In this document: piece by piece, positions 1 to 64,000 of the stretch
Layout: every line of letters starts with the position of its first letter
Numbering within the stretch: position 1 is the stretch's first letter
Source: Croceivirga sp.
GTDB taxonomy: Bacteria > Bacteroidota > Bacteroidia > Flavobacteriales > Flavobacteriaceae
NCBI GenBank assembly: GCA_028284935.1
Contig: JANQQQ010000016.1
Location: 150,730-214,729, forward strand
DNA length: 64,000 nucleotides
Reading direction: 5' to 3'
Notes under the pieces: model-generated
Told to the model about the DNA's origin: nothing
The model's input: the letters and a program-made list of their open reading frames with translations, nothing else
The model's database searches: none
Position numbers and translations under genes: made by a program

Positions 1-544
1 GGAAACCCTTTTTTCCATAAATCCGGATAACATTGAAGATCAGATTCGTCTTTTGGGCGGCCCGCCCGTGGTGATTAAATTACAAGAGGGAACCCATGGC
101 CTTGGGGTGATCTTGGCTGAAACCAAGAAATCAGCAAAGTCCATAATAGATACCTTGTATAAAATGGATACCAGCATCCTTCTCCAGCAGTACATCGAAG
201 AGGCCAATGGGGAGGATATTAGAATAATTGTAGTGGGAAGCAAGGTGGTTGCCGCAATGAAACGGAAAAGTGATTTGGACGAGTTTCGCTCCAACGTGCA
301 TAGAGGAGGTGAAACGGAACCAGTGCAACTGTCCTCCAAAGAAAAGTATATCGCGTTAAACGCAACGAAGTACTTAGGCCTTGGGGTTGCAGGGGTGGAT
401 TTGATGCGCTCAAAAAAAGGTCCTGTGCTTATTGAGGTCAACGCTTCTCCAGGACTTAAAGGAATAGAAAGTGCTTCAGGGATCAATGTGGCCAGACACA
501 TCATTCAATTTGTGGAGAGAAATGCATTTAGAAGGAGAAAATAA
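1..544 (+). CDS. rimK: RimK-family ATP-grasp ligase, C-terminal part
   Basis: The reading frame is open from the first bases, so the 5' end lies outside the window; about 180 residues remain. The visible part is the ATP-grasp domain of RimK, which in characterised members adds glutamate residues to the C-terminus of ribosomal protein S6 or to related acceptors. Seen directly: the ATP-binding strand with VVIKLQEGTHGLGV, the GEDIRIIVVG block, and the metal-binding tail LIEVNASPGLKGIE, all in the family order. The gene overlaps the following hydrolase gene by about 23 bp, so the two are probably cotranscribed. The true acceptor cannot be told from sequence; RimK-like ligases vary in substrate. 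Confidence 0.9.
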   Translation, partial: ETLFSINPDNIEDQIRLLGGPPVVIKLQEGTHGLGVILAETKKSAKSIIDTLYKMDTSILLQQYIEEANGEDIRIIVVGSKVVAAMKRKSDLDEFRSNVHRGGETEPVQLSSKEKYIALNATKYLGLGVAGVDLMRSKKGPVLIEVNASPGLKGIESASGINVARHIIQFVERNAFRRRK

Positions 545-1478
545 GACCATTATCATCAATGGTACCAATGTAAAACCTGGGCAAAACAAATTGCTCCCAA
601 TTGAAATTGCGCGTTTGCCCACGGGAACGCTTATTGATATTCCCATACACGTGTTCAATTCAAAAAGAGCAGGCCCTACGATATTGGTCCAAGCTGGATT
701 GCATGGCGACGAAATCAATGGGGTGGAAACCCTTAGGCGAATGTTGGAAAACAATGATTTTGAAATTACCAAAGGGGCAGTTATTGTAGTGCCAATTCTT
801 AATGTCTTTGGATTTATTCATTTTTCCAGGGATGTGCCAGATGGAAAGGATGTCAACCGAAGTTTTCCAGGGAGAAGGACAGGGTCACTGGCCAGTAGGA
901 TTGCCTATCATTATACTAGGGAGATTCTACCCCAAATCGATTTTGGGTTGGATTTGCACACTGGAGGTGCACAGCGCCATAACTTTCCCCAGATGCGTTA
1001 TACTGAGGGAGATGAAACAGGTATGAAATTGGCCACTTTTTTTAATGCCCCGTTCACTTTTCCCTCCAATCTTATTTCAGGCTCTTTCCGAAAAGCGGCT
1101 TTCAAAATGGGGAAGCCTATTGCCGTGTATGAAGCCGGGGAGAGCATGCGATTTGACGAAAACGCGATTGAAATTGGAATTAGGGGAGTACGGAATGTAT
1201 TGATGGGCTTTGGGATGATTGCAAATGATGCGACCAAAAGTGTGGAATCGGTTTCCTTGGAATATAGAAAATGGCTTAGGGCACCAAGAGCAGGAATGTT
1301 TGTGCCGGAAATTAAAAATGGGGAGCACATCAAAAAGGGTAAAATGCTGGGAACAGTTACCGACACTTACGCGAAAAAACACAAAAAAGTCAAAGCCCCG
1401 TTTGATGGATATGTTATCTGTATCAACCATCAGGCCGTGGTAAATCAGGGCGATGCCCTATTTCACGTTGGAAGATAA
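522..1478 (+). CDS. Succinylglutamate desuccinylase/aspartoacylase (AstE/ASPA) family zinc hydrolase
   Basis: A 318-residue M14-type zinc amidohydrolase. The metal-binding pattern is visible as HGDE (H61, E64) and a downstream DLHTG (H146), and E204 in VYEAGE is the likely catalytic base. After the catalytic domain there is a C-terminal beta-rich segment containing APFDGYV and GDALFHVG, as in bacterial desuccinylase-like proteins. I chose the ATG at 522, which follows a GGAGAG ribosome-binding site and overlaps the end of rimK; an in-frame codon at 471 would lie deeper in rimK. The substrate is unknown. The overlap with a RimK ligase suggests it may act on the same amide or peptide product, but that is inference. 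Confidence 0.85.
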   Translation: MHLEGENKTIIINGTNVKPGQNKLLPIEIARLPTGTLIDIPIHVFNSKRAGPTILVQAGLHGDEINGVETLRRMLENNDFEITKGAVIVVPILNVFGFIHFSRDVPDGKDVNRSFPGRRTGSLASRIAYHYTREILPQIDFGLDLHTGGAQRHNFPQMRYTEGDETGMKLATFFNAPFTFPSNLISGSFRKAAFKMGKPIAVYEAGESMRFDENAIEIGIRGVRNVLMGFGMIANDATKSVESVSLEYRKWLRAPRAGMFVPEIKNGEHIKKGKMLGTVTDTYAKKHKKVKAPFDGYVICINHQAVVNQGDALFHVGR

Positions 1479-1913
1479 ATCGGAGACCTTTTTTTTGGCT
1501 TGGCGCTCCTTGATTCGTTGCAAACTCCATTCAATGGCCTTTTCCAGGTCATTGAACTGTTTGATTGAATTTTTAAAGAACATACGCTCCATGACCAAAC
1601 TGGCAAAACTTCCTTTAGTTTCCCCCACGACACAATAGAAATCCAGTTGATGTCGGTTTTTAAAGAATTTGCCCCAATCTGCAGGAACGACGTAATAGTC
1701 GTTGATTCGGTTTGAGATGTAGGCAATGGGCAGGTCTTCACCGAAAACTTCCCTAGCAGCGTCGATGGCTTTTTTACCCATCTCCCACCCAAAGGTTATT
1801 CCCTCATTGAGTTCCCCTATTACGAGACCTTCGAAAAAATAAAATGTCCCGAAGCGGTATTCCCGTATTTCACGAATGTATTTAAAAAAGGGAATGTCCT
1901 TGACCCTTTTCAT
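1458..1913 (-). CDS. Conserved hypothetical protein, 151 aa
   Basis: A small soluble protein with no signal peptide or membrane segment. I do not recognise a named domain. The composition (alternating strands and helices, an aromatic-rich N-terminal half with YRFGTFYFFEGL, a lysine-rich C-terminal helix) would suit a small SpoIIAA/STAS-like alpha/beta fold, but this is only an impression. Its 3' end overlaps the end of the convergent hydrolase gene by about 20 bp. It has no obvious operon partner. Confidence 0.65.
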   Translation of the reverse strand: MKRVKDIPFFKYIREIREYRFGTFYFFEGLVIGELNEGITFGWEMGKKAIDAAREVFGEDLPIAYISNRINDYYVVPADWGKFFKNRHQLDFYCVVGETKGSFASLVMERMFFKNSIKQFNDLEKAIEWSLQRIKERQAKKKVSDLSSNVK

Positions 1914-2056
1914 AGTAGAAAATGTTAGTTGAGTTGGAGCTTTAAAGATACCAAAAAACGTTTGGAATTACTTTAAGAAATAGTAAGGTGTTTACAAGGA
2001 AAAATCCTACTTGAAAGCCTTGAATGCATTCAATTAAAACTATCGAAATTTTTGGC

Positions 2057-2731
2057 TTAGTTGGTTTGTTGGGTATTTTGGGATTGCGCTTTACCAAGAT
2101 AGATGGAGAAGCCCAACCCTAGACTAAATGCATTCGATATCGTTCTAAAGTTGTTATTGTTATCCTCAGTGGCCTTAATCTCAAAATGAGAATACCGCAA
2201 GATTGCATCAAAACTGACTTTTGCACCCAAAGGGACTGCAATACCTGCCCCTCCACCGTAATTGAGAAGATTATTCTTGTCATCATCCAAGTCCCCAAAT
2301 GAGGTGTTCGAAGTACCAATGATGAGTCCGGCCTCAACAAAAGGCAAAACCCTTTTGGTTTGAAAGTAATAACGAAAAAAAGGGCCTCCCCCAATGGTAT
2401 TTGTTTTGACCTCATCAATTACAACGTCTCCTTGGAAAATAAAATCATCTTGTTTGGCAAATCCATAAAAGACCTCCGCGCCAATGACAAAATTATCCAC
2501 CACAAAAAATCCTACCCTCGGAGATAAATTAAAAGATGAGGATTTAATGGGATCTGACTCGAAACTATCACTTTTTGACTTTGTGGACGAAAATGCAAAA
2601 CCATTGGTACTACCACCTATTCCTAGTGCTGACGAAATGGCCACTAGCTTTTTCCCCTTTTCAGTCTGAGCCGATAAGGATAATTGAGCGCAAAAAAATG
2701 CAATGGTCAATGCTAGAAAGAAATTTTTCAT
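2057..2731 (-). CDS. Outer membrane beta-barrel protein, 224 aa
   Basis: Residues 1-21 form a signal peptide ending in LSLSAQ. The mature part is built of amphipathic beta strands separated by polar loops, with strand patterns such as PRVGFFVVDNFVIGAEVFYGF and GPFFRYYFQTKRVLPFVEAGL-like stretches typical of small eight-stranded porin-family barrels (OmpA/OmpW-like fold). It should sit in the outer membrane. It is monocistronic, with a short gap of about 90 bp to the next minus-strand gene. Ligand and function are unknown. Confidence 0.75.
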   Translation of the reverse strand: MKNFFLALTIAFFCAQLSLSAQTEKGKKLVAISSALGIGGSTNGFAFSSTKSKSDSFESDPIKSSSFNLSPRVGFFVVDNFVIGAEVFYGFAKQDDFIFQGDVVIDEVKTNTIGGGPFFRYYFQTKRVLPFVEAGLIIGTSNTSFGDLDDDKNNLLNYGGGAGIAVPLGAKVSFDAILRYSHFEIKATEDNNNNFRTISNAFSLGLGFSIYLGKAQSQNTQQTN

Positions 2732-2824
2732 GATGTTCGATTAGGATTGATTCTTAAAAATAGGTTAAGCTTCGAAAGAAATGAAGTCACGATACATTAA
2801 ATCTACATTAAGAATCAAAGGATA

Positions 2825-3214
2825 TCATTTTTCCATGTTTTTTAATTGAATGCCCAGTGCCTTGGTAGAAAGCTGGACTTCAATTAATGAAAGCACCAGG
2901 GAAACCATTAACAGAAGCAGGCTAATTCCAAAAATGATGTTGGCCCAAACGTTCATTTCCACATAAATCAAGAACATGGAAACCGCGGCCAGTAAAAAAC
3001 AACCAATGGCCGTGGCCTGCATGTTTTTAATAATATTTAGCCGTTTTCTTAGCGATTCAATCTGCCGCTTTAAAGGACTAGCCTTGGTTTCCTCAAATTG
3101 TCCGTGTAACTGGCGAATCAAAGCTGCTATGGCTAAATAACGCGCATTGTAGGCCAACATGGTTAAAGAGACTGCTGGGAAGAGTAATGCCGGAATGGTT
3201 AAGGTGAGCTGCAT
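2825..3214 (-). CDS. DUF2721-family membrane protein
   Basis: A 129-residue protein that matches the DUF2721 pattern: an N-terminal hydrophobic helix (ALLFPAVSLTMLAYNAR), a charged cytoplasmic stretch with the LIRQLHGQ and RRLNII-like motifs, then two further transmembrane helices around residues 68-86 and 90-112. The family is widespread and has no established function. It is followed by the barrel gene on the same strand, with no sign that they work together. Confidence 0.7.
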   Translation of the reverse strand: MQLTLTIPALLFPAVSLTMLAYNARYLAIAALIRQLHGQFEETKASPLKRQIESLRKRLNIIKNMQATAIGCFLLAAVSMFLIYVEMNVWANIIFGISLLLLMVSLVLSLIEVQLSTKALGIQLKNMEK

Positions 3215-3404
3215 ATAAGCCAGAGATTAGGGATGTCAATATAGATACCGAATTTCATCAAATCATATCAGTAGGTAAGGTACTTACAAAATCTCTAAAC
3301 GTGACAAATGACACAAAAACTAAGAGAAATGGAAAAAAATTGTTAAAATATCGCTTATTGTATTAAAAATTACATTATTCATTGTGCTTTTAAAGCTCAG
3401 GTTA
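3215..3404. other. AT-rich intergenic region, no gene seen
   Basis: This AT-rich stretch separates the divergently oriented DUF2721 gene from a candidate small RNA. I see no open frame with a ribosome-binding site and no tRNA cloverleaf. It presumably holds the promoter of the DUF2721 gene and possibly that of the downstream RNA, but no convincing TTG/TAnnTTTG pair could be picked out. Confidence 0.4.
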
Positions 3405-3497
3405 AAAAGCCGTTCTCATTAAAGAACGTTAGCGAAGCAATAACCAACTATTGCAAAAAGTGAGACTCAAAGGAGCCCATAGGCTCCTTTTTTATTT
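3405..3497 (+). ncRNA. Candidate structured small RNA ending in an intrinsic terminator
   Basis: Three consecutive perfect hairpins are packed in about 80 bases with no coding frame: 3411-3416 with 3423-3428 (CGTTCT/AGAACG), 3437-3442 with 3449-3454 (GCAATA/TATTGC, loop ACCAAC), and a 9-bp terminator stem at 3469-3490 followed by a T-rich tract. The upstream limit is arbitrary because no promoter was identified. The order of stem, stem, terminator is what a short trans-acting or housekeeping RNA would show. The 12-mer CAATAACCAACT that spans the middle hairpin recurs at 3909-3920, just before the terminator of the next gene. The alternative is a structured 3' end of an unseen transcript. Confidence 0.4.
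3469..3496 (+). terminator. Rho-independent terminator
   Basis: A perfect 9-bp stem (AAAGGAGCC with GGCTCCTTT) and a 4-base loop CATA are followed directly by a T-rich tail. No protein gene lies immediately upstream on this strand, which is the main reason for proposing a small RNA here. Confidence 0.8.
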
Positions 3498-3624
3498 TTT
3501 AAGATTTTATATTCGAAACAATATTCGCCATTAATTGATAATGTCATTATAATAATTGTTAATAATTGCGAAATTCACTAAAAAATTGTTTATTTATTGC
3601 CAAGTAACCATAAAACTATAAAAA

Positions 3625-3906
3625 ATGGAAGAGTATTTACCGCTCATTATTCAGCTTATTTCTGGAGCTGTTGGCGGAAACCTAGCCGGAAAGCTTTTGC
3701 CAAAATTGGACTTGGGCACCATTGGTAATTCAGTTTCAGGAATTTTGGGAGGAGGACTTGGAGGAACCCTCTTGGGAATGCTTGGCCTTGGAACCGATGG
3801 GGGAATGGACCTTGCTGGAATACTGGGCAGTGTAGCTGGTGGTGGTGTAGGGGGTGGTGTTATTATGGCCATTGTTGGGGCCGTAAAAAGCGCCATGTCC
3901 AAATAA
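3625..3906 (+). CDS. Small glycine-rich membrane protein, 93 aa
   Basis: The protein is dominated by glycine-zipper stretches (ISGAVGGNLAGKLL, SGILGGGLGGTLLGMLG, GSVAGGGVGGGVI) that form two or three hydrophobic helices, with acidic N-terminus MEEYLP and a basic C-terminus AVKSAMSK. Glycine zippers favour tight helix packing or oligomerisation in membranes. It resembles small uncharacterised Bacteroidota proteins and more loosely the GlsB/YeaQ type, but I cannot assign a family. The gene stands alone between a candidate RNA and a strong terminator. Confidence 0.7.
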   Translation: MEEYLPLIIQLISGAVGGNLAGKLLPKLDLGTIGNSVSGILGGGLGGTLLGMLGLGTDGGMDLAGILGSVAGGGVGGGVIMAIVGAVKSAMSK

Positions 3907-3930
3907 AACAATAACCAACTTAAGACCAGG

Positions 3931-3952
3931 GGGCGCTTTGCGCCCTTTTTTT
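3931..3952 (+). terminator. Rho-independent terminator
   Basis: The stem GGGCGC/GCGCCC (3931-3936 with 3940-3945) has loop TTT and a run of seven T. It ends the transcript of the glycine-rich gene; the T run reaches the last codons of the convergent BNR-protein gene. The reverse strand lacks a T tail, so it should act in one direction only. Confidence 0.85.
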
Positions 3953-6900
3953 ATGATTTTATTTTTTTGCCCGCCTCCAGTTGTAATTCACTTTTCTTTA
4001 ATTGCTCGTTCAATTGTTTTACCTCAATCTCAAAGAACTTTTTGTAGGCATTTTGAGCCTTTACAAGACGCTCGTTCAGTACTTGATATACTTCCCGCTG
4101 TTGATCGGTGGGCTTAAAGTCCACTCCAAAACCTCCGATGTCACTGGCCAAAGCACTTAATCGCCCGTACAGTTTCATTGGTGATCGAAAAGCATCTTCA
4201 CGGGCGCCTGTTAAATGAATATCGTACAGGGCGGAAGAAATATTCCTGGCATTATCCATCAATTGTTTTGCTGTTATTTTGTCCTGTCTGCTTTTCAGCT
4301 CAGGTAGAATAGCTTCTAGCTCGGCCCTAATATCTTCAATGTCATTGATCATGGTTACCGCTAGGTTCATGGCATCACGTAACTCCAGGGAAAAAGCGAC
4401 CTGCTCGTTAATATCTTCCAGACTACCTGTTGTGCTGGGATCTTTTAAAACCGTAAGGTCTCTCACGAATTCCTGCGCTCCAATTATCAATTTTACCTTA
4501 TAGGCTCCTGGAACTACCCTTGGTCCAAATTGGCCTCGCCATAAATCCAAATCCCACGTCACTAGGGGACGCCAACCTTCCCCGTTCAATTGTACCCATG
4601 GGCGACCGGGCGGAGTGGTTTTCAAACGGGGTTTGTACGTAGGTTCATAACGAAGGTCCCATACGGTCCGATGCACTCCAGCGGAGTTTTTACCTTTTAA
4701 GGTTCTGACTACTTCGTTCTCTTGGGTCATAATTTGAATTTCAACTTTTTGGTCCGTACTATCTTTTAGCATATAGTTGATATAGGCCCCATAAGCCGGA
4801 TTTTTTCCCGAGTTCATACTAGGCCCATCAGTCTTTATGGCCTGTTGATTTTGAAATCGATAGGCTTCCCGAAGACTGAACAAATGGGCTTCCTTACCAA
4901 AGGACTCATCAAATTCCCGCAAAGCGGAAATATCATCCAAAATATAATACCCACGACCGTAGGTACCTATCACCAAGTCGTCAAAGCGCTCTTGAACTTC
5001 CAACCAATACACCGGCGCGGGGGGTAGGTTGTTGCGAAGTCTTGACCAATGTTCCCCATCATCAAAGCTGAGGTACAATCCGTTGTCCACCCCTAAATAC
5101 AGCATGCCCTCCCGTTTAGGGTCTTCTTTGATAACGTGCGCAAAACTATGTACTGATTTGGGTACCGATCTACTAATGAACTTCCACGACTGACCGTAAT
5201 CTTCCGTTTTGTATACATAGGGGTCAAAATCACCCATTTGGTGCAAATCTACGGTGATGTACACCGTTCCCTTTTTAAAACGCGATGGTTCAATATTGGC
5301 GATGGTACCCCACTTAGGAAGATTGGGGATATTACCGGTGACATTCGTCCAGTTTTCTCCGCCATCTTTGGTCAATTGCACTTGACCATCATTGCTGCCC
5401 GTCCAAATCAAGCCCGGTTCCAATGGGGATTCCTCAATACTGAACAAGGTGGCCCCATCAAAGGTCATGAGATTGTCAATGGCAATTCCCCCTGAATTTT
5501 GTTGATGGGTTTTATCATTCAAGGTCAAATCGGGACTGATTACCTGCCAACTTTGCCCATCATCGTCACTTTTGTGAACAAATTGACTACCTACATACAC
5601 GCGATGCTTTGTGTGGGGCGAAAAGGATAGCGGAAAATTCCAATGCCAACGGTATTTCAATTTTCCAGGTTCCCAACCATACCCTGCTTCGGGCCAAACC
5701 CGGACATCGCGGGCATGCCCTGTGCTGGCATCATACCGTTGCAACCCACCATCATAACAACCGGACCAGACAATGTTGTTGTCCAATGGGTCCGGTTGGG
5801 CAAAGCCACTTTCGCAACCACCAACCCCCTTCCATAATCCTAATGGGATATAGCCCTGACGACTATTGCTTGGGCCCTTATAGGAATACCCATCTTGCCG
5901 ATTGCCATAGACGTTATAGGGGATTTGGTCGTCGACCGAAACATGATACATTTGAGCAATGGGCAAGACAACGCGTTGGTAGGTTTTACCCCGGTTTAAA
6001 CTAATGCTCGCCCCGCCATCATGGGCGACCATAATTCGATTGGCGTTGGTGGGGTCTATCCAAATGTCATGGTTATCACCCCCAGCACTATATCCGGATG
6101 TATAGGTCTTTCCTCCGTCTTTTGAAATACTGAATTTTACGGAAGCGAAGTAGAGTTCCTCAGGGTCTTCCGTTGAGACCGCCATTCTTGTGTAATAAGG
6201 GGCCCGTTCATTAATGTCGTGGTTGCGACTTTGCAAGGTCCAGGTTTCACCAAAATCTTCGGAGCGATAGAGCGCTGGACTGTCAATTTCAAATAAAGCA
6301 TAAACTACATTGGGGTTGGAGTGCGAAATACCAACGCCCGTTTTCCCCACCGGATTTTCTCTTCCGCCGGGAAGTCCGTTTTCTGAGAGTGCTTTCCAGG
6401 TCGCCCCTCCATCCATCGACCGGTAGATGCCCCCTCCTGGGCCACCGCTTCGCAACCCCCATGTATTGATATGGATAGACCACATCCCCACCAATAATTG
6501 GTCTGGATTTTGGGGATTGAGGGCAATATCAGCTGCTCCCGTGTTTTCATCCACAAATAGGATACGCTCCCAAGATGCTCCACCATCGGTGCTTTTATAT
6601 ACCCCTCTGTCTTGTTGGGGGCCATAGGTATGCCCCAATGCAGCAACGTAAACAATATCCGGGTTTGAGGGATGTACAATAATTCTTCCGATACGTCCGG
6701 TTTTCTCCAGGCCCATTTTTTTCCAAGTTTTACCGGCATCTTCAGATTTGTAAATGCCATCGCCCATGGCGTGGGCGGGGCGTATTACAAAAGTCTCTCC
6801 CGTGCCTGCCCAGACGATATCTGGGTTGGTTGGGGCAATGGCAATGGCACCAATGGAAGAAGCTTCTTGGTCGTCGAAAATGGAGGTCCATGTCACCCCC

Positions 6901-7106
6901 CCATCCGTGGTTTTCCACAATCCACCTGAAGCAGCTCCAATGTAGTTGACCATAGGGTCGCCGGGAATGCCAGCTATGGCTATGGTTCGATTGCCTTCGG
7001 GACCTATAAATCGGAATTTAAACTTGTTGAAAGCAGATAAGTCGGTTTGCGAAAAGGCACAAAAATGTAGGGCAACGGCCAATACAAATAACTTGAATTT
7101 TGTCAT
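3951..7106 (-). CDS. Secreted BNR/Asp-box repeat protein (VPS10/sortilin-like propeller), 1051 aa
   Basis: Residues 1-19 are a signal peptide ending CAFSQ. About ten Asp-box repeats follow (for example TTDGGVTW, SEDAGKTW, STDGGASW, SMDGGATW, SEDFGETW, SKDGGKTY, KDGGENW, TEDYGQSW, SFDDGEHW), enough for two large beta-propellers like those of sortilin-type and exo-glucanase (GH74-like) proteins. The last 300 residues are a beta domain followed by a long charged helical region ending KLQ/LEAGKKIKS-like. No T9SS sorting domain is seen at the C-terminus, so it is likely periplasmic or surface-attached in another way. Flavobacteria often carry such proteins; substrate and activity are unknown. Confidence 0.85.
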   Translation of the reverse strand: MTKFKLFVLAVALHFCAFSQTDLSAFNKFKFRFIGPEGNRTIAIAGIPGDPMVNYIGAASGGLWKTTDGGVTWTSIFDDQEASSIGAIAIAPTNPDIVWAGTGETFVIRPAHAMGDGIYKSEDAGKTWKKMGLEKTGRIGRIIVHPSNPDIVYVAALGHTYGPQQDRGVYKSTDGGASWERILFVDENTGAADIALNPQNPDQLLVGMWSIHINTWGLRSGGPGGGIYRSMDGGATWKALSENGLPGGRENPVGKTGVGISHSNPNVVYALFEIDSPALYRSEDFGETWTLQSRNHDINERAPYYTRMAVSTEDPEELYFASVKFSISKDGGKTYTSGYSAGGDNHDIWIDPTNANRIMVAHDGGASISLNRGKTYQRVVLPIAQMYHVSVDDQIPYNVYGNRQDGYSYKGPSNSRQGYIPLGLWKGVGGCESGFAQPDPLDNNIVWSGCYDGGLQRYDASTGHARDVRVWPEAGYGWEPGKLKYRWHWNFPLSFSPHTKHRVYVGSQFVHKSDDDGQSWQVISPDLTLNDKTHQQNSGGIAIDNLMTFDGATLFSIEESPLEPGLIWTGSNDGQVQLTKDGGENWTNVTGNIPNLPKWGTIANIEPSRFKKGTVYITVDLHQMGDFDPYVYKTEDYGQSWKFISRSVPKSVHSFAHVIKEDPKREGMLYLGVDNGLYLSFDDGEHWSRLRNNLPPAPVYWLEVQERFDDLVIGTYGRGYYILDDISALREFDESFGKEAHLFSLREAYRFQNQQAIKTDGPSMNSGKNPAYGAYINYMLKDSTDQKVEIQIMTQENEVVRTLKGKNSAGVHRTVWDLRYEPTYKPRLKTTPPGRPWVQLNGEGWRPLVTWDLDLWRGQFGPRVVPGAYKVKLIIGAQEFVRDLTVLKDPSTTGSLEDINEQVAFSLELRDAMNLAVTMINDIEDIRAELEAILPELKSRQDKITAKQLMDNARNISSALYDIHLTGAREDAFRSPMKLYGRLSALASDIGGFGVDFKPTDQQREVYQVLNERLVKAQNAYKKFFEIEVKQLNEQLKKSELQLEAGKKIKS

Positions 7107-7184
7107 GTTCTAAGTGGGTTGAAAAAACAGTTCTTAAATTTACGGAATAAGATAGGAACCCAATTTTTGAGAAATACCCTTTGC

Positions 7185-8483
7185 ATGAAATACGAACCAA
7201 TTCCCAACCAACTTTTTATTAAGAACCGCCAGAAGTTTACCGCTCAAATGAAGCCGAAAAGCATTGCGGTATTTAACTCCAATGACATTTACCCCATAAG
7301 TGCGGACAGTACTATGCCCTTTGTACAGCATAGCGATATTTTTTATTTAAGTGGAGCGGACCAAGAAGAGACCCTATTGGTGTTGTTTCCAGATGCCATT
7401 GATCGGAAACATCGCGAAATTCTATTTGTTCGCGAGACCAATGAGCACATTGCCGTTTGGGAAGGGGCTAAACTAACGAAGGAACAGGCTACCAATGTTT
7501 CGGGTATTGAAACGGTCTATTGGTTGGACGATTTTAAAAAGGTGTTTTTTGATTTAATGACCGAAGCGGAGACCGTTTATTTCAATACCAATGAACATTA
7601 CAGGCAAGCCGTGGAGACCCAAACCCGAGAAGATCGGTTTATTGAAGTTTGCAAAAAGGAATTTCCAGCCCACCAATGGGCAAAAAGCAATCCCATTTTG
7701 CAAAACATTCGTGGGGTTAAAGAGCCTGAGGAATTGGAGTTGATGCAAACGGCCTGTAACATTACGGAAAAAGGGTTTCGAAAGATTTTACAGTTTACGA
7801 AGCCAGGAGTTTGGGAGTATGAGTTGGAAGCCGAGTACCTATATGAATTCATTAGAAATCGAAGCAAAGGCTTTGCCTATACCCCCATTATCGCATCGGG
7901 CAACAACGCCAATGTACTGCATTATATTGAAAACAACCAACAATGCCAGGACGGTGATTTGATATTGATGGATGTTGGAGCAGAGTATGCGAACTATTCC
8001 AGCGATATGACCAGGACCATTCCGGTCAACGGAAGATTCTCAAAAAGGCAAAAAGACGTATACAATGCCGTACTACGCGTGAAGAAGGAAGCGACAAAAC
8101 TATTGGTTCCGGGAACCCTTTGGGCGGAGTACCACAAAGAAGTGGGCAAGATTATGACTTCGGAATTGTTGGGGTTGGGCTTATTGGATAAAGCGGATAT
8201 TCAAAACGAAAACAAGGATTGGCCGGCCTATAAGAAATACTTTATGCATGGCACCAGTCACCATATTGGATTGGACACCCATGATTATGGAGAACTAAAG
8301 ACCGCAATGAAAGCGAATATGGTCTTTACTGTGGAGCCAGGTATCTATATACCTGATGAAGGTTTCGGTATTCGATTGGAAGATGATGTGGTCATTCAGG
8401 AAAGTGGGGAGCCGCTCAACTTAATGCGAAACATCCCCCTTGAGGCTGAGGAAATTGAGGAATTGATGAATAACCCCCTCTAA
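7185..8483 (+). CDS. pepP: Aminopeptidase P family protein (Xaa-Pro aminopeptidase)
   Basis: A 432-residue M24 metallopeptidase that removes N-terminal residues preceding proline. An N-terminal creatinase-like domain is followed from about residue 170 by the pita-bread catalytic domain. Two-metal ligands are visible: D in MDVGAEY, D in SSDMTRT, H in GTSHHIGLD, E in VEPGIY and E in IRLEDDV. The start at 7185 gives the family N-terminus MKYEPIPNQLF; an in-frame codon at 7119 would add 22 unlikely residues. The gene is probably monocistronic and cytoplasmic. Confidence 0.92.
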   Translation: MKYEPIPNQLFIKNRQKFTAQMKPKSIAVFNSNDIYPISADSTMPFVQHSDIFYLSGADQEETLLVLFPDAIDRKHREILFVRETNEHIAVWEGAKLTKEQATNVSGIETVYWLDDFKKVFFDLMTEAETVYFNTNEHYRQAVETQTREDRFIEVCKKEFPAHQWAKSNPILQNIRGVKEPEELELMQTACNITEKGFRKILQFTKPGVWEYELEAEYLYEFIRNRSKGFAYTPIIASGNNANVLHYIENNQQCQDGDLILMDVGAEYANYSSDMTRTIPVNGRFSKRQKDVYNAVLRVKKEATKLLVPGTLWAEYHKEVGKIMTSELLGLGLLDKADIQNENKDWPAYKKYFMHGTSHHIGLDTHDYGELKTAMKANMVFTVEPGIYIPDEGFGIRLEDDVVIQESGEPLNLMRNIPLEAEEIEELMNNPL

Positions 8484-8533
8484 ATCACCCTAGGGGAACC
8501 TTGTAATATTGTTACTAAATAAAATGCAAATAC

Positions 8534-8600
8534 GGCTCCTCCCCTTAATAAGGGGAGGTGGATGCTGTCACGGACAGCAGACGGAGGGGTTGGTGTGAAG
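8534..8600. repeat. REP-like palindromic intergenic element
   Basis: Two strong hairpins lie back to back: CCTCCCCTT with AAGGGGAGG (8538-8546/8550-8558) and GCTGTC with GACAGC (8564-8569/8573-8578), followed by GGAGGGGTTGG, which can pair with the first strand. The element is much more GC-rich than its surroundings. Elements of this look are common between genes in Bacteroidota chromosomes and are thought to be REP/MITE-like sequences. Only one copy was seen in this window. It may also help end the pepP transcript. Confidence 0.6.
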
Positions 8601-8624
8601 TTTTGAGACAATTAAATTTATGGA

Positions 8625-8804
8625 ATGATTCGGTTTTTATTATTTCTACAACAATCCAATATCGAAAAAAAGATGGAAGAGGCCCCGGACAGTGCCTATG
8701 AAATTGGGGTGGTCATTGGGTCCTACTTGCCCTTTGTGGTATTGGTGGCCATCGCCTATGGTATTTATTATTACAATAAAAAGCGAAGGGGGTCAAATGA
8801 TTAG
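8625..8804 (+). CDS. Small single-span membrane protein, 59 aa
   Basis: The frame encodes an acidic segment (MEEAPDSAYEIG), one transmembrane helix (LPFVVLVAIAYGIYYY) and a basic end NKKRRGSND, a clean N-out/C-in topology. The ATG at 8625 gives 59 residues with a second short hydrophobic stretch (FLLFLQQ); the ATG at 8673 gives 43. The composition and organised topology argue for a real gene. Its stop codon (8802-8804) overlaps the first base of the repeat that borders the abiH block, so the repeat was probably inserted at the end of this gene. Function unknown. Confidence 0.5.
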   Translation: MIRFLLFLQQSNIEKKMEEAPDSAYEIGVVIGSYLPFVVLVAIAYGIYYYNKKRRGSND

Positions 8805-8855
8805 TCATTTCGAACTGTCACATCGAGCGCAGCCGAGATGTAAAGGAGAAATCTC
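8804..8855 (+). repeat. Left copy of the palindromic repeat flanking abiH
   Basis: This copy starts with GTCATTTCGAA (8804-8814) and ends with GAGAAATCTC (8846-8855), with an imperfect hairpin (ACATC...GATGT) between. The same two blocks, in opposite orientation, border the other side of the abiH gene at 10132-10178. The stop codon of abiH (8854-8856) lies in the GAGAAATCTC block. No clear target-site duplication was found. Confidence 0.7.
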
Positions 8856-10107
8856 AAGAATCTTTTCTTTGAAAACGAATATTTTGGGGAAGAGGGGAAC
8901 AAAGTGACTTGTTGACCACTTTCGCGCGCATCATTTTCTTGTCATTAAAATGGCGTGAAATATTCTGGATGATTTCCGTGAAGTTATCGTTACTATCTTC
9001 CCTTTGGTGATAAAAGACCTTTATAGAACGACAATGATCATGTTCAAAAATGGTATTTAAAAGGGTTCTGTCAGAAAGACCACAAGAATGGCCCATAATA
9101 TAAACCTGGAATTTATAAGAATCAATGTAATCCAAAAGCCTCTTGTAATTTGAGTTTTGGGAATATTTGAAGGACTTGAAGTTCTTTAGGTATTCATTGT
9201 CATTTAAGTTTTCAATTAATTTGTAATCCTCGTCCATTTCATCTCCAAAACCGAAGTTAACAGGATTATCCTTGTTGTTTAAAACACCGTGAATATGAAT
9301 AATGTAATTTTCGTATTCTCCTTGATAGATTTGATAAATATATTGACTTGTGCATAGGGTGTAATTAAAATTTAAAACTAGAGTTTTAGTAAATAATTGA
9401 TTATCTAGCTTTTCTTCAACCATAAGGTCTTTAATCTCCTTTCGGTCTTCTTCTATAGTAAATTCCTCTAAGAGCCTTGTACCCCTTTGGAAAGGAGAAA
9501 TTGGTTTGAGGTCATTGTATAAACCAATCCATTTTGTATTAGAGAATTCATTTAGATTATAGGAATCCGAAATGTTAAGGGATAAGTACTTTTCAAATAA
9601 CTTTTTTATTTGTTCGAATTCCAAGTTGAGAGTTTTAGCTTGGTCTTTGTTTTTTAATTCTTGTTCTTGCTGAGTAAGTGTTCTTCGCCCCCTAACACTT
9701 AAAGGTTTTTGTTTGAATATTCTTTTGAGTTCTTGATAATATTCATTTTCAATATCTACCCAATTATTTAAAGATTTTAAATTCAATGTTTTAAAAAACT
9801 CATTTTTGAATTGAAAAACTGGACTGGATTTTGAATTGTCTGCATGGCATTCAAAATTGGCATCGTCATATGGATAACCATAGTCTCTTGCGTATTCTTT
9901 GAGGTTTTTTGAGAATTCTTTGAAATTTTTGCATTCAATAATGAAGGCCCTGAAGTAAGCGGGATTGGCGAAAACTATTCTTTTAATAAATTCATCCTTA
10001 TAGTTATTTTTAAGGTTGCTCCAGAAATAGTCGATGAAATGTCTGTAAGATGTTGGTAGGCCATGTGCCAAATCAAAACCATTACCAACGATGACCAATT
10101 TGTTCAT
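8854..10107 (-). CDS. abiH: AbiH-family abortive infection (phage defence) protein
   Basis: The 417-residue protein opens with LVIVGNGFDLAHGLPTSY, the N-terminal signature of the AbiH family, first known from a lactococcal plasmid abortive-infection system. Further family features: a central LNFNYTLC block, IIHIHGVLN with NFGFGDE, and the late YIMGHSCGLSDRTLL motif; together they suggest a nucleotide-binding, SIR2-like alpha/beta fold, but the mechanism is not established. No signal peptide is present. The gene is isolated and more AT-rich and lysine/asparagine-rich than its neighbours. It lies between two inverted copies of an intergenic repeat, and its last residue and stop fall at the edge of the left copy. 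This is good evidence for acquisition as a unit. Confidence 0.85.
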   Translation of the reverse strand: MNKLVIVGNGFDLAHGLPTSYRHFIDYFWSNLKNNYKDEFIKRIVFANPAYFRAFIIECKNFKEFSKNLKEYARDYGYPYDDANFECHADNSKSSPVFQFKNEFFKTLNLKSLNNWVDIENEYYQELKRIFKQKPLSVRGRRTLTQQEQELKNKDQAKTLNLEFEQIKKLFEKYLSLNISDSYNLNEFSNTKWIGLYNDLKPISPFQRGTRLLEEFTIEEDRKEIKDLMVEEKLDNQLFTKTLVLNFNYTLCTSQYIYQIYQGEYENYIIHIHGVLNNKDNPVNFGFGDEMDEDYKLIENLNDNEYLKNFKSFKYSQNSNYKRLLDYIDSYKFQVYIMGHSCGLSDRTLLNTIFEHDHCRSIKVFYHQREDSNDNFTEIIQNISRHFNDKKMMRAKVVNKSLCSPLPQNIRFQRKDS

Positions 10108-10131
10108 GATTTAAAGTTAAATGAAAAGGGA

Positions 10132-10178
10132 GAGATTTCTCAGTCTCCCGATAACTATCGGGATTCCTTCGAAATGAC
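10132..10178 (-). repeat. Right, inverted copy of the palindromic repeat flanking abiH
   Basis: Read on the minus strand it begins GTCATTTCGAA and ends GAGAAATCTC, as the left copy does. Between them is a perfect stem CCCGAT/ATCGGG (about 10147-10162). The two outer blocks match the left copy but the inner hairpin differs, so these are related members of one repeat family and not exact duplicates. It sits 24 bp upstream of the abiH start codon and may contribute to its promoter region. Confidence 0.7.
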
Positions 10179-10275
10179 AATTACTATGAAAAAGCCAATA
10201 CTGCCGACAACACCCAACCCGTATGAAATGCGTATTGGGGAATCTTAGGAGTATTTTTTACCAATTGAAAACCCC

Positions 10276-11463
10276 CTAAAACGCCTCTAACGCCTCCGCA
10301 TTTTTTACGAGAACCAGCACATCATAATTAAAAATAAATTGCTTGAGCTCCTCCGAGAAAATCTTGCCGTAAGCGTGTTTCCTTAAAGGTTCAAGGTGTA
10401 CGATGGCATATTTTTTATCGAAACGAGCAGAAAGCTCCTGTAGTTCTTTTGGTAATTGCTTGGTATTGTCAAATTCACGTACGGGGTTGTCAACAAATGG
10501 GTTACCCTCCAATACCGTACCATGAATACCAGCTACCATAAAATGTAAAGAGCGCATGTCATTGTAAATCGCAAGTTCCGATAAATAGTTGGAGACATCG
10601 TATATTTTGGTCATGCTTAACCCCCTGGTAGCATGGGTTGCCCCAAGTTTAAGAATGACTTTTGGGGCTGCAGCTGTCTTCTGGGCTTCCTTATAATAGG
10701 CATTAAAATTTGATTTCATAAGTTGCCCCCGAACATTGTTATTTTGATAATACTGTTTTGAAGCGAAGTACCCATAGATTTCCTTTGTTTTTCTTAGTTG
10801 GTTCAAAATAGTAGCTTCCATTTGGTTAGGCTGGGTGGCCATTAAACTGTCGTGAAGTTGATCGGAATACTTATAGATAAACATTTCCCCAAATGACTTG
10901 CTTTCAAAAGCCTTTTCAAACGCTTGATTTGCCCTTGTTTTTAAGTTGCTGGTCATCTTTTTCAAATCAGGATTGGGTGTTTGCTTTGAAATAAGATCGA
11001 AATTCAATCGAAATTGGGCCATAAAGGTCTGATCGATACCCCAAAGATGTCCTCCCTTTGAAACTACATTGGTGAAAAGGTCATAATCCGATGTGTTGTT
11101 ATAAAAAGGAATGGAAAGTGGAAACTCCTTATAGAGTTCTTTGGCAGAGGATATCGGTGTTTTGGAACCGGCAATTTCTTGAATTTTTTCCGCGGCCAAG
11201 GCATCGGTTTCTATGCAAACGGTATGGAACCCCTCCTCATAAACCAGATTAAAGATGGTATTGGTAAAAGCACCCACCTCCTTTATGCCATGTTGTTCCC
11301 CAATGAGGATAAATTGGTTGTTCGGTATCACCTTGGTTATGAACCCAACAAATTTTTCATCGTTAAAATGGTCTACTTGGAAAATGTTTTTTTCTAAGGG
11401 CGTTTCTGATTGGGCCACAACGGTGCTGGCAAAGAATAGAAAGGGTAACACGCGAAAAGTCAT
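10276..11463 (-). CDS. Secreted EreA/ChaN-like (TIKI fold) protein, 395 aa
   Basis: A signal peptide (residues 1-17, ending VVAQ) precedes a domain with LIGEQHGIKEVGAF near residue 52, CIETDALAAEKI, and a late LKLGATHATRG motif. The paired acid/histidine motifs GExHG and GxxH are those of the erythromycin-esterase-like/ChaN/TIKI superfamily, in which they bind a metal or haem or act in hydrolysis. The spacing fits the superfamily, but I cannot name the subfamily or substrate. It is divergent from the LytS-type kinase gene, with about 220 bp between them. Confidence 0.65.
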   Translation of the reverse strand: MTFRVLPFLFFASTVVAQSETPLEKNIFQVDHFNDEKFVGFITKVIPNNQFILIGEQHGIKEVGAFTNTIFNLVYEEGFHTVCIETDALAAEKIQEIAGSKTPISSAKELYKEFPLSIPFYNNTSDYDLFTNVVSKGGHLWGIDQTFMAQFRLNFDLISKQTPNPDLKKMTSNLKTRANQAFEKAFESKSFGEMFIYKYSDQLHDSLMATQPNQMEATILNQLRKTKEIYGYFASKQYYQNNNVRGQLMKSNFNAYYKEAQKTAAAPKVILKLGATHATRGLSMTKIYDVSNYLSELAIYNDMRSLHFMVAGIHGTVLEGNPFVDNPVREFDNTKQLPKELQELSARFDKKYAIVHLEPLRKHAYGKIFSEELKQFIFNYDVLVLVKNAEALEAF

Positions 11464-11682
11464 TGGTCATGAATTTTCTTCAAAGGTATGAGGTGAATGA
11501 ATGGACATTCCCTTAAGAATTCATGAACCCTGAAATTTTGTGGATGAAACATAAAAAAAAGGCCATGACCATCAATTTTGAAAACATTGGATGCTATCAG
11601 TCCCCATCTTGACCGCAAGATTAAGGTCACTAAATAATAATGAATGGCTACTTTTAATTGAATTTTGCAGGAATCAAAACAG

Positions 11683-12723
11683 ATGGTTAAGGGTCAATTG
11701 AAATGGTATGTAAGGCTGTTCATCGCATTGATGATTTCGTCCCTGCTGTTTTTGATGATATGGATGTTCTCCCAATTCAGGGAGCCCCCAGGGTTTAATC
11801 TGTTAATGAATACCTTATTGGTACTCATGGCCTTTGTTTGCCTGGAAAGTGTTTGGCACACGCAAAGGAGGCTATTTAGGCAAAAAATTCAACGGAGCCC
11901 TTATCTTAAAAATGTCTTGGCTTTTATTATTCCAGTTTTGGTAGGAACGGCCATCTATTCCTTGTGTTTCTATCTTTTTAAATGGTTGGATCATTATTTG
12001 CTGGGCAGTGAACCTCCTTTGCGGCCACATATGATTTCAGCCGCATTGATAGGGTTGCTCCTCTCACTGATTTTTGGATTGATTTTATGGATGGTTACAT
12101 GGAAAGATGCATACTATCAAGCCATCATAAAAAACGAAAGTTACAAGGCAAGGATTGTAGATGCCAATTTGCATCTACTGCGGACCCAATTGGACCCCCA
12201 TTTCATTTTCAATAATTTCAACACCATTTATTATTTGGTGGATGAAAATCCGGAAGTGGCCAAAAAGTTCCTCAAGAATGTCTCCAATATCTATAGACAT
12301 ATTTTAAAGAATTCCAAGGAAAATCTAATTCCGGTTGGAGAGGAGATGGAGGTGATGATGCAATATATTGAGGTGCTAAAAGAACGTTTTGGAACGGCTT
12401 TTCATGTGGAAAATAGAATTGACCAAATACATTTGGAACAAAAACACATTCCGCCGTTGGTCCTTCACGAACTCATCGAGAATGTGGTCAAACACAACCA
12501 AATTGACAAGGAGAATCATTTGCGTTTGGAACTTTTTTCCGATGAAGGGTATCTGATGTTTTCAAATACTAGGACTCCCAAAGCAACTTCGCATAACACA
12601 AAAAGCGGATTACAAAATATCGTAGAGCGATATGACCTTTTAACGGAATCCAAGGTGAAAGTGCAGCAAAGCGATGCCATTTTTTTTGTAAAAGTTCCCT
12701 TAATTGATTGTACTCAAAAATGA
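11683..12723 (+). CDS. LytS-type sensor histidine kinase
   Basis: A 346-residue membrane kinase. Four transmembrane helices span roughly residues 8-30, 39-58, 76-100 and 115-140. The cytoplasmic HisKA_7TM/His_kinase domain carries QLDPHFIFNNF with the phosphoacceptor H173, an N box HELIENVVKHN and a short G box SGLQNIVERY. No large extracytoplasmic sensor domain is present, so the stimulus is probably sensed in or at the membrane. The ATG at 11683 follows AGGAATC; the upstream TTG at 11665 is less likely. The stop overlaps the start of the response regulator by an ATGA junction, so the pair is translationally coupled. Confidence 0.88.
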   Translation: MVKGQLKWYVRLFIALMISSLLFLMIWMFSQFREPPGFNLLMNTLLVLMAFVCLESVWHTQRRLFRQKIQRSPYLKNVLAFIIPVLVGTAIYSLCFYLFKWLDHYLLGSEPPLRPHMISAALIGLLLSLIFGLILWMVTWKDAYYQAIIKNESYKARIVDANLHLLRTQLDPHFIFNNFNTIYYLVDENPEVAKKFLKNVSNIYRHILKNSKENLIPVGEEMEVMMQYIEVLKERFGTAFHVENRIDQIHLEQKHIPPLVLHELIENVVKHNQIDKENHLRLELFSDEGYLMFSNTRTPKATSHNTKSGLQNIVERYDLLTESKVKVQQSDAIFFVKVPLIDCTQK

Positions 12724-13493
12724 AAGCCACAGTTTTAATCATCGAGGATGAGCCTAAAGCGCAAAAGCATTTGACCAATCTATTGGATGTATCAGGGTTT
12801 ATGATTAATGTAGTTGCCGTTCTGTCCAGCGTAAAGTCCAGTGTACAATGGTTAAGCGAAAACGCACCCCCGGACCTGATTTTCATGGACATCCACCTAT
12901 CTGATGGTATTTCTTTTGACATCTTTAAAAAAGTTGACTTGGAAGTCCCCATAATTTTTACAACGGCCTATGATGAATATGCCATTAAGGCGTTCAAAAC
13001 AACAGGTATTGACTATTTGCTAAAACCCTTGACAAGTAAAGAAGTCAATGAAGGGCTTGTAAAATTTTTTAAAAGAAGGGATGGTTACTTACAGCAATGG
13101 TTGGGGAGAAACTTTGATTTTGCCCAATTTTATCCAGAGGATCGTTCCAATGAAAAAAGAGATCGATTTTTACTAAAATCTGGTAAGGAAATGGTGCCAA
13201 TCCGATTGGAAGGGATTGCTTATTTCTTTAGAAGTGAGATCGTATTTGCCAAAACCATCGACGGCAAACAGTTTTCAATAAGTCATTCATTAAATCACGT
13301 TCAAACCCTTGTTGACCCAAAAAAGTTTATTCGACTTAACAGGCAACTTTTGGTCAATATCGATTCCATATCAAAGGTGAAGCACGGTAAAACGGGCCAA
13401 CTTGTCGTGGAACTAAAACCGGCGTACCATGATACCGTTTTGGTAAGCCAAGAGCGAGCGGGCCGGTTAAAAAAGTTTTTGGGTCACATTTGA
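12720..13493 (+). CDS. LytTR-family response regulator
   Basis: A 257-residue transcription factor. The receiver domain (residues 1-120) has the acidic pocket IIEDEP, the phosphoacceptor D57 in LIFMDIHLSDG, and the conserved lysine in DYLLKPLTS. From about residue 150 to the end is the LytTR DNA-binding domain, with KSGKEMVPIRLEGIAYF, the HSLNHVQTLVDPKKFIRLNRQLLVN block and GRLKKFLG. Start codon overlaps the stop of the kinase gene. It should be phosphorylated by that kinase; its targets cannot be told from this window. Confidence 0.92.
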   Translation: MKATVLIIEDEPKAQKHLTNLLDVSGFMINVVAVLSSVKSSVQWLSENAPPDLIFMDIHLSDGISFDIFKKVDLEVPIIFTTAYDEYAIKAFKTTGIDYLLKPLTSKEVNEGLVKFFKRRDGYLQQWLGRNFDFAQFYPEDRSNEKRDRFLLKSGKEMVPIRLEGIAYFFRSEIVFAKTIDGKQFSISHSLNHVQTLVDPKKFIRLNRQLLVNIDSISKVKHGKTGQLVVELKPAYHDTVLVSQERAGRLKKFLGHI

Positions 13494-13554
13494 TCTAATG
13501 AGAATAGGAGGTTTATTGGAATTAATGGTGCAACCCTATTCCAATGGATGAAGT

Positions 13555-14820
13555 CTATTTCTTTATCAAGTTGACCAATACAAAAACCAAAGCCGCAGGC
13601 AAAACCCACCCCATGTGGAATTCGCTCAAAGGAATCCATTTTGAAAAACCTGCCATGAATTCTCCCCAACCCACACTGTTCAGAAAATCGGGGATGCTAA
13701 ATAGTAGTGTAACTCCAATGACCCATTGAAATACTTTTTTCGACGCCCGTTCTTCCGGCAATAGGTTCAAGAAAATCAACACAATGGTAACGGGGTACAT
13801 GAACATTAAGGCGGGCAAGGCTACAGCAATGATATAACCTACGTTGAATTGCCCCATGATTACTCCCAGAATACAACCTAATACTGCTGTTATTACATAG
13901 GCGCTTCTGGATTGATCGAATCTGCCCTTCACAAAATCCGCAGTTCCCGTAACAATACCAACGGCCGTAGTAAAGCAGGCCAAGCTTACCAAAATACTTA
14001 AAAAAAGCCGCGCAGAATTCCCTAGGGTTTTTAGGCTAATGCCATTGACCAATTCCGTTCTGGAAATCGCATTATCAAATTCCCTTTGCATCAAAGCTCC
14101 GGTCAAAATCAGTCCGGCATAGACTAAAAAAAGACCTAAGCCCGCATATATTCCGGCGTTTCCGATCAAGCTTCTTTTGGCAGCAAAATCCAAATCGCTG
14201 TGTTTTAGGTTCACGGAAATGATAATGACACCACCTACCACCACCGCACCTATGGCATCAAACGTTTGATAGCCCTCCAGAATACCATGTGTGAAAGGAC
14301 TAGTGAATTCCGAAGCGGAAAAAGAGAACTCAAATCCAGTTACCGTAATAAGAATGATAGCTAAAAGAATCACAAGAATTCCAGGGGTCAAAAATTTTCC
14401 GATGAGGTTCAAAATCTTGGAACGGTTGACTACAAAGAGAAAAACCAACGAAAAATAGATGGAACTGGTCAACCAGGAAGAAGTATCAAAAATGGGCAAT
14501 ATGGCCATTTCGTGGGTGACCGAGGCGGTCCTTGGGGAGGGAAGGCTTATGGAAACGGCATAAATGAGATAACAATAGGCCAAACTAAAAGTAGGAGATA
14601 CTTTTTTAGCAATATCGTACAAGGTGCCCTGTAGCCTGGCGTGCGCCAGTATTCCTAAAATAGGGACAATTACAGCAGAGATGACAAAACCTAGCGTTAC
14701 CCATGTCCAGGCACTTCCCGCCTTAAATCCTAATTGCGGTGGTAGAATAAGGTTTCCAGCCCCGAAGAAGAGCGAGAAAAGCGCAAAAGCCACCACAAAT
14801 GTTTCTTTTCTACGATTCAT
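13555..14820 (-). CDS. brnQ: Branched-chain amino acid:cation symporter, BrnQ/LIVCS family
   Basis: A 421-residue transporter with about 12 hydrophobic helices. The N-terminus FALFSLFFGAGNLILPPQLG and the following GSAWTWVTLGFVISAVIVPILG are close to the hallmark motifs of BrnQ, which imports leucine, isoleucine and valine with sodium or protons in the inner membrane. Length is normal for the family. It converges with the LytTR regulator gene with a 60-bp gap. It has no operon partner. Confidence 0.92.
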   Translation of the reverse strand: MNRRKETFVVAFALFSLFFGAGNLILPPQLGFKAGSAWTWVTLGFVISAVIVPILGILAHARLQGTLYDIAKKVSPTFSLAYCYLIYAVSISLPSPRTASVTHEMAILPIFDTSSWLTSSIYFSLVFLFVVNRSKILNLIGKFLTPGILVILLAIILITVTGFEFSFSASEFTSPFTHGILEGYQTFDAIGAVVVGGVIIISVNLKHSDLDFAAKRSLIGNAGIYAGLGLFLVYAGLILTGALMQREFDNAISRTELVNGISLKTLGNSARLFLSILVSLACFTTAVGIVTGTADFVKGRFDQSRSAYVITAVLGCILGVIMGQFNVGYIIAVALPALMFMYPVTIVLIFLNLLPEERASKKVFQWVIGVTLLFSIPDFLNSVGWGEFMAGFSKWIPLSEFHMGWVLPAALVFVLVNLIKK

Positions 14821-15066
14821 TGGTCAAAAGCAATATACCATTCCAGTAAGGGCAAAGATTGAAAACAATTTTTAGATGGGCCATTCCTTTTTCGCAGGGA
14901 TAAGGTAAGGGTTATTTGTTGGTTGACAACAAAAGGCCGGCATTTCTGAATTTAGGGAGTATGGTATTTCCCAGATTAAAATTTAACAATCATACATTGG
15001 AGAAAATCAAATGAAGTGCATCAACTGGTTTACATTTTCACGCTTTATGGTTATTTTTCGGGTGCT

Positions 15067-16161
15067 ATGAAAAATCTTTCCATATTTCTAATAGGGTGCT
15101 TCTGCTTAATAGGCAACTCCCAGCAGGATACCTCTTTGATAGAAAGTAGGCCCGTAATAATTGGATTGAGTTTTGATTATGGTTTCCTGCTTAGGCATTC
15201 ACAATCCCTCAGAGAGATAGATGATGCTTACCCTTTTGGTATTCGGTTGGATGCCAGTAAACTCCTCCTTACGAAAAAGTCATGGGAGTTTTGCAATTGC
15301 TTTCCCAGAGTAGGGGTAAGCCTTGCCTATTGGAATTGGGATAATGCTGAGGTTTTGGGAAGCGGTATAGTACCTTTGGCCTATGTAGAGCCCTACTTTC
15401 TTACACAAAAACGAACCAATGTATTTGTTAGGATGGGTTTGGGCGGGGCCTTTTTGACCAAACCTTTTGATGAAGTGACCAATCCTAAAAACCAATCCTA
15501 TAGTACCACGCTTGCCTTTTCCATTGTTCTGGGTGCCGGTCTTAATTATAGGCTAACGGACAAACTTAACCTAAGACTTGCGGCTAAGTATAGCCATGTT
15601 TCCAATGGTGGTGTCCGTTCTCCCAACAAGGGCCTTAATTTACCTACCGTAAGTGTGGGGGTCAATACGAGCTTGGAGCCAATCAGCTATCCCAACCTGC
15701 CTAAAATTTCAAAACGGGAACCACCAAAACAAAAAACAAGACTTTCTTTGGTACATTTCTCGGGATTGAGCAATGCTACGGTAGGGGAGCGGGACAGATT
15801 CTATGTTTTTGGACTTTCTGGCAATTACAGCAGGTGGATTGGAGGTAGGAGCGCCCTTAGCTTTGGAACGGAATGGGCCCTTGACTTTTCCCGAAGGGAG
15901 CAAATAAGGCTGGAAGGGGCTGATGCGGCGTTTCCCCAAGGTGCTCTATTGGTAGGGCACGAGTTTTGGTTGGGTAGAATCACCTTTAGCCAACAGTTGG
16001 GAATCTACTACTTCAATCAATTCCGAACCACGGACGACGTGTATCAACGTTATGGACTAACCTATAGTTTTAATCAGAAAATCTTTGCCGGATTTAATCT
16101 GAAGGCCCATCGCCATGTTGCGGACTTTTTTGATTTGAGGATTGGCTATCGCTTTAAATAA
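15067..16161 (+). CDS. PagL-like lipid A 3-O-deacylase / acyloxyacyl hydrolase domain protein
   Basis: A 364-residue outer-membrane protein with a signal peptide (MKNLSIFLIGCFCLIGNSQQ). The first half resembles PagL: an eight-stranded barrel with the motif KYSHVSNGG, where H and S would be the catalytic pair, followed by NKGLN. PagL removes an ester-linked acyl chain from lipid A in the outer membrane. The second half is another set of beta strands of similar size, making the protein about twice the length of classical PagL. I chose the ATG at 15067 because it begins the signal peptide; an in-frame start at 15016 would add 17 residues before it. Confidence 0.7.
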   Translation: MKNLSIFLIGCFCLIGNSQQDTSLIESRPVIIGLSFDYGFLLRHSQSLREIDDAYPFGIRLDASKLLLTKKSWEFCNCFPRVGVSLAYWNWDNAEVLGSGIVPLAYVEPYFLTQKRTNVFVRMGLGGAFLTKPFDEVTNPKNQSYSTTLAFSIVLGAGLNYRLTDKLNLRLAAKYSHVSNGGVRSPNKGLNLPTVSVGVNTSLEPISYPNLPKISKREPPKQKTRLSLVHFSGLSNATVGERDRFYVFGLSGNYSRWIGGRSALSFGTEWALDFSRREQIRLEGADAAFPQGALLVGHEFWLGRITFSQQLGIYYFNQFRTTDDVYQRYGLTYSFNQKIFAGFNLKAHRHVADFFDLRIGYRFK

Positions 16162-16574
16162 TTCATCTGGACCACAAAGGCGGTTTTCAGCAACCCCAAA
16201 TAAGTTTTAGAACATCGATTTGGAATAAAATACTATCTACTGTGATACAAAGAATTGGGGGAAATGTCGAAAATCAAGGCCAAAAACCTGTCTTTATGAT
16301 TTGTTAATACCAAAATAGTTGTTAAAAAGCATCGTTTTTGTATATTGAAGCCAGCATCAGTTCATCGATTTTATGTAACATTTTGTCGATTTTGTGCCAT
16401 TCATCGAAAAATCAAAAAATACTGGTACAGCATCAAAATAAAGAGGAATGGAGAATCGTTGCATTTTGAAAGAACCAAACCCTGATTTTAAACGTAACTG
16501 AACTATTATATTAAACTAATTAACGCATTACTCGGTCCCCAAATCGAAACATGCGCCCAAACCGTTCCAAGCCT
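16162..16574. other. Intergenic region, no gene seen
   Basis: This AT-rich stretch of about 410 bp has no convincing open frame. It holds a possible promoter (TTG at 16319 and TATATTGA at 16341, spacing 19) and a set of short near-repeats of TCGATTTT and CATCGA between about 16360 and 16410. These could be regulator sites or a long 5' leader for the following small gene; neither can be decided by eye. Confidence 0.35.
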
Positions 16575-16847
16575 ATGAAAAATACCATTACCCCCAATGG
16601 CAACAAACTCTCTGGAATCTTCTGTAACTTCTTCGGCCATCATTTTGTGGTATCCAAGAAAGTGACCCAGCACATAAAAGAGTACAAATGTGTGCACTGT
16701 GGTAAGCAGGTAACCACAGATGAACGAGGTAAGCTTTCGCCCCTTACTCCAAAGTTGAAGGAAATCAATAGAACATTGGAAGACATGTACCAACGTAGAA
16801 ATAGGGTTCGGGCACGAGGAAAATCAGCAAGAAAGCAAGTAGCTTAA
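16575..16847 (+). CDS. Small zinc-ribbon protein, DUF1660-like, about 90 aa
   Basis: The protein contains FCNFFGHHFVVSKKV and, 20 residues later, YKCVHCGKQVT; the C/H and C-x-x-C pairs could bind one zinc ion. The layout resembles DUF1660, a family first described from prophages, but the match is loose. The C-terminal third is a basic coiled or disordered segment (RRNRVRARGKSARK), which suits nucleic-acid or ribosome binding. ATG at 16575 is preferred; ATG at 16551 would add eight residues. Its stop codon lies only 2 bp from the end of the convergent thiL fragment. Confidence 0.6.
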   Translation: MKNTITPNGNKLSGIFCNFFGHHFVVSKKVTQHIKEYKCVHCGKQVTTDERGKLSPLTPKLKEINRTLEDMYQRRNRVRARGKSARKQVA

Positions 16848-16849
16848 GT

Positions 16850-16989
16850 TTAGTCAAAAGAATTCCAGCCTTGGGCTGTCAACGGAATTTTAGAGCCATT
16901 CCTGGAGATTAAGTGTGCACCCCTATTTTTATGCGTCATGTGCCCCAAGACCGTAAGATTTGGATTGCCCTTGGTTTTCGGGAATTTTT
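16850..16989 (-). pseudogene. thiL: Detached 3' fragment of thiL
   Basis: On the minus strand this stretch encodes about 46 residues that match the C-terminal end of the intact ThiL further on (shared blocks KGNPNLTV, GHMTHKN, GAHLISRNGSKIPL, AQGWNSF) and ends in TAA at 16850-16852. The remaining 300 residues of thiL are absent; instead the frame meets the end of the ABC ATPase gene. About nine base differences in 131 bp separate it from the intact copy, several of them changing residues (V to L, E to R, I to T), and the last residues differ. The frame is still open, so it is either young or came from a related strain. Confidence 0.85.
16856..16986. repeat. Direct repeat copy 1 (thiL 3' end)
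   Basis: This 131-bp segment is about 93% identical by eye (nine mismatches, no gaps) to 23360-23490, in the same orientation. The match stops abruptly within a T run at about 16986-16992, next to the stop codon of the ABC ATPase gene. Together the two copies bracket about 6.4 kb. Confidence 0.9.
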
Positions 16990-17682
16990 TTAACCCACCT
17001 TTTTCATCTGAAGCCTTCCATTTTCCAAAAGATACAATTCTTTTGCAGCTTGAATTACAGCTTCATCATGACTGGCAAAAACGAATGACACGCCATGTTC
17101 CTTATTCAATTGTTTCATTAGGGAAACGATGTTCTGTGAATTTTTTCGATCCAGATTAGCGGTGGGTTCGTCCGCAAAAACAACCTTTGGCTTAGAGACT
17201 ATGGCCCTTGCAATAGCAACACGTTGTTGCTCCCCTCCTGATAATTCGGAAGGTTTGTTGTGCAAACGGTGTCCAAGCCCAACTAGGTTTAATATTTCTG
17301 TTGATTTTTCCTGAATCTCCTTTTTGGTAAATGAATGAAGCCCCATAGGTAGTTCCACATTTTCCATTGCGGTCAACACAGGAATTAGATTAAACGACTG
17401 AAATACAAAACCAAAATTGTTCTTTCTGGTTTTTGCAAGTTCCCTTTTGTTGTTGTAATCGATTTTTCTGTTGTTCAACAAATAATTTCCTTGGTCGGGA
17501 GTATCCAAACAGCCCAATACGTTGAGCAAAGTTGATTTTCCTGAACCGGATGGACCGGCAATGACACTGAAGCAACCGTCATGGAATGAGGTGTCAATAT
17601 CCTTCAATACCTGAAATTTGGTCTTGCCAAGGGTGTATGATTTTGAGATTTCCGTCAATTCTAATAAAGGGTATGTTTTCAT
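16990..17682 (-). CDS. LolD/MacB-type ABC transporter ATPase
   Basis: A 230-residue nucleotide-binding subunit. Walker A GPSGSGKST, Q loop FVFQSFNLIP, signature LSGGEQQR, Walker B VVFADEPTANLD and the switch histidine FASHDE are all present. The QSFNLIP and DEPTANLD forms are those of the LolD/MacB/FtsE class, which drives FtsX-type permeases instead of classical importers. It is the last gene of a five-gene minus-strand cassette, and is separated from the barrel gene by 15 bp. Its stop codon lies right at the junction with the thiL fragment. It should power the two permeases encoded upstream. Confidence 0.92.
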   Translation of the reverse strand: MKTYPLLELTEISKSYTLGKTKFQVLKDIDTSFHDGCFSVIAGPSGSGKSTLLNVLGCLDTPDQGNYLLNNRKIDYNNKRELAKTRKNNFGFVFQSFNLIPVLTAMENVELPMGLHSFTKKEIQEKSTEILNLVGLGHRLHNKPSELSGGEQQRVAIARAIVSKPKVVFADEPTANLDRKNSQNIVSLMKQLNKEHGVSFVFASHDEAVIQAAKELYLLENGRLQMKKVG

Positions 17683-17697
17683 GGTTTATGTTTTTTG

Positions 17698-18831
17698 TTA
17701 TAGGAAGAATGATAGTATTACCCTTCCCTGAATATCATAGAGGGATAGGGAGTTGCTGTATATAAATGGATTGATTTCAAGTTTTATGTTTTCACCACTA
17801 TAAATGAAGCCAGGGGAGCATAGCAATTGGTGGGTTATGGGGTCATAGAAAAATGACGCGTTTACATTGTACTTGGAGTAAGCATCTGTATAACCAATTT
17901 GTGAAAAAAAGCTATGTTGTCCCATACTGATGGGGTCATACAATTCAAGATTTAGGGGGAGAAATGACCTAAAGTTGGCAATACTGTTTTGTGTATTGAA
18001 GTCACTTCGGTATCTATATTCCAAAATTAGTATGGTTCGTATGAAGGTGTTGAGCCAACTGCCCAAAACGAACTCTGACCGTGCATTTTCCCAACTATTT
18101 TTTGGGGGTATGGGTGTTACGCTTCCGGAATTATCTACCAAGCCAGTATTTGAAAAATTTCGTATAAGTCCTTCTCCATAAAAAGTGAAATTGTCAGTGC
18201 CAAGACTAAAATCACAGGCAAATTGTTGCCTTCCATCCCCTAGAAAGGCATAATTGAATGAATAGTCCAATGATTTTATCGTTGAACTTGCCTTAAGGGC
18301 GAACGTTGAGACATTCAATTTTTCGGATGGGGAGAAAAGTAGATTTACCGTGAGACGAGGGAAAATGTACTCCAAATTGGTAAGGGAAACCCCTTCCAAT
18401 CGGTTATTGAGCCGAAAAGGATCCTTCTGGAGAAACGGATTGGAAGGATTCCAAACGGTTCCAGTTCCCCAGTTGATTCGCTCCTTACCAAAAGTAAGGT
18501 AGAAAGCATCTGAAATTCCGTAACGAACATATAGCTCATTAAAGGCAAAATCAATGTTTTCGGATATGGGGTTAACGAATACCCTTGGTTCTACCTGTAC
18601 CTTTAATCTGTCTTTTGTAAGGGTTCCAATGGGGAAAAACCGGTTGATGGTCTCCAATTCCGATAGGTCTAAAATATTTTCGGGGTTTACCGGGGTATCT
18701 TCTGAAACCAAATTATAGGTGAACACATTTTCATTGATGATGCGATATGAAAATTCATTCTGTGGGTACAACAGCGTGCTTGAAAGAAACCAATGCAAAA
18801 ACAGCCCTATATGTTTGGTACAGATTTTCAT
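17698..18831 (-). CDS. Outer membrane beta-barrel protein of the ABC cassette, 377 aa
   Basis: A signal peptide (ending LLYPQ near residue 24) precedes a long run of amphipathic beta strands. The segment FGKERINWGTGTVWNPSNPF is the kind of motif found in DUF1302/Wzi-like outer-membrane barrels that accompany LolA-like proteins and exporter genes. The protein should lie in the outer membrane and may be the exit or acceptor component of the transport system encoded around it. No lipobox or T9SS domain is seen. The gene starts 15 bp after the LolA-like gene ends. Confidence 0.7.
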   Translation of the reverse strand: MKICTKHIGLFLHWFLSSTLLYPQNEFSYRIINENVFTYNLVSEDTPVNPENILDLSELETINRFFPIGTLTKDRLKVQVEPRVFVNPISENIDFAFNELYVRYGISDAFYLTFGKERINWGTGTVWNPSNPFLQKDPFRLNNRLEGVSLTNLEYIFPRLTVNLLFSPSEKLNVSTFALKASSTIKSLDYSFNYAFLGDGRQQFACDFSLGTDNFTFYGEGLIRNFSNTGLVDNSGSVTPIPPKNSWENARSEFVLGSWLNTFIRTILILEYRYRSDFNTQNSIANFRSFLPLNLELYDPISMGQHSFFSQIGYTDAYSKYNVNASFFYDPITHQLLCSPGFIYSGENIKLEINPFIYSNSLSLYDIQGRVILSFFL

Positions 18832-18846
18832 TTTAATAGATTGACA

Positions 18847-19572
18847 TTACTTGCTCAATAGCGCTGTAGTAAAGAAAATGGCTTGTTTTGATGTTCCTTT
18901 TGTTATTTCGGAATACTCAAAAACGGTTTTTGAATCCTTGTTCAGTTCATCCAAAATCGTCAGCTTGGTAGGGAAGGAAACTTCACCTAAATCTGTATAA
19001 TGGTCGTAATTTATGGTCTTTATGACCTTGCCGGAAAGGCTCAGCATCTCTTGCACCATCGGAAGTTGGGTTTGTTTGTCCAAATAAAAATTCACTTGGT
19101 TATATGCGGTTTTTAAGTCTTTTGCCTTTAAGCGCAGGATCAAATACTTTTCGGTTGTTTCAACAGGACCTAAGATGTTATAATCTTCAACCAATGAAAT
19201 CCTAAGAATGTCCCTATTGGAAGCATCCCCTCCCAAAAAGGCCTGTTTGTAAGGTATTTTTATCAACTTGCTGGAACGCGGCAAGAACATCCATAAGTTG
19301 TCACCATCGTTTAGAATTCTTCTGTCTCTTTCAACACTTGGTTCTAGAATGGACAATCGTAATTTTTTGCCCTTTCTAAAGACTTTCATCTTATAAGTAC
19401 GCTTTACTTTTTCTTTTCGAAATATTTGCATCTGCATGTTAAATTCCATGTCAAGGTCAAAAAGGTCTTTGTCCAATTTTGCCAATACTTCCGTTGGGTT
19501 TGATTGGCCGTTGACTATATATGAACCTACAAGCAGTACAAGTGCGAAAATTGGATAATGTAATTTTTTCAT
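18847..19572 (-). CDS. LolA-like outer membrane lipoprotein-sorting protein (COG2834 type)
   Basis: A 241-residue periplasmic protein with signal peptide MKKLHYPIFALVLLVGSYIVNGQ. The mature part has the LolA/LolB fold pattern seen in COG2834 proteins: KMKVFRKGKKLRLSIL, a central DGDNLWMFLPRSSKLIKIP strand pair, then VNFYLDKQTQLPMVQEML and the closing FPTKLTILDELNKDSK. In LolA this half-barrel carries acyl chains of a lipoprotein across the periplasm. I chose the ATG at 19572, which begins the signal peptide; the ATG at 19602 overlaps the permease gene. It probably shuttles a lipidated or hydrophobic cargo between the permeases and the barrel protein. Confidence 0.82.
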   Translation of the reverse strand: MKKLHYPIFALVLLVGSYIVNGQSNPTEVLAKLDKDLFDLDMEFNMQMQIFRKEKVKRTYKMKVFRKGKKLRLSILEPSVERDRRILNDGDNLWMFLPRSSKLIKIPYKQAFLGGDASNRDILRISLVEDYNILGPVETTEKYLILRLKAKDLKTAYNQVNFYLDKQTQLPMVQEMLSLSGKVIKTINYDHYTDLGEVSFPTKLTILDELNKDSKTVFEYSEITKGTSKQAIFFTTALLSK

Positions 19573-19591
19573 CGGGTTATCTTTTTTGTTT

Positions 19592-20806
19592 TTATCGATC
19601 ATATATCAGTTGAATAGGATTTGTATTTTGGATACTCCGTGTACTCCAAAGCCCTGATAGCAAAGGATAAGTAAGGCCTATGGCTAATGCGATTAAAAGG
19701 TTTGGAAAATGGAAAAAGGGTTTCAAGGTGTTACCACCAAATATTAATGTAGCCCTATCTCCTAAATAAATACCCTCCCATGAAAGGAATAGGGTCAGTC
19801 CACCAAATAGTAAGAGTCCTACTAAAGAAGCTATTGCAGCTACAATCAATGTCTCAAAAAGAAAGGAAATCCTAACATTTCTTGGTTTAAATCCAATGGC
19901 CAATAGGGTTCCAATTTCCTTTCGACGCTCAATCAGGTTATTGTGTACCACGAAACCGATTCCGAAGAATGAAATCACCTGTAAAAAGAAGACCATGCTC
20001 AAAAAGCCGTATTTGTTTGCATTGGAAATAGTCGAGGCCGTAGATGCCCTTTCTTTATACCATTCGATGTCCATGGTATCGTTAAACTCCTGTTGTAATA
20101 GATTTTTTGTCTTTGATAAGATAGTTGGTGCCGTATGCAACTGATCGGTGTCAACCAGTATGTGGGTAGGCAAAGCGGTGTTCATGAGAATTTTGGATTC
20201 TTCCATGTTCAGAAATACCATGGTGTTTGCCCATCCTGAGATATTCCTGTAAATGCCACTTATGGGATATTCGCCAAGATTTAGGCCGCCCTGTACGGTT
20301 TGTATCATAATGAAACAGAGATCGTTAACACCAACATCAAGTTTTGTTGAGACACTTTCGCTGATCAATAAACCTTCTTGCAAGCTATCCTTCGCCCTTA
20401 TTTTGTCAAATTGAAAACTTGAGAATAGGGCAGATTCCTTGGCCCAATCCACCCCCCTTAAATTGATGTCCGCGGATTGGTTGCCTGCATATAGCAGCGC
20501 CCGAGAATATAGGCGCTCCCTTATCCCTGAAACTTCTGGTAGATTATGTATACTTGCCTTAAGATCAGTTAATCTTTTTTGATGTTCATCACTCGTTTTT
20601 TTCAGCAAACTATCCGAAACCGTAATGGAAACGGCTCCCGTTTCAATCTGAATAAGATCGCCTATCATTTGGCGTTCAATTCCCCCTGAAATGGATACAA
20701 CAAGGAAGAATAGGCCCGTGGCTAAGGAAATGCTTAAACCTATCAAAAGGTTCCTGCTCCAATGTCTAGTGATGTTTCTTAATGCAACTTTTATGAATAT
20801 GCCCAT
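19592..20806 (-). CDS. FtsX-like ABC permease A
   Basis: A 404-residue permease with the MacB/LolC layout: an N-terminal transmembrane helix (residues 18-40), a large periplasmic domain of about 230 residues, then three helices (about 270-292, 317-345 and 365-385). The helix-flanking RRKEIGTLLAIGFKPRNVRISFLFETL is the FtsX-domain signature. It follows the second permease by 17 bp, so the two probably form a heterodimer as LolC and LolE do. Confidence 0.88.
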   Translation of the reverse strand: MGIFIKVALRNITRHWSRNLLIGLSISLATGLFFLVVSISGGIERQMIGDLIQIETGAVSITVSDSLLKKTSDEHQKRLTDLKASIHNLPEVSGIRERLYSRALLYAGNQSADINLRGVDWAKESALFSSFQFDKIRAKDSLQEGLLISESVSTKLDVGVNDLCFIMIQTVQGGLNLGEYPISGIYRNISGWANTMVFLNMEESKILMNTALPTHILVDTDQLHTAPTILSKTKNLLQQEFNDTMDIEWYKERASTASTISNANKYGFLSMVFFLQVISFFGIGFVVHNNLIERRKEIGTLLAIGFKPRNVRISFLFETLIVAAIASLVGLLLFGGLTLFLSWEGIYLGDRATLIFGGNTLKPFFHFPNLLIALAIGLTYPLLSGLWSTRSIQNTNPIQLIYDR

Positions 20807-20823
20807 GATGGTCTAGCTTTTTG

Positions 20824-22059
20824 TTATGCAGTGGTTCTTAATAGTGTCGTTATCTCTGAACGGAACAATTTTCTCAAGGAAACGAGAACGGCCAGATAAC
20901 AGGCCATTGCGAATAATAGCGCAACCTTAAGAATCTCTAACCAATATATTTTTGGAAAAATGGATGTACTCAGGTAGGCCGCCTGTAGCTCTTCGGAAGG
21001 GATGGGTATTCCACTCTGTAGGAACAGGTCAAAAGTCAGTTTTAAAAATACTCCTGTCAGTAAAATTCCTGATGAGATTAAAACAATGTACTCTAAAGCT
21101 ATGGTACTGATAATGGTCAAAGGTTTAAAGCCAAAGGCAAGCAACGTGCCGATTTCCTTCTTTCTGTTGTTGGTCATCATAATAATGATGTTGACCAATA
21201 TTAAGACACTGAAAACGATAAAGATTGTTTTAATGGCATGGCCCGCATTGACCCATACACTGACAATGGAATTTAACAGCGGGGCGGACTTTTCCCAATC
21301 AGCAATTTTCAAACGGGAGTTTATGCCCGAAACCTGATTTTTCAGATCATTTGCTCCTTTTTCGGTGTTCTCAAGCGCATGGTAATTGACAAGTAGCTCC
21401 ATGGCTTCATGGTCTTCAAGTCGCAAAATCTCCATTCCTTTTTTGTAATTGATAAAACCAATGGGCAAGAGAAACTGTGAAGGTCCTTTGGTTTTGAATA
21501 TTCCCGAGACACGGAGTAGATTGTCGCTCAGGTATCCATCCCGATTGTTTGCCAGAACCACCAAGGTGTCACCCACATTTGCTTCAAGTTCATCTGCGAA
21601 AGTTTCACTTAGCATAATCTGGTCCTTATTTATTGGTTGGGAGCCAGCCTTAAAATCAAGGATTGTGCTGACGCGTTGCAGATGGCTTTGCGACAATGCT
21701 TGAAAGTGAATGCCCATGCTCTCGTCACCATAGGACAGCAATCCACCAAAGCGCAACCTACGCCCGATATTTTTAATGTTCGGATTTTCCTCCAACAGTT
21801 TTGTGCTATCCTTCGAATACCATTCAAAGAGGTTTACATCAGAAAATTGTGATTCAAGAACATTGATGTTTTTTTCAGAATCGTAGATAATGTATTGACC
21901 CGATATAGCTTCCGTTATCAGTGTTCTAAGACTATTTTGAACACTGTTCTTTTGTGCGATCTGTGTGAAAATATTGAATGCGGAAACCACACTTAGGATG
22001 AAAATCAGTAAGGCCCTTGACTTTTTTCTGATGATGTTTTTGAAGGAGAGTCGTATCAT
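20824..22059 (-). CDS. FtsX-like ABC permease B
   Basis: A 411-residue permease of the same type as its neighbour: N-terminal helix at about 12-30, a periplasmic domain to about residue 270, and three C-terminal helices, with NRKKEIGTLLAFGFKPLTII as the FtsX signature. The two permeases share this signature but diverge in their periplasmic parts, as expected for unequal halves of one exporter. It is the first gene of the cassette; about 110 bp separate it from the AraC-type regulator gene upstream on the same strand. Confidence 0.88.
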   Translation of the reverse strand: MIRLSFKNIIRKKSRALLIFILSVVSAFNIFTQIAQKNSVQNSLRTLITEAISGQYIIYDSEKNINVLESQFSDVNLFEWYSKDSTKLLEENPNIKNIGRRLRFGGLLSYGDESMGIHFQALSQSHLQRVSTILDFKAGSQPINKDQIMLSETFADELEANVGDTLVVLANNRDGYLSDNLLRVSGIFKTKGPSQFLLPIGFINYKKGMEILRLEDHEAMELLVNYHALENTEKGANDLKNQVSGINSRLKIADWEKSAPLLNSIVSVWVNAGHAIKTIFIVFSVLILVNIIIMMTNNRKKEIGTLLAFGFKPLTIISTIALEYIVLISSGILLTGVFLKLTFDLFLQSGIPIPSEELQAAYLSTSIFPKIYWLEILKVALLFAMACYLAVLVSLRKLFRSEITTLLRTTA

Positions 22060-22170
22060 GGGAACGTCTTTGTTTATTGTGAGTTACCGAAGATTTAATC
22101 ACCTTGGTAATTTTTAAAACAAATCTCTGTGAAGTTGATGTCCTGTGCGACCCAACCCGTTGGCTGAAAC

Positions 22171-23313
22171 CTATTGAGCGTTTTTTCCCTTGAATGCTGA
22201 TGGGGATAGTGAGGTATACTTTTTAAAGTACCGATTAAAGGAAGATTTTGACTTAAAACCACAATCATAGGCAATTCCCAAAACAGAAAGGTGGTCGTAC
22301 TCACGAGAACTGAGCATTTTTTTTGCCTCGTTCACCCGGAACTGGTTGACAAAGTCATAAAAATTCAAATCAAAATGCTGATTGATGACCTGGGAGAGGT
22401 GGGACTGAGCAACCCCACTTCTTTCGGACAACAGGGATAAACTCAGGTTTTCGTCCAGAAATGGCTTTTCTGCTTTCATGTACTTCATAAGTTTAATTCC
22501 CAATTCATCTACCTTTTTTGGGGTGAGTCCAGATTTGGAATAGGGTGCTTTCTTGGAGGCGGATGTATTCAATTCCGAACCAGGGGGGGGCTGGGTACCG
22601 CTCCCGGTAAAAATGGCGGTTTGGCGAAAACCATAAAAACCACAGGCAATTAACATTAAGCTCAACGTTATCCCGACTAGGGCGAAAGCATTTTGAAGAG
22701 GGAAGAGTTTGAACTGAGTAGCGCCAAAAATTAAAAAAGAAGCCAAAACAAACAGCACGAAATACGAATATACCACATACTCCAACCATCTAAGATTGAT
22801 CTTTTCATCAAAAGAGAAAAGCTCGGCGATGTTTTTCCTATGGCCCTTGAGCAAAAACAAATTCCAAATGCAATACACCAAGCCTGATAGCGCCAGTGGT
22901 ATTGCATAATAATTCATCCATTGTGGAGAATGGTCAAAAACCTCAAAGTGACCGTTCACGGCGGTCAAGGAAACCTTATCCTTATTCTGAAGGATAATAA
23001 AGAAAATTACATAAAGGGGATACACCCCAAGGTGAAAACCTATGGTCTTCCCCGATACTCGGTGTCCAGTGAGGGATAAGACATAGAGAAAAAGCAGAGG
23101 CGCTCCCAACATGGGCAATCCAAAAGCAAAAATGGCCCAAATCCCATGCAGTTCAAAATGATAAATGGTGATTTCGTTAAATGCGATTTGAAGTAAGGTC
23201 ACCCCAATCCATCCCAGAAAAAAGAAATCTCCTTGTTCCTTCCCTTTCTTAAAAAACAGGAGAAGAAAAATGAAGACACCAATGCCCAGACCGGCATTTA
23301 AGACAACTTCCAT
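22171..23313 (-). CDS. Membrane-anchored AraC-family transcriptional regulator
   Basis: A 380-residue protein with about seven hydrophobic helices in its first 230 residues and an AraC/XylS helix-turn-helix pair in the last 110 (LSLSLLSERSGVAQSHLSQVI and VLGIAYDCGFKSKSSFNRYF, ending SPSAFKGK). This 7TM-AraC layout is common in Bacteroidota and points to sensing at the membrane with direct control of DNA. Its position upstream of the transport cassette on the same strand makes that cassette the obvious target, although the target itself is inferred. Its start lies 31 bp from the end of thiL. Confidence 0.82.
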   Translation of the reverse strand: MEVVLNAGLGIGVFIFLLLFFKKGKEQGDFFFLGWIGVTLLQIAFNEITIYHFELHGIWAIFAFGLPMLGAPLLFLYVLSLTGHRVSGKTIGFHLGVYPLYVIFFIILQNKDKVSLTAVNGHFEVFDHSPQWMNYYAIPLALSGLVYCIWNLFLLKGHRKNIAELFSFDEKINLRWLEYVVYSYFVLFVLASFLIFGATQFKLFPLQNAFALVGITLSLMLIACGFYGFRQTAIFTGSGTQPPPGSELNTSASKKAPYSKSGLTPKKVDELGIKLMKYMKAEKPFLDENLSLSLLSERSGVAQSHLSQVINQHFDLNFYDFVNQFRVNEAKKMLSSREYDHLSVLGIAYDCGFKSKSSFNRYFKKYTSLSPSAFKGKNAQ

Positions 23314-23344
23314 GGAGAAGGGATTAAAACTACAAGCTATGAAT

Positions 23345-24397
23345 TTATTCGGTTCCGTTAAAAGAATTCCAGCCTTGTGCTATCAGCGGAATTTTAGAGC
23401 CATTTCTGGAGATTAAGTGTGCACCCTCATTTTTATGCGTCATGTGCCCCACGACCGTAAGATTTGGATTGCCTTTGATTTTCGGGAATTCTTTTTGGTT
23501 TATGGTGAACAGTAATTCGTAATCCTCCCCGCCACTCAAGGCAACCATGGTGCTGTCCATTTTAAACTCTTCTGAAGTTGAAATAACGGTTGGATCCAAC
23601 GGAATTTTATCTTCATATAAATTGCAACCCACATCACTTTGTTCGCATAAGTGCAAAATTTCGGAAGAAAGTCCATCGCTGATGTCAATCATACTAGTGG
23701 GGTGCACCTCAAGTTTCTCCAATAATTCAACAATATCCTTTCGGGCTTCTGGTTTGAGTTGCCGTTCCACAATATAACTGTACGGTTCCAAATCCGGTTG
23801 GTTGTTGGGGTCTACTTTGAATACTTGCTTTTCACGCTCCAACACTTGCAATCCCAAATAAGCGCCTCCCAAATCTCCGGTAACAACGAGCAAGTCATTT
23901 TCTTTGGCGCCAGTGCGCATGACCAATTTTTCATCGGTTACTTGTCCAATGGCCGTAATACTAACGAGCATTCCTTTTGTGGAGGATGTGGTATCACCAC
24001 CAACCATGTCAACGCCATATATTTTGCAGGCCAAGGCCACCCCGGAATAGAATTCCTCAAGGGCTTCTAGCGGGAAACGATTGGACACTGCAATGGAAAC
24101 CGTTATTTGGGTAGCCATTGCATTCATGGCATAGACGTCAGAAAGGTTGACAATGACCGATTTGTAGCCCAAATGCTTCAAGGGCATGTAACTTAAATCA
24201 AAATGTACGCCCTCAATCAAAAGATCGGTGGAAATCACGGTTTTTTTAGCTGAAAGGTCCAATACCGCGGCATCATCTCCAATTCCTTTTAGGGAGGAGG
24301 GATGGGTGAGCTCAAAATCCTTGGTGAGATGTTTTATAAGTCCAAACTCCCCCAATTGTTCCAATGGTGTGCGAGATGCATTTTTATCTTCAAGCAT
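23345..24397 (-). CDS. thiL: Thiamine-monophosphate kinase
   Basis: A 350-residue enzyme that phosphorylates thiamine monophosphate to thiamine diphosphate, the last step of cofactor synthesis. It has the PurM-like ATP-binding fold: GIGDDAAVLDL near residue 40, VVSTDLLIEGVHFD-like block, VNLSDVYAMNA, and MVGGDTTSS, then TGDLGGAYLGL and MIDISDGLSSE, all family motifs. The last 131 bp are duplicated 6.4 kb away. An insertion at its end appears to have kept this copy complete; length is normal. Confidence 0.93.
   Translation of the reverse strand: MLEDKNASRTPLEQLGEFGLIKHLTKDFELTHPSSLKGIGDDAAVLDLSAKKTVISTDLLIEGVHFDLSYMPLKHLGYKSVIVNLSDVYAMNAMATQITVSIAVSNRFPLEALEEFYSGVALACKIYGVDMVGGDTTSSTKGMLVSITAIGQVTDEKLVMRTGAKENDLLVVTGDLGGAYLGLQVLEREKQVFKVDPNNQPDLEPYSYIVERQLKPEARKDIVELLEKLEVHPTSMIDISDGLSSEILHLCEQSDVGCNLYEDKIPLDPTVISTSEEFKMDSTMVALSGGEDYELLFTINQKEFPKIKGNPNLTVVGHMTHKNEGAHLISRNGSKIPLIAQGWNSFNGTE
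23360..23490. repeat. Direct repeat copy 2 (thiL 3' end, in the intact gene)
   Basis: The partner of 16856-16986. It lies inside the coding sequence of intact thiL and covers its final 43 codons approximately. No integrase or transposase gene lies between the two copies, so the mechanism is not evident. Confidence 0.9.
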
Positions 24398-24455
24398 TCG
24401 GCAAATGTAATTGAAATCATTAAAGTTGTATCTTTACTATGGTTACAATTTTGCT

Positions 24456-26381
24456 ATGAAAAAATACCTAATAGGTACAATAGTTTTATTCTTTTTTTCA
24501 TGTAGTGGCGATGACGATAATGGCGATTCAAATAATGGAATGGAAGCGCAAGTCGTCGTGTCCTTTTCCCAAAGCACAGGGTTTGATGGTGAGGCAAATG
24601 GAGGTAGTCTTCCCATGTTGTTGTTGTCCGGGACGGTAGTGCAAACTTCGTCCGTTACGGTCTCTTTGAACACCGATAACCTGAGTGCTTCGGAGGGAAC
24701 GGACTTTACATTTGAATCTGTTCAGATAATCAACATTCCTATAGGGTCATATGATGGTACATTGAATACTGCTCTACCCATAGCGGGATTAATGGTGGTT
24801 GATGATATTGAGGAAGAAAACAATGAGTCTTTTGAACTTACTCTTTCCAATCCTACAGGAGATGTTATTTTAGGAACTCAAATTACAACCGCTTATACTA
24901 TAATTGATGATGATAGTCTTAGCATTTCCTTTTCACAACAGAACGTCTCTGGACGTGAAAGTGTGGGGGATAATTTGCCCGTAATTCTTGTGTTCGGTAC
25001 AGTTTTGGAAGATATGTCCATTTCTGTTGAAGCAGGTGATATGGGAACTGCGGTCTTAGGGGAAGATTATACATTTTCTTCACCACAAATCATTGTGGTA
25101 CCTGCGGGAACCTACGATGGTTCGTTACAGACTGCACTATCCATTCCCGGGTTGTCCATTATAGATGATGAGATAGTGGAACCTTCGGAATTCTTTGAGT
25201 TGAAACTAATAGCGGATGATAGTGAGGTATTGGCCATTTCCTCGACAAGATATGAGATTAGGGGTCTTATTCCCTGTGAAAATGGAACCGCAGATAGCTA
25301 TCCCTGTAATGGTTATGATTTGATTGGCCGTATAGGCCTAGCGGATTTCGAAGCAGATCGCGGTAATGATATTTGGGGCTGGACGGACGATAATTCCGGG
25401 AGGGAATTCGCTCTCGTAGGTTTGGATAATGGTACTGCGTTTGTAGAAGTTACCGGGGATGAACCCATTTACCTAGGGAAACTCCCAACGGCGACAGGAT
25501 CGAGTACTTGGCGGGATGTAAAGGTATATGATGATCATGCCTATATTGTTTCCGAAGCCTCTGGACATGGAATGCAGGTCTTCAATTTAAACCGTCTACT
25601 TTCTGTATCCAATCCGCCACAAAACTTTTCGGATAGTGGCAGGTATACCAATATTGGTAATGCCCACAACGTGGTAATCAATGAAAGCACTGCTTTTGCC
25701 TATCCTGTGGGTACCGCGCGAGGTGATACCTTCAGCGGGGGTGTTCATTTTGTGGATATCCAAAACCCAAATTCACCTGTGGGGGTCGGGGGCTATGGGG
25801 ATAATGGTTATACCCATGATGCCCAAGTGGTGACCTATAATGGTCCAGATACGGATTACTTGGGGCGTGAGATATTTATTGGTTCCAATGAAAACCAAAT
25901 TGCCATTGTGGACATCACCGATAAATCGAATCCAGTTGAAATCTCCACTTTGAATTATTCACAATTGGCGTACACCCACCAAGGGTGGTTCACGGAAGAC
26001 CAGCGCTATTTTTTGTTGGGAGATGAATTGGATGAAGTTGAATTTGGATTTAATTCCAGAACGTTGGTTTTTGATTTTACGGATTTGGATAGTCCTACCT
26101 TACACACCACGTATCTGGGCCCAACAGGGGCCATTGACCATAATGGTTATGTGATGGGAGAGGAGTTTTATTTGGCCAATTATACGGCAGGGATAAGAGT
26201 ATTGGATATTTCGGACATAGCAAATAGGAATATAACCGAAGTTGGTTTTTTTGACAGCTTCCCGGGAAGTAATGTTGCGAGTTTCGATGGGGTTTGGAGC
26301 GTTTATCCCTATTTGGCAAGTGGGAAAATATTGGTGAGCGATATCAATTCAGGCTTGTTTGTCATTCAAAAATCGGAATAG
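24456..26381 (+). CDS. Choice-of-anchor B family lipoprotein with two Calx-beta-like domains
   Basis: A 641-residue surface or periplasmic protein. The lipobox FFFSCSGDDD marks a lipoprotein with the acidic stretch that can act as an export signal in Bacteroidota. Two Calx-beta-like domains follow, each running from VSFSQ/ISFSQ to an IIDDD-type end. From about residue 285 to the C-terminus lies the choice-of-anchor B propeller, with WGWTDDNSGREFALVGLDNGTAF-like, TWRDVKVYDDHAYIVSEASGHGMQVF-like, HNVVINE and THQGWFTEDQRYFLLGDE segments. The preferred start is the ATG at 24456, which begins the lipoprotein signal. Confidence 0.85.
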   Translation: MKKYLIGTIVLFFFSCSGDDDNGDSNNGMEAQVVVSFSQSTGFDGEANGGSLPMLLLSGTVVQTSSVTVSLNTDNLSASEGTDFTFESVQIINIPIGSYDGTLNTALPIAGLMVVDDIEEENNESFELTLSNPTGDVILGTQITTAYTIIDDDSLSISFSQQNVSGRESVGDNLPVILVFGTVLEDMSISVEAGDMGTAVLGEDYTFSSPQIIVVPAGTYDGSLQTALSIPGLSIIDDEIVEPSEFFELKLIADDSEVLAISSTRYEIRGLIPCENGTADSYPCNGYDLIGRIGLADFEADRGNDIWGWTDDNSGREFALVGLDNGTAFVEVTGDEPIYLGKLPTATGSSTWRDVKVYDDHAYIVSEASGHGMQVFNLNRLLSVSNPPQNFSDSGRYTNIGNAHNVVINESTAFAYPVGTARGDTFSGGVHFVDIQNPNSPVGVGGYGDNGYTHDAQVVTYNGPDTDYLGREIFIGSNENQIAIVDITDKSNPVEISTLNYSQLAYTHQGWFTEDQRYFLLGDELDEVEFGFNSRTLVFDFTDLDSPTLHTTYLGPTGAIDHNGYVMGEEFYLANYTAGIRVLDISDIANRNITEVGFFDSFPGSNVASFDGVWSVYPYLASGKILVSDINSGLFVIQKSE

Positions 26382-26478
26382 TTGAGGCTTAAGGATATCC
26401 AAATCGTTTTGCTTTGAAAATTAAGGTCAACGATTTGAACAGTCAGCTTCTTAAGTGGGAGCAATAAAACCTAGCGCT

Positions 26479-27819
26479 ATGAAAAAGACATTTTTTTTAT
26501 TGGGATTGTGGCTGTGCTTTTCTTGCTCGGATGATTCCTTTAAAGTGGAAGGAAACAATGAGGTGCCCAACGATTTTCAAAATGTGGCATGGACAGCCAA
26601 TTTTGGGGGTACGGGTGATGACTCGGCACGTTCCCTAATTCAAACCAATGACGGGGGCTATGCTGTTTTGGGAATGACAAATAGCACGGATGGAGACTTG
26701 ACCTCAAAGGCCTTACCTGTCAATGATTATTGGTTGGTGAAATTGAATGCCGATGGAAGTCTGGACTGGCAAAAAACCTATGGGGGTAGCCAAGACGACC
26801 AAGGACAACAAGTAATACAAACTTCCGATGGAGGGTATGCCATAACGGGGTATGCCATGAGCGACGACGGTGATGGCAGCAACAATGAAGGGTTTCATGA
26901 CAATTGGATTTTGAGGTTGGATGTTTCCGGGAATATACTTTGGGAAAAAAGCTTTGGTTTTTCCGGTCATGACCATTCCTATGACTTGGTAGAGACTGCT
27001 GATGGTGGTTTTTTCTTCTCCGGATTTTTGGATGTTACTTCCTCCAATGGAGAAGGGAGCACGGACAAAAGTTCCCTAACAGCACACGGCGTAGGAGAGT
27101 TTTGGGGCACTAAAATTGATGGTGACGGTAATTTGGAATGGCGTAAGTTTTTTGGAGGTACCAATAATGATCGTTCTTTCGGAGTAGTGAATGCGCATGA
27201 TGGAGGATATGTTTTAACTGGATCCTCCGAAAGTGATGATTTTGACGTCACGGAACCCAAAGGCAGTTATGACTTTTGGGCGGTCAAGGTGGATAAAAAC
27301 GGAAATTTTGTTTGGGAAAGCTCCTTTGGAGGATCTGGTATTGACCAAGCACAGGATATCTTGGCGACCACTGATGGCGGTTATGTGATCGTAGGCAACA
27401 CCTTTAGTTCGGATACCCAAGTAACCAAAAACCAAGGGCAATCTGATGTTTGGTTGATTAAGATTGACGCTAATGGCCAACTGGTCTGGCAAAAAAGCTT
27501 TGGAGGTTCCGGTTTTGATGCGGCCCATAGTGTTCGCCCAACCGCAGATGGCGGGTTTTTGGTCTGTGGAAATTCCAAAAGCTTTGATGGGGATGTTGCT
27601 GAGAACTTTGGCGAAAATGATATCTGGATTTTCAAAACGGATGCTTCTGGAACCATGCAATGGGAAGAATCCTTTGGAGGGTTGAGCTTGGACTTTGGCT
27701 ATGACGCCATTGAAACCACTGAGGGAAATATCGTTTTAATTGGTGAAACCGCCAGTCAAGATTTCCCAGATGTCATCTCCAAAGGAGGGATCGATATGGT
27801 GGTTTTGAAAATCAGGTAG
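26479..27819 (+). CDS. Lipoprotein with seven propeller-like repeats, 446 aa
   Basis: After a lipoprotein signal (MKKTFFLLGLWLCFSCSDDS) the whole protein consists of seven repeats of about 55-60 residues. Each begins W-x-x-x-F-G-G-x-x-x-D, then T-x-DGGY-x-x-x-G, and ends D-x-W-x-x-K-x-D-x-x-G. Seven such units would close a seven-bladed beta-propeller on the cell surface or in the periplasm. I do not recognise an enzyme motif. It follows the choice-of-anchor B gene by about 100 bp on the same strand and is likely part of the same surface gene group. Confidence 0.75.
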   Translation: MKKTFFLLGLWLCFSCSDDSFKVEGNNEVPNDFQNVAWTANFGGTGDDSARSLIQTNDGGYAVLGMTNSTDGDLTSKALPVNDYWLVKLNADGSLDWQKTYGGSQDDQGQQVIQTSDGGYAITGYAMSDDGDGSNNEGFHDNWILRLDVSGNILWEKSFGFSGHDHSYDLVETADGGFFFSGFLDVTSSNGEGSTDKSSLTAHGVGEFWGTKIDGDGNLEWRKFFGGTNNDRSFGVVNAHDGGYVLTGSSESDDFDVTEPKGSYDFWAVKVDKNGNFVWESSFGGSGIDQAQDILATTDGGYVIVGNTFSSDTQVTKNQGQSDVWLIKIDANGQLVWQKSFGGSGFDAAHSVRPTADGGFLVCGNSKSFDGDVAENFGENDIWIFKTDASGTMQWEESFGGLSLDFGYDAIETTEGNIVLIGETASQDFPDVISKGGIDMVVLKIR

Positions 27820-27854
27820 AGGTTAAACGCTTTATTTAAAAACAGAACAGTTAC

Positions 27855-28421
27855 ATGAAACTTTTTTTAAACAGCACGGTCGTTGTTATGATTTATTGTA
27901 TCTCCTTTGGGTGCAATGCTCAAGATACCGGTATGGAATTGGCCCCTCAATTTCGTATTAACTTCTTGAATCCGGGCATCGATTATGAAATGGTAATCAC
28001 AAAAAAGACAGCCTTATCCTTAGGAGGGGGTATTGGTTATTTTGGCAGCTTGGATGAACTGACAGGACCTAACGCCGAAAACGGTTTTCAATATGTTATA
28101 ACACCGTTTTTTGACATACAATACAAACTGTTGTACAACAGAAAAAAGCGTCTGGAAAAAGGCAAAAGCCTGGCCCATAACTCGGGAAACTATATTTCCG
28201 CCCGTTTTTTTTGGAAAGGGGACAGTATTGTTGATAACACGGATCGCTTGGATAATAATGATTTTATGACAGGTATTACCTGGGGTTTTCAGCGTAGTTA
28301 TGATAAAATTCATTTTCTGTTTGACATAGGACCGGTCTACTATTTTGACACTATGGACAACAGTGGTTTTTTCCCTTTTATGGTTCAAATGAATATTGGT
28401 CTAAATCTGCATAAACGGTAG
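27855..28421 (+). CDS. Small secreted beta-barrel-like protein, 188 aa
   Basis: A signal peptide (residues 1-22, ending SFGCNAQ) is followed by strand-rich sequence with GGGIGYFG, PFFDIQYKLLYN and a final FPFMVQMNIGLNLHKR, consistent with a small outer-membrane barrel. It is 35 bp downstream of the repeat lipoprotein and probably cotranscribed. I cannot name a family. Confidence 0.6.
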   Translation: MKLFLNSTVVVMIYCISFGCNAQDTGMELAPQFRINFLNPGIDYEMVITKKTALSLGGGIGYFGSLDELTGPNAENGFQYVITPFFDIQYKLLYNRKKRLEKGKSLAHNSGNYISARFFWKGDSIVDNTDRLDNNDFMTGITWGFQRSYDKIHFLFDIGPVYYFDTMDNSGFFPFMVQMNIGLNLHKR

Positions 28422-28834
28422 AAGTTTAATTTGCTCTTTTTTTGGTGTCATAAAATGGGGTATAGACTATTGCATTTGCCAACAATATCTTTTGGTAGTC
28501 CTCGGATTACGGGAAACCTGGAATCTACAATAAATCCATGTTTCATGTGCAATGTCTCCCTAGACGGGTTTAACGGACCTCAACAAGCACTTCAATTTAT
28601 TACGGAGTTTGGTATTGCCCTTCTAATTTATTCTGAATTTTACCTAGGGACCTATACAAAGAGGATAAGCGCTTATTTTTCCTGTAAATTTTAAGGTTTT
28701 TCCCGGCCATAATTCTGTTTAACCTTTCCATAAAGAAAGTTTATCAAAACATACGTTATAAAAATGTTAGAAACGGGCTAGGATTCCAACTAAAGCCTAT
28801 ATTTGTAGCCTATTTAGAATAAATCTTAGTAAGA
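28422..28834. other. Intergenic region before the SUF operon
   Basis: About 410 bp. An 87-codon frame with a TTG start (28431-28694) has no coding character I can recognise and is not called. The right end carries a good TAnnTTTG box at 28798 for the SUF operon. Otherwise I see no RNA gene or clear hairpin terminator. Confidence 0.4.
28798..28805 (+). promoter_or_regulatory. Candidate -7 box of the SUF operon promoter
   Basis: TATATTTG matches the Bacteroidota -7 consensus TAnnTTTG and lies about 30 bp before the first ATG of the operon. No good TTG -33 element was found at the usual distance, so the call is tentative. Confidence 0.4.
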
Positions 28835-29164
28835 ATGATTAAAGTATCCGATACGGCTAAACAAAAAGTAGTTGCCTTAATGACCGAAGATGGTTTTGAT
28901 GCAGCGAAAGATTACGTTCGTGTGGGCGTAAAAAGTGGAGGATGTAGTGGGCTATCATATGAACTGGATTTTGACAAGACTGTAGCGGAAGGGGATAAAG
29001 TATTTGAAGACAATTCCGTTCGCATCATTGTAGACAAAAAGAGTTTTTTATACCTCGTCGGGACCACCTTAGAATACTCTGGTGGATTAAACGGCAAGGG
29101 GTTTGTATTCAACAATCCAAATGCCCAACGTACCTGTGGTTGCGGGGAAAGTTTTTCACTTTAA
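28835..29164 (+). CDS. HesB/IscA-type (SufA-like) iron-sulfur carrier
   Basis: A 109-residue A-type scaffold or carrier protein that passes iron-sulfur clusters to targets. Three conserved cysteines are visible: one in SGGCSGLSYELDFD and two in RTCGCGESFSL at the C-terminus. It is the first gene of the SUF operon, 9 bp before sufB, which suits the SufA role. Length and motifs are normal. Confidence 0.93.
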   Translation: MIKVSDTAKQKVVALMTEDGFDAAKDYVRVGVKSGGCSGLSYELDFDKTVAEGDKVFEDNSVRIIVDKKSFLYLVGTTLEYSGGLNGKGFVFNNPNAQRTCGCGESFSL

Positions 29165-29173
29165 AACGAGAAC

Positions 29174-30619
29174 ATGGCCTATACAGAAGAAGAATTAAAA
29201 AAAGAACTGGAGACCAAGGAGTATGAATATGGTTTCTACACGGATATAGAATCAGACACCCTTCCCAAAGGGCTCAATGAGGACATTGTCATTGCCATAT
29301 CCAAGAAAAAAGAGGAGCCGGAATGGATGACCGAATGGAGACTTGATGCCTTCCGCGAGTGGCAAAAAATGAAAGAACCGGAATGGGCCAATGTGCATTA
29401 CCAAAAACCGGATTTCCAGGACATTTCCTATTATTCGGCCCCCAATAAGAAGCCCAAGTACAATTCTTTGGACGAGGTAGATCCTGAGTTACTGGATACG
29501 TTCAAGAAGTTGGGGATTTCCTTAGACGAACAAAAAAAGCTGGCTGGTGTGGCGGTTGATGTTGTGATGGATTCCGTTTCCGTGGCGACCACATTTAAGA
29601 AAACCTTGGCGGAAAAAGGAATCATTTTTTGTTCTATTTCCGAAGCCATTCAAGAGCATCCGGAACTTGTTAAGAAATATATTGGTTCGGTAGTTCCAAA
29701 AAGGGATAATTTTTATGCTGCCTTAAATTCTGCCGTATTTTCCGATGGTAGTTTCTGTTATATTCCAAAAGGGGTGCGATGCCCAATGGAGTTATCAACC
29801 TATTTCCGGATCAACCAGGCGGGAACAGGTCAATTTGAGCGTACCTTGGTAATAGCCGATGAGGGTAGCTATGTAAGTTACCTGGAAGGATGCACAGCGC
29901 CTATGCGTGATGAGAACCAACTGCATGCCGCGGTTGTGGAATTAATAGCATTGGATGACGCCGAAATTAAATATTCCACCGTACAAAATTGGTTTCCTGG
30001 GGATAAGGAAGGAAAAGGCGGTGTTTTCAACTTTGTAACCAAACGCGGACTTTGTGAGAACAATGCCAAGATTTCATGGACCCAAGTGGAAACGGGTTCT
30101 GCCGTGACATGGAAATATCCCTCCTGTGTGTTGAAAGGAAACAACTCCATTGGGGAATTTTACTCCATTGCCGTAACGAACAATTTTCAACAGGCGGATA
30201 CGGGTACCAAAATGATTCATATAGGAAATAATACCAGGAGCACAATCATTTCAAAAGGAATATCCGCTGGAAAATCCCAAAACAGTTATCGCGGATTGGT
30301 AAAGGTAAACAGTCGAGCAAAGAATGCTAGGAACTTTTCGCAGTGTGATTCTTTGCTGATGGGCAACGAGTGCGGAGCACATACCTTTCCCTACATTGAA
30401 GCACAAAATAAGAGTGCCCAAATTGAACATGAGGCAACAACAAGCAAGATTGGCGAAGACCAAATATTTTATTGCAACCAAAGGGGTATCGATACTGAAA
30501 AGGCCATTGCTTTGATTGTAAATGGGTTCAGTAAAGAAGTTTTGAACAAACTGCCCATGGAGTTTGCTGTTGAGGCGCAAAAACTATTGGAAATTAGTCT
30601 AGAAGGATCTGTCGGATAA
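29174..30619 (+). CDS. sufB: Fe-S cluster assembly scaffold subunit SufB
   Basis: A 481-residue protein, the main scaffold of the SufBCD complex on which new clusters are built in the cytoplasm. Typical segments: the N-terminal [19 protein letters not shown]-type region, [21 protein letters not shown]-like, [19 protein letters not shown]-like, [22 protein letters not shown]-like and [11 protein letters not shown]. The cysteine in SQCDS and the glutamate/histidine of the core helix are present. Start follows the HesB-type gene by 9 bp. Confidence 0.96.
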
Positions 30620-30678
30620 TCGGCTAGTAATCACGCAAAAAAAAAATCAATTAAGGAAAAGAATAATTTAAGGATACA

Positions 30679-31431
30679 ATGCTAAAAATTAAGGACTTAC
30701 ACGCAAGTATTGAAGATAAAAAAATACTGAAAGGCATCAATTTGGAAGTGAATGCAGGGGAAGTACATGCCATCATGGGGCCCAATGGTTCCGGAAAGAG
30801 CACACTGGCCTCCGTAGTTGCCGGAAAGGAAGACTTTGAAATAAAAAAAGGTAGTATAGAATTGGACGGTGCGGATATAGAGGATTTGGCCCCTGAGGAA
30901 AGGGCGCATGAAGGTATTTTTATGTCGTTCCAGTATCCTGTTGAAATTCCCGGGGTTACAGTGACCAATTTTATCAAAACGGCCATTAACGCGTCTAGGA
31001 AGGCAAAGGGCTTGGAAGACATGCCTGCAAATGAGATGTTGAAAAAGATTCGTGAAAAATCAGAGATGTTGGATATTGACCGAAAGTTTTTGTCCCGTTC
31101 ATTGAATGAGGGATTTTCTGGAGGTGAGAAGAAGCGGAATGAGATCTTTCAAATGGCGATGATGGAGCCCAAGCTTGCCATTCTGGATGAAACGGACTCC
31201 GGTTTGGATATCGATGCACTTCGCATTGTGGCCAATGGCGTCAATAAATTGAGGAACAGTGATAATGCCATTGTTATCATTACCCACTACCAAAGGCTAT
31301 TGGAATATATTGTTCCTGATTTTGTTCATGTACTTCACGATGGTAAAATTGTGAAGTCGGGCACCAAGGAGCTTGCTCTGGAATTGGAGTCCAAGGGATA
31401 CGATTGGATCAAACAAGAAACAATGGTGTAA
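30679..31431 (+). CDS. sufC: Fe-S cluster assembly ATPase SufC
   Basis: A 250-residue ABC-type ATPase that drives shape changes of the SufBCD complex. Walker A GPNGSGKST, Q loop MSFQYPVEIPG, signature FSGGEKKRNE and Walker B LAILDETDSGLDID are all intact; DETDSGLD is the SufC form. The stop is followed after one base by the start of sufD. Confidence 0.96.
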   Translation: MLKIKDLHASIEDKKILKGINLEVNAGEVHAIMGPNGSGKSTLASVVAGKEDFEIKKGSIELDGADIEDLAPEERAHEGIFMSFQYPVEIPGVTVTNFIKTAINASRKAKGLEDMPANEMLKKIREKSEMLDIDRKFLSRSLNEGFSGGEKKRNEIFQMAMMEPKLAILDETDSGLDIDALRIVANGVNKLRNSDNAIVIITHYQRLLEYIVPDFVHVLHDGKIVKSGTKELALELESKGYDWIKQETMV

Positions 31432-31432
31432 G

Positions 31433-32749
31433 ATGGATTTAAAGGATAAATTAATTTCTTCATTTATAGCGTTCGAAGATAATATTAATGTTAACGACCC
31501 TGTGCATGACATTCGGTCAGAAGCCATTAAGAACTTTGAGTTAAAGGGCTTTCCTTCAAAAAGGGAGGAAGCTTGGAAGTATACCTCTTTGAACAGTCTA
31601 CAAAAAATAGATTTTAGTGTCTTTCCAAAGGAGGAGAAGGCACTGGAGTACAAAGACATTAAAAAGTACTTTCTCCACGAAATAGATACCTACAAGATTG
31701 TATTTATTGACGGTGTTTACAGTAGTTATCTTTCGGAAACGACCCATGACGGTGTAGATGTGTGCCTAATGAGCTCCGCCTTAACAAAACCGATGTACCG
31801 ACAGATTATAGAATTGTATTTCAATAAGGTGGCCAATACAAAGGAATCTTTGACCTCATTGAACACTGCTTTTAGTAAAGAAGGGGCTTATATTTACATT
31901 CCAAAGAATAAGGCGCCACGCAAACCGATTCAAATTTTGCATTTAGCCACAGGTAATGAGGCCTCTTTGATGTTGCAGCCGCGAAACCTTATTATTGCTG
32001 AGGAAAATGCGGAATTGCAGGTTATTGAGCGGCACCAAAGCTTAACCTCCAACGAAGTATTTACGAATTCCGTAACTGAGATTTTTGCAGCCAAAGACGC
32101 CCGCGTCGATTACTACAAAGTTCAAAACGATAATGAGAACGCCTCGTTAGTGGATAATACTTACGTTGACCAAAAGGAAAAAAGCGTGGTTCGTGTCCAC
32201 ACCTTTTCTTTTGGAGGAAAATTAACACGAAATAACCTCAATTTTTATCAAAACGGAGAGCATATTGACTCTACCATGAAAGGGGTCACCATTCTGGACG
32301 GGAAACAACATGTGGACCATTATACCCTAGTACATCATGCGCAGCCTAATTGCGAAAGCCACCAAGATTACAAGGGTATTTTTGACGGACGTTCCACGGG
32401 AGTTTTTAATGGAAAGATTTTGGTGGATAAAATTGCACAAAAGACGGATGCTTTTCAGCAGAACAACAACGTTCTTATAAGCGATACAGCAACCATAAAT
32501 ACAAAACCGCAGTTGGAAATCTTCGCGGATGATGTAAAATGTTCCCATGGGTGTACCATAGGGCAATTGGACGAGGATGCATTATTCTATTTGCAGTCCC
32601 GGGGTATTCCCAAAAAAGAGGCAGGTGCGTTATTGATGTATGCCTTTGCCAATAATGTTTTGGAAAGTGTTCGCATCCCGGAGCTTAAAACCCGCATTAC
32701 TCGGATAATTGCCAATAAACTAGGGGTGCAACTGGGGTTTGAATTATAA
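31433..32749 (+). CDS. sufD: Fe-S cluster assembly protein SufD
   Basis: A 438-residue partner of SufB. It has the N-terminal helical region with FPSKREEAWKYTSL and the long beta-helix core, ending with DDVKCSHGCTIGQLDEDALFYLQSRG-like and the helix MYAFANNVLESVRIPEL-like. The DDVKCSHG motif with the conserved cysteine and histidine marks SufD. The start at 31433 lies one base after the sufC stop; an in-frame start inside sufC is rejected. Confidence 0.95.
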   Translation: MDLKDKLISSFIAFEDNINVNDPVHDIRSEAIKNFELKGFPSKREEAWKYTSLNSLQKIDFSVFPKEEKALEYKDIKKYFLHEIDTYKIVFIDGVYSSYLSETTHDGVDVCLMSSALTKPMYRQIIELYFNKVANTKESLTSLNTAFSKEGAYIYIPKNKAPRKPIQILHLATGNEASLMLQPRNLIIAEENAELQVIERHQSLTSNEVFTNSVTEIFAAKDARVDYYKVQNDNENASLVDNTYVDQKEKSVVRVHTFSFGGKLTRNNLNFYQNGEHIDSTMKGVTILDGKQHVDHYTLVHHAQPNCESHQDYKGIFDGRSTGVFNGKILVDKIAQKTDAFQQNNNVLISDTATINTKPQLEIFADDVKCSHGCTIGQLDEDALFYLQSRGIPKKEAGALLMYAFANNVLESVRIPELKTRITRIIANKLGVQLGFEL

Positions 32750-32856
32750 ACGTAACAATCAGGGTTGGGTTAATATCCTGCTAATTGGGGATTCATTGTA
32801 TCTTTTGGAGTAGATATTTTTTTGATTTACTGGACTAATTAAAAAAATAAAAGACC

Positions 32857-33375
32857 ATGAAATCAAAATTACTCATCCTTTTTTCACTATTTGTCCTAGC
32901 ATCTGGTTTCTCCCAAGAAAATAAATGGAACGTTGAGGCCAACTATTCAGTTGTTCCCGCCGCTGGTTTTGGGGGTAATGATAATGTAGTTGAATTGGGT
33001 ATAAAATATAGATTTATACAGCATGGGACCCTAAACCTTGGATTGAGTATAAACGGGGGTATTTTCCCAGAGTTTCGGTTTTCTGGAGAAAATGTGGGAG
33101 AAACAAATGTGATCATTCAACCAAGGGTATTTTCAGAATTTAAAATGCCTTTCTCGAAACGATTGAGACCTACATTAGGGGTAGGTTATAGTTATCTGTC
33201 AGGTTTTGAAAGTAGCACCAATTCTTTTGGAGGCTTTAATCTTAATCTTGGATTGATATACGATATTAGTGACAAATGGTTTGTGCAATTCCAATATGAC
33301 CGTGTAAGCATGAGCGCAATCAATAATCCTGAAGGATTTAATAATTTTAGGCTTGGCATAGGTTTTCGGTTTTAA
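32857..33375 (+). CDS. Outer membrane barrel-like protein between sufD and sufS
   Basis: A 172-residue protein with signal peptide MKSKLLILFSLFVLASGFSQ. The mature part alternates strands and short turns (ELGIKYRFIQHGTLNLGLSINGG-like, RPTLGVGYSYLSGFE, WFVQFQYDRVSM) and ends NFRLGIGFRF, with a terminal phenylalanine typical of outer-membrane barrels. Its gene sits 108 bp after sufD and 4 bp before sufS on the same strand. It has no known role in iron-sulfur assembly, so its position is either a chance insertion or a link with iron supply. Confidence 0.75.
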   Translation: MKSKLLILFSLFVLASGFSQENKWNVEANYSVVPAAGFGGNDNVVELGIKYRFIQHGTLNLGLSINGGIFPEFRFSGENVGETNVIIQPRVFSEFKMPFSKRLRPTLGVGYSYLSGFESSTNSFGGFNLNLGLIYDISDKWFVQFQYDRVSMSAINNPEGFNNFRLGIGFRF

Positions 33376-33379
33376 TTTT

Positions 33380-34606
33380 ATGAAAACACTTCAATTGAAT
33401 ACAGAAAAAATAAGAAAAGACTTTCCCATACTGAATAGAAAAGCTAATGGGAAACCTTTAGTGTATTTTGATAATGCGGCCACTTCGCAAACGCCTCAGC
33501 AGGTCATTGATACCATTGCCCATTACTACCAAAACTATAATGCCAACATTCATCGAGGGGTGCATTTCCTTTCGCAAGAAGCAACCGATGCCTATGAACA
33601 GGCACGAATCAAAATTCAAAAACACTTTAATATCAAGGTACCTCATGAAGTGATTTTCACTTCTGGTACAACGCACGCCATTAATTTGGTAGCCCATGGT
33701 TTTTCGTCCTTTCTTAAGGAAGGGGATGAAATTTTGGTTTCTGCCATGGAGCACCATTCCAATATTGTACCATGGCAAATGCTTTGTGAACGCACAGGAG
33801 CAACATTAAAGGTTATTCCTATGGACCAAAATGGGGAGCTGGTCATGAAAGACTATCATGCGCTACTTTCAAAAGATGCCAAACTGGTTTTTTGTAATCA
33901 TGTGTCCAATGCCTTAGGTACCATCAATCCTATCAAGGAAATAATAGATGCGGCACATGCCGTTGGAGCTAGGGTATTGGTTGATGGGGCGCAGGCTGCA
34001 CCCCATATCAAGGCAGATATGCAGGCCCTTGATGTGGATTTTTATACGGTTTCGGCCCATAAAATGTGTGGCCCTACCGGGGTTGGCATTCTCTATGGTA
34101 AATCAGAATGGTTGAATAAACTACCACCCTATCAAGGAGGTGGTGAAATGATTGCTGAGGTTACTTTTGAGAAAACCACCTATGCCGATTTGCCCCATAA
34201 ATTTGAAGCTGGTACACCAAACATTGCTGGAGGTATTGCCTTTGGGGCCGCATTGGATTATATGAATGCGATTGGATTTGACACTATTGCCCAATACGAA
34301 GATGAGCTACTTCAATACGCGACTAACAAGCTTAAAAAGATTGAGGGGCTAAAGATTTACGGCGAAGCTTCAAAAAAGGCGGCAGTGGTTTCTTTTAATA
34401 TTCAGGGGATACATCCCTATGACATTGGTACCATTTTAGATAAATTGGGCATTGCAGTGCGCACGGGTCACCATTGTGCCCAGCCTATCATGGACTTTTA
34501 TGGGATTCCAGGAACGGTGAGGGCCAGCTTTAGCTTTTATAACACCAAAGAAGAAATAGACACCTTGGTTGAAGGAGTACAAAGGGCTAGAAATATGCTG
34601 GTTTAA
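33380..34606 (+). CDS. sufS: Cysteine desulfurase SufS
   Basis: A 408-residue PLP enzyme that takes sulfur from cysteine and hands it to SufE. Seen: VYFDNAATSQTP at the N-terminus, SGTTHAINLVAHG, MEHHSNIVPWQ, the PLP lysine in VSAHKMCGPTG and the catalytic cysteine in VRTGHHCAQPIM. This is the group II (SufS) pattern. The start lies 4 bp after the barrel gene. Confidence 0.96.
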   Translation: MKTLQLNTEKIRKDFPILNRKANGKPLVYFDNAATSQTPQQVIDTIAHYYQNYNANIHRGVHFLSQEATDAYEQARIKIQKHFNIKVPHEVIFTSGTTHAINLVAHGFSSFLKEGDEILVSAMEHHSNIVPWQMLCERTGATLKVIPMDQNGELVMKDYHALLSKDAKLVFCNHVSNALGTINPIKEIIDAAHAVGARVLVDGAQAAPHIKADMQALDVDFYTVSAHKMCGPTGVGILYGKSEWLNKLPPYQGGGEMIAEVTFEKTTYADLPHKFEAGTPNIAGGIAFGAALDYMNAIGFDTIAQYEDELLQYATNKLKKIEGLKIYGEASKKAAVVSFNIQGIHPYDIGTILDKLGIAVRTGHHCAQPIMDFYGIPGTVRASFSFYNTKEEIDTLVEGVQRARNMLV

Positions 34607-34645
34607 AGAATTCCCAAATCAATCGAAAGCCTATTTTACAGTTCG

Positions 34646-34653
34646 TATTTTTG
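34646..34653 (+). promoter_or_regulatory. Candidate -7 box upstream of sufE
   Basis: TATTTTTG fits TAnnTTTG and lies in the 60-bp gap between sufS and sufE, about 16 bp before the sufE start. It may allow sufE and the genes after it to be transcribed separately. No clear -33 element. Confidence 0.3.
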
Positions 34654-34668
34654 CATAAAAGTTTGATG

Positions 34669-35091
34669 ATGAATATTCAACAGATTCAAGAGGAAATTGT
34701 AGATGAGTTCAGCCTATTTGACGATTGGATGGAAAAGTACGAGCATATGATAGGTTTGGGCAAGTCACTTCCGTTGATAAGGGAGGAATACAAAACCGAG
34801 GACAACATTATCAAAGGGTGTCAAAGCAAAGTTTGGGTACACGCAGAATTGGATAACGATAAATTAGTCTTTACGGCAGACAGCGATGCCATAATCACCA
34901 AGGGTATTATTGCCATTTTGATCCGAACGTTCAGCAATCAAAAACCCCAGGATATCATTGATGCGGACACTGAATTTATTGATGAAATAGGGCTAAAAGA
35001 ACATTTGTCCCCAACTAGGGCCAACGGTTTGGTGAGTATGATAAAACAATTGAAGTTGTACGCCATAGCCTATCAAACACAATTAAATTAG
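34669..35091 (+). CDS. sufE: Sulfur acceptor protein SufE
   Basis: A 140-residue protein that accepts persulfide from SufS. The acceptor cysteine lies in the family motif IKGCQSKVWV, after the N-terminal segment FDDWMEKYEHMIGLGKSLP that is typical for SufE. I chose ATG 34669; an adjacent ATG at 34666 and a TTG further up are possible. Confidence 0.95.
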   Translation: MNIQQIQEEIVDEFSLFDDWMEKYEHMIGLGKSLPLIREEYKTEDNIIKGCQSKVWVHAELDNDKLVFTADSDAIITKGIIAILIRTFSNQKPQDIIDADTEFIDEIGLKEHLSPTRANGLVSMIKQLKLYAIAYQTQLN

Positions 35092-35095
35092 AAAA

Positions 35096-35425
35096 ATGAG
35101 CGAAGAAATTACCATAGATACCACGGAGCTTGGTGAGAAAATCGTCAAGGTGTTAAAGACCATTTACGATCCCGAAATTCCTGTCGATATTTATGAATTG
35201 GGATTGATTTATGACGTTTTGGTCAATGAGGAATATGAAGTAAAGATTTTGATGACCCTTACTTCCCCTAATTGCCCGGTTGCGGAAACCTTGCCGGTGG
35301 AGGTGGAAGAAAAGGTGAAATCCATTGATGTGCTGAAGGATGTTGAGGTAGAAATTACCTTTGATCCCCCTTGGACACAGGATCTAATGAGCGAAGAGGC
35401 CAAACTGGAGTTAGGACTGCTGTAA
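35096..35425 (+). CDS. sufT: SUF-system protein SufT (DUF59/MIP18 family)
   Basis: A 109-residue DUF59 protein. The core DPEIPVDIYELGLIYDV and LTSPNCPVAETLPVEVE are conserved in the SufT/PaaD group, which helps mature iron-sulfur proteins. It begins 4 bp after sufE. The cysteine in SPNCPVAE is kept. Confidence 0.93.
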   Translation: MSEEITIDTTELGEKIVKVLKTIYDPEIPVDIYELGLIYDVLVNEEYEVKILMTLTSPNCPVAETLPVEVEEKVKSIDVLKDVEVEITFDPPWTQDLMSEEAKLELGLL

Positions 35426-35426
35426 A

Positions 35427-35654
35427 ATGCCTTCCATGAATAAAAGACTTTCTAAATCCAACGATCGAATAGTTCTGGGGGTCTGTGGTGGAATAGCCGA
35501 ATTCATTGATTGGCCTAAAAACACGGTTAGATTACTATGGGTGCTGTTCACATTTATGGGTTTAGGTATCCTTGTCTATCTAGTATTGGGCATAATAATG
35601 CCTCCTCCTTCTGATCCAGGGGATTTTAATATTGATGATTATAGAGTTGAATAG
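35427..35654 (+). CDS. PspC-domain small membrane protein
   Basis: A 75-residue protein with the PspC pattern: KRLSKSNDRIVLGVCGGIAEF, then a transmembrane helix (RLLWVLFTFMGLGILVYLVLGIIMP). PspC proteins take part in envelope stress responses in other bacteria. It starts one base after the sufT stop and is probably read through from the SUF operon. Confidence 0.85.
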   Translation: MPSMNKRLSKSNDRIVLGVCGGIAEFIDWPKNTVRLLWVLFTFMGLGILVYLVLGIIMPPPSDPGDFNIDDYRVE

Positions 35655-35659
35655 AAAGA

Positions 35660-36163
35660 ATGTCTGAAATAGTAAATAGGGTAGCGCAAAGTAAACTGGT
35701 CACCTTTGATTTGGAGGAGCTCTATCCTACAGGGGAACGCATTGCTTTTGATATTAAAGACTGGCTTTTTGAAGAACTGGTGCTTCGGGAAAAGGACTTT
35801 AGGAAACATGTGGAGGACCACAATTGGGAACAATATGCTAACACCTATTTGGCATTTCACTGTTCCGTAGATGCCGTAATACCTGGATGGGCCTACCTTC
35901 TATTAGCGTCTAGGGCAGCACCCTTTGCAAAGAAAGTGGTGGTTGGCCAATTGGAAGATTTGGAAACTGCTATTTTTCACGAGGTGCTCCAAAATTTGGA
36001 CGTTTCTACATTTGTGGATAGGCCTGTGATCATAAAGGGTTGCAGTAATAAACCCGTGCCACAAAATGCCTACCTTATGGCGATTGAAAAGATCCAGCCC
36101 GTTGCAAAGAGCGTTTTATATGGGGAAGCCTGTTCTTCGGTACCCCTTTACAAGCGGAAATAA
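35660..36163 (+). CDS. DUF2480 family protein
   Basis: A 167-residue cytoplasmic protein recognised as DUF2480 from VNRVAQSKLVTFDLEELYP, DIKDWLFEELVLREKDFR and the C-terminal IKGCSNKPVPQNAYL. The single conserved GCS motif might matter in iron-sulfur biology, as this family often lies next to sufT in Bacteroidota. The role is unknown. It is 5 bp after the PspC gene. Confidence 0.85.
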   Translation: MSEIVNRVAQSKLVTFDLEELYPTGERIAFDIKDWLFEELVLREKDFRKHVEDHNWEQYANTYLAFHCSVDAVIPGWAYLLLASRAAPFAKKVVVGQLEDLETAIFHEVLQNLDVSTFVDRPVIIKGCSNKPVPQNAYLMAIEKIQPVAKSVLYGEACSSVPLYKRK

Positions 36164-36189
36164 TTCTTTTTCCACATGGTGACTATTCT

Positions 36190-36197
36190 TACATTTG
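36190..36197 (+). promoter_or_regulatory. Candidate -7 box of the DUF3078 gene
   Basis: TACATTTG matches TAnnTTTG and lies about 29 bp before the ATG of the DUF3078 gene, in the gap after DUF2480. A clear -33 TTG was not found. Confidence 0.35.
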
Positions 36198-36225
36198 CGG
36201 TTCTAAACTGATAAACACTGACATC

Positions 36226-37152
36226 ATGAAAAAAGCAGTTTTGGCCGTTTTTACGGTTCTTTGTGTTTCTGTTTTAAATGCACAGACAGAAGATGAATTA
36301 AAAGCCAAGTTGGCTGAGAAGAATGATTCCATCGCCTCCATTCAAGGCCGTGCAGATGCGATTCAAGCCCAAATAGATGCCCTGCCCGGTTGGAAAATAG
36401 GGGCATTCGGAACCATAGGAGGTACCATTTCACAGTTCAACAATTGGTTCGCCCAAGGAACGCCCAATAACAATGCGGGTAATATTGGGATAACGGGAAA
36501 TGCTTTTGCCAATTTACAGCAAGAAAAGTTTTTCTGGAGAAATGCCTTGACCACAAACCTAACGTGGGTCAAAGTGGATGATAAGGATGATCCAACCGAT
36601 GACGACAGTTTTCAACCTACCACAGATGTCTTCAACCTTTCTTCGTTATACGGAAGAAAGTTAAGCGAAAAATGGGCCGTTTCCGGTTTGATGGAATATA
36701 GGACCACCCTTTTAAATAATTTTAATGACCCTGGCTATTTGGACTTGGGGGTAGGTGCTACTTGGACTCCGATTAATAATTTAGTGGTAGTCATTCATCC
36801 TTTGAACTACAACTTTGTGTTTGCCGATGATGATACCATTTTCAATTCTTCCTTAGGTGCTAAAATCGTCGCTGACTATACCAGACAAATAGGTGCGGTA
36901 AGCTTTAAGACAAACTTTTCGGCATTTTCCAGCTACGAGGACAGTGATTTAAGCAATTGGACATGGACCAATGGATTTGCCTATACCATATGGAAAGCAA
37001 TTGGGGTAGGTTTTGATTTTGGCTTACGAAGCAATAAACAAGAAGCCTTAAACTACCAGGTAAACACCCTAGGGAATACCACGGCCACTTTTGACAACAT
37101 TGACAATGAACTTCAGACCTTCTGGACTTTGGGATTAAGCTATGCCTTTTAG
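36226..37152 (+). CDS. DUF3078 domain outer membrane protein
   Basis: A 308-residue protein with signal peptide MKKAVLAVFTVLCVSVLNAQ, a short coiled-coil (ELKAKLAEKNDSIASIQGRADAIQ region) and then DUF3078 barrel strands beginning GWKIGAFGTIGGTISQFNNWFAQG-like. It ends TFWTLGLSYAF with the terminal aromatic typical of outer-membrane barrels. The family is common in Bacteroidota, with no known function. The gene ends at a strong terminator, which closes the SUF gene group. Confidence 0.88.
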   Translation: MKKAVLAVFTVLCVSVLNAQTEDELKAKLAEKNDSIASIQGRADAIQAQIDALPGWKIGAFGTIGGTISQFNNWFAQGTPNNNAGNIGITGNAFANLQQEKFFWRNALTTNLTWVKVDDKDDPTDDDSFQPTTDVFNLSSLYGRKLSEKWAVSGLMEYRTTLLNNFNDPGYLDLGVGATWTPINNLVVVIHPLNYNFVFADDDTIFNSSLGAKIVADYTRQIGAVSFKTNFSAFSSYEDSDLSNWTWTNGFAYTIWKAIGVGFDFGLRSNKQEALNYQVNTLGNTTATFDNIDNELQTFWTLGLSYAF

Positions 37153-37180
37153 GTTCTTAAGAGAATAAAAAAAACCAAAA

Positions 37181-37207
37181 GCCCCTGAATTTTCAGGGGC
37201 TTTTTTT
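37181..37207 (+). terminator. Rho-independent terminator after the DUF3078 gene
   Basis: The stem GCCCCTGA/TCAGGGGC (37181-37188 with 37193-37200) has a loop of four bases and is followed by seven T. It is the strongest terminator in this half of the window. Confidence 0.9.
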
Positions 37208-37351
37208 GAGCGTAGCTCTAGTTTGTTTGGTTAAATTCTTAAACGGACTTGGGGAAATCCATTAAAGCGAAAGCAAGATAGCACCCCCTTTTTTAGGGTG
37301 CATATTTTTGATGTGAACCTGTAAAAGAATGTTGTCAATGTTGTTTTGAAA

Positions 37352-37368
37352 TTTTTCTGTCAGAAAAA
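37352..37368. promoter_or_regulatory. Perfect 17-bp palindrome upstream of the hybrid regulator gene
   Basis: TTTTTCTG and CAGAAAAA flank one central base with no mismatch. It lies about 110 bp upstream of the TTG start of the hybrid regulator. A symmetrical site of this length in a promoter region could be an operator for a dimeric regulator, perhaps the gene's own product, but A/T-rich palindromes can arise by chance. Confidence 0.35.
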
Positions 37369-37478
37369 GCCGCCCAACAATACTGGTACAATTTGGAACC
37401 CTGCTGTTAGTATACCTATCGAAGCCGTTCTACTATTATTCGCTGAAAATCAATACCTTGTTAAGACAGTAGAGCGCT

Positions 37479-40415
37479 TTGAAAAAAAACGGCATAATTG
37501 TATTTCTGGCGGCAATAAATTTTGCTTTAGGCCAATCGAATCTTGATAGCCTTGAGCGGAATCTTGCCCAAGAAAAAGTAGATTCCGTAAGGTATGGTCT
37601 CCTATTGGAATTATTTGATGGATACCAATATGAAAATCCTGCCAAAGCCAAAACATACATATCCCAGGCGATTGAACTTGCTTCACAAATAGGGAATACT
37701 AAGTATAAGGTCATAGCGCTAAATGAACATGCCGATTTGTTGAATGGACAAGCCCAAAACGACTCGGCGATCGCCTTGTATGAAGAGGCCTTGGCCCTTG
37801 CTGCCAAGATCAAATACCACAATGGGATAGGGGTATCCCTTATCGGTTTGGGAAATACCTATTTAAGCAAAGGGAACATAAAAAAGGCTGAGGAATATCA
37901 TCTGCGAAACATCGAATTTGCGGAAATGGTCGGTGATAAGGATGGTGCGGCGAGTTCCTATAACAATCTGGGTAATATTTATAATGAGACCGGGGAATAT
38001 GCCAAAGCCATGCAACATTACACACTTGCTTCCAAAAAAAATATGGAAGCCGGCAATGAAAAAAATGCGGGCATTGCCATGGCCAATATTGGGTTGATTC
38101 ACCAAAAGCTCAACAACTATGATGAGGCAATAACCTATTACGTTAAAAGCGATAGTCTTTTCAAAAAGTTCAATTTTACTCCTGGGCGGGTGTTTGTCCT
38201 AAAAAACCTTGGGGTGGTTACTAAAAATCAAGGTGATCTTGATACAGCCTTGGGATATTATCATACGGCCCTGGAAACCTATAAAAAAATGGGATTGCGT
38301 CGCGAAGCGGGCCAGGTTCATGATAACATTGGGAATATCTTCTTTGAAAGGAAGGAGTATGATGAGGCGGTTAAAAACTACCATCAGTCACTTAGGATTG
38401 CAAAAGAAATCAACGATTCAATTAGTGTCGCCATGGCAAGTCAGGCCCTTGGGAAAGGCTTATTGAAATTGAAAAAATTGGATAGTGCCATGCTATATTC
38501 CCAATTGGCTGTTTCATTTTCAGAAAAATTGGGGATACATCTTACCGCAATGGATGCGCATAAAAATCTAGCGCAGATGTATTATGATAAACAACAATAT
38601 AAAAATGCGTATCGGCATCTTGACATGCATAAACAACTTCGTGATAGTTTATATACCATTGAAAAACGTGACTTAGCGGAAGAGATAGAAGCCCAATACC
38701 AAAATGAGCAAAAAACCAAGGAAATTGCCCTTTTAGCCTCGGAAAAAGAGGTGCAGGAACTGCAGCTGAACAAAAGGGAGAATGAACGAAATGCCATTAT
38801 TGTGTTTGCCCTTTTAGTGCTTTTTGTAGCTGGGCTATTGTATAATCAATTTCGGGTTAAACAGCGTTCAAATAAAGAGCTTCAAGCACTCAACGAGGTC
38901 AAGTCCAATTTCTTTGCCAATATCTCACATGAGTTCAGAACACCATTGACCCTTATAAAAGGCCCAATAGAACATCTGGAACAGAACCCTGATGAAATCC
39001 TTCATCCTGAGGATGTTACAATGATACGTCGCAATGCCAATAAGGTGCTCGGGCTGGTGAACCAATTGTTGGATTTGTCCAGGATCGATCAGGGTAAATT
39101 ACAATTAAAACCCACCGAAGGGGACATCTATAAGAGCCTAAGGGCCGCAGCGGCTTCCTTTAATTCGCATGCTGCCCAGCGAAATATGGATTATTTCGTT
39201 GAAATCCCAAACGGGATTTTGTGGTCGGCATTTGACCGTACCAAGTTGGAAAAAGTGGTGTATAATCTCTTGAGCAATGCCTTTAAATTCACCGAGAACG
39301 GGGAAAAAGTTGCTTTTGAGGCCAATTATAGTGAAGGGAAACTCGCAATCAAGGTTTCTGATTCTGGCAAAGGAATTTCCGAAGATAAACTACCGTTTAT
39401 TTTTGATCGTTTTTATCAGGTCGATGGCGCTTCCACAAAGGAAAGGGAAGGATCTGGAATTGGATTATCCCTTTCCAAGGACTTGGTAGAACTTATGGAC
39501 GGTACCATAACGGTATCCAGCGAAGAGGGCAAAGGAACCTTTTTTTCGGTACAAATTCCTATGGAAAAAATACAAACTCGACAAAAATCCGTTGCTGATG
39601 GGGAGGGGGAAAATAAAATACTAAAGACTACGACCCATACCTTTAATTTGCAAAAAATAGATGCTCGCAACATTCCTCAAATATTGCTGGTGGAAGACAA
39701 TGAGGATATGAGGCATTACATTAAATCCCAATTGGTGGAGGACTATCGAATCATAGAGGCCAAGAATGGAAAGGAAGGACTAAAAAGGGCAATAGCGGAT
39801 GTCCCTGACTTAATTTTATCTGATTTGATGATGCCCAAAATGGATGGTATAGAACTTTGTAAAAACTTAAAGACCAATTTAGAGACCAGTCATATCCCAT
39901 TAATTATGCTCACTGCTCGGGCAGGTACGGAGAACAAAATTGAAGGATTGGAAACGGGTGCCGATGATTATTTGACCAAACCCTTTGATGCGAACGAGCT
40001 ATCCTTTAAGGTGAAGAATCTTATTCAACGACAACAGCAGCTTAGGGAATACATTACCAAAAATCAATTGGTCTTTGATGCTTCCAAGATGAAGACCACT
40101 TCCTTGGACAAACGTTTTTTGGAACAGCTTCTTGAATTGCTGGAGAAAAAGCATTCTGAAGCCAGTTTTGGCGTTCCCCAAATGCAAAAGGCAATGGCCT
40201 TGAGCAAAACTCAATTGCACAGAAAGGTAAAGGCACTTACCAATGAATCTCCGGGAGAGTTGCTTCGAAATTTTCGATTGAAAAGGGCGGCGCATTTGTT
40301 GTCCAAAAAGACGGATACCGTAACCCAAATTGCCTATCAAGTTGGCTTCAATAATCTCTCGTATTTCGCCAAATGCTTCAAGGAGCTGTATGGGGTACCT
40401 CCTTCAGTTTATTGA
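37479..40415 (+). CDS. Hybrid two-component sensor: TPR, histidine kinase, receiver, AraC
   Basis: A 978-residue one-protein signalling system. A signal peptide (ending NFALGQ) is followed by about seven TPR repeats to residue 400, a coiled segment, one transmembrane helix at about 443-461, HisKA with H near residue 483 in ISHEFRTPL, HATPase with LLSNAFKFTENG and GSGIGLSLSKDLVELM, a receiver with D near residue 780 in LILSDLMMPKMDG, and a C-terminal AraC domain ending YFAKCFKELYGVPPS. The start codon is TTG: no ATG/GTG lies where a signal peptide could begin. The periplasmic TPR part presumably senses a protein or peptide partner. It probably controls the barrel and lipoprotein genes just downstream. 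Confidence 0.92.
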   Translation: MKKNGIIVFLAAINFALGQSNLDSLERNLAQEKVDSVRYGLLLELFDGYQYENPAKAKTYISQAIELASQIGNTKYKVIALNEHADLLNGQAQNDSAIALYEEALALAAKIKYHNGIGVSLIGLGNTYLSKGNIKKAEEYHLRNIEFAEMVGDKDGAASSYNNLGNIYNETGEYAKAMQHYTLASKKNMEAGNEKNAGIAMANIGLIHQKLNNYDEAITYYVKSDSLFKKFNFTPGRVFVLKNLGVVTKNQGDLDTALGYYHTALETYKKMGLRREAGQVHDNIGNIFFERKEYDEAVKNYHQSLRIAKEINDSISVAMASQALGKGLLKLKKLDSAMLYSQLAVSFSEKLGIHLTAMDAHKNLAQMYYDKQQYKNAYRHLDMHKQLRDSLYTIEKRDLAEEIEAQYQNEQKTKEIALLASEKEVQELQLNKRENERNAIIVFALLVLFVAGLLYNQFRVKQRSNKELQALNEVKSNFFANISHEFRTPLTLIKGPIEHLEQNPDEILHPEDVTMIRRNANKVLGLVNQLLDLSRIDQGKLQLKPTEGDIYKSLRAAAASFNSHAAQRNMDYFVEIPNGILWSAFDRTKLEKVVYNLLSNAFKFTENGEKVAFEANYSEGKLAIKVSDSGKGISEDKLPFIFDRFYQVDGASTKEREGSGIGLSLSKDLVELMDGTITVSSEEGKGTFFSVQIPMEKIQTRQKSVADGEGENKILKTTTHTFNLQKIDARNIPQILLVEDNEDMRHYIKSQLVEDYRIIEAKNGKEGLKRAIADVPDLILSDLMMPKMDGIELCKNLKTNLETSHIPLIMLTARAGTENKIEGLETGADDYLTKPFDANELSFKVKNLIQRQQQLREYITKNQLVFDASKMKTTSLDKRFLEQLLELLEKKHSEASFGVPQMQKAMALSKTQLHRKVKALTNESPGELLRNFRLKRAAHLLSKKTDTVTQIAYQVGFNNLSYFAKCFKELYGVPPSVY

Positions 40416-40538
40416 TTTTCACATCATTTGGAACCCTTATGGTATAATATGAAACTATGTTATCAGCACTAGGTGTCGATGGCATTTAGTTTTGGATTGA
40501 TTTTCAAAGTTTCCCGTCATGTACAATCTAAAACTATT

Positions 40539-41111
40539 ATGATGAAAAAATTAGTACTATTTGTATTTGCCCTAGCCTTGCCTTTTACAACTACCCTAGG
40601 TCAGGATATTCAGTTTGGCGCAAAAGCCGGATTAAACTTGGCCACCATTCAACCCGATCTTACTGATGCGGCCACAAGGACCACATTTCACCTTGGGGGA
40701 GTGGCCGAAATTTCAATTTTGGAGCAATTTTCCATTCAACCCGAGCTGCTGTATTCCGCCCAAGGAGCCACCGATGAATCTGATGATGATGAGGTAGTTA
40801 AACTTGATTATATCTCACTTCCTATCTTGGCCAAATACTATGTGACAGACCATCTAAGTCTAGAAGCAGGACCACAAATAGGTTTCTTGTTGAACGCGGA
40901 AGTCGAAGATGATGGAGAAACAATTGATTTAAAGGACAATACCAAATCTATGGATATAGGCTTTGCCCTTGGGGTGGGTTATAAAATGGAGAGCGGGCTA
41001 AATTTTGGAGCACGATATTTTTTGGGCTCCGATGTAAATGATATTGAGGAAGATTCCGATAAGGTCAGTAATAGGGTATTCCAACTTTCAATAGGATATT
41101 TCTTTAACTAA
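40539..41111 (+). CDS. Porin-family outer membrane beta-barrel protein
   Basis: A 190-residue protein with signal peptide MMKKLVLFVFALALPFTTTLGQ. The barrel opens with IQFGAKAGLNLATIQP and contains LEQFSIQPELLYSAQGA, YISLPILAKYYVTDHLSLEAGPQIGFLL-like strands and a last strand VFQLSIGYFFN. These are marks of the PorT-like or outer-membrane-barrel-2 type found widely in Bacteroidota. ATG at 40539 is chosen; an earlier frame start at 40473 would precede the signal peptide by 22 residues. It lies 123 bp after the hybrid regulator and may be controlled by it. Confidence 0.85.
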   Translation: MMKKLVLFVFALALPFTTTLGQDIQFGAKAGLNLATIQPDLTDAATRTTFHLGGVAEISILEQFSIQPELLYSAQGATDESDDDEVVKLDYISLPILAKYYVTDHLSLEAGPQIGFLLNAEVEDDGETIDLKDNTKSMDIGFALGVGYKMESGLNFGARYFLGSDVNDIEEDSDKVSNRVFQLSIGYFFN

Positions 41112-41123
41112 AATCGGGAATGG

Positions 41124-41558
41124 ATGAATAATACACCATATCATAAGATTTTGTTGATTATTCTCTCGCTATTGATGTTAAACTGCAGCGATGATGATGG
41201 AACGGTTGAAGAATTTTTAAGTGTCTTACCTTCTCTGGTCTCTTTTAACGCAATAAACACATGTGATATAGGAGATCCTTGTTGTTTGGCAACTGAATTT
41301 GACTTTAGGATTGGCTATGAGGCCAATGGTGACACGGAGCTAAACAATATTCAGGTCTCTATCCTTTGGTCCGATGGAGATACTGACACGTTCGAAACAG
41401 ATGATTTCAATGACTTTGGCACTGAGGTAGTTTATGATTGGTGCTATCGCTTTGGAGAGAGTGCATGGGTGGAGGTCACTCATGTTTTAGTTGGCAGAAC
41501 TGGGGCCAGGAGCCCCGCCTCAAGCGTCCGAGTCGAAAAACCCGATGGGGCAAATTAA
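41124..41558 (+). CDS. Small lipoprotein, 144 aa
   Basis: A lipobox LMLNCSDDDG follows a hydrophobic stretch, so the protein is likely a lipid-anchored envelope protein. The mature part is acidic and strand-rich (LNNIQVSILWSDGDTDTFETDD-like), with several cysteines (CDIGDPCC and WCYRFGE) that may form disulfides. I recognise no family. It follows the porin-family gene by 12 bp and probably shares its transcript. Confidence 0.65.
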   Translation: MNNTPYHKILLIILSLLMLNCSDDDGTVEEFLSVLPSLVSFNAINTCDIGDPCCLATEFDFRIGYEANGDTELNNIQVSILWSDGDTDTFETDDFNDFGTEVVYDWCYRFGESAWVEVTHVLVGRTGARSPASSVRVEKPDGAN

Positions 41559-42766
41559 AATGGGGTCAAATCTTCAGGATAAAGAAAATTATTATAAGGG
41601 AATCGGGTCACATGAATGTCACGCACCTCTTGATAGACCCGTTTCCTAAAATCATCCAAATTTTCTTTGTTCAGGGCTGAGATAAATAAGGCCCGATCAC
41701 CAATCTTATTGAACCAGGTCTTTTGCCATTCTTCTAGGGTAAAGTGGGATTTGGTACGTTCCGTTTCCAAGTCATCTTCTTCAATAGTTTCGGGTTGATA
41801 TTGGTCAATCTTATTGAAGACCATGATGGTTTTTTTATCCGAACTTTTTATTTCATCCAAAATTTTGTGTACTGATTCAATATGCTCCTCAAAATTGGGA
41901 TGTGAAATATCGACCACATGGAGTAACAGATCTGCCTCCCGAACTTCATCCAAAGTACTTTTAAAACTTTCGACCAGTTGGGTAGGCAATTTTCGTATGA
42001 ATCCTACGGTATCACTCAATAAAAAAGGCAGATTACCTATGACCACCTTTCGTACCGTGGTATCCAAGGTAGCAAACAATTTGTTTTCGGCAAATACATC
42101 GCTTTTGCTGATGACATTCATCAAAGTGGATTTTCCTACATTGGTATAGCCCACTAAAGCGGCCCTCACCAATGCTCCGCGGTTACCACGTTGGGTCTCC
42201 ATCTGACGATCAATTTTCGTAAGCTTCTTTTTCAGAAGGGCGATGCGGTCACGTACAATCCGTCTATCCGTTTCAATTTCGGTTTCCCCAGGACCGCGCA
42301 TTCCAATACCACCGCGTTGCCGTTCCAAATGCGTCCAAAGCCCGGTCAATCGTGGTAATAGATATTCGTATTGCGCCAACTCTACTTGGGTGCGGGCATA
42401 ACTCGTCTGTGCCCTTTGGGCGAATATATCGAGGATGAGACCAGTTCTATCTAGAATTTTGCATCGCAGGAGTTTTTCAATATTGTTCTGCTGGGCCGGA
42501 GTCAATTCATCGTCAAAGATGACCGAACCAATTTCATTGTCCTTTACGTACATCTGTACTTCCTCCATTTTGCCACTACCGATATAGGTTTTTGGATTGG
42601 GAACCTCAACACGTTGCACAAATCGTTTGGTGACTTCTCCTCCAGCAGTATAGGTGAGAAATTCCAGTTCATCCAAATATTCGGTAACCTTTTCCAAACT
42701 CTGGTCTTTATTGACGGCCCCAATCAATACTGACTTTTCGTATTCTATCTCCTTCTTTTCAAGCAT
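41555..42766 (-). CDS. hflX: GTPase HflX
   Basis: A 403-residue ribosome-associated GTPase that can split stalled ribosomes. The HflX domain carries TYIGSGKMEEVQ, then RQRGGIGMRGPGETEIETDRR, and the G domain has GYTNVGKSTLMN (G1), DTVGFIRKLP (G3) and NKID (G4). Length is normal. Its 3' end overlaps the convergent lipoprotein gene by 4 bp. Confidence 0.95.
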   Translation of the reverse strand: MLEKKEIEYEKSVLIGAVNKDQSLEKVTEYLDELEFLTYTAGGEVTKRFVQRVEVPNPKTYIGSGKMEEVQMYVKDNEIGSVIFDDELTPAQQNNIEKLLRCKILDRTGLILDIFAQRAQTSYARTQVELAQYEYLLPRLTGLWTHLERQRGGIGMRGPGETEIETDRRIVRDRIALLKKKLTKIDRQMETQRGNRGALVRAALVGYTNVGKSTLMNVISKSDVFAENKLFATLDTTVRKVVIGNLPFLLSDTVGFIRKLPTQLVESFKSTLDEVREADLLLHVVDISHPNFEEHIESVHKILDEIKSSDKKTIMVFNKIDQYQPETIEEDDLETERTKSHFTLEEWQKTWFNKIGDRALFISALNKENLDDFRKRVYQEVRDIHVTRFPYNNFLYPEDLTPF

Positions 42767-42855
42767 AAAAATGGGTAAAGTGCAAAACTACACAATGTTT
42801 GTAGTTGATTTTGTACTTTTCAAAGGCACATAACAAATCAAATGGAATCACTTTA

Positions 42856-43647
42856 ATGAAAAAACGATTTATAGATACCAAGAGAAGGGTCTCTGAAGAT
42901 GGGTTTAGATATCGCGGATTGGAAACCACCCGTTTGGAAAACCTATCTGATGCTGTTTTTGGCTTTGCTATTACCCTATTGGTCATTACATCTGAAGTAC
43001 CTAAGGGCTATCTAGAACTACAGGTATCCATGTATGGCTTTTTAGGTTTTATATTCTGTACCATGCTATTGTTGAGCCTATGGAACAACCATAGCAACTT
43101 TTTTCTTCATTACGGGCTTGAGGACAAAGCCACAAAGGCTTTGAACGCTCTGTTTCTTTTTGTTCTGTTGTTTTATGTGTATCCTTTAAAATACTTGTTT
43201 TCGTATTTGGGAACGGTAATTTATGCCTTGATCAAGAGAAATCTTGGTGATGAATCCCTTGCCTTCAAACAGGCTTGGGAAGTGATGGCAAAACAAGAAC
43301 TTTCGGTATTGGAATGGAAAGACTTAATGATACGATTTGGCTTGGGATTATTCTTTATTTACTTAATCATTTTGCTTATGCATCTCCATGCTTTAAGGAA
43401 AGCCAAGTGCCTTCAATTGAATCTTCAAGAAAAGTATATCACTAAAACCTTTATACACCGGTATTTTCTTTTAATGGGAATTACGGTAATCTCCATGTTA
43501 GTGGTCATTGTTTTTGGGGGAAAGGCTGCAGCCTATTCTGGAATGGTATATTTATTGGCGGCTATTATTCTACCACTTAACAAAAGACGTAGGGTTAAGA
43601 AACAGAAAGAACTGGGCTTAAGTGAGGTTGAAGAACAAATGGAATAA
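42856..43647 (+). CDS. TMEM175-family (DUF1211) potassium channel-like protein
   Basis: A 263-residue membrane protein with about six helices. The first helix begins RLENLSDAVFGFAITLLVI, the signature of the TMEM175/DUF1211 family (R-x-x-x-F/L-S-D), members of which conduct potassium in lysosomes and bacteria. It has only one such domain, as in bacterial members that form tetramers. ATG at 42856 is preferred over an in-frame ATG at 42805. The stop is followed closely by the nuclease/phosphatase gene. Confidence 0.85.
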   Translation: MKKRFIDTKRRVSEDGFRYRGLETTRLENLSDAVFGFAITLLVITSEVPKGYLELQVSMYGFLGFIFCTMLLLSLWNNHSNFFLHYGLEDKATKALNALFLFVLLFYVYPLKYLFSYLGTVIYALIKRNLGDESLAFKQAWEVMAKQELSVLEWKDLMIRFGLGLFFIYLIILLMHLHALRKAKCLQLNLQEKYITKTFIHRYFLLMGITVISMLVVIVFGGKAAAYSGMVYLLAAIILPLNKRRRVKKQKELGLSEVEEQME

Positions 43648-43649
43648 CA

Positions 43650-44594
43650 ATGAAATCAAAACACGCGATAGCATTTTACAATTTGGAGAATCTTTTTGAT
43701 ACGGTTGATGACCCTAATACACTGGATGATGATTTTACGCCTAAAGGGTTTAAACGATGGAAAGAAGGTAGGTATCGTTCTAAAATTAAGAAATTGGCCA
43801 AGGCCATTTCAAAAATAGGTGAGGATGAAGATATCCACCCTCCTGCATTAATTGGAATTGCTGAGGTGGAAAACGATAATGTGGTGGAAAAGTTATTAAA
43901 TACCAAATACCTGAGGGATACACCACTTGATTATGTCCATTTTGATTCACCTGATGAGCGGGGTATTGATACGGGACTTATTTACAACAAGAAGTATTTC
44001 AAAGTCATTGAGGCTGAGACTTTGCCCTTGCTTATAGAAAATGAAAATGGCGATCGGGATTTTACCCGGGATATTCTTCATGTGCATGGTACGCTGAATA
44101 ATGAGGACATCCATGTTTTTGTGAATCACTGGCCCTCCAGGCGGGATGGGGTAGATGAAACCAAGCACAAGCGCCTGGAGGCAGCGAATACCATTCTCAG
44201 AAAAATAAACGTGCTAAATATACCGGCAGAAAAACTCAATGTGATCATTATGGGGGACTTTAATGATGACCCTAATTCGGAAAGCATTCAGCTCTTGATG
44301 GAATCAGGGTTGTTTGTCAACCCCTTTAAGAAATTGTTGTCGCCTCATAGTGGAAGTGCCAATTACAAGGGAATATGGAGCCTTTTTGATCAAATCATCC
44401 TATCCCACAGTTTTTTAAACCATGAAAGGGGCACCCATAGCTTTGAAAATGCGGTTATTTTTGCGCCAAGTTTTCTTAAAGAGTGGAAAGGGAAGTACAA
44501 AGGCAATCCATTTCGGACATTTGCAGGGAAAAGGTATATTGGTGGGTACAGCGATCATTTTCCCGTATATGTATGTATGCATTTCAACGAGTAA
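43650..44594 (+). CDS. Endonuclease/exonuclease/phosphatase family protein
   Basis: A 314-residue protein with the EEP fold: YNLENLFDTVDD, LIGIAEVEND (metal-binding glutamate), VNHWPSRRDG, MGDFNDDP and the final GYSDHFPVYV. All catalytic blocks are present. No signal peptide is seen, so it is likely cytoplasmic, and either a nuclease or a phosphodiesterase. It lies 2 bp after the TMEM175-like gene. Confidence 0.9.
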   Translation: MKSKHAIAFYNLENLFDTVDDPNTLDDDFTPKGFKRWKEGRYRSKIKKLAKAISKIGEDEDIHPPALIGIAEVENDNVVEKLLNTKYLRDTPLDYVHFDSPDERGIDTGLIYNKKYFKVIEAETLPLLIENENGDRDFTRDILHVHGTLNNEDIHVFVNHWPSRRDGVDETKHKRLEAANTILRKINVLNIPAEKLNVIIMGDFNDDPNSESIQLLMESGLFVNPFKKLLSPHSGSANYKGIWSLFDQIILSHSFLNHERGTHSFENAVIFAPSFLKEWKGKYKGNPFRTFAGKRYIGGYSDHFPVYVCMHFNE

Positions 44595-44712
44595 AAAATA
44601 AGAAAAATCCTACTAACCACATGAATTAAGCTTTTCACCACACAGCTTCACTCCAACAATAACGGTTGGTCGAAATAACCCGGTATTCTATCGATACTTT
44701 TTGGCTTTAAAA

Positions 44713-44720
44713 TAGATTTG
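44713..44720 (+). promoter_or_regulatory. Candidate -7 box of the subtilase gene
   Basis: TAGATTTG matches TAnnTTTG and lies about 27 bp before the ATG of the S8 peptidase gene. No good -33 element at the usual spacing. Confidence 0.35.
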
Positions 44721-44746
44721 TAGTCTAAATCTTACTTAACCAATTT

Positions 44747-46942
44747 ATGGATACCATTCAACCTACTTGGGGCAGAGGTCAATATCCACTTCTTTTTCTG
44801 GTATTTTTCACCTTTATTTTTGCAGCTGCCCAAACGGTGGAACAGACGAAAAAAATTACTAATGCCTATAATCTTGTGGAGCTTAAAGGCCTAATATCCA
44901 CTTTCGAAAAAGAGCTGCAGTTAAAAAAGATAAAGGTCAGAGGTACCCCGCTTTTTGGAAAATGGGAGGTAGGTCAAAAACAATTGGATGGAACTGTAGT
45001 CGCTTTACATGACATTGGCGTGGACGGCACTCCCTTATATTATACCACGCACATGGATCCGACAAGCAAGGTTTCCAGGGCGGATGCCCTGTACTCCAAC
45101 GGGATTTTGGATTTAGGAATTTATGGGAAGGATATGAAGGTGGGCGTTTGGGATGCAGGCGTTGCCCGTACTACCCATCAAGAATTTGATACTAGGGTGA
45201 CCAATGCTGATGGCGGTGAAATGGATAATCATGGTACCTTGGTAACTGGAGCAATGGTCTCGGCCGGATTAAAGAAAAAAGCCAAGGGTGTTGCGTATGC
45301 CGCTGAGGCCTTAAGCCATGATTGGTCCCGGGACAAAATTGAAGTGACCGCGGCCGCGGCCAACGGACTTTTGCTTTCCAACCATTCCTACGGCATTAAA
45401 ACAGACCGGGTTCCCGATTGGTATTTTGGCGCCTATATCAAAGTGGCTCAAGATTGGGATAAGATTATGTACAATGCCCCCTATTATTTAATGGTGACTG
45501 CCGCTGGCAATGCACAAAACTCAGGTGACAATCAAGCTCCTAATTTTGGCAAAACCCAGGAAGGCTTTGACCTGTTATTGGGCTTTGCAACGGCCAAAAA
45601 TGGATTGGTAGTTGCCGGGGCGAATGCCGAAATTGATGCAAAAGGAAACTTAAAAAACGCTAATGTAACTGGATATAGCAGTTTTGGACCAACTGATGAT
45701 GGCCGAATAAAACCCGATTTGGCAGGTGATGGTACGCTAATACATACGACATCTGCAAACAGTAATACAAGCTATAGTTCCTCCATGGGAACCTCAATGG
45801 CGGCACCTGGTGTTACCGGGTCGCTTCTTCTTTTACAGGAATATTATGAGGAATTATACGGACAGTTCATGAAATCCGCAACCTTAAAAGGATTGGCCTT
45901 GCATACGGCGGACGACGTTCAGGAACCCGGTCCTGACTACAGCATGGGGTGGGGTGTAATCAATACTAAAAAAGCTGCCGAAACCATAAGAAATAAAGGG
46001 TTTAGTACAGTAATTTCTGAGGAAAAACTTCATGATGGAGAAAACTACACATTGACCGTTAAGGCCATTGGGACTGAATCTTTGACGGCTTCCATTTCAT
46101 GGACGGACCCTGAAGGTGAATTTGTGAACCGAGGGGATGTAAATGCCACGACGGCTGCTTTGGCCAATGATTTGGATATAAGGATTACCAAGGACGGCAA
46201 GACCTATTTTCCATGGAAGCTAAATCCGGCCCAGGCCTCCAATAAAGCTTTTAAAGGGGATAATTTGGTAGATCCCTTTGAGCGAATCGATATTCCGGAT
46301 GCCACAGGGGAATACACCATTGCCATTTCGCACAAAGGAAACCTCACTACCAATGCACAAGATTTTTCCATTATTGTCAGTGGGGTGGAATTGACCAATT
46401 GCAGACTTGAACCCCCCACTGAAATTGAGCTTACTTCCTCTGATGAGCTCGAAACGGCACTCCAATGGTCATCCGTTGGAGCGGAAACCCTTTATGAACT
46501 CCAACTAAAATCAGAGCACAGTGAAAATTGGGAAACCTTTGCCACGTGGGACAATTTCTTTTCATTGGAAAACCTTGAAATGGGGATAAGGTATGAGGCA
46601 AGGGTTCGCTCGGTTTGTTCCCAAAACCTAACTTCTGAATTTTCTGAAGAGGTAGCTTTTATTTTCAACGGGGAAGAAACGGTGCTTGAAGCATATGAAC
46701 CTTTTTCGGTAAATCAGGAACCAATCATTAAGGTATATCCCAATCCTGTGATAAACGAACTTCACGTAGCGGCTGAGCTTTCTGAATATGCTTCATTTTC
46801 GATAATTGCAACGAATGGAACAACATTAAAAAGTGGAAAACTAGATGGAACAATCAATGTGGCTGATTTGTCAACAGGACTTTATGTCTTGAACATCCAA
46901 GATTTGTCAGGTATCAAGAGCACAAAGTTTTTTAAGGACTAA
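44747..46942 (+). CDS. S8 (subtilisin-type) peptidase with T9SS sorting domain
   Basis: A 731-residue secreted protease. A hydrophobic N-terminal segment (LLFLVFFTFIFAAAQ) serves as signal peptide. The catalytic triad is visible: D near residue 135 in VGVWDAGV, H near 162 in DNHGTLVTG, and S near 349 in GTSMAAPG. A P-domain-like beta region and a fibronectin-III-like segment follow. The last 80 residues begin IKVYPNPVINELHV and end TKFFKD, the type A sorting domain read by the type IX secretion system. It is thus exported to the cell surface or medium; substrate unknown. Confidence 0.93.
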   Translation: MDTIQPTWGRGQYPLLFLVFFTFIFAAAQTVEQTKKITNAYNLVELKGLISTFEKELQLKKIKVRGTPLFGKWEVGQKQLDGTVVALHDIGVDGTPLYYTTHMDPTSKVSRADALYSNGILDLGIYGKDMKVGVWDAGVARTTHQEFDTRVTNADGGEMDNHGTLVTGAMVSAGLKKKAKGVAYAAEALSHDWSRDKIEVTAAAANGLLLSNHSYGIKTDRVPDWYFGAYIKVAQDWDKIMYNAPYYLMVTAAGNAQNSGDNQAPNFGKTQEGFDLLLGFATAKNGLVVAGANAEIDAKGNLKNANVTGYSSFGPTDDGRIKPDLAGDGTLIHTTSANSNTSYSSSMGTSMAAPGVTGSLLLLQEYYEELYGQFMKSATLKGLALHTADDVQEPGPDYSMGWGVINTKKAAETIRNKGFSTVISEEKLHDGENYTLTVKAIGTESLTASISWTDPEGEFVNRGDVNATTAALANDLDIRITKDGKTYFPWKLNPAQASNKAFKGDNLVDPFERIDIPDATGEYTIAISHKGNLTTNAQDFSIIVSGVELTNCRLEPPTEIELTSSDELETALQWSSVGAETLYELQLKSEHSENWETFATWDNFFSLENLEMGIRYEARVRSVCSQNLTSEFSEEVAFIFNGEETVLEAYEPFSVNQEPIIKVYPNPVINELHVAAELSEYASFSIIATNGTTLKSGKLDGTINVADLSTGLYVLNIQDLSGIKSTKFFKD

Positions 46943-46946
46943 TGCT

Positions 46947-47648
46947 TTACACTTTTTTGATTTCTTCTTCGGACAGTAAGTCTTCATTTCTTAAACGCAG
47001 AAAAACTTGGGCCGTGGTAACCACATCAAGCTCGCAATAGGTAATGATCCTATCCAGATCATTTTCCCCATAATATACATCTCGTACCATACTGCCGTCC
47101 ATATCTTCCTTAGGGGAAGGAATCCCCAACACATGGGCCATTAATTTTAGGGAGGTAAAATGTTTATAGTCCCCAAACTTCCAAAGTTCCATGGTGTCCA
47201 AGTGGGGAACTTCCCAAGGTTTTTTGCCAAATAGGTCCAGTTTGTAGGGCAATATAATTTGATGTATCAACATCCTTCTTGCGATATAGGGGAAGTCAAA
47301 CTCCTTTCCATTATGGGCACAGAGCAAATGCTTGGTCTGACTGAAATGCGAATTCAATAGGTTTTTGAATTCCTTGAGCAATCGATCTTCCTCTCCATGA
47401 AATGTAGTTAACCTAAACGTTCTAAGGTTTCCTTTAAAGGAGAAATAGCCTACTGAAATACAAACAATTTTACCAAACTCAGCCCAAATCCCAGCGCGAT
47501 CATAAAACTCCTCTGCAGAATACTCTTCTTTGCGCTGGTACTTGGATTTTTGTTCCCATAACTGTTGTTTCTCTTCAGTAAGTTCGCTAAAAGAGGGTTT
47601 TTCGGGTACCGTTTCTATATCCAAAAACAGGATATGTTCTAGATTCAT
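46947..47648 (-). CDS. DnaQ-like 3'-5' exonuclease (PolB-like exonuclease domain)
   Basis: A 233-residue protein with the exonuclease motifs of the DEDDy type: LFLDIETVPEKP (Exo I), LLCAHNGKEFDFPYIARRM (Exo II) and YCELDVVTTAQVF (Exo III). It is a stand-alone domain without polymerase, as found in many bacteria. The start is placed at the ATG at 47648; an upstream ATG at 47660 is also possible. It converges with the subtilase gene with a 4-bp gap. Confidence 0.85.
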   Translation of the reverse strand: MNLEHILFLDIETVPEKPSFSELTEEKQQLWEQKSKYQRKEEYSAEEFYDRAGIWAEFGKIVCISVGYFSFKGNLRTFRLTTFHGEEDRLLKEFKNLLNSHFSQTKHLLCAHNGKEFDFPYIARRMLIHQIILPYKLDLFGKKPWEVPHLDTMELWKFGDYKHFTSLKLMAHVLGIPSPKEDMDGSMVRDVYYGENDLDRIITYCELDVVTTAQVFLRLRNEDLLSEEEIKKV

Positions 47649-47734
47649 CTTGGTTAGCATGTTTGTAAAGTACTAATTTGGAGGGGTATTCCGCAACTTT
47701 TCGAATAAAATGGTATCTTTTAAATGTAAATGCC

Positions 47735-48853
47735 GTGAAATTGAAAAGAATTCTTTTGCCTTTTTTGGCACTCCTCTTTTTTTCTTGTAGCTCTGACGAT
47801 TCCAGTAATCCCGTCCCTCAGGATGAAACTGAAATACCGGTAGCAAATTTTATTGTAGTCGGTCAAGATCTTAACAATGTCTATCAATTTGACTATGATG
47901 CCACTTCCAATCAAGGCCAATTGGTCAACCTCACGCAGGAGTTCAACATTAGTCGGAATTACTTAACACTGCGAGAAGTTGATGATTTGCTTTCATTTTA
48001 TTTCTTTGCCGACGGTGCGTTTTCCCTTATTGTTAAAGATATAAGAACTGGTGCTTCCAGTACTTATACGGATTTTTATTCCAATAACCCAGGACAATCC
48101 GTGGCCTGGGGCATTAATACCAAGTCCAATGTTTATTTCGGATTTTTTGGACCCTTTGGAGCAAGAAATCTGGGTATTTTGGACGTTGAGTTTGTGGGCG
48201 ATTTAGGGCGGGATATTGCCATAGATGAGGATGTTGATTTTGTTTTCCAACCGCTCTTGTTTCAGAACAAGATTTATTTCATGTATCGAACCAACCAGGG
48301 GGACTATAAATTCACATTTTATGATACCTTAAATAGTTCTGCGGGACCCATACTGGATTTTGGGGATGTTTCCATAAGTTTTTTATTTGATGAATTTGGG
48401 GAACTGGCCATCGTAAAGAATGGACCCAATGCCACGTTGGAATTTTATGATGCGAACACCTTGGAATTCTTGGAGTCGATGGATTTGAACTTTAATACGG
48501 CGTTTTCAGTGGGCCCTGTGGATGGTGCCGTAATTAAGGACAATACCTTGTTCTATGCGATCCCTTATATCCAGCCAGCAAAGTTTTCTTCCGGACCGGC
48601 CAGTTTTGATTTGACCACCCAAGAGAACACGATTATTGACCTTTTTAGTATTGCTGCTGAGGTGGAACAAGAGCTAAGTGAATCCATTGGGTTAACTGTG
48701 CAAATCTATGATCCTTCCCAAAATGTATTTTTGGTAGGGTATGAGGTTTTGGACCAGAGTGCAAGGGGAGGGGTATTGCAAATAAGTAATGAAGGTACAC
48801 TAATTTCCAATGTAGCTACAACTTTTGTTCCCACTTATATTATTAGGAATTAG
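47735..48853 (+). CDS. Lipoprotein with beta-propeller-like sequence, 372 aa
   Basis: The lipobox FFSCSSDDS follows a hydrophobic segment (LKRILLPFLALLF). I prefer the GTG at 47735, which places the signal peptide at the N-terminus; the frame remains open upstream to 47678. The mature part is rich in strands ending in polar turns, and could form a propeller, but the repeats are weak. No named domain is recognised. Its 3' end overlaps the ogt gene by 4 bp. Confidence 0.7.
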   Translation: MKLKRILLPFLALLFFSCSSDDSSNPVPQDETEIPVANFIVVGQDLNNVYQFDYDATSNQGQLVNLTQEFNISRNYLTLREVDDLLSFYFFADGAFSLIVKDIRTGASSTYTDFYSNNPGQSVAWGINTKSNVYFGFFGPFGARNLGILDVEFVGDLGRDIAIDEDVDFVFQPLLFQNKIYFMYRTNQGDYKFTFYDTLNSSAGPILDFGDVSISFLFDEFGELAIVKNGPNATLEFYDANTLEFLESMDLNFNTAFSVGPVDGAVIKDNTLFYAIPYIQPAKFSSGPASFDLTTQENTIIDLFSIAAEVEQELSESIGLTVQIYDPSQNVFLVGYEVLDQSARGGVLQISNEGTLISNVATTFVPTYIIRN

Positions 48854-49320
48854 AACAAAGATTGCTGTTTCACAGGACTTTCATGTTCCAGCAACCACTT
48901 TTTACGATGTAATCCGCCTGCATAGCCTACCAAATCCCCATTGCTACCAATGACCCGATGACAGGGGACAACAATCCAAAGGGGATTTTTACCATTGGCT
49001 GCGGCAACGGCCCGAATGGCTTTAACATCCCCAAGTTTTTTGGAAAGTTCAAGATACGATGCTGTTTTGCCATACGGGATGTTCAATAAAGCGTCCCAAA
49101 CCTTTTTTTGGAAATCGGTTCCATGAGGATTGAGGGAGAGTTGAAATGCCTTTCGAGAACCTTCAAAATATTCTTGAAGTTGATACACGGCATCCTCTAA
49201 AACTTCTGGAATAATAGGGGTTGGTTTTTCATCATCCAAGACTGAAATCGAGGCCAATCCATTTTCATCGCCAATGAATTTGGCAAAACCCAATGGTGTT
49301 TTAATAACGGCGGTTTCCAT
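48850..49320 (-). CDS. ogt: Methylated-DNA-[protein]-cysteine S-methyltransferase
   Basis: A 156-residue DNA-repair protein that removes methyl groups from O6-methylguanine onto its own cysteine. The acceptor is in VVPCHRVIGSNG, with the helix-turn-helix region KKVWDALLNIPYGKTASYLELS and RAVAAANGKNPL before it. Size and motifs fit the Ogt/MGMT group. Its start coincides with the stop region of the CNNM-domain gene, so they share a transcript. Confidence 0.95.
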   Translation of the reverse strand: METAVIKTPLGFAKFIGDENGLASISVLDDEKPTPIIPEVLEDAVYQLQEYFEGSRKAFQLSLNPHGTDFQKKVWDALLNIPYGKTASYLELSKKLGDVKAIRAVAAANGKNPLWIVVPCHRVIGSNGDLVGYAGGLHRKKWLLEHESPVKQQSLF

Positions 49321-50444
49321 TAATCTTCATCCGGAATTTCCTCGGGGATGATACCCAAACGTTTGGCCCGGGATTCCCAATTCTTGCGTGCTAACACCTG
49401 AAGATCCTCCACATTGTCACTTTCATCCATAATTTCCAAACCAAGCAAGGTCTCGATAACGTCTTCTAGGGTAACCAAGCCACTCAAGGAACCGTACTCA
49501 TCGACAACCAAAGAGATGTGCTCGTTCTTCTCAACAAACTTTTCAAAAAGTTGTGGAATTGGTTTGGTTCGACTTGTGACCAGGATTTCCCTTCTAATGG
49601 AAGACAGGGGATTTTTACCTTCTTTGTTAATGATGGCCTCCAACATCTCATCCTTTAGAATAAAACCAGTGATATTATCGGCCCGCTCCTTAAAAATGGG
49701 TATTCTTGAAAACCTTAGGGGGCGGTTTGCTTCAAAAAAGTCCTGTATGGTTGTTTCTTCGGAAGCCAATTTCATCACCGTTCTAGGGGTCATAATGTCT
49801 TTTGCTTCAATTTCATCAAATGTCAATAGATTGCGGATGACCTTGGATTCCGATTCTTCAAAGACGCCCTCTTCTTCGGCAATATCGGTCATGGCCGTAA
49901 AATCTTCCCGACTTAACACACTCCCATGCGCGCCTTTCTTTCCAATAAGTTTGGTAAACAACTGCAACAACCACAGAAGCCCTGTCCATTTCATGAAAAA
50001 TACCATGGCTTTTAGCGCCTTAGCGGTAAAATTTGCCAGTTGTTTCCAATAGGTGGCACCAATGGTTTTTGGAATGATTTCTGAAGCCACTAAAATTAAA
50101 ATGGTCATTACGGTCGAAACCACACCTACCATTAATTCTTCGGTGAACTCGATACCAAACAATGAACGGGTTTGACTGCCATAAAGCTCGGCATAGGCTA
50201 CTTTGGCCTGTACCCCCACAAGTATGGCACCCACGGTATGTGCTACGGTATTTAAGGTGAGAATGGCAATAAGTGGCTTATCCACATCTTTTTTTAAGTT
50301 TTCCAGTTCAACGGCATACGCTTTTCCCTCCTGCTTTTTTACATTGACAAAAGTGGGGGTAATGCTGAGAAGTACTGCCTCCAGGATGGAGCACAAAAAA
50401 GAAAAAAAGATGGAAATAACAGCGTAGAAAATAAGGAGGCCCAT
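49320..50444 (-). CDS. CNNM/DUF21 and CBS-domain membrane protein
   Basis: A 374-residue protein with a DUF21 (CNNM) transmembrane domain of three to four helices (residues 1-150), ending at VASEIIPKTIGATYW, and then two CBS domains (about 205-340; DIMTPRTVMKLA, HISLVVDEYGSLSGLVTLEDVIETLLG-like). Relatives transport magnesium or related ions. The usual C-terminal CorC/HlyC domain is missing; the protein ends shortly after the second CBS. It overlaps or abuts ogt. Confidence 0.88.
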   Translation of the reverse strand: MGLLIFYAVISIFFSFLCSILEAVLLSITPTFVNVKKQEGKAYAVELENLKKDVDKPLIAILTLNTVAHTVGAILVGVQAKVAYAELYGSQTRSLFGIEFTEELMVGVVSTVMTILILVASEIIPKTIGATYWKQLANFTAKALKAMVFFMKWTGLLWLLQLFTKLIGKKGAHGSVLSREDFTAMTDIAEEEGVFEESESKVIRNLLTFDEIEAKDIMTPRTVMKLASEETTIQDFFEANRPLRFSRIPIFKERADNITGFILKDEMLEAIINKEGKNPLSSIRREILVTSRTKPIPQLFEKFVEKNEHISLVVDEYGSLSGLVTLEDVIETLLGLEIMDESDNVEDLQVLARKNWESRAKRLGIIPEEIPDED

Positions 50445-50494
50445 AGGTTATTTGCTTGTGATAAAAATAGCAAAATAAGTTCGTAGATCGGTTT

Positions 50495-51742
50495 TTAATC
50501 GATTATCGCGTCATAGAACAATTGGTGAAGTTTGGGCCGTATGTTCAAGGTATACAACCCCCTATTCTCTCGCGTGGGATAGACACGATTGGATAGCCAT
50601 ATAAAGATAAGCTCATGCTCCGGGTCGGCCCAAACAAAAGTGCCCGTAAATCCAGCATGGCCAAAACTTTTCGGACTTGCCTTGGGAGCTGGATAGGTAT
50701 CCTTTAAGCTTAAGGTGTCATTACCAATTAGCGGCTTGTCAAAACCAAGGCCTCTGCGATTATCATTTTTTGGATATTGAATTCTGATAAACTCCCTAAC
50801 CGTTCTCTCGGATAAAAGCCTTTTTCCTTCGAATATCCCAAAATTTTGATAGAGTTGCATCATTTTGAATACGTCGGTTGCTGTTCCAAACAGTCCGGCA
50901 TTTCCTGAGACCCCTCCCAATAAGGCCGCATTTTCGTCATGCACCCAACCATTGGTCAATGTATGACGAAATAAAGTATCATTTTCGGTAGGAACGATAG
51001 GGTTGTTCACTTCTTTTTTCAATGGAGTAAAGCCTAAAGTCACCGCTTCAACGGGTCGGTAAAACTGCTCTGCCAGATAGGTTTGGTAGTCCTCTCCGGT
51101 GACTTGCTCAATGAGTTTGGGAAAAATAAGAAATGTTAGTCCCGAATAGGTGTAAGTTTTATTGGGGGAGACTTGAGAGCGATTGATATGGCGGAACACC
51201 TTGCGTTCAAAACGATTTTTGATGTAAAGGCCTTCGTAGGCTTGATTTTGAAATCGCTTAGAAGGTTCTTTCCTAACAAATCTCTTTTTTAGCCTGCCCT
51301 TTTTGGTTCTTATTTGGTTTAAAAAAACAATATAAGGTTGAAGCCCTGCTTGATGCGCCAAGATCTGTCGAAGGGTGAGTTTTTTTTTGTCCCTGTATTT
51401 TCGCCAGGGTTGCCAATAGTTGGAAAAGGGGAGGTCCAAGTCAAGTTTGCCCTCTTCAACCAATTTCATCAAAGCGGGTAGTGGCCCTAAAATCTTGGTA
51501 ACGGAAGCCAAATCATATAAGGAATTCGCTTGAACAGGTTGAATACTATCGTAGGTGTGAAAGCCATAGGTCTTATGAAAAATGATACTATCTTTATGGG
51601 ATACCAGTACCGTTGCCCCAGGAAAAGCATATTGTCGAATGCCATCTTCAATAATGGAATCCACCCTAGCAGTTTGTACTTGACCATGACCATACTGGGC
51701 AAAAAAGCTAAGAAAAATGAGAATGCGATGAAACCGGACCAT
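50495..51742 (-). CDS. Serine hydrolase of the beta-lactamase (class C) family
   Basis: A 415-residue secreted or envelope protein with signal peptide ending YGHGQ. It carries the SxxK motif SVTK near residue 78, the YxG motif in TYTYSGLTF and a late HAGFTG in place of KTG. This pattern fits the penicillin-binding-protein-like beta-lactamase family, which includes D-alanyl peptidases and esterases. The start directly follows the TAG stop of the regulator gene (TAGATG), so translation may be coupled. The substrate is unknown. Confidence 0.85.
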   Translation of the reverse strand: MVRFHRILIFLSFFAQYGHGQVQTARVDSIIEDGIRQYAFPGATVLVSHKDSIIFHKTYGFHTYDSIQPVQANSLYDLASVTKILGPLPALMKLVEEGKLDLDLPFSNYWQPWRKYRDKKKLTLRQILAHQAGLQPYIVFLNQIRTKKGRLKKRFVRKEPSKRFQNQAYEGLYIKNRFERKVFRHINRSQVSPNKTYTYSGLTFLIFPKLIEQVTGEDYQTYLAEQFYRPVEAVTLGFTPLKKEVNNPIVPTENDTLFRHTLTNGWVHDENAALLGGVSGNAGLFGTATDVFKMMQLYQNFGIFEGKRLLSERTVREFIRIQYPKNDNRRGLGFDKPLIGNDTLSLKDTYPAPKASPKSFGHAGFTGTFVWADPEHELIFIWLSNRVYPTRENRGLYTLNIRPKLHQLFYDAIID

Positions 51743-52699
51743 CTATGAAGAAAGTTGTTCTTTTTGTTTTTGTAAAAGTTCAAGAACCCTGATTTTCAGG
51801 GCTTCAGGTTCTATAATCTGGGCAAAATCGCCAAACGTAAGATACCATCTTGAAAAATGATGCTCAATATCATCCACCTTAAAAGTCATTTCCACAGTAT
51901 CCCCTTCGTTCTTTTGGGATACAAAGCCATAGTTATTTTTACTCCCTTTTATATATTTTGCCACTTTTCTGTCCACGAGGATTCTTACCAATATCTTCTC
52001 CGTAGAAGGTTCTGTATGCCTTAGTTCCTCCATGGGCGGGTGTTCCAATTGAAAGGGGGTTTGCGTTCTTTGGATTTTATGGATTCTATCCGCCCTAAAC
52101 TGCCGATAGTCCTTCCTTAGATGGCAATACGCCATAACATACCAATAGTTATTTTCATGAAAAATACCAATGGGTTCTATAGTTCTATCCACAGGTGTCT
52201 CTGCCCGTATGGATTCATATTTTAGGAATACCTGGCACTTTTCAGCGATGCTTTCAAAAAGAATTTCCAAGGCATTGGGCACATGGGCGTTGAAGATTTC
52301 CTGTGAAGGAAAAATACGCACTTGATTTTCAAGAACTTCCACCCAGTCTTTTTCAGCACCACGTAGGACCGACTTTAATTTGATCATAGCGGATTCGTAA
52401 TGCCCACCTAAGGACCGATCGGTGAACTTTTGCATCAATTTTTCGGCGGCTACAAAACTCCCCGCTTCTTCTCGAGTAAACATAACCGGGGGAAGGCGAT
52501 AGCCCTCCATAATGGAATAACCAATACCCGCCTCGCTGGCAATAGAAACTCCGGCGGCCTCCAAGGTCCGTATGTCCCTGTAGATGGTGCGTAAACTTAC
52601 CTCAAAACGATCTGAAAGCTCTTGGGCTTTTACAATGCGTTTGGATTGTAATTGAATCAGTATGGCTACAATCCTGTTAAAACGTTTTATGGTATCCAT
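51743..52699 (-). CDS. WYL-domain (YafY-type) transcriptional regulator
   Basis: A 318-residue regulator. The N-terminal helix-turn-helix is in RIVAILIQLQSKRIVKAQELSDRFEVSLRTIYRDIRTLE-like sequence, residues about 8-60, and the WYL domain in the middle contains EPIGIFHENNYWYVMAYCHLRKDYRQFR-like sequence. WYL proteins bind small ligands or nucleic acids. The ATG at 52699 (MDTIKRFNR) is preferred; an earlier ATG at 52771 would add 24 residues. It lies directly upstream of the serine hydrolase gene. Confidence 0.9.
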   Translation of the reverse strand: MDTIKRFNRIVAILIQLQSKRIVKAQELSDRFEVSLRTIYRDIRTLEAAGVSIASEAGIGYSIMEGYRLPPVMFTREEAGSFVAAEKLMQKFTDRSLGGHYESAMIKLKSVLRGAEKDWVEVLENQVRIFPSQEIFNAHVPNALEILFESIAEKCQVFLKYESIRAETPVDRTIEPIGIFHENNYWYVMAYCHLRKDYRQFRADRIHKIQRTQTPFQLEHPPMEELRHTEPSTEKILVRILVDRKVAKYIKGSKNNYGFVSQKNEGDTVEMTFKVDDIEHHFSRWYLTFGDFAQIIEPEALKIRVLELLQKQKEQLSS

Positions 52700-52920
52700 T
52701 CCCATGAGTAAGCGACCTATATTCCAAAGATAGGATTTCAGACGTTGGTCATAGCGCCACTTTTGTTTCATTTTAGTTCATATGGGGCGTAATATAGGGG
52801 CTTAAGGTGACAGCCCTGTGTCAACTGATTTTTTTTGATTCCGCATTTTGCTGCTGACAAAGGGCTGTCACTACCCCTATTTAATTTTGGTTTCAGAAAC
52901 AAAACGTAATACGAAACATC

Positions 52921-53409
52921 ATGGAAAGAATGATTGAAAATGGACAAGGAATACTAAGCCCGGCACTACTTTTGGAAGGTTGGCAGGGGCATCGAAGGTT
53001 GACAAGAAGAGTAATCGAAGCCTTCCCTGAAAAGGAATTCTTTGAATTTAGTATTGGGGGTATGCGACCTTTTGCCGATATGGTCAAGGAGCTTTTGGCC
53101 ATTGCAGAGCCAGGCCTTAAGGAATTGGTCAGTGGTGAAAAGCAAGAATTTGATGAGAAGAGGGAATATGGAAACAAAAAGTCTGAACTGTTGGCCCATT
53201 GGGATGCCGCCACCGAGGGAATAAATGCCCTTTGGGAAAAGTTGCCTGCTGAAAAATTCCCTGAAACGGCGATTTTGTTTGGAGCGTATGAATTTCCAGT
53301 ACTGTGGCATATCTTTTACTTTATCGACAATGAGATTCATCATCGGGGTCAGGGCTATGTCTATTTACGGGCCCTAGGTATTGAACCTCCATTATTTTAT
53401 GAGCGCTAG
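52921..53409 (+). CDS. DinB-family protein
   Basis: A 162-residue four-helix-bundle protein. Metal-binding histidines of the DinB superfamily appear in QGHRRLTRR, LAHWDAAT and IFYFIDNEIHHRGQGYVYLRALG-like sequence; the closing HHRGQ is a strong mark of the family. Members include thiol transferases, and many have no known function. The downstream 73-residue gene starts 1 bp after its stop. Confidence 0.88.
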   Translation: MERMIENGQGILSPALLLEGWQGHRRLTRRVIEAFPEKEFFEFSIGGMRPFADMVKELLAIAEPGLKELVSGEKQEFDEKREYGNKKSELLAHWDAATEGINALWEKLPAEKFPETAILFGAYEFPVLWHIFYFIDNEIHHRGQGYVYLRALGIEPPLFYER

Positions 53410-53410
53410 C

Positions 53411-53629
53411 ATGAAAACCATACTGGTATTTAAAACATCGGTCATGAACATGGAAGAGGTGGGACGCTTGTCCCCTTTCCTGAATCGATTGATCAATAAG
53501 AACGGACGGTGGAATTTTGACCTGGAAGATTGCGATAATATCTTCCGGGTTGAAACCGAATCGCCTGATGTTTTAACGATTGCCCAGCTTTTCCAAAATC
53601 AAGGTTTTTGGTGTGAGGAACTGCATTAA
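53411..53629 (+). CDS. Small conserved protein, possibly HMA-like fold, 73 aa
   Basis: The protein MKTILVFKTSV... with WNFDLEDCDNIFRVE and FQNQGFWCEEL has the length and strand-helix order of a ferredoxin-like HMA domain, without the C-x-x-C metal motif. It begins one base after the DinB stop and is surely cotranscribed. Function unknown. The start at 53411 is chosen; the frame opens at 53381 inside dinB. Confidence 0.6.
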   Translation: MKTILVFKTSVMNMEEVGRLSPFLNRLINKNGRWNFDLEDCDNIFRVETESPDVLTIAQLFQNQGFWCEELH

Positions 53630-53859
53630 ACAGAAGTAAATAGGCATATGATGAGACATTGGATTTGGCAACAGACACCAAGGCCACTTGATTGGAAACG
53701 GCGAATGGCCATTAGGAAAACAACGTTTACCTTTTCCCTTAGTCAACCTATGGAAACCCCTTCCAAAAATAAAAACGAGTGAAAAAAAGAATCCTCTTCC
53801 AAAGGCTGAAACAGATCAATTTGTTCGAGGATAAGATGGATACATAAAATATGATGGAG

Positions 53860-55240
<1,381 letters not shown>

Positions 55241-55275
55241 TATCGTTCTTAAAACTTAGAGCTAACCGCTTTCAA

Positions 55276-56064
55276 CTAAATATTGATTTCACCAATTAAA
55301 TAGGGAACGGCCTTCCCTGAAATTTTAACCCGTTCTCCCAAATATTCAATCCACAGTCTGCCGCCGCGTTTCGACAACTGCTTTGCCGTCATTTTGGTTT
55401 TGCCCAATACCCTGCTCCAATAGGGTGCCATGGTGGTATGGGCGGAACCGGTAACGGGATCTTCCGGAATACCGCATTTTGGAGCAAAGAATCGGGATAC
55501 GAAGTCCACATCATCGCCAGGAGCAGATACAATGACCCCTCGGCAATCACATTTTTCCAGCAAGTGAAAATTGGGTTCGAGTGCTTCAATTTCGGCCTGT
55601 GAATTATAGATTAAAAGGTAATCCGTTTTACCTTTAATGGTCTTAATAGGACTCCATCCCAAAGCCTTTTCAATAGTATCATGACCACGTATCATGGCGT
55701 TGTCGTCGGTTGGGAAGTCCAATGTAATGAAGCCATTCTCCGCTTTATCAACCAAAAGCGCACCACTTTTTTGAGAATAAAACCGAACAGTATTTTCAGG
55801 ATAACCATAATAGTTGAACAGGGCATAGGCCGAGGCCAAGGTGGCATGCCCACAAAGGGCGACCTCGGTTTCTGGAGTAAACCATCGAATCTCGAACTGG
55901 GCATTATTTTGTACAACAAAAGCAGTTTCGGCCAAATTGTTTTCCTGGGCAATCTTTTGCATTAAAGCACTGTCCAACCAGTTATCCAAAATGCAGACGG
56001 CCGCGGGATTTCCCCCAAACACATGGTCGGTGAAGGCGTCAATTTGGTACAGGGTCAGTTTCAT
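55276..56064 (-). CDS. PhzF-family isomerase
   Basis: A 262-residue protein of the diaminopimelate-epimerase fold. It has FGGNPAAVC, the catalytic-type glutamate in ENNLAETAFV, ALCGHATLASAYAL and the late EDPVTGSAHTTMAPYW. The family catalyses isomerisation without cofactors; the substrate is unknown outside phenazine synthesis. It lies 17 bp after the ChbG-type gene. Confidence 0.9.
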   Translation of the reverse strand: MKLTLYQIDAFTDHVFGGNPAAVCILDNWLDSALMQKIAQENNLAETAFVVQNNAQFEIRWFTPETEVALCGHATLASAYALFNYYGYPENTVRFYSQKSGALLVDKAENGFITLDFPTDDNAMIRGHDTIEKALGWSPIKTIKGKTDYLLIYNSQAEIEALEPNFHLLEKCDCRGVIVSAPGDDVDFVSRFFAPKCGIPEDPVTGSAHTTMAPYWSRVLGKTKMTAKQLSKRGGRLWIEYLGERVKISGKAVPYLIGEINI

Positions 56065-56081
56065 AAAATAAAGCTACAACA

Positions 56082-56924
56082 TTAGCCCATAAAGCGTTTA
56101 CTAATTTCCTTCCATGTAATCAGTTTTATCCCATTTTCTTCCAGTTTATGTCTTGTTTCCATAGCTGTGAAGGTATCAAAATCCATTTGGCGCCATTCTG
56201 AACCAAAGTTGGGGTGATCAACCGTAATTTGTTTCATTTCTTGGTCGTCAAAGGCTGGATGAATCAAAATGATATGAAGACCCGGTGTAATTTTATCCAG
56301 AACATCCATGTAAAATGTCCTTAAATGGGCTTTTTCAAAATCATTAAATGTTGCAAAATGGGCATGCTCAACCTCGAAGTCGCTGGAGATTATGTTTGCG
56401 TTGACGTTAAGACCTGTCATTTCCAATAATTTCCTATTGATAAGAACAGGTAAACCATATTCCTTACCCAATTGCTTATAGACTTGAAAAAACTCCATGG
56501 CGGCACCCACACTGTACATATGGGAATCCAAATGTGTGGGATGTAATCCAAAAAGGACGGCCCTATTTATTTGGGCTTTCAATTCCTTATAAACCTCTTC
56601 GGCATGGGCATGGGTTTTAACCTCTTTTCGCGTTTTATGGAAATATCCATTTTCATCAACAAGGCTAGGAACTTCGTCTACCGGAAGTACTGGGCCAAAT
56701 TTGTAATCGCGCCATTCACAGGTCAATGTTAAGTGAATACCGTAATCATAGGTAGGGTGCTGTTTGGCAAAGGTTGCCATTTCCTCAAATCCAGGGCAGG
56801 GTACCATAATACTATAGGAATTGACCACTCCTTGTTTTAAGCATGCCATCGTAGCTTGATTTTGGGAATGGGATAGTCCCGCATCATCGGCATGAATCAT
56901 CACATATTTTTCATTTAAACCCAT
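56082..56924 (-). CDS. ChbG/YdjC-type carbohydrate deacetylase-like protein
   Basis: A 280-residue polysaccharide-deacetylase-like TIM barrel. The metal-site motifs are MIHADDAGLSHSQN at the N-terminus and THLDSHMYS in the middle; HLTLTCEW is also typical. YdjC relatives remove acetyl groups from chitooligosaccharides. Its start overlaps the hemF stop by 10 bp, so it is read in the hem transcript. Confidence 0.85.
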   Translation of the reverse strand: MGLNEKYVMIHADDAGLSHSQNQATMACLKQGVVNSYSIMVPCPGFEEMATFAKQHPTYDYGIHLTLTCEWRDYKFGPVLPVDEVPSLVDENGYFHKTRKEVKTHAHAEEVYKELKAQINRAVLFGLHPTHLDSHMYSVGAAMEFFQVYKQLGKEYGLPVLINRKLLEMTGLNVNANIISSDFEVEHAHFATFNDFEKAHLRTFYMDVLDKITPGLHIILIHPAFDDQEMKQITVDHPNFGSEWRQMDFDTFTAMETRHKLEENGIKLITWKEISKRFMG

Positions 56925-57823
56925 TCTTTAGGATGTTTTAAAACTGCTAGGAGTTTTTCTTCGTCACTTCCGGACTCTGGATGATGGTCATATTTCCATT
57001 GCACATGGGGGGGCAGACTCATTAAAATGCTTTCAATCCGGCCATTGGTGCGAAGGCCGAACAAGGTGCCTTTATCGTGCACCAAATTAAATTCCACATA
57101 ACGTCCCCTTCGAATCTCTTGCCAATTCCGCTGTTCTTTGGTATAATCCATAGCCCTTCTTTTGTGGACAATAGGTACGTATGCCTCAAGAAAGCTATTG
57201 CCCACTTCGGTAACAAAAACGTACCAATCCTCCATACTCCTCTTTTCTGAGGCTTTCAGGTAATCAAAGAAAAGCCCTCCTACACCACGGGCCTCATTCC
57301 TGTGGGTATTCCAGAAATATTCGTCACATCGTTTTTTATAGTGTCCATGGAATTCCGGGTCATGGGCATCACAGGCCCTTTTACAAACGGAATGAAAGTG
57401 CTGGGCGTCCTCTTCAAAGAGATAGTAGGGGGTAAGGTCTTGACCGCCACCAAACCACTGGTCCACAATGTTCCCCTGTTTATCGTACATTTCAAAATAG
57501 CGCCAGTTTGCGTGAACCGTAGGTACAAAAGGGTTTTTAGGATGGATGACCAAACTCAGGCCACAAGCAAAAAAGTCGGCATCGGTTACGCCAAAATAGG
57601 TTTGCATGCTCTTGGGCAATGCACCATGGACAGCAGAAATGTTAACTCCCCCCTTTTCGAATACCGCGCCATTTTCTATAACCCGGGTGCGCCCACCGCC
57701 ACCCTCAGCCCTTTCCCACAGATCCTCTTGAAATTGAACTTGGCTGTCAATGGCTTCTAAGGTTGAAGTAATACTGTCCTGGAGTTCTTGTATGTAGTCG
57801 TAAAATCGGTCTTTAATGGTCAT
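56915..57823 (-). CDS. hemF: Oxygen-dependent coproporphyrinogen III oxidase
   Basis: A 302-residue cytoplasmic enzyme that converts coproporphyrinogen III to protoporphyrinogen IX with oxygen. It shows FACGLSLVIHPKNPFVPTVHANWRYFE-like, WFGGGQDLTPYYLFEED-like and RRGRYVEFNLVHDKGT-like blocks of the HemF family. Use of HemF, not the radical-SAM enzyme, suits an aerobic life. Its start overlaps the DUF6973 gene by 11 bp. Confidence 0.96.
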   Translation of the reverse strand: MTIKDRFYDYIQELQDSITSTLEAIDSQVQFQEDLWERAEGGGGRTRVIENGAVFEKGGVNISAVHGALPKSMQTYFGVTDADFFACGLSLVIHPKNPFVPTVHANWRYFEMYDKQGNIVDQWFGGGQDLTPYYLFEEDAQHFHSVCKRACDAHDPEFHGHYKKRCDEYFWNTHRNEARGVGGLFFDYLKASEKRSMEDWYVFVTEVGNSFLEAYVPIVHKRRAMDYTKEQRNWQEIRRGRYVEFNLVHDKGTLFGLRTNGRIESILMSLPPHVQWKYDHHPESGSDEEKLLAVLKHPKEWV

Positions 57824-58313
57824 CTGTAATATATACCAAATGGTTTTTTAACTGGTTCAAATCGGTTTCCGGATTGATTTTTATGGCGTTTTCGGTAAGC
57901 ACCAAAAGCTTTTGGACAAATACGATTTGAGACCACTGTGGATGTCCCTCAAATAAATTTCGGCCCACTTCATTATTATGGTAATCCATTTTCATGGGTA
58001 ATTCCTTGCCGAAAAAAGTTTCTTCGTGCCAGTCCGTAATTTTTTTCGCCCAATGTAAGGCTCGTGCCATCGCTTTGGTTGATGTAGTACAATATTTGGC
58101 TATCAAAACATTCCACAGCGCATGCCTAAACGCGTTGGCTTGACCATTTTGATAGTGTTTTTTCCCAAAGTAATCCGTGGACAACCGCATACAGGTTTTG
58201 GTGGCACGATAGGTAGGCCATAAATAGGCAAGATGTGGAAGCGCCAATTTTAAAAGGTGCCAAAACGCTATTGGTTTTATTCTGGAGATCAACCTGATTG
58301 GATTCATGGGCAT
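57813..58313 (-). CDS. DUF6973-like protein, 166 aa
   Basis: The motif HYQNGQANAFRHALWNVLIAKY with a later WHEETFF and MDYHNNEVGR gives a set of histidines and acids that resembles DUF6973 and related families with a metal-binding helix bundle. No signal peptide is seen, though the N-terminal third is hydrophobic. It overlaps hemF and follows the GNAT gene by 8 bp. Function unknown; its presence in the hem cluster is suggestive only. Confidence 0.65.
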   Translation of the reverse strand: MPMNPIRLISRIKPIAFWHLLKLALPHLAYLWPTYRATKTCMRLSTDYFGKKHYQNGQANAFRHALWNVLIAKYCTTSTKAMARALHWAKKITDWHEETFFGKELPMKMDYHNNEVGRNLFEGHPQWSQIVFVQKLLVLTENAIKINPETDLNQLKNHLVYITDDH

Positions 58314-58321
58314 GGATTGAC

Positions 58322-58858
58322 TTATGCTTTGTTCCTTTCATACAATAACATATCCACCACCTCCCCATTATATCTTCGATGCTCCTTTTGCAGTATGGTA
58401 ATGAATTCGAAATTAAGTTTATGGGCTATTCGAATACTTGCCGCATTGCTTTCATGAACAACAATTTGCAATCTGTCAAGCCCTGCTGTTGTAAAGGACC
58501 AATCCATAATGTTCTGCAAAGCCTTGGTCATTATACCTTTTCCCGCATATTGGTAACCCATGCAATAGGCCAACTCTCCCCGACCTTTTCTTTTATGGAG
58601 TTCCTTCACATATATCAAACCAACTACCGTGCGATTGGTATTTTCTTTTACGGTGAACAGAAATCCCTCTTTTTTTAAAAATTGCTTTTCTTTTTTGGCA
58701 ACGAATAACTCGGCCAGGGTGGGCGTTGCATTTTCTTTTAAGGTCTCCGGGAAATCATCTTTGAGATAGGCTTCATTGGCAACCACAAAATCGCATATCC
58801 GCCAGGCATCCTTTACATGGATCGGGGCAATACTGTAGTTGTCGAATGTAATTTCCAT
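58322..58858 (-). CDS. GNAT-family N-acetyltransferase (RimJ/RimL-type)
   Basis: A 178-residue acetyltransferase. The acetyl-CoA loop appears in YCMGYQYAGKGIMTKALQNIM and is followed by RLQIVVHESNAASIRIAHKLNFEF, the GNAT motif pattern of the RimJ/L group. It starts at the base after the hemE stop (TAA followed by ATG). The acceptor is unknown. Confidence 0.9.
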   Translation of the reverse strand: MEITFDNYSIAPIHVKDAWRICDFVVANEAYLKDDFPETLKENATPTLAELFVAKKEKQFLKKEGFLFTVKENTNRTVVGLIYVKELHKRKGRGELAYCMGYQYAGKGIMTKALQNIMDWSFTTAGLDRLQIVVHESNAASIRIAHKLNFEFITILQKEHRRYNGEVVDMLLYERNKA

Positions 58859-59887
58859 TTAGTCGGCTTTATAGTTTTTTACGGCCTTAATGAATGCCCC
58901 AGCATTTTCCAGTGGGATATTGGGCAGAATACCGTGCCCCAAGTTGACAATGTAGTTATCCTTTCCGAAGGCAGTGATCATTTCATGGACCATTTTTTTG
59001 ATTTCATTTGGAGGGGAAAGTAATCGCGCGGGGTCAAAATTTCCCTGGAGGGTGATTTTCCCTCCAGAAAGATATCGGGCGTTTTGGGGAGAACAGGTCC
59101 AATCGATCCCTAAGGCCGAAGCCCCCGAAGCGGCCATATCCTTCAAGGCAAACCAACATCCCTTCCCAAATAAAATAACGGGAGCACTGTCTCTTAATGC
59201 ATCCACAATTTGTTGCATGTACTGCATGGAGAATTCTTGGTAGTCCTTGGGGGACAACATGCCTCCCCATGAGTCAAATACCTGAATCGCATTGCACCCG
59301 GCCTTCACTTTTTCCTTTAAGTATGCAATGGTGGTATCCGTAATTTTTTGCAATAAGGAATGGGCCGTTTCTGGATCGGAAAAACACAGCCCCTTGGCCA
59401 AATCAAAACTTTTACTTCCTTGGCCTTGCACACAATAACAAAGAATGGTCCACGGAGACCCAGCAAATCCTATCAAGGGAATAGCATTATCCAATTTTTC
59501 CTTTGTCATTTTGATGGCCTCCATTACATAGCCCAAGGTTTCATGAATGTCAGGAACAACAACACGTTCCAAATCCGAGGAAGTTCGGATAGGGTTGGGG
59601 AGATAGGGACCAAAATCGGGTTTCATTTCTACCGCAATGTTCATCGCTTGGGGAATCACCAAGATATCACTGAACAAAATCGCTGCGTCCATCCCATATC
59701 TTCGGATGGGTTGTACTGTAATTTCAGAGGCAAGTTCTGGGGTTTGGCAACGGGTAAAAAAATCGTACTTCGCCTTGATTTCCATAAATTCTGGAAGATA
59801 ACGTCCCGCTTGTCGCATCATCCAAACCGGGGGCCGCGCCACCTCTTCACCTTTCAATGCCCTGAGAAATAAATCGTTTTTAATCAT
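58859..59887 (-). CDS. hemE: Uroporphyrinogen decarboxylase
   Basis: A 342-residue enzyme that takes four carboxyl groups off uroporphyrinogen III. Seen: [48 protein letters not shown] and [10 protein letters not shown], all typical for HemE. It overlaps the end of hemD by 8 bp. Confidence 0.97.
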
Positions 59888-60569
59888 TGCTTCTTAGTCT
59901 TTTTACTGCTTGCACCACCACGTTTTCTATGGTGGGTTGGGTTGCAATACTATAATTTGCGGTATACTCCTTAACACTGTCCGCAGTGGTAGTGCCAATA
60001 CAAAAAGCGATTCCGGAGATGGTATTGTTTTTTGCAAAGCTCAAAACCGCGCTAGGACTAAAAAACAGTATACCATCGAAAGAGGTTTCTATTTTTTTTG
60101 GGTTGTCTACCGTTTCATAAACGGTTACTTCCGTGAACCTGATGTTTTTCTTGTTGAGCATTCCAGGCAGTTCGTCCCTTCTTTGGTTTCCAGTCAGCCA
60201 CAGAAAGCTAAGTCGATCATAATTTTCCAAGATGTTTTTCCCAAGCGCTGTGGCATCTCGCCCCGAGGAGATAACGTTAAAACCATGTTCTTCCAAAAGG
60301 GACTTGGTTTTTTCGCCGACGCAAAAGACCTTCTTCATTCCTTCCCAACCTTCCCTCAAGTGAGCAGGCAGTTGACCTAAATGTTCAACATACGCTTTTA
60401 CTCCATTTTGACTAGTAAAAATTAAGGCATCATAATGCTCTTTTGGTAGCTCAAAATCCAAAAGTTTTACGGTAATGGCGTTGTATTCCACCAATCGCAG
60501 CCCTGCGTTTAGCGCAAGCGATTTTTGGGAAGGACTCAGCACTTTAGTGGATAGGATTGTTGAGCTCAT
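59880..60569 (-). CDS. hemD: Uroporphyrinogen III synthase
   Basis: A 229-residue HemD, a poorly conserved enzyme that closes hydroxymethylbilane. [34 protein letters not shown] and [15 protein letters not shown], with a late [14 protein letters not shown], fit the family. Position between hemC and hemE confirms the call. It overlaps hemC by 26 bp. Confidence 0.92.
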
Positions 60570-61467
60570 TTTTAATCATTTTCATCAATGCACTTCCTCC
60601 GCTCTCCAATACCTCATAAGCACAGCTCTTTCCAAAACCTTGGAACTTATCCAATGGGCGTTCTTTCTCAATTTCAACCTTGGTGCTACCGTCCAAGGCG
60701 TGTAAACACCCTTTAAAATGTATCTTTTGCTTTTCTATGTGGACCACTGCACCTATGGGTGCGGTACACCCACCCTCCAATGTCCTAAGAAATTCACGCT
60801 CCACCAAGGTACAGATTTCACTTTCTTCATGATTCAATTGTGTTGAGGCGGCAACTGCCTCCGTGTTTTTTTCCATGGCCATTACGACCATGGCTCCTTG
60901 GGCAGGTGCAGGCACCATCCAATCCAGTTCAATGGCGTCTTTGGGCAATAATTTAATACGTTCCAAACCTACTTTAGCGAAAATGGCGCCATGCCAATCG
61001 TTTTCAATCAGCTTTATCAATCTTGTGTTGACGTTACCCCGTAAATTGACCACATCATGATTTGGATAGTGATACAACCACTGCGCTTTTCTACGTAAAC
61101 TCCCGGTGGCAATGGTACCTTTCCCGTTAAGGAAATCAGTTCCTTTATGAACCAAAATGTCCTGGGAAGAGGCGCGCTCAAGAACGGCTGTTTGAACCAT
61201 TCCTTTTGGAAGAAGGGTGGGCACATCCTTCATGGAATGAACGGCGATATCAATCTCATTGTTGATTAATGCAACGTCCAGGGTTTTGGTAAAAATTCCG
61301 GTAATCCCCAGTTCGTACAAAGGTTTGTCCAAGACCAAGTCCCCTGTTGACTTCACTGGACATAGTACGGTATCGACCCCCAATTTTTCCATTTGGTTTT
61401 GGACGGTATGCGCTTGCCATAATGCCAGTTCACTATCGCGGGTACCGATACGAATGGGTTTTTTCAT
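60544..61467 (-). CDS. hemC: Hydroxymethylbilane synthase
   Basis: A 307-residue enzyme that links four porphobilinogens. It has RIGTRDSELALWQAHTVQ, SMKDVPTLLPKG, GTGSLRRKAQ-like (ATGSLRRKAQWL) and the cofactor-binding cysteine in LEGGCTAPIGA. Its start overlaps the hemA stop by an ATGA-type junction. Confidence 0.97.
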   Translation of the reverse strand: MKKPIRIGTRDSELALWQAHTVQNQMEKLGVDTVLCPVKSTGDLVLDKPLYELGITGIFTKTLDVALINNEIDIAVHSMKDVPTLLPKGMVQTAVLERASSQDILVHKGTDFLNGKGTIATGSLRRKAQWLYHYPNHDVVNLRGNVNTRLIKLIENDWHGAIFAKVGLERIKLLPKDAIELDWMVPAPAQGAMVVMAMEKNTEAVAASTQLNHEESEICTLVEREFLRTLEGGCTAPIGAVVHIEKQKIHFKGCLHALDGSTKVEIEKERPLDKFQGFGKSCAYEVLESGGSALMKMIKNELNNPIH

Positions 61468-62720
61468 TCCGATTCTATTTCAAGTTGAAATATTTGCTGG
61501 ATGATTTGAAGGCTTTCTTCAGTATCCACATCGGATTGTTTTAAATGGTTGGCGAATTGCTTGGTGATTTTTTGAATGATACGTTCCGAAACCATGTCCG
61601 CCTGTTTTTCATCAAAATCGACGAGCTTTTTGGAATGGAAATCCAATTCTTCGTCTTTTAGGGTTTTTAGTTTGGTCTTAAGTGCGCGAATCACCGGGGC
61701 GAATTTTCTTGTTTCGAGCCATTTTACAAATTCTTCCTGCACTTCCTTAATAATATTCTGTGCTTGCGGAACATATTCTTTCCTTTTTGCCAGGGTCTCA
61801 TCGGTCACTTGGGAAAGTTCATCCAAATGGACCAATGTTACATTTTCCAATTCTTTTACGTCATCCGCCACATTTTTGGGAATGGACAAATCTAAGATCC
61901 AAAGCGGTTTTTTATTGTAAACAAGGGCTTTGGAAACGGTAGGAAGTTGTGCCCCAGTCGCTACGATCAAAACATCACATTTTCGTATTTCCGTTTGTAA
62001 GTCCCCGTAATCTTTTACGGAAAGGCGAAGTTTTCCACCAAAAGCTTCTGCTTTCTCTTTGGTTCTATTGATAAGGGTGATATGATCGTTTCCTGTATGC
62101 TTTATGAGATTGGCACATGTATTCCTCCCAATTTTTCCTGTGCCAAACAACAAAATATTCTTGTTTTCAATATCGGGAATGGTATCCAACATGTATTTCA
62201 CGGAGGCAAAAGCCACTGAGGTGGCCCCGGAAGAGAGTTCCGTTTCAGTTTTAATACGCTTGCTTGCCTGTAAAACGGAATTGCAAAGGCGTTCCAAAAA
62301 AGGATTGGTCATGCCATGTTTTTTGGACCGGTAAAAACTTTGCTTGATTTGACTTATGATTTCAAAATCCCCAAGAATCTGGCTATCCAAACCGGTACCC
62401 ACTTTGAACAAATGTGCAATGGCGTCATAGTTTTTGTAAACATAGGCGGATTCCTGAAATTCCTCTATGGTACCTTGGGTATTCGCGCACAACATCTTAA
62501 TTAGTTGATAGGGGTGTTGGGCAAAGCCATAGACTTCAGTTCGGTTACAGGTAGAAATAACGAGCAAACCGTCCAAACCTTCGGATTTTGCCATCAAGGT
62601 CAAGCCATCTATGTTTGGCACATTAAGACTAAATTTTCCACGTAGTTCAGCATCAGCTTTTCTGTAACTGAGGCCAACAGCAAAAAATGATGGATATTTA
62701 GATAAGTGGAAATTCTTCAT
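61464..62720 (-). CDS. hemA: Glutamyl-tRNA reductase
   Basis: A 418-residue enzyme that begins the C5 route to aminolevulinate. The active-site cysteine is in STCNRTEVYG, and HLFKVGTGLDSQILGDFEI and the NADPH-binding LFGTGKIGRNTCANL follow. The C-terminal helix region is the dimerisation domain. It is the first gene of the heme cluster, with a regulator gene divergent from it. Confidence 0.97.
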   Translation of the reverse strand: MKNFHLSKYPSFFAVGLSYRKADAELRGKFSLNVPNIDGLTLMAKSEGLDGLLVISTCNRTEVYGFAQHPYQLIKMLCANTQGTIEEFQESAYVYKNYDAIAHLFKVGTGLDSQILGDFEIISQIKQSFYRSKKHGMTNPFLERLCNSVLQASKRIKTETELSSGATSVAFASVKYMLDTIPDIENKNILLFGTGKIGRNTCANLIKHTGNDHITLINRTKEKAEAFGGKLRLSVKDYGDLQTEIRKCDVLIVATGAQLPTVSKALVYNKKPLWILDLSIPKNVADDVKELENVTLVHLDELSQVTDETLAKRKEYVPQAQNIIKEVQEEFVKWLETRKFAPVIRALKTKLKTLKDEELDFHSKKLVDFDEKQADMVSERIIQKITKQFANHLKQSDVDTEESLQIIQQIFQLEIESE

Positions 62721-62736
62721 TTTGCTCTACCGATTG

Positions 62737-62744
62737 CAAAATTA
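62737..62744 (-). promoter_or_regulatory. Candidate -7 box upstream of hemA
   Basis: On the minus strand, TAATTTTG fits TAnnTTTG and lies about 17 bp before the hemA start, which would give a very short leader. The region to 62924 is shared with the divergent AraC-type gene. No -33 element was identified, so the call is weak. Confidence 0.3.
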
Positions 62745-62924
62745 AGCCCGCAATAGATGTTAAAATAACGCTAGCGGTTCAATTTGTGTCAAAAGGCCGA
62801 CTTTTGAAGTACTTTAAGGGTTATTTTTGGGATACCTTGATTTTATTTGGTTTACCAATAAAATAATTCTAATTTAGACTGATTTTAAATAAAAGGGAAA
62901 CATGTAAACTTTTAAAGCAAACCA

Positions 62925-63803
62925 ATGGAAAATGTCGGTATCGGTTCTTACGAACAGCTTTATGTGGACGATGAAGTCTATGTGCTTAAAATTCAAAATG
63001 AAACGGAACAGCACAAAGAGGTAGTCCATCCTATTGATAGAAATTATATACAATTCCATTTTTCCTTGAAAGGGGGAGCACAATTTTTATTCAACAATGG
63101 AAATTATCATTTGGATGTTTCTGAAGAGAATTCACTTCTGTTGTACAATACACAAAAAGATTTGCCCCTTCATTTAATGGTGAGTCCCCAGACATGGGTG
63201 CTATCGGTGGTGGTTTCCATTCAACGGTTTCATGCCCTCTTTTCTGAAGATGCCGAAGAAATACCGTTTTTAAGTGGTTCTTTTAGTGAAAAGAAATATT
63301 ACGCACAGGAGGTGCTTACCCCTTCCATGGCAGTGGTCCTAAGTCAGTTGATGGGATCCAATCTTCACCCCTCCATTCAAAAATTGTATACCAAGGGAAA
63401 AATCTATGAGTTGATCGCCCTGTACTTTAACAAAACAAGTGATGCTGATTTGGAACAATGCCCTTTTCTTGCAGATGAGGATAACGTTCGAAAAATCAAA
63501 CACGCCAAAGACATTATTTTGGAACGAATGGCGGAGCCACCTACACTTCATGAACTCTCCGATGAGATTGGACTAAGCTTAAAAAAATTAAAGGAAGGGT
63601 TCAAACAGATTTATGGGGATTCCGTCTATGGCTATCTTTTGGACCATAAAATGGATCTGGCACGAAAACTACTGGAATCAGGGAAATACAATGTCAATGA
63701 AATAGCCCTAAAGCTGGGATATAGTACCGCCAGTCATTTCATTGCCTCTTTTAAAAAGAAGTATGGCACAACCCCTAAAAAATATGTAACTTCCTTAACC
63801 TAA
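62925..63803 (+). CDS. AraC-family transcriptional regulator (PchR-like)
   Basis: A 292-residue cytoplasmic regulator. The N-terminal half has a cupin-like domain with HFSLKGGAQFLFNNGNYHL-like sequence, and residues about 195-290 form the two-helix-turn-helix DNA-binding domain, ending GYSTASHFIASFKKKYGTTPKKY. The sequence resembles PchR-type regulators that respond to siderophores or iron. It is divergent from hemA; control of the heme cluster is a reasonable guess. Confidence 0.9.
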   Translation: MENVGIGSYEQLYVDDEVYVLKIQNETEQHKEVVHPIDRNYIQFHFSLKGGAQFLFNNGNYHLDVSEENSLLLYNTQKDLPLHLMVSPQTWVLSVVVSIQRFHALFSEDAEEIPFLSGSFSEKKYYAQEVLTPSMAVVLSQLMGSNLHPSIQKLYTKGKIYELIALYFNKTSDADLEQCPFLADEDNVRKIKHAKDIILERMAEPPTLHELSDEIGLSLKKLKEGFKQIYGDSVYGYLLDHKMDLARKLLESGKYNVNEIALKLGYSTASHFIASFKKKYGTTPKKYVTSLT

Positions 63804-63813
63804 GATTGCAATC

Positions 63814-64000
63814 ATGAATAGAGTTTCCAGCCTACTTGTTGTCTTATTCCTAGGAGCTCATCTAGGGTTTGCACAATACGCCACTGCACCAAAATACATG
63901 GAGAATCCCATTCCAGAATTGGTTCTGGCCTTTACAAAAACTGAGGGGTACCGACATCAAAGTATCGAAAAAGGGGTGAGGACCCTAAGGGAGTTGGGTC
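63814..64000 (+). CDS. ThuA-domain protein, N-terminal part
   Basis: The ATG follows the AraC gene by 10 bp and the frame is open to the end of the window (about 62 residues). A signal peptide (ending HLGFAQ) is followed by ELVLAFTKTEGYRHQSIEKGVRTLRELG, which is like the start of a ThuA domain (trehalose-utilisation-like, class-I glutamine amidotransferase fold). The rest lies outside, so the call is tentative. Confidence 0.65.
   Translation, partial: MNRVSSLLVVLFLGAHLGFAQYATAPKYMENPIPELVLAFTKTEGYRHQSIEKGVRTLRELG

What the first reader, a model, noticed from the sequence alone, without database searches (positions are those of the whole stretch)
16850..23490. A 6.4-kb block flanked by a 131-bp direct repeat of the thiL 3' end
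The last ~131 bp of thiL occur twice in the same orientation, at 16856-16986 (detached fragment) and 23360-23490 (in the intact gene). Nine mismatches and no gaps were counted by eye. The match breaks at about 16986-16992, next to the stop of the ABC ATPase gene. The block between holds one regulator and a complete five-gene transport cassette, all on the minus strand and ending at the junction. The detached copy is two bases from the convergent zinc-ribbon gene, which is probably thiL's ancestral neighbour. Simplest reading: the cassette entered at the 3' end of thiL and brought, or created, a second copy of that end, keeping thiL functional. The absence of any integrase gene makes homologous recombination with DNA from a relative more likely than site-specific integration.
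Basis: partly seen in the sequence, partly recalled or inferred. Interest (0 to 1): 0.78.

Follow-up and report, generated by a model that had tools for sequence, protein, structure and literature searches.

The report
Gene tail doubling as neighbour's terminator
The repeated end of the vitamin B1 gene thiL looks less like an insertion scar than like a spare copy of a sequence with two jobs: it ends the thiL protein on one strand and folds into a conserved RNA hairpin, probably a stop signal for the facing gene, on the other.

Summary
In detail: 16856-16986 and 23360-23490 match over 131 bp with 9 mismatches and no gaps. The repeated segment is the thiL 3' coding tail, which on the opposite strand forms a ~90-nt hairpin. 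A covariance model built only from 20 cassette-free Flagellimonas-clade intergenic elements finds the window's detached copy (45 bits) and its thiL tail (32 bits). A broader model matches 65 of 397 family genomes. Of 61 of these whose loci I read, 60 have the element 15-94 nt downstream of the zinc-ribbon gene, including two where thiL lies far away. Compensatory changes, pairing that favours the zinc-ribbon strand, and a T-run point to a 3'-end RNA of that gene, most likely its terminator. In many genera it lies inside thiL; elsewhere it is detached, with three kinds of cargo in between. The window's AraC-plus-exporter cargo is shared by two relatives at ordinary divergence, so the insertion is not recent. 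Homologous recombination between tails is plausible but not shown. Rfam gave no match in the loci searched; termination is untested.

The parts
16551..16847 (+). small zinc-ribbon protein gene (98 aa, no Pfam or NCBIfam family), convergent with thiL; gene that the hairpin follows
   Evidence: element 15-94 nt downstream on the same strand in 60 of 62 places read
16848..16991 (.). detached copy of the thiL 3' coding tail (144 bp, 91%)
16896..16988 (+). hairpin element in the detached copy, read on the zinc-ribbon strand
   Evidence: R1, which was not built from it: 45.3 bits; R2, which includes it: 74.4 bits; 16886-17005 folds at -35.5 kcal/mol, z -5.35
16986..16992 (+). run of seven T directly after the hairpin; interrupted in the thiL copy
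16990..17682 (-). ABC transporter ATPase (LolD/MacB-like), last cargo gene; its stop lies in the A-run at the edge of the detached copy
17698..18831 (-). 377-aa protein without family, outer-membrane barrel by inference only
18847..19602 (-). LolA-like protein (PF17131)
19592..20806 (-). FtsX-type permease
20824..22059 (-). FtsX-type permease
22171..23313 (-). AraC-type regulator; homologues at the same place in five other genomes carrying a different partner gene
23345..24397 (-). thiL, thiamine-phosphate kinase (TIGR01379)
23352..23495 (.). the same segment as part of the intact thiL
23400..23492 (+). weaker form of the hairpin on the strand opposite thiL, inside its coding tail
   Evidence: R1 32.3 bits, R2 60.9 bits, in neither model's alignment; 23390-23509 z -1.85

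Best explanation
In this part of the Flavobacteriaceae the last ~130 bp of thiL have two jobs. On the thiL strand they encode the protein's end. On the other strand they form a ~90-nt hairpin that lies 15-94 nt after the convergent zinc-ribbon gene and most likely ends its transcript. A gene can therefore enter between thiL and the zinc-ribbon gene only if this segment ends up in two copies, one completing thiL and one staying with the neighbour. The window shows such a case: an AraC regulator plus a five-gene ABC exporter sits between the two copies. The copy beside the zinc-ribbon gene keeps the hairpin and has an unbroken T-run; the copy in thiL is freed and can drift. Shown: conserved structure, favoured strand, linkage to the zinc-ribbon gene, repeated detachment, several kinds of cargo. 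Well supported: homology of the detached elements with the thiL tail. Inferred: termination as the function, and homologous recombination between tail copies as the way in and out.
For: Model R1, from 20 cassette-free Flagellimonas-clade intergenic elements only, finds the window's detached copy (45.3 bits, E 2.5e-7), its thiL tail (32.3) and the thiL tails of L005 (40.0), L006 (41.1) and L099 (35.7). In 41 detached copies, 16 of 26 pairs show changes on both sides, 89.0% of cells pair, 0 of 500 shuffles reach any of the five measures, and slid controls pair 25-59%. The zinc-ribbon strand pairs 89.0% of cells against 78.1% for the thiL strand (G-U 151, A-C 37). R2 matches 65 of 397 family genomes, 42 of 237 genera; the element follows the zinc-ribbon gene in 60 of 62 places read. 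In G090 thiL lies 357 kb away, and in G298 on another contig, yet the element stays with the zinc-ribbon gene. Synonymous shuffles: where the element lies in thiL, antisense z averages -2.03 (26 genomes), against +0.80 where it is detached without cargo (66). The tail is the most negative of about nine windows of its gene in 18 of 27 inside genomes and 0 of 25 detached ones picked by hand. KEF/KKF and SRN stand in 20 and 21 of 26 inside genomes, against 4 and 3 of 66 detached.
Against: There is no transcript data. The simple terminator scan does not list the hairpin, though its loop limit of 3-8 nt excludes it. Ninety nt is longer than an intrinsic terminator needs, and an apical loop with GCCCCA in 43 of 43 aligned elements is not explained by termination. 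Inside thiL the T-run is usually broken by the Phe codon (GAATTCTTTTT). Seventeen genomes with abutting genes were counted as without R2 hit (L095 has a weak one, 25.1 bits); their mean z is only -0.51. The inside class was chosen with the model, so its z is partly circular; the unselected contrast, 43 inside or abutting against 23 detached outside Flagellimonas, gives p 1.2e-7 without correction for kinship. The sense strand also folds well there (mean z -1.55). Plain alignment of element and own thiL tail is no better than the best of 500 shuffles in 36 of 50 genomes, so homology of the older elements rests on the model and on intermediate forms. In most cargo genomes outside the window's clade the two tails are no longer alike at DNA level, which speaks against ongoing exchange between them.
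Confidence: 0.65

Rival explanations
1. Insertion scar: the cassette came in recently by recombination and left a second thiL end with no function of its own.
For: Empty sites exist among close relatives (L005). In G295 the two copies are 97.3% alike over 150 bp while both are only 83-85% like the same-genus genome G085, which has no cargo there, so fresh duplication or conversion does occur.
Against: The element sits at the same junction in dozens of genomes without cargo and is conserved there as a hairpin, while by a loose test only 13 of 41 detached copies keep an open thiL-like frame. In the window the detached copy folds better than the thiL copy, and random substitution from three starting tails reached its energy in 29, 18 and 4 of 1000 trials. 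The cassette is older than the split from L006 and L099.
Confidence: 0.12
2. Regulatory 3'-UTR RNA or small RNA: the hairpin is mainly a binding site (for the zinc-ribbon protein itself, another protein, or an RNA partner), with termination secondary.
For: Apical loop GCCCCA kept in 43 of 43 aligned elements although detached copies have no coding duty; ~90 nt of covarying stem.
Against: No partner identified; no similarity to the own thiL tail above shuffles in 36 of 50 genomes, so pairing with thiL mRNA is not maintained there.
Confidence: 0.25
3. DNA recombination site: the hairpin is an attachment site, like an attC palindrome (recalled), through which cargo is exchanged.
For: Three kinds of cargo at one junction; at least 11 cargo changes on one tree by Fitch count.
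Against: G-U pairs favour one RNA strand; the element is kept in the Flagellimonas clade, where none of the loci compared has cargo; none of the six window cargo genes is a recombinase. Cargo borders were not compared base by base.
Confidence: 0.05
4. Assembly artefact.
For: Draft assemblies.
Against: Same arrangement in separate genomes (L006/G009, L099/G006); in the window it lies inside a 394-kb contig.
Confidence: 0.01

Closest known systems
Intrinsic (bidirectional) terminators between convergent genes
   Same: Hairpin plus T-run after a gene, at a convergent junction; overrepresented there in Zymomonas (PMC7566282, passages read)
   Different: Here the hairpin lies in the coding tail of the opposing gene in many genera, is ~90 nt long, has an invariant loop, and exists in a second copy where cargo sits between the genes
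Terminators located inside a neighbouring gene, as found when Caulobacter genes were rewritten (PMC8144410, passages read)
   Same: Termination signal protrudes into a neighbour's coding sequence
   Different: The passages read describe no conservation, covariation or duplication
[quoted passage not shown]
   Same: Changing cargo between conserved core genes without integrases
   Different: Here the flanking gene's tail is itself present on both sides of the cargo and one copy serves the other neighbour
Genomic islands that enter gene 3' ends and rebuild them (recalled, no call)
   Same: Intact gene plus displaced gene end
   Different: No integrase among the window's cargo genes; ~130-bp imperfect repeat with a structural role
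Excludon / overlapping convergent transcripts (PMC7154746, passages read)
   Same: 3' ends of facing genes share sequence
   Different: Here a dedicated, conserved structure is shared

Membership tests
Intrinsic terminator | stable RNA hairpin | tested here: met
   z -5.35 for the window copy; covariation
Intrinsic terminator | T-run directly after the stem | tested here: met
   T7 at 16986-16992; T-runs in the detached copies; usually interrupted when the element is inside thiL
Intrinsic terminator | short stem-loop found by a consensus scan | tested here: inconclusive
   not listed, but that scan allows loops of 3-8 nt only and finds fewer sites (6) than shuffles (mean 8.8)
Intrinsic terminator | stops RNA polymerase | not testable with these tools
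   needs Term-seq or a reporter
Known Rfam family | match to a described covariance model | tested here: not met
   only two tRNAs at gathering cut-off in seven loci; four unrelated matches at E up to 5 in window 15000-26000
Integrase-mediated gene-end island | recombinase gene in the element | tested here: not met
   none among the window's six cargo genes; of the other cargo only two proteins were put to Pfam, neither a recombinase
Recent insertion | cargo absent from other species, or much less diverged than flanks | tested here: not met
   same cargo in L006 and L099; window-L006 80-86% against thiL 84, brnQ 74, zinc ribbon 71
Homologous-recombination hotspot | varying cargo between the same core genes | tested here: met
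   AraC + ~217-aa protein (5 genomes), alpha/beta hydrolase (8), AraC + exporter (3)
Homologous-recombination hotspot | raised recombination in the flanking genes | not tested
   no within-species genome sets were compared

The most novel reading that the evidence does not exclude
A previously undescribed structured RNA of Flavobacteriaceae is written antisense into the coding end of thiL. It constrains thiL's amino acids there and acts as more than a terminator, for example as an autoregulatory binding site of the zinc-ribbon protein through the invariant GCCCCA loop. Its repeated escape from the gene by tail duplication is what opens the junction to new genes.
Probability: 0.25. Interest if true: 0.85.

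Novelty: new variant of a known kind. Interest (0 to 1): 0.7.

Why it matters
It offers a natural experiment on overlapping functions: one DNA stretch serving a protein on one strand and an RNA on the other, with repeated cases in which the two were separated into two copies. That makes it possible to measure how much the RNA held back the protein (the KEF and SRN codons) and how it opens or closes a site to gene insertion. It also warns that gene fragments next to insertions may be kept for the neighbour's sake and not be scars, and it offers a candidate RNA family for Rfam.

Tried and rejected
Looked for cassette remnants in the 85-119 bp spacers of L003, L004, L098 and L007: nothing convincing. 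One of twelve whole-cassette comparisons exceeded its shuffles (L098 against L006, 53 against a maximum of 45), not repeated in the two sister genomes. The related spacers of L003, L004 and L098 also share a 15-18 bp match near cassette position 3313, at E 0.04 to 0.54. Whether L003-type genomes once held the cassette rests on a shared thiL ending (TGNE or PGNE) alone.

Asked whether the detached copy tracks its own thiL: own-tail scores rank no better than those of other genomes in most rows; dropped. RNAalifold on the plain MAFFT alignment gave only 9 pairs, 1 with changes on both sides; one-base shifts in the 5' stem were misaligned. It was replaced by alignment to a model, which leans to the structure, hence the slid and shuffled controls. 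The cassette was looked for elsewhere in the family: at E 1e-20 or better the permease matched 4 of 396 other genomes and one paralogue on C21 of the own genome, all at 24-27% identity; the 377-aa protein matched 15 others weakly, E 2.7e-7 to 0.001. Of the genus, those outputs name only G000, G002 and G010, so G006 and G009 (the carriers) were probably not in that sample. Tail-copy identities did not settle whether L005 lost the cargo cleanly or never had it. Composition gave nothing. No claim about direction: Fitch counts of 16 changes (detached or not) and 11 (cargo type) on one FastTree tree of 138 tips, node supports not examined, mix gains and losses. The inside-copy strand count (83.3% against 76.0%) is not used as evidence, because its 31 rows include some weak matches on the other strand. 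Rows dropped: duplicates L097, L100, L101, L102, and L009, L013, L063, whose stop-to-stop gaps came out negative by 65-205 bases; loci with partial thiL or without a zinc-ribbon hit; L150 (motif not found). In one search, six further duplicates. One search used 27 inside genomes and 25 of the 66 detached ones, picked by hand for spread. (zinc-ribbon proteins) was not used further. Literature: seven answered searches; no title in the rows shown (12 of 56, 15 of 17) names this element or a thiL terminator. Only passages of PMC5635113, PMC7566282, PMC8144410 and PMC7154746 were read.
Full report
OBSERVATION. The repeat is real: 131 bp, 9 mismatches, no gap, extending to 144 bp at 91%; two copies in the whole genome at E 0.001 or better. 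The 13 mismatches over 144 bp fall at all three codon positions of thiL. The detached copy keeps an open thiL-like frame that ends two bases from the stop of the convergent zinc-ribbon gene, so it looks like a complete gene end sitting where thiL's end sits in genomes with an empty site.

RELATIVES. Eighty thiL loci from named genomes and eleven genomes of the genus were compared. thiL, the zinc-ribbon gene and a brnQ-type carrier gene are old neighbours. The window's cassette occurs at the same place in two relatives, L006 (= G009) and L099 (= G006), with the thiL tail repeated in both. The same 22 bp follow the thiL stop in the window and L006, and the last cargo gene's stop lies in the A-run at the edge of the copy in all three. 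Cassette proteins are 80-86% identical between window and L006, against 84% for thiL, 74% for brnQ and 71% for the zinc ribbon. The insertion is therefore older than that split. L005 has no cargo and overlapping stops; L003, L004 and L098 have 106-119 bp and a worn copy instead.

A CONSERVED ELEMENT. In 50 relatives without cargo (duplicates removed) an element of ~90 nt fills the space between thiL and the zinc-ribbon gene. On the zinc-ribbon strand it is a long hairpin ending in a T-run. Rfam gave no relevant match in seven loci at gathering cut-off or in window 15000-26000 at E up to 5. A covariance model from 20 such elements of the Flagellimonas clade (R1) finds the window's detached copy at 45.3 bits, the window's thiL tail at 32.3, and thiL tails of L005, L006, L099 and L052 at 26-41. 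Homology of intergenic element and thiL tail thus does not rest on the window's own repeat. Against this, plain alignment of element and own thiL tail beats the best of 500 shuffles in only 14 of 50 genomes; intermediate forms such as L003, L007 and L059 bridge the gap. Within the genus, 7 of 11 genomes have R1 matches at this locus; the other matches are 37-nt hairpins, and two genomes have none. On 41 detached copies 16 of 26 pairs show changes on both sides, none of 500 shuffles reaches any of the five measures, and slid versions pair 25-59% against 89.0%. That alignment was fitted to a model and leans to it; on the plain MAFFT alignment only 9 pairs were predicted. The stems pair better on the zinc-ribbon strand (89.0%) than on the thiL strand (78.1%), because of 151 G-U against 37 A-C cells; this favours the zinc-ribbon strand as the RNA.

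WHOSE ELEMENT IT IS. A second model (R2; built from the 41 copies, the three cassette genomes' detached copies among them) matches 65 of 397 sampled family genomes, 42 of 237 genera, at E 0.01 or better; a few of the weakest are 31-40 nt hairpins and probably chance. Loci of 61 of the 64 genomes other than the own were read. The element lies 15-94 nt after the zinc-ribbon gene on its strand in 60 of 62 places. One exception is the thiL-borne copy of G316, whose detached copy does follow the gene; the other is L175, a 37-bit match with neither gene found nearby. In G090 and G298 the element follows the zinc-ribbon gene although thiL is 357 kb away or on another contig. It belongs to the zinc-ribbon gene's 3' end.

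INSIDE OR OUTSIDE thiL. In many genera the only copy lies within the thiL coding tail. Folding the strand opposite thiL against 200 synonymous shuffles gives mean z -2.03 for 26 such genomes (14 at -2 or below), -0.51 for 17 with abutting genes but no clear R2 hit (2 at -2 or below), +0.80 for 66 with a detached copy and no cargo (none), and -0.14 for 16 with cargo (2) (per-genome values; dropped rows are listed under Tried and rejected). Since R2 picked the first class, its value is partly circular. All 43 inside or abutting genomes against 23 detached ones outside the large Flagellimonas clade give p 1.2e-7, without correction for kinship. Along the gene, the tail is the most negative of about nine windows in 18 of 27 inside genomes and in none of 25 detached ones picked by hand; other windows average -0.2 in both groups. 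Amino acids follow: KEF/KKF and SRN stand in 20 and 21 of 26 inside genomes, 0 and 0 of 17 abutting, 4 and 3 of 66 detached, 5 and 4 of 16 with cargo. Once a detached copy exists, thiL appears free to change. The window, L006 and L099 still look more like inside genomes in their thiL tails (z -1.03, -2.55, -2.17), in line with a younger separation.

THE WINDOW'S COPY. The detached copy folds better (-33.8 kcal/mol for 93 nt) than the thiL copy (-26.6) and has an unbroken T7 where thiL keeps a codon. Starting from the tails of L005, L006 or the window's thiL, random substitution at the observed number reached that energy in 29, 18 and 4 of 1000 trials. It has not decayed as a scar would.

CARGO. 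Three kinds of cargo sit between thiL and a detached copy: an AraC regulator with a ~217-aa protein, membrane-bound by its look and with only a sub-threshold Pfam match (G226, G385, G316, G295, G036); an alpha/beta hydrolase (G387, G231, G198, G404, G245, G011, G396, G193; one of them put to Pfam); and the AraC regulator with the exporter (window, L006, L099). In G295 the two tails are 97.3% alike over 150 bp while each is 83-85% like that of G085 of the same genus, which has no cargo there: recent gain, or recent conversion. In G316 they are 78% alike over 129 bp; in the other eleven cargo genomes the best alignments are 46 bp or shorter, so those separations are old and exchange between copies there has probably ceased. 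AraC identities fall off roughly with those of the flanking genes, so shared descent with repeated loss is as possible as repeated transfer. On one tree the minimum is 16 changes of detached or not and 11 of cargo type.

HOW IT WORKS (part inferred). The segment ends thiL on one strand and the zinc-ribbon transcript on the other. An insertion between the two genes must leave both jobs done, so survivors carry two copies. While the copies are alike, recombination between them could remove cargo cleanly, and incoming DNA with a thiL tail could bring it in; this matches integrase-free hotspots described elsewhere (PMC5635113, passages) but was not demonstrated here. Termination itself is untested. 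The invariant loop GCCCCA (43 of 43) is unexplained and leaves room for a binding role.

VERDICT. Observation right; neighbour and empty-site predictions right; recent insertion and passive scar not supported. The interest lies in the antisense element and its repeated escape from thiL.

Noticed in passing
16866-16878 (-): On the other strand the end of the detached copy holds a 5-bp stem with a T-rich tail that could end the cargo transcript; the scan finds fewer such sites (6) than shuffles do (mean 8.8).
   Followed up: no
L133 (own genome, G000:C21:117434-118627): A second permease 25% identical to the window's, possibly from a paralogous exporter cassette; relatives of the same kind in G105, G146, G307 and G377.
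   Followed up: no
L175 (G104:C8:55123-55236): A 37-bit match to the element model with neither thiL nor the zinc-ribbon gene found within the stretch fetched; thiL of that genome is on another contig.
   Followed up: partly
L170 (G221), 3243-3335 and 3416-3508: Two element copies 173 bp apart, one in the thiL tail and one just after it: a tandem arrangement without cargo.
   Followed up: partly
16896-16988 and relatives: The apical loop of the hairpin keeps GCCCCA in all 43 elements aligned, which neither coding nor termination explains.
   Followed up: no
26724-27681: Four copies of a 64-nt unit, the last three at 174-bp spacing, inside one open reading frame; probably ordinary internal protein repeats.
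   Followed up: no
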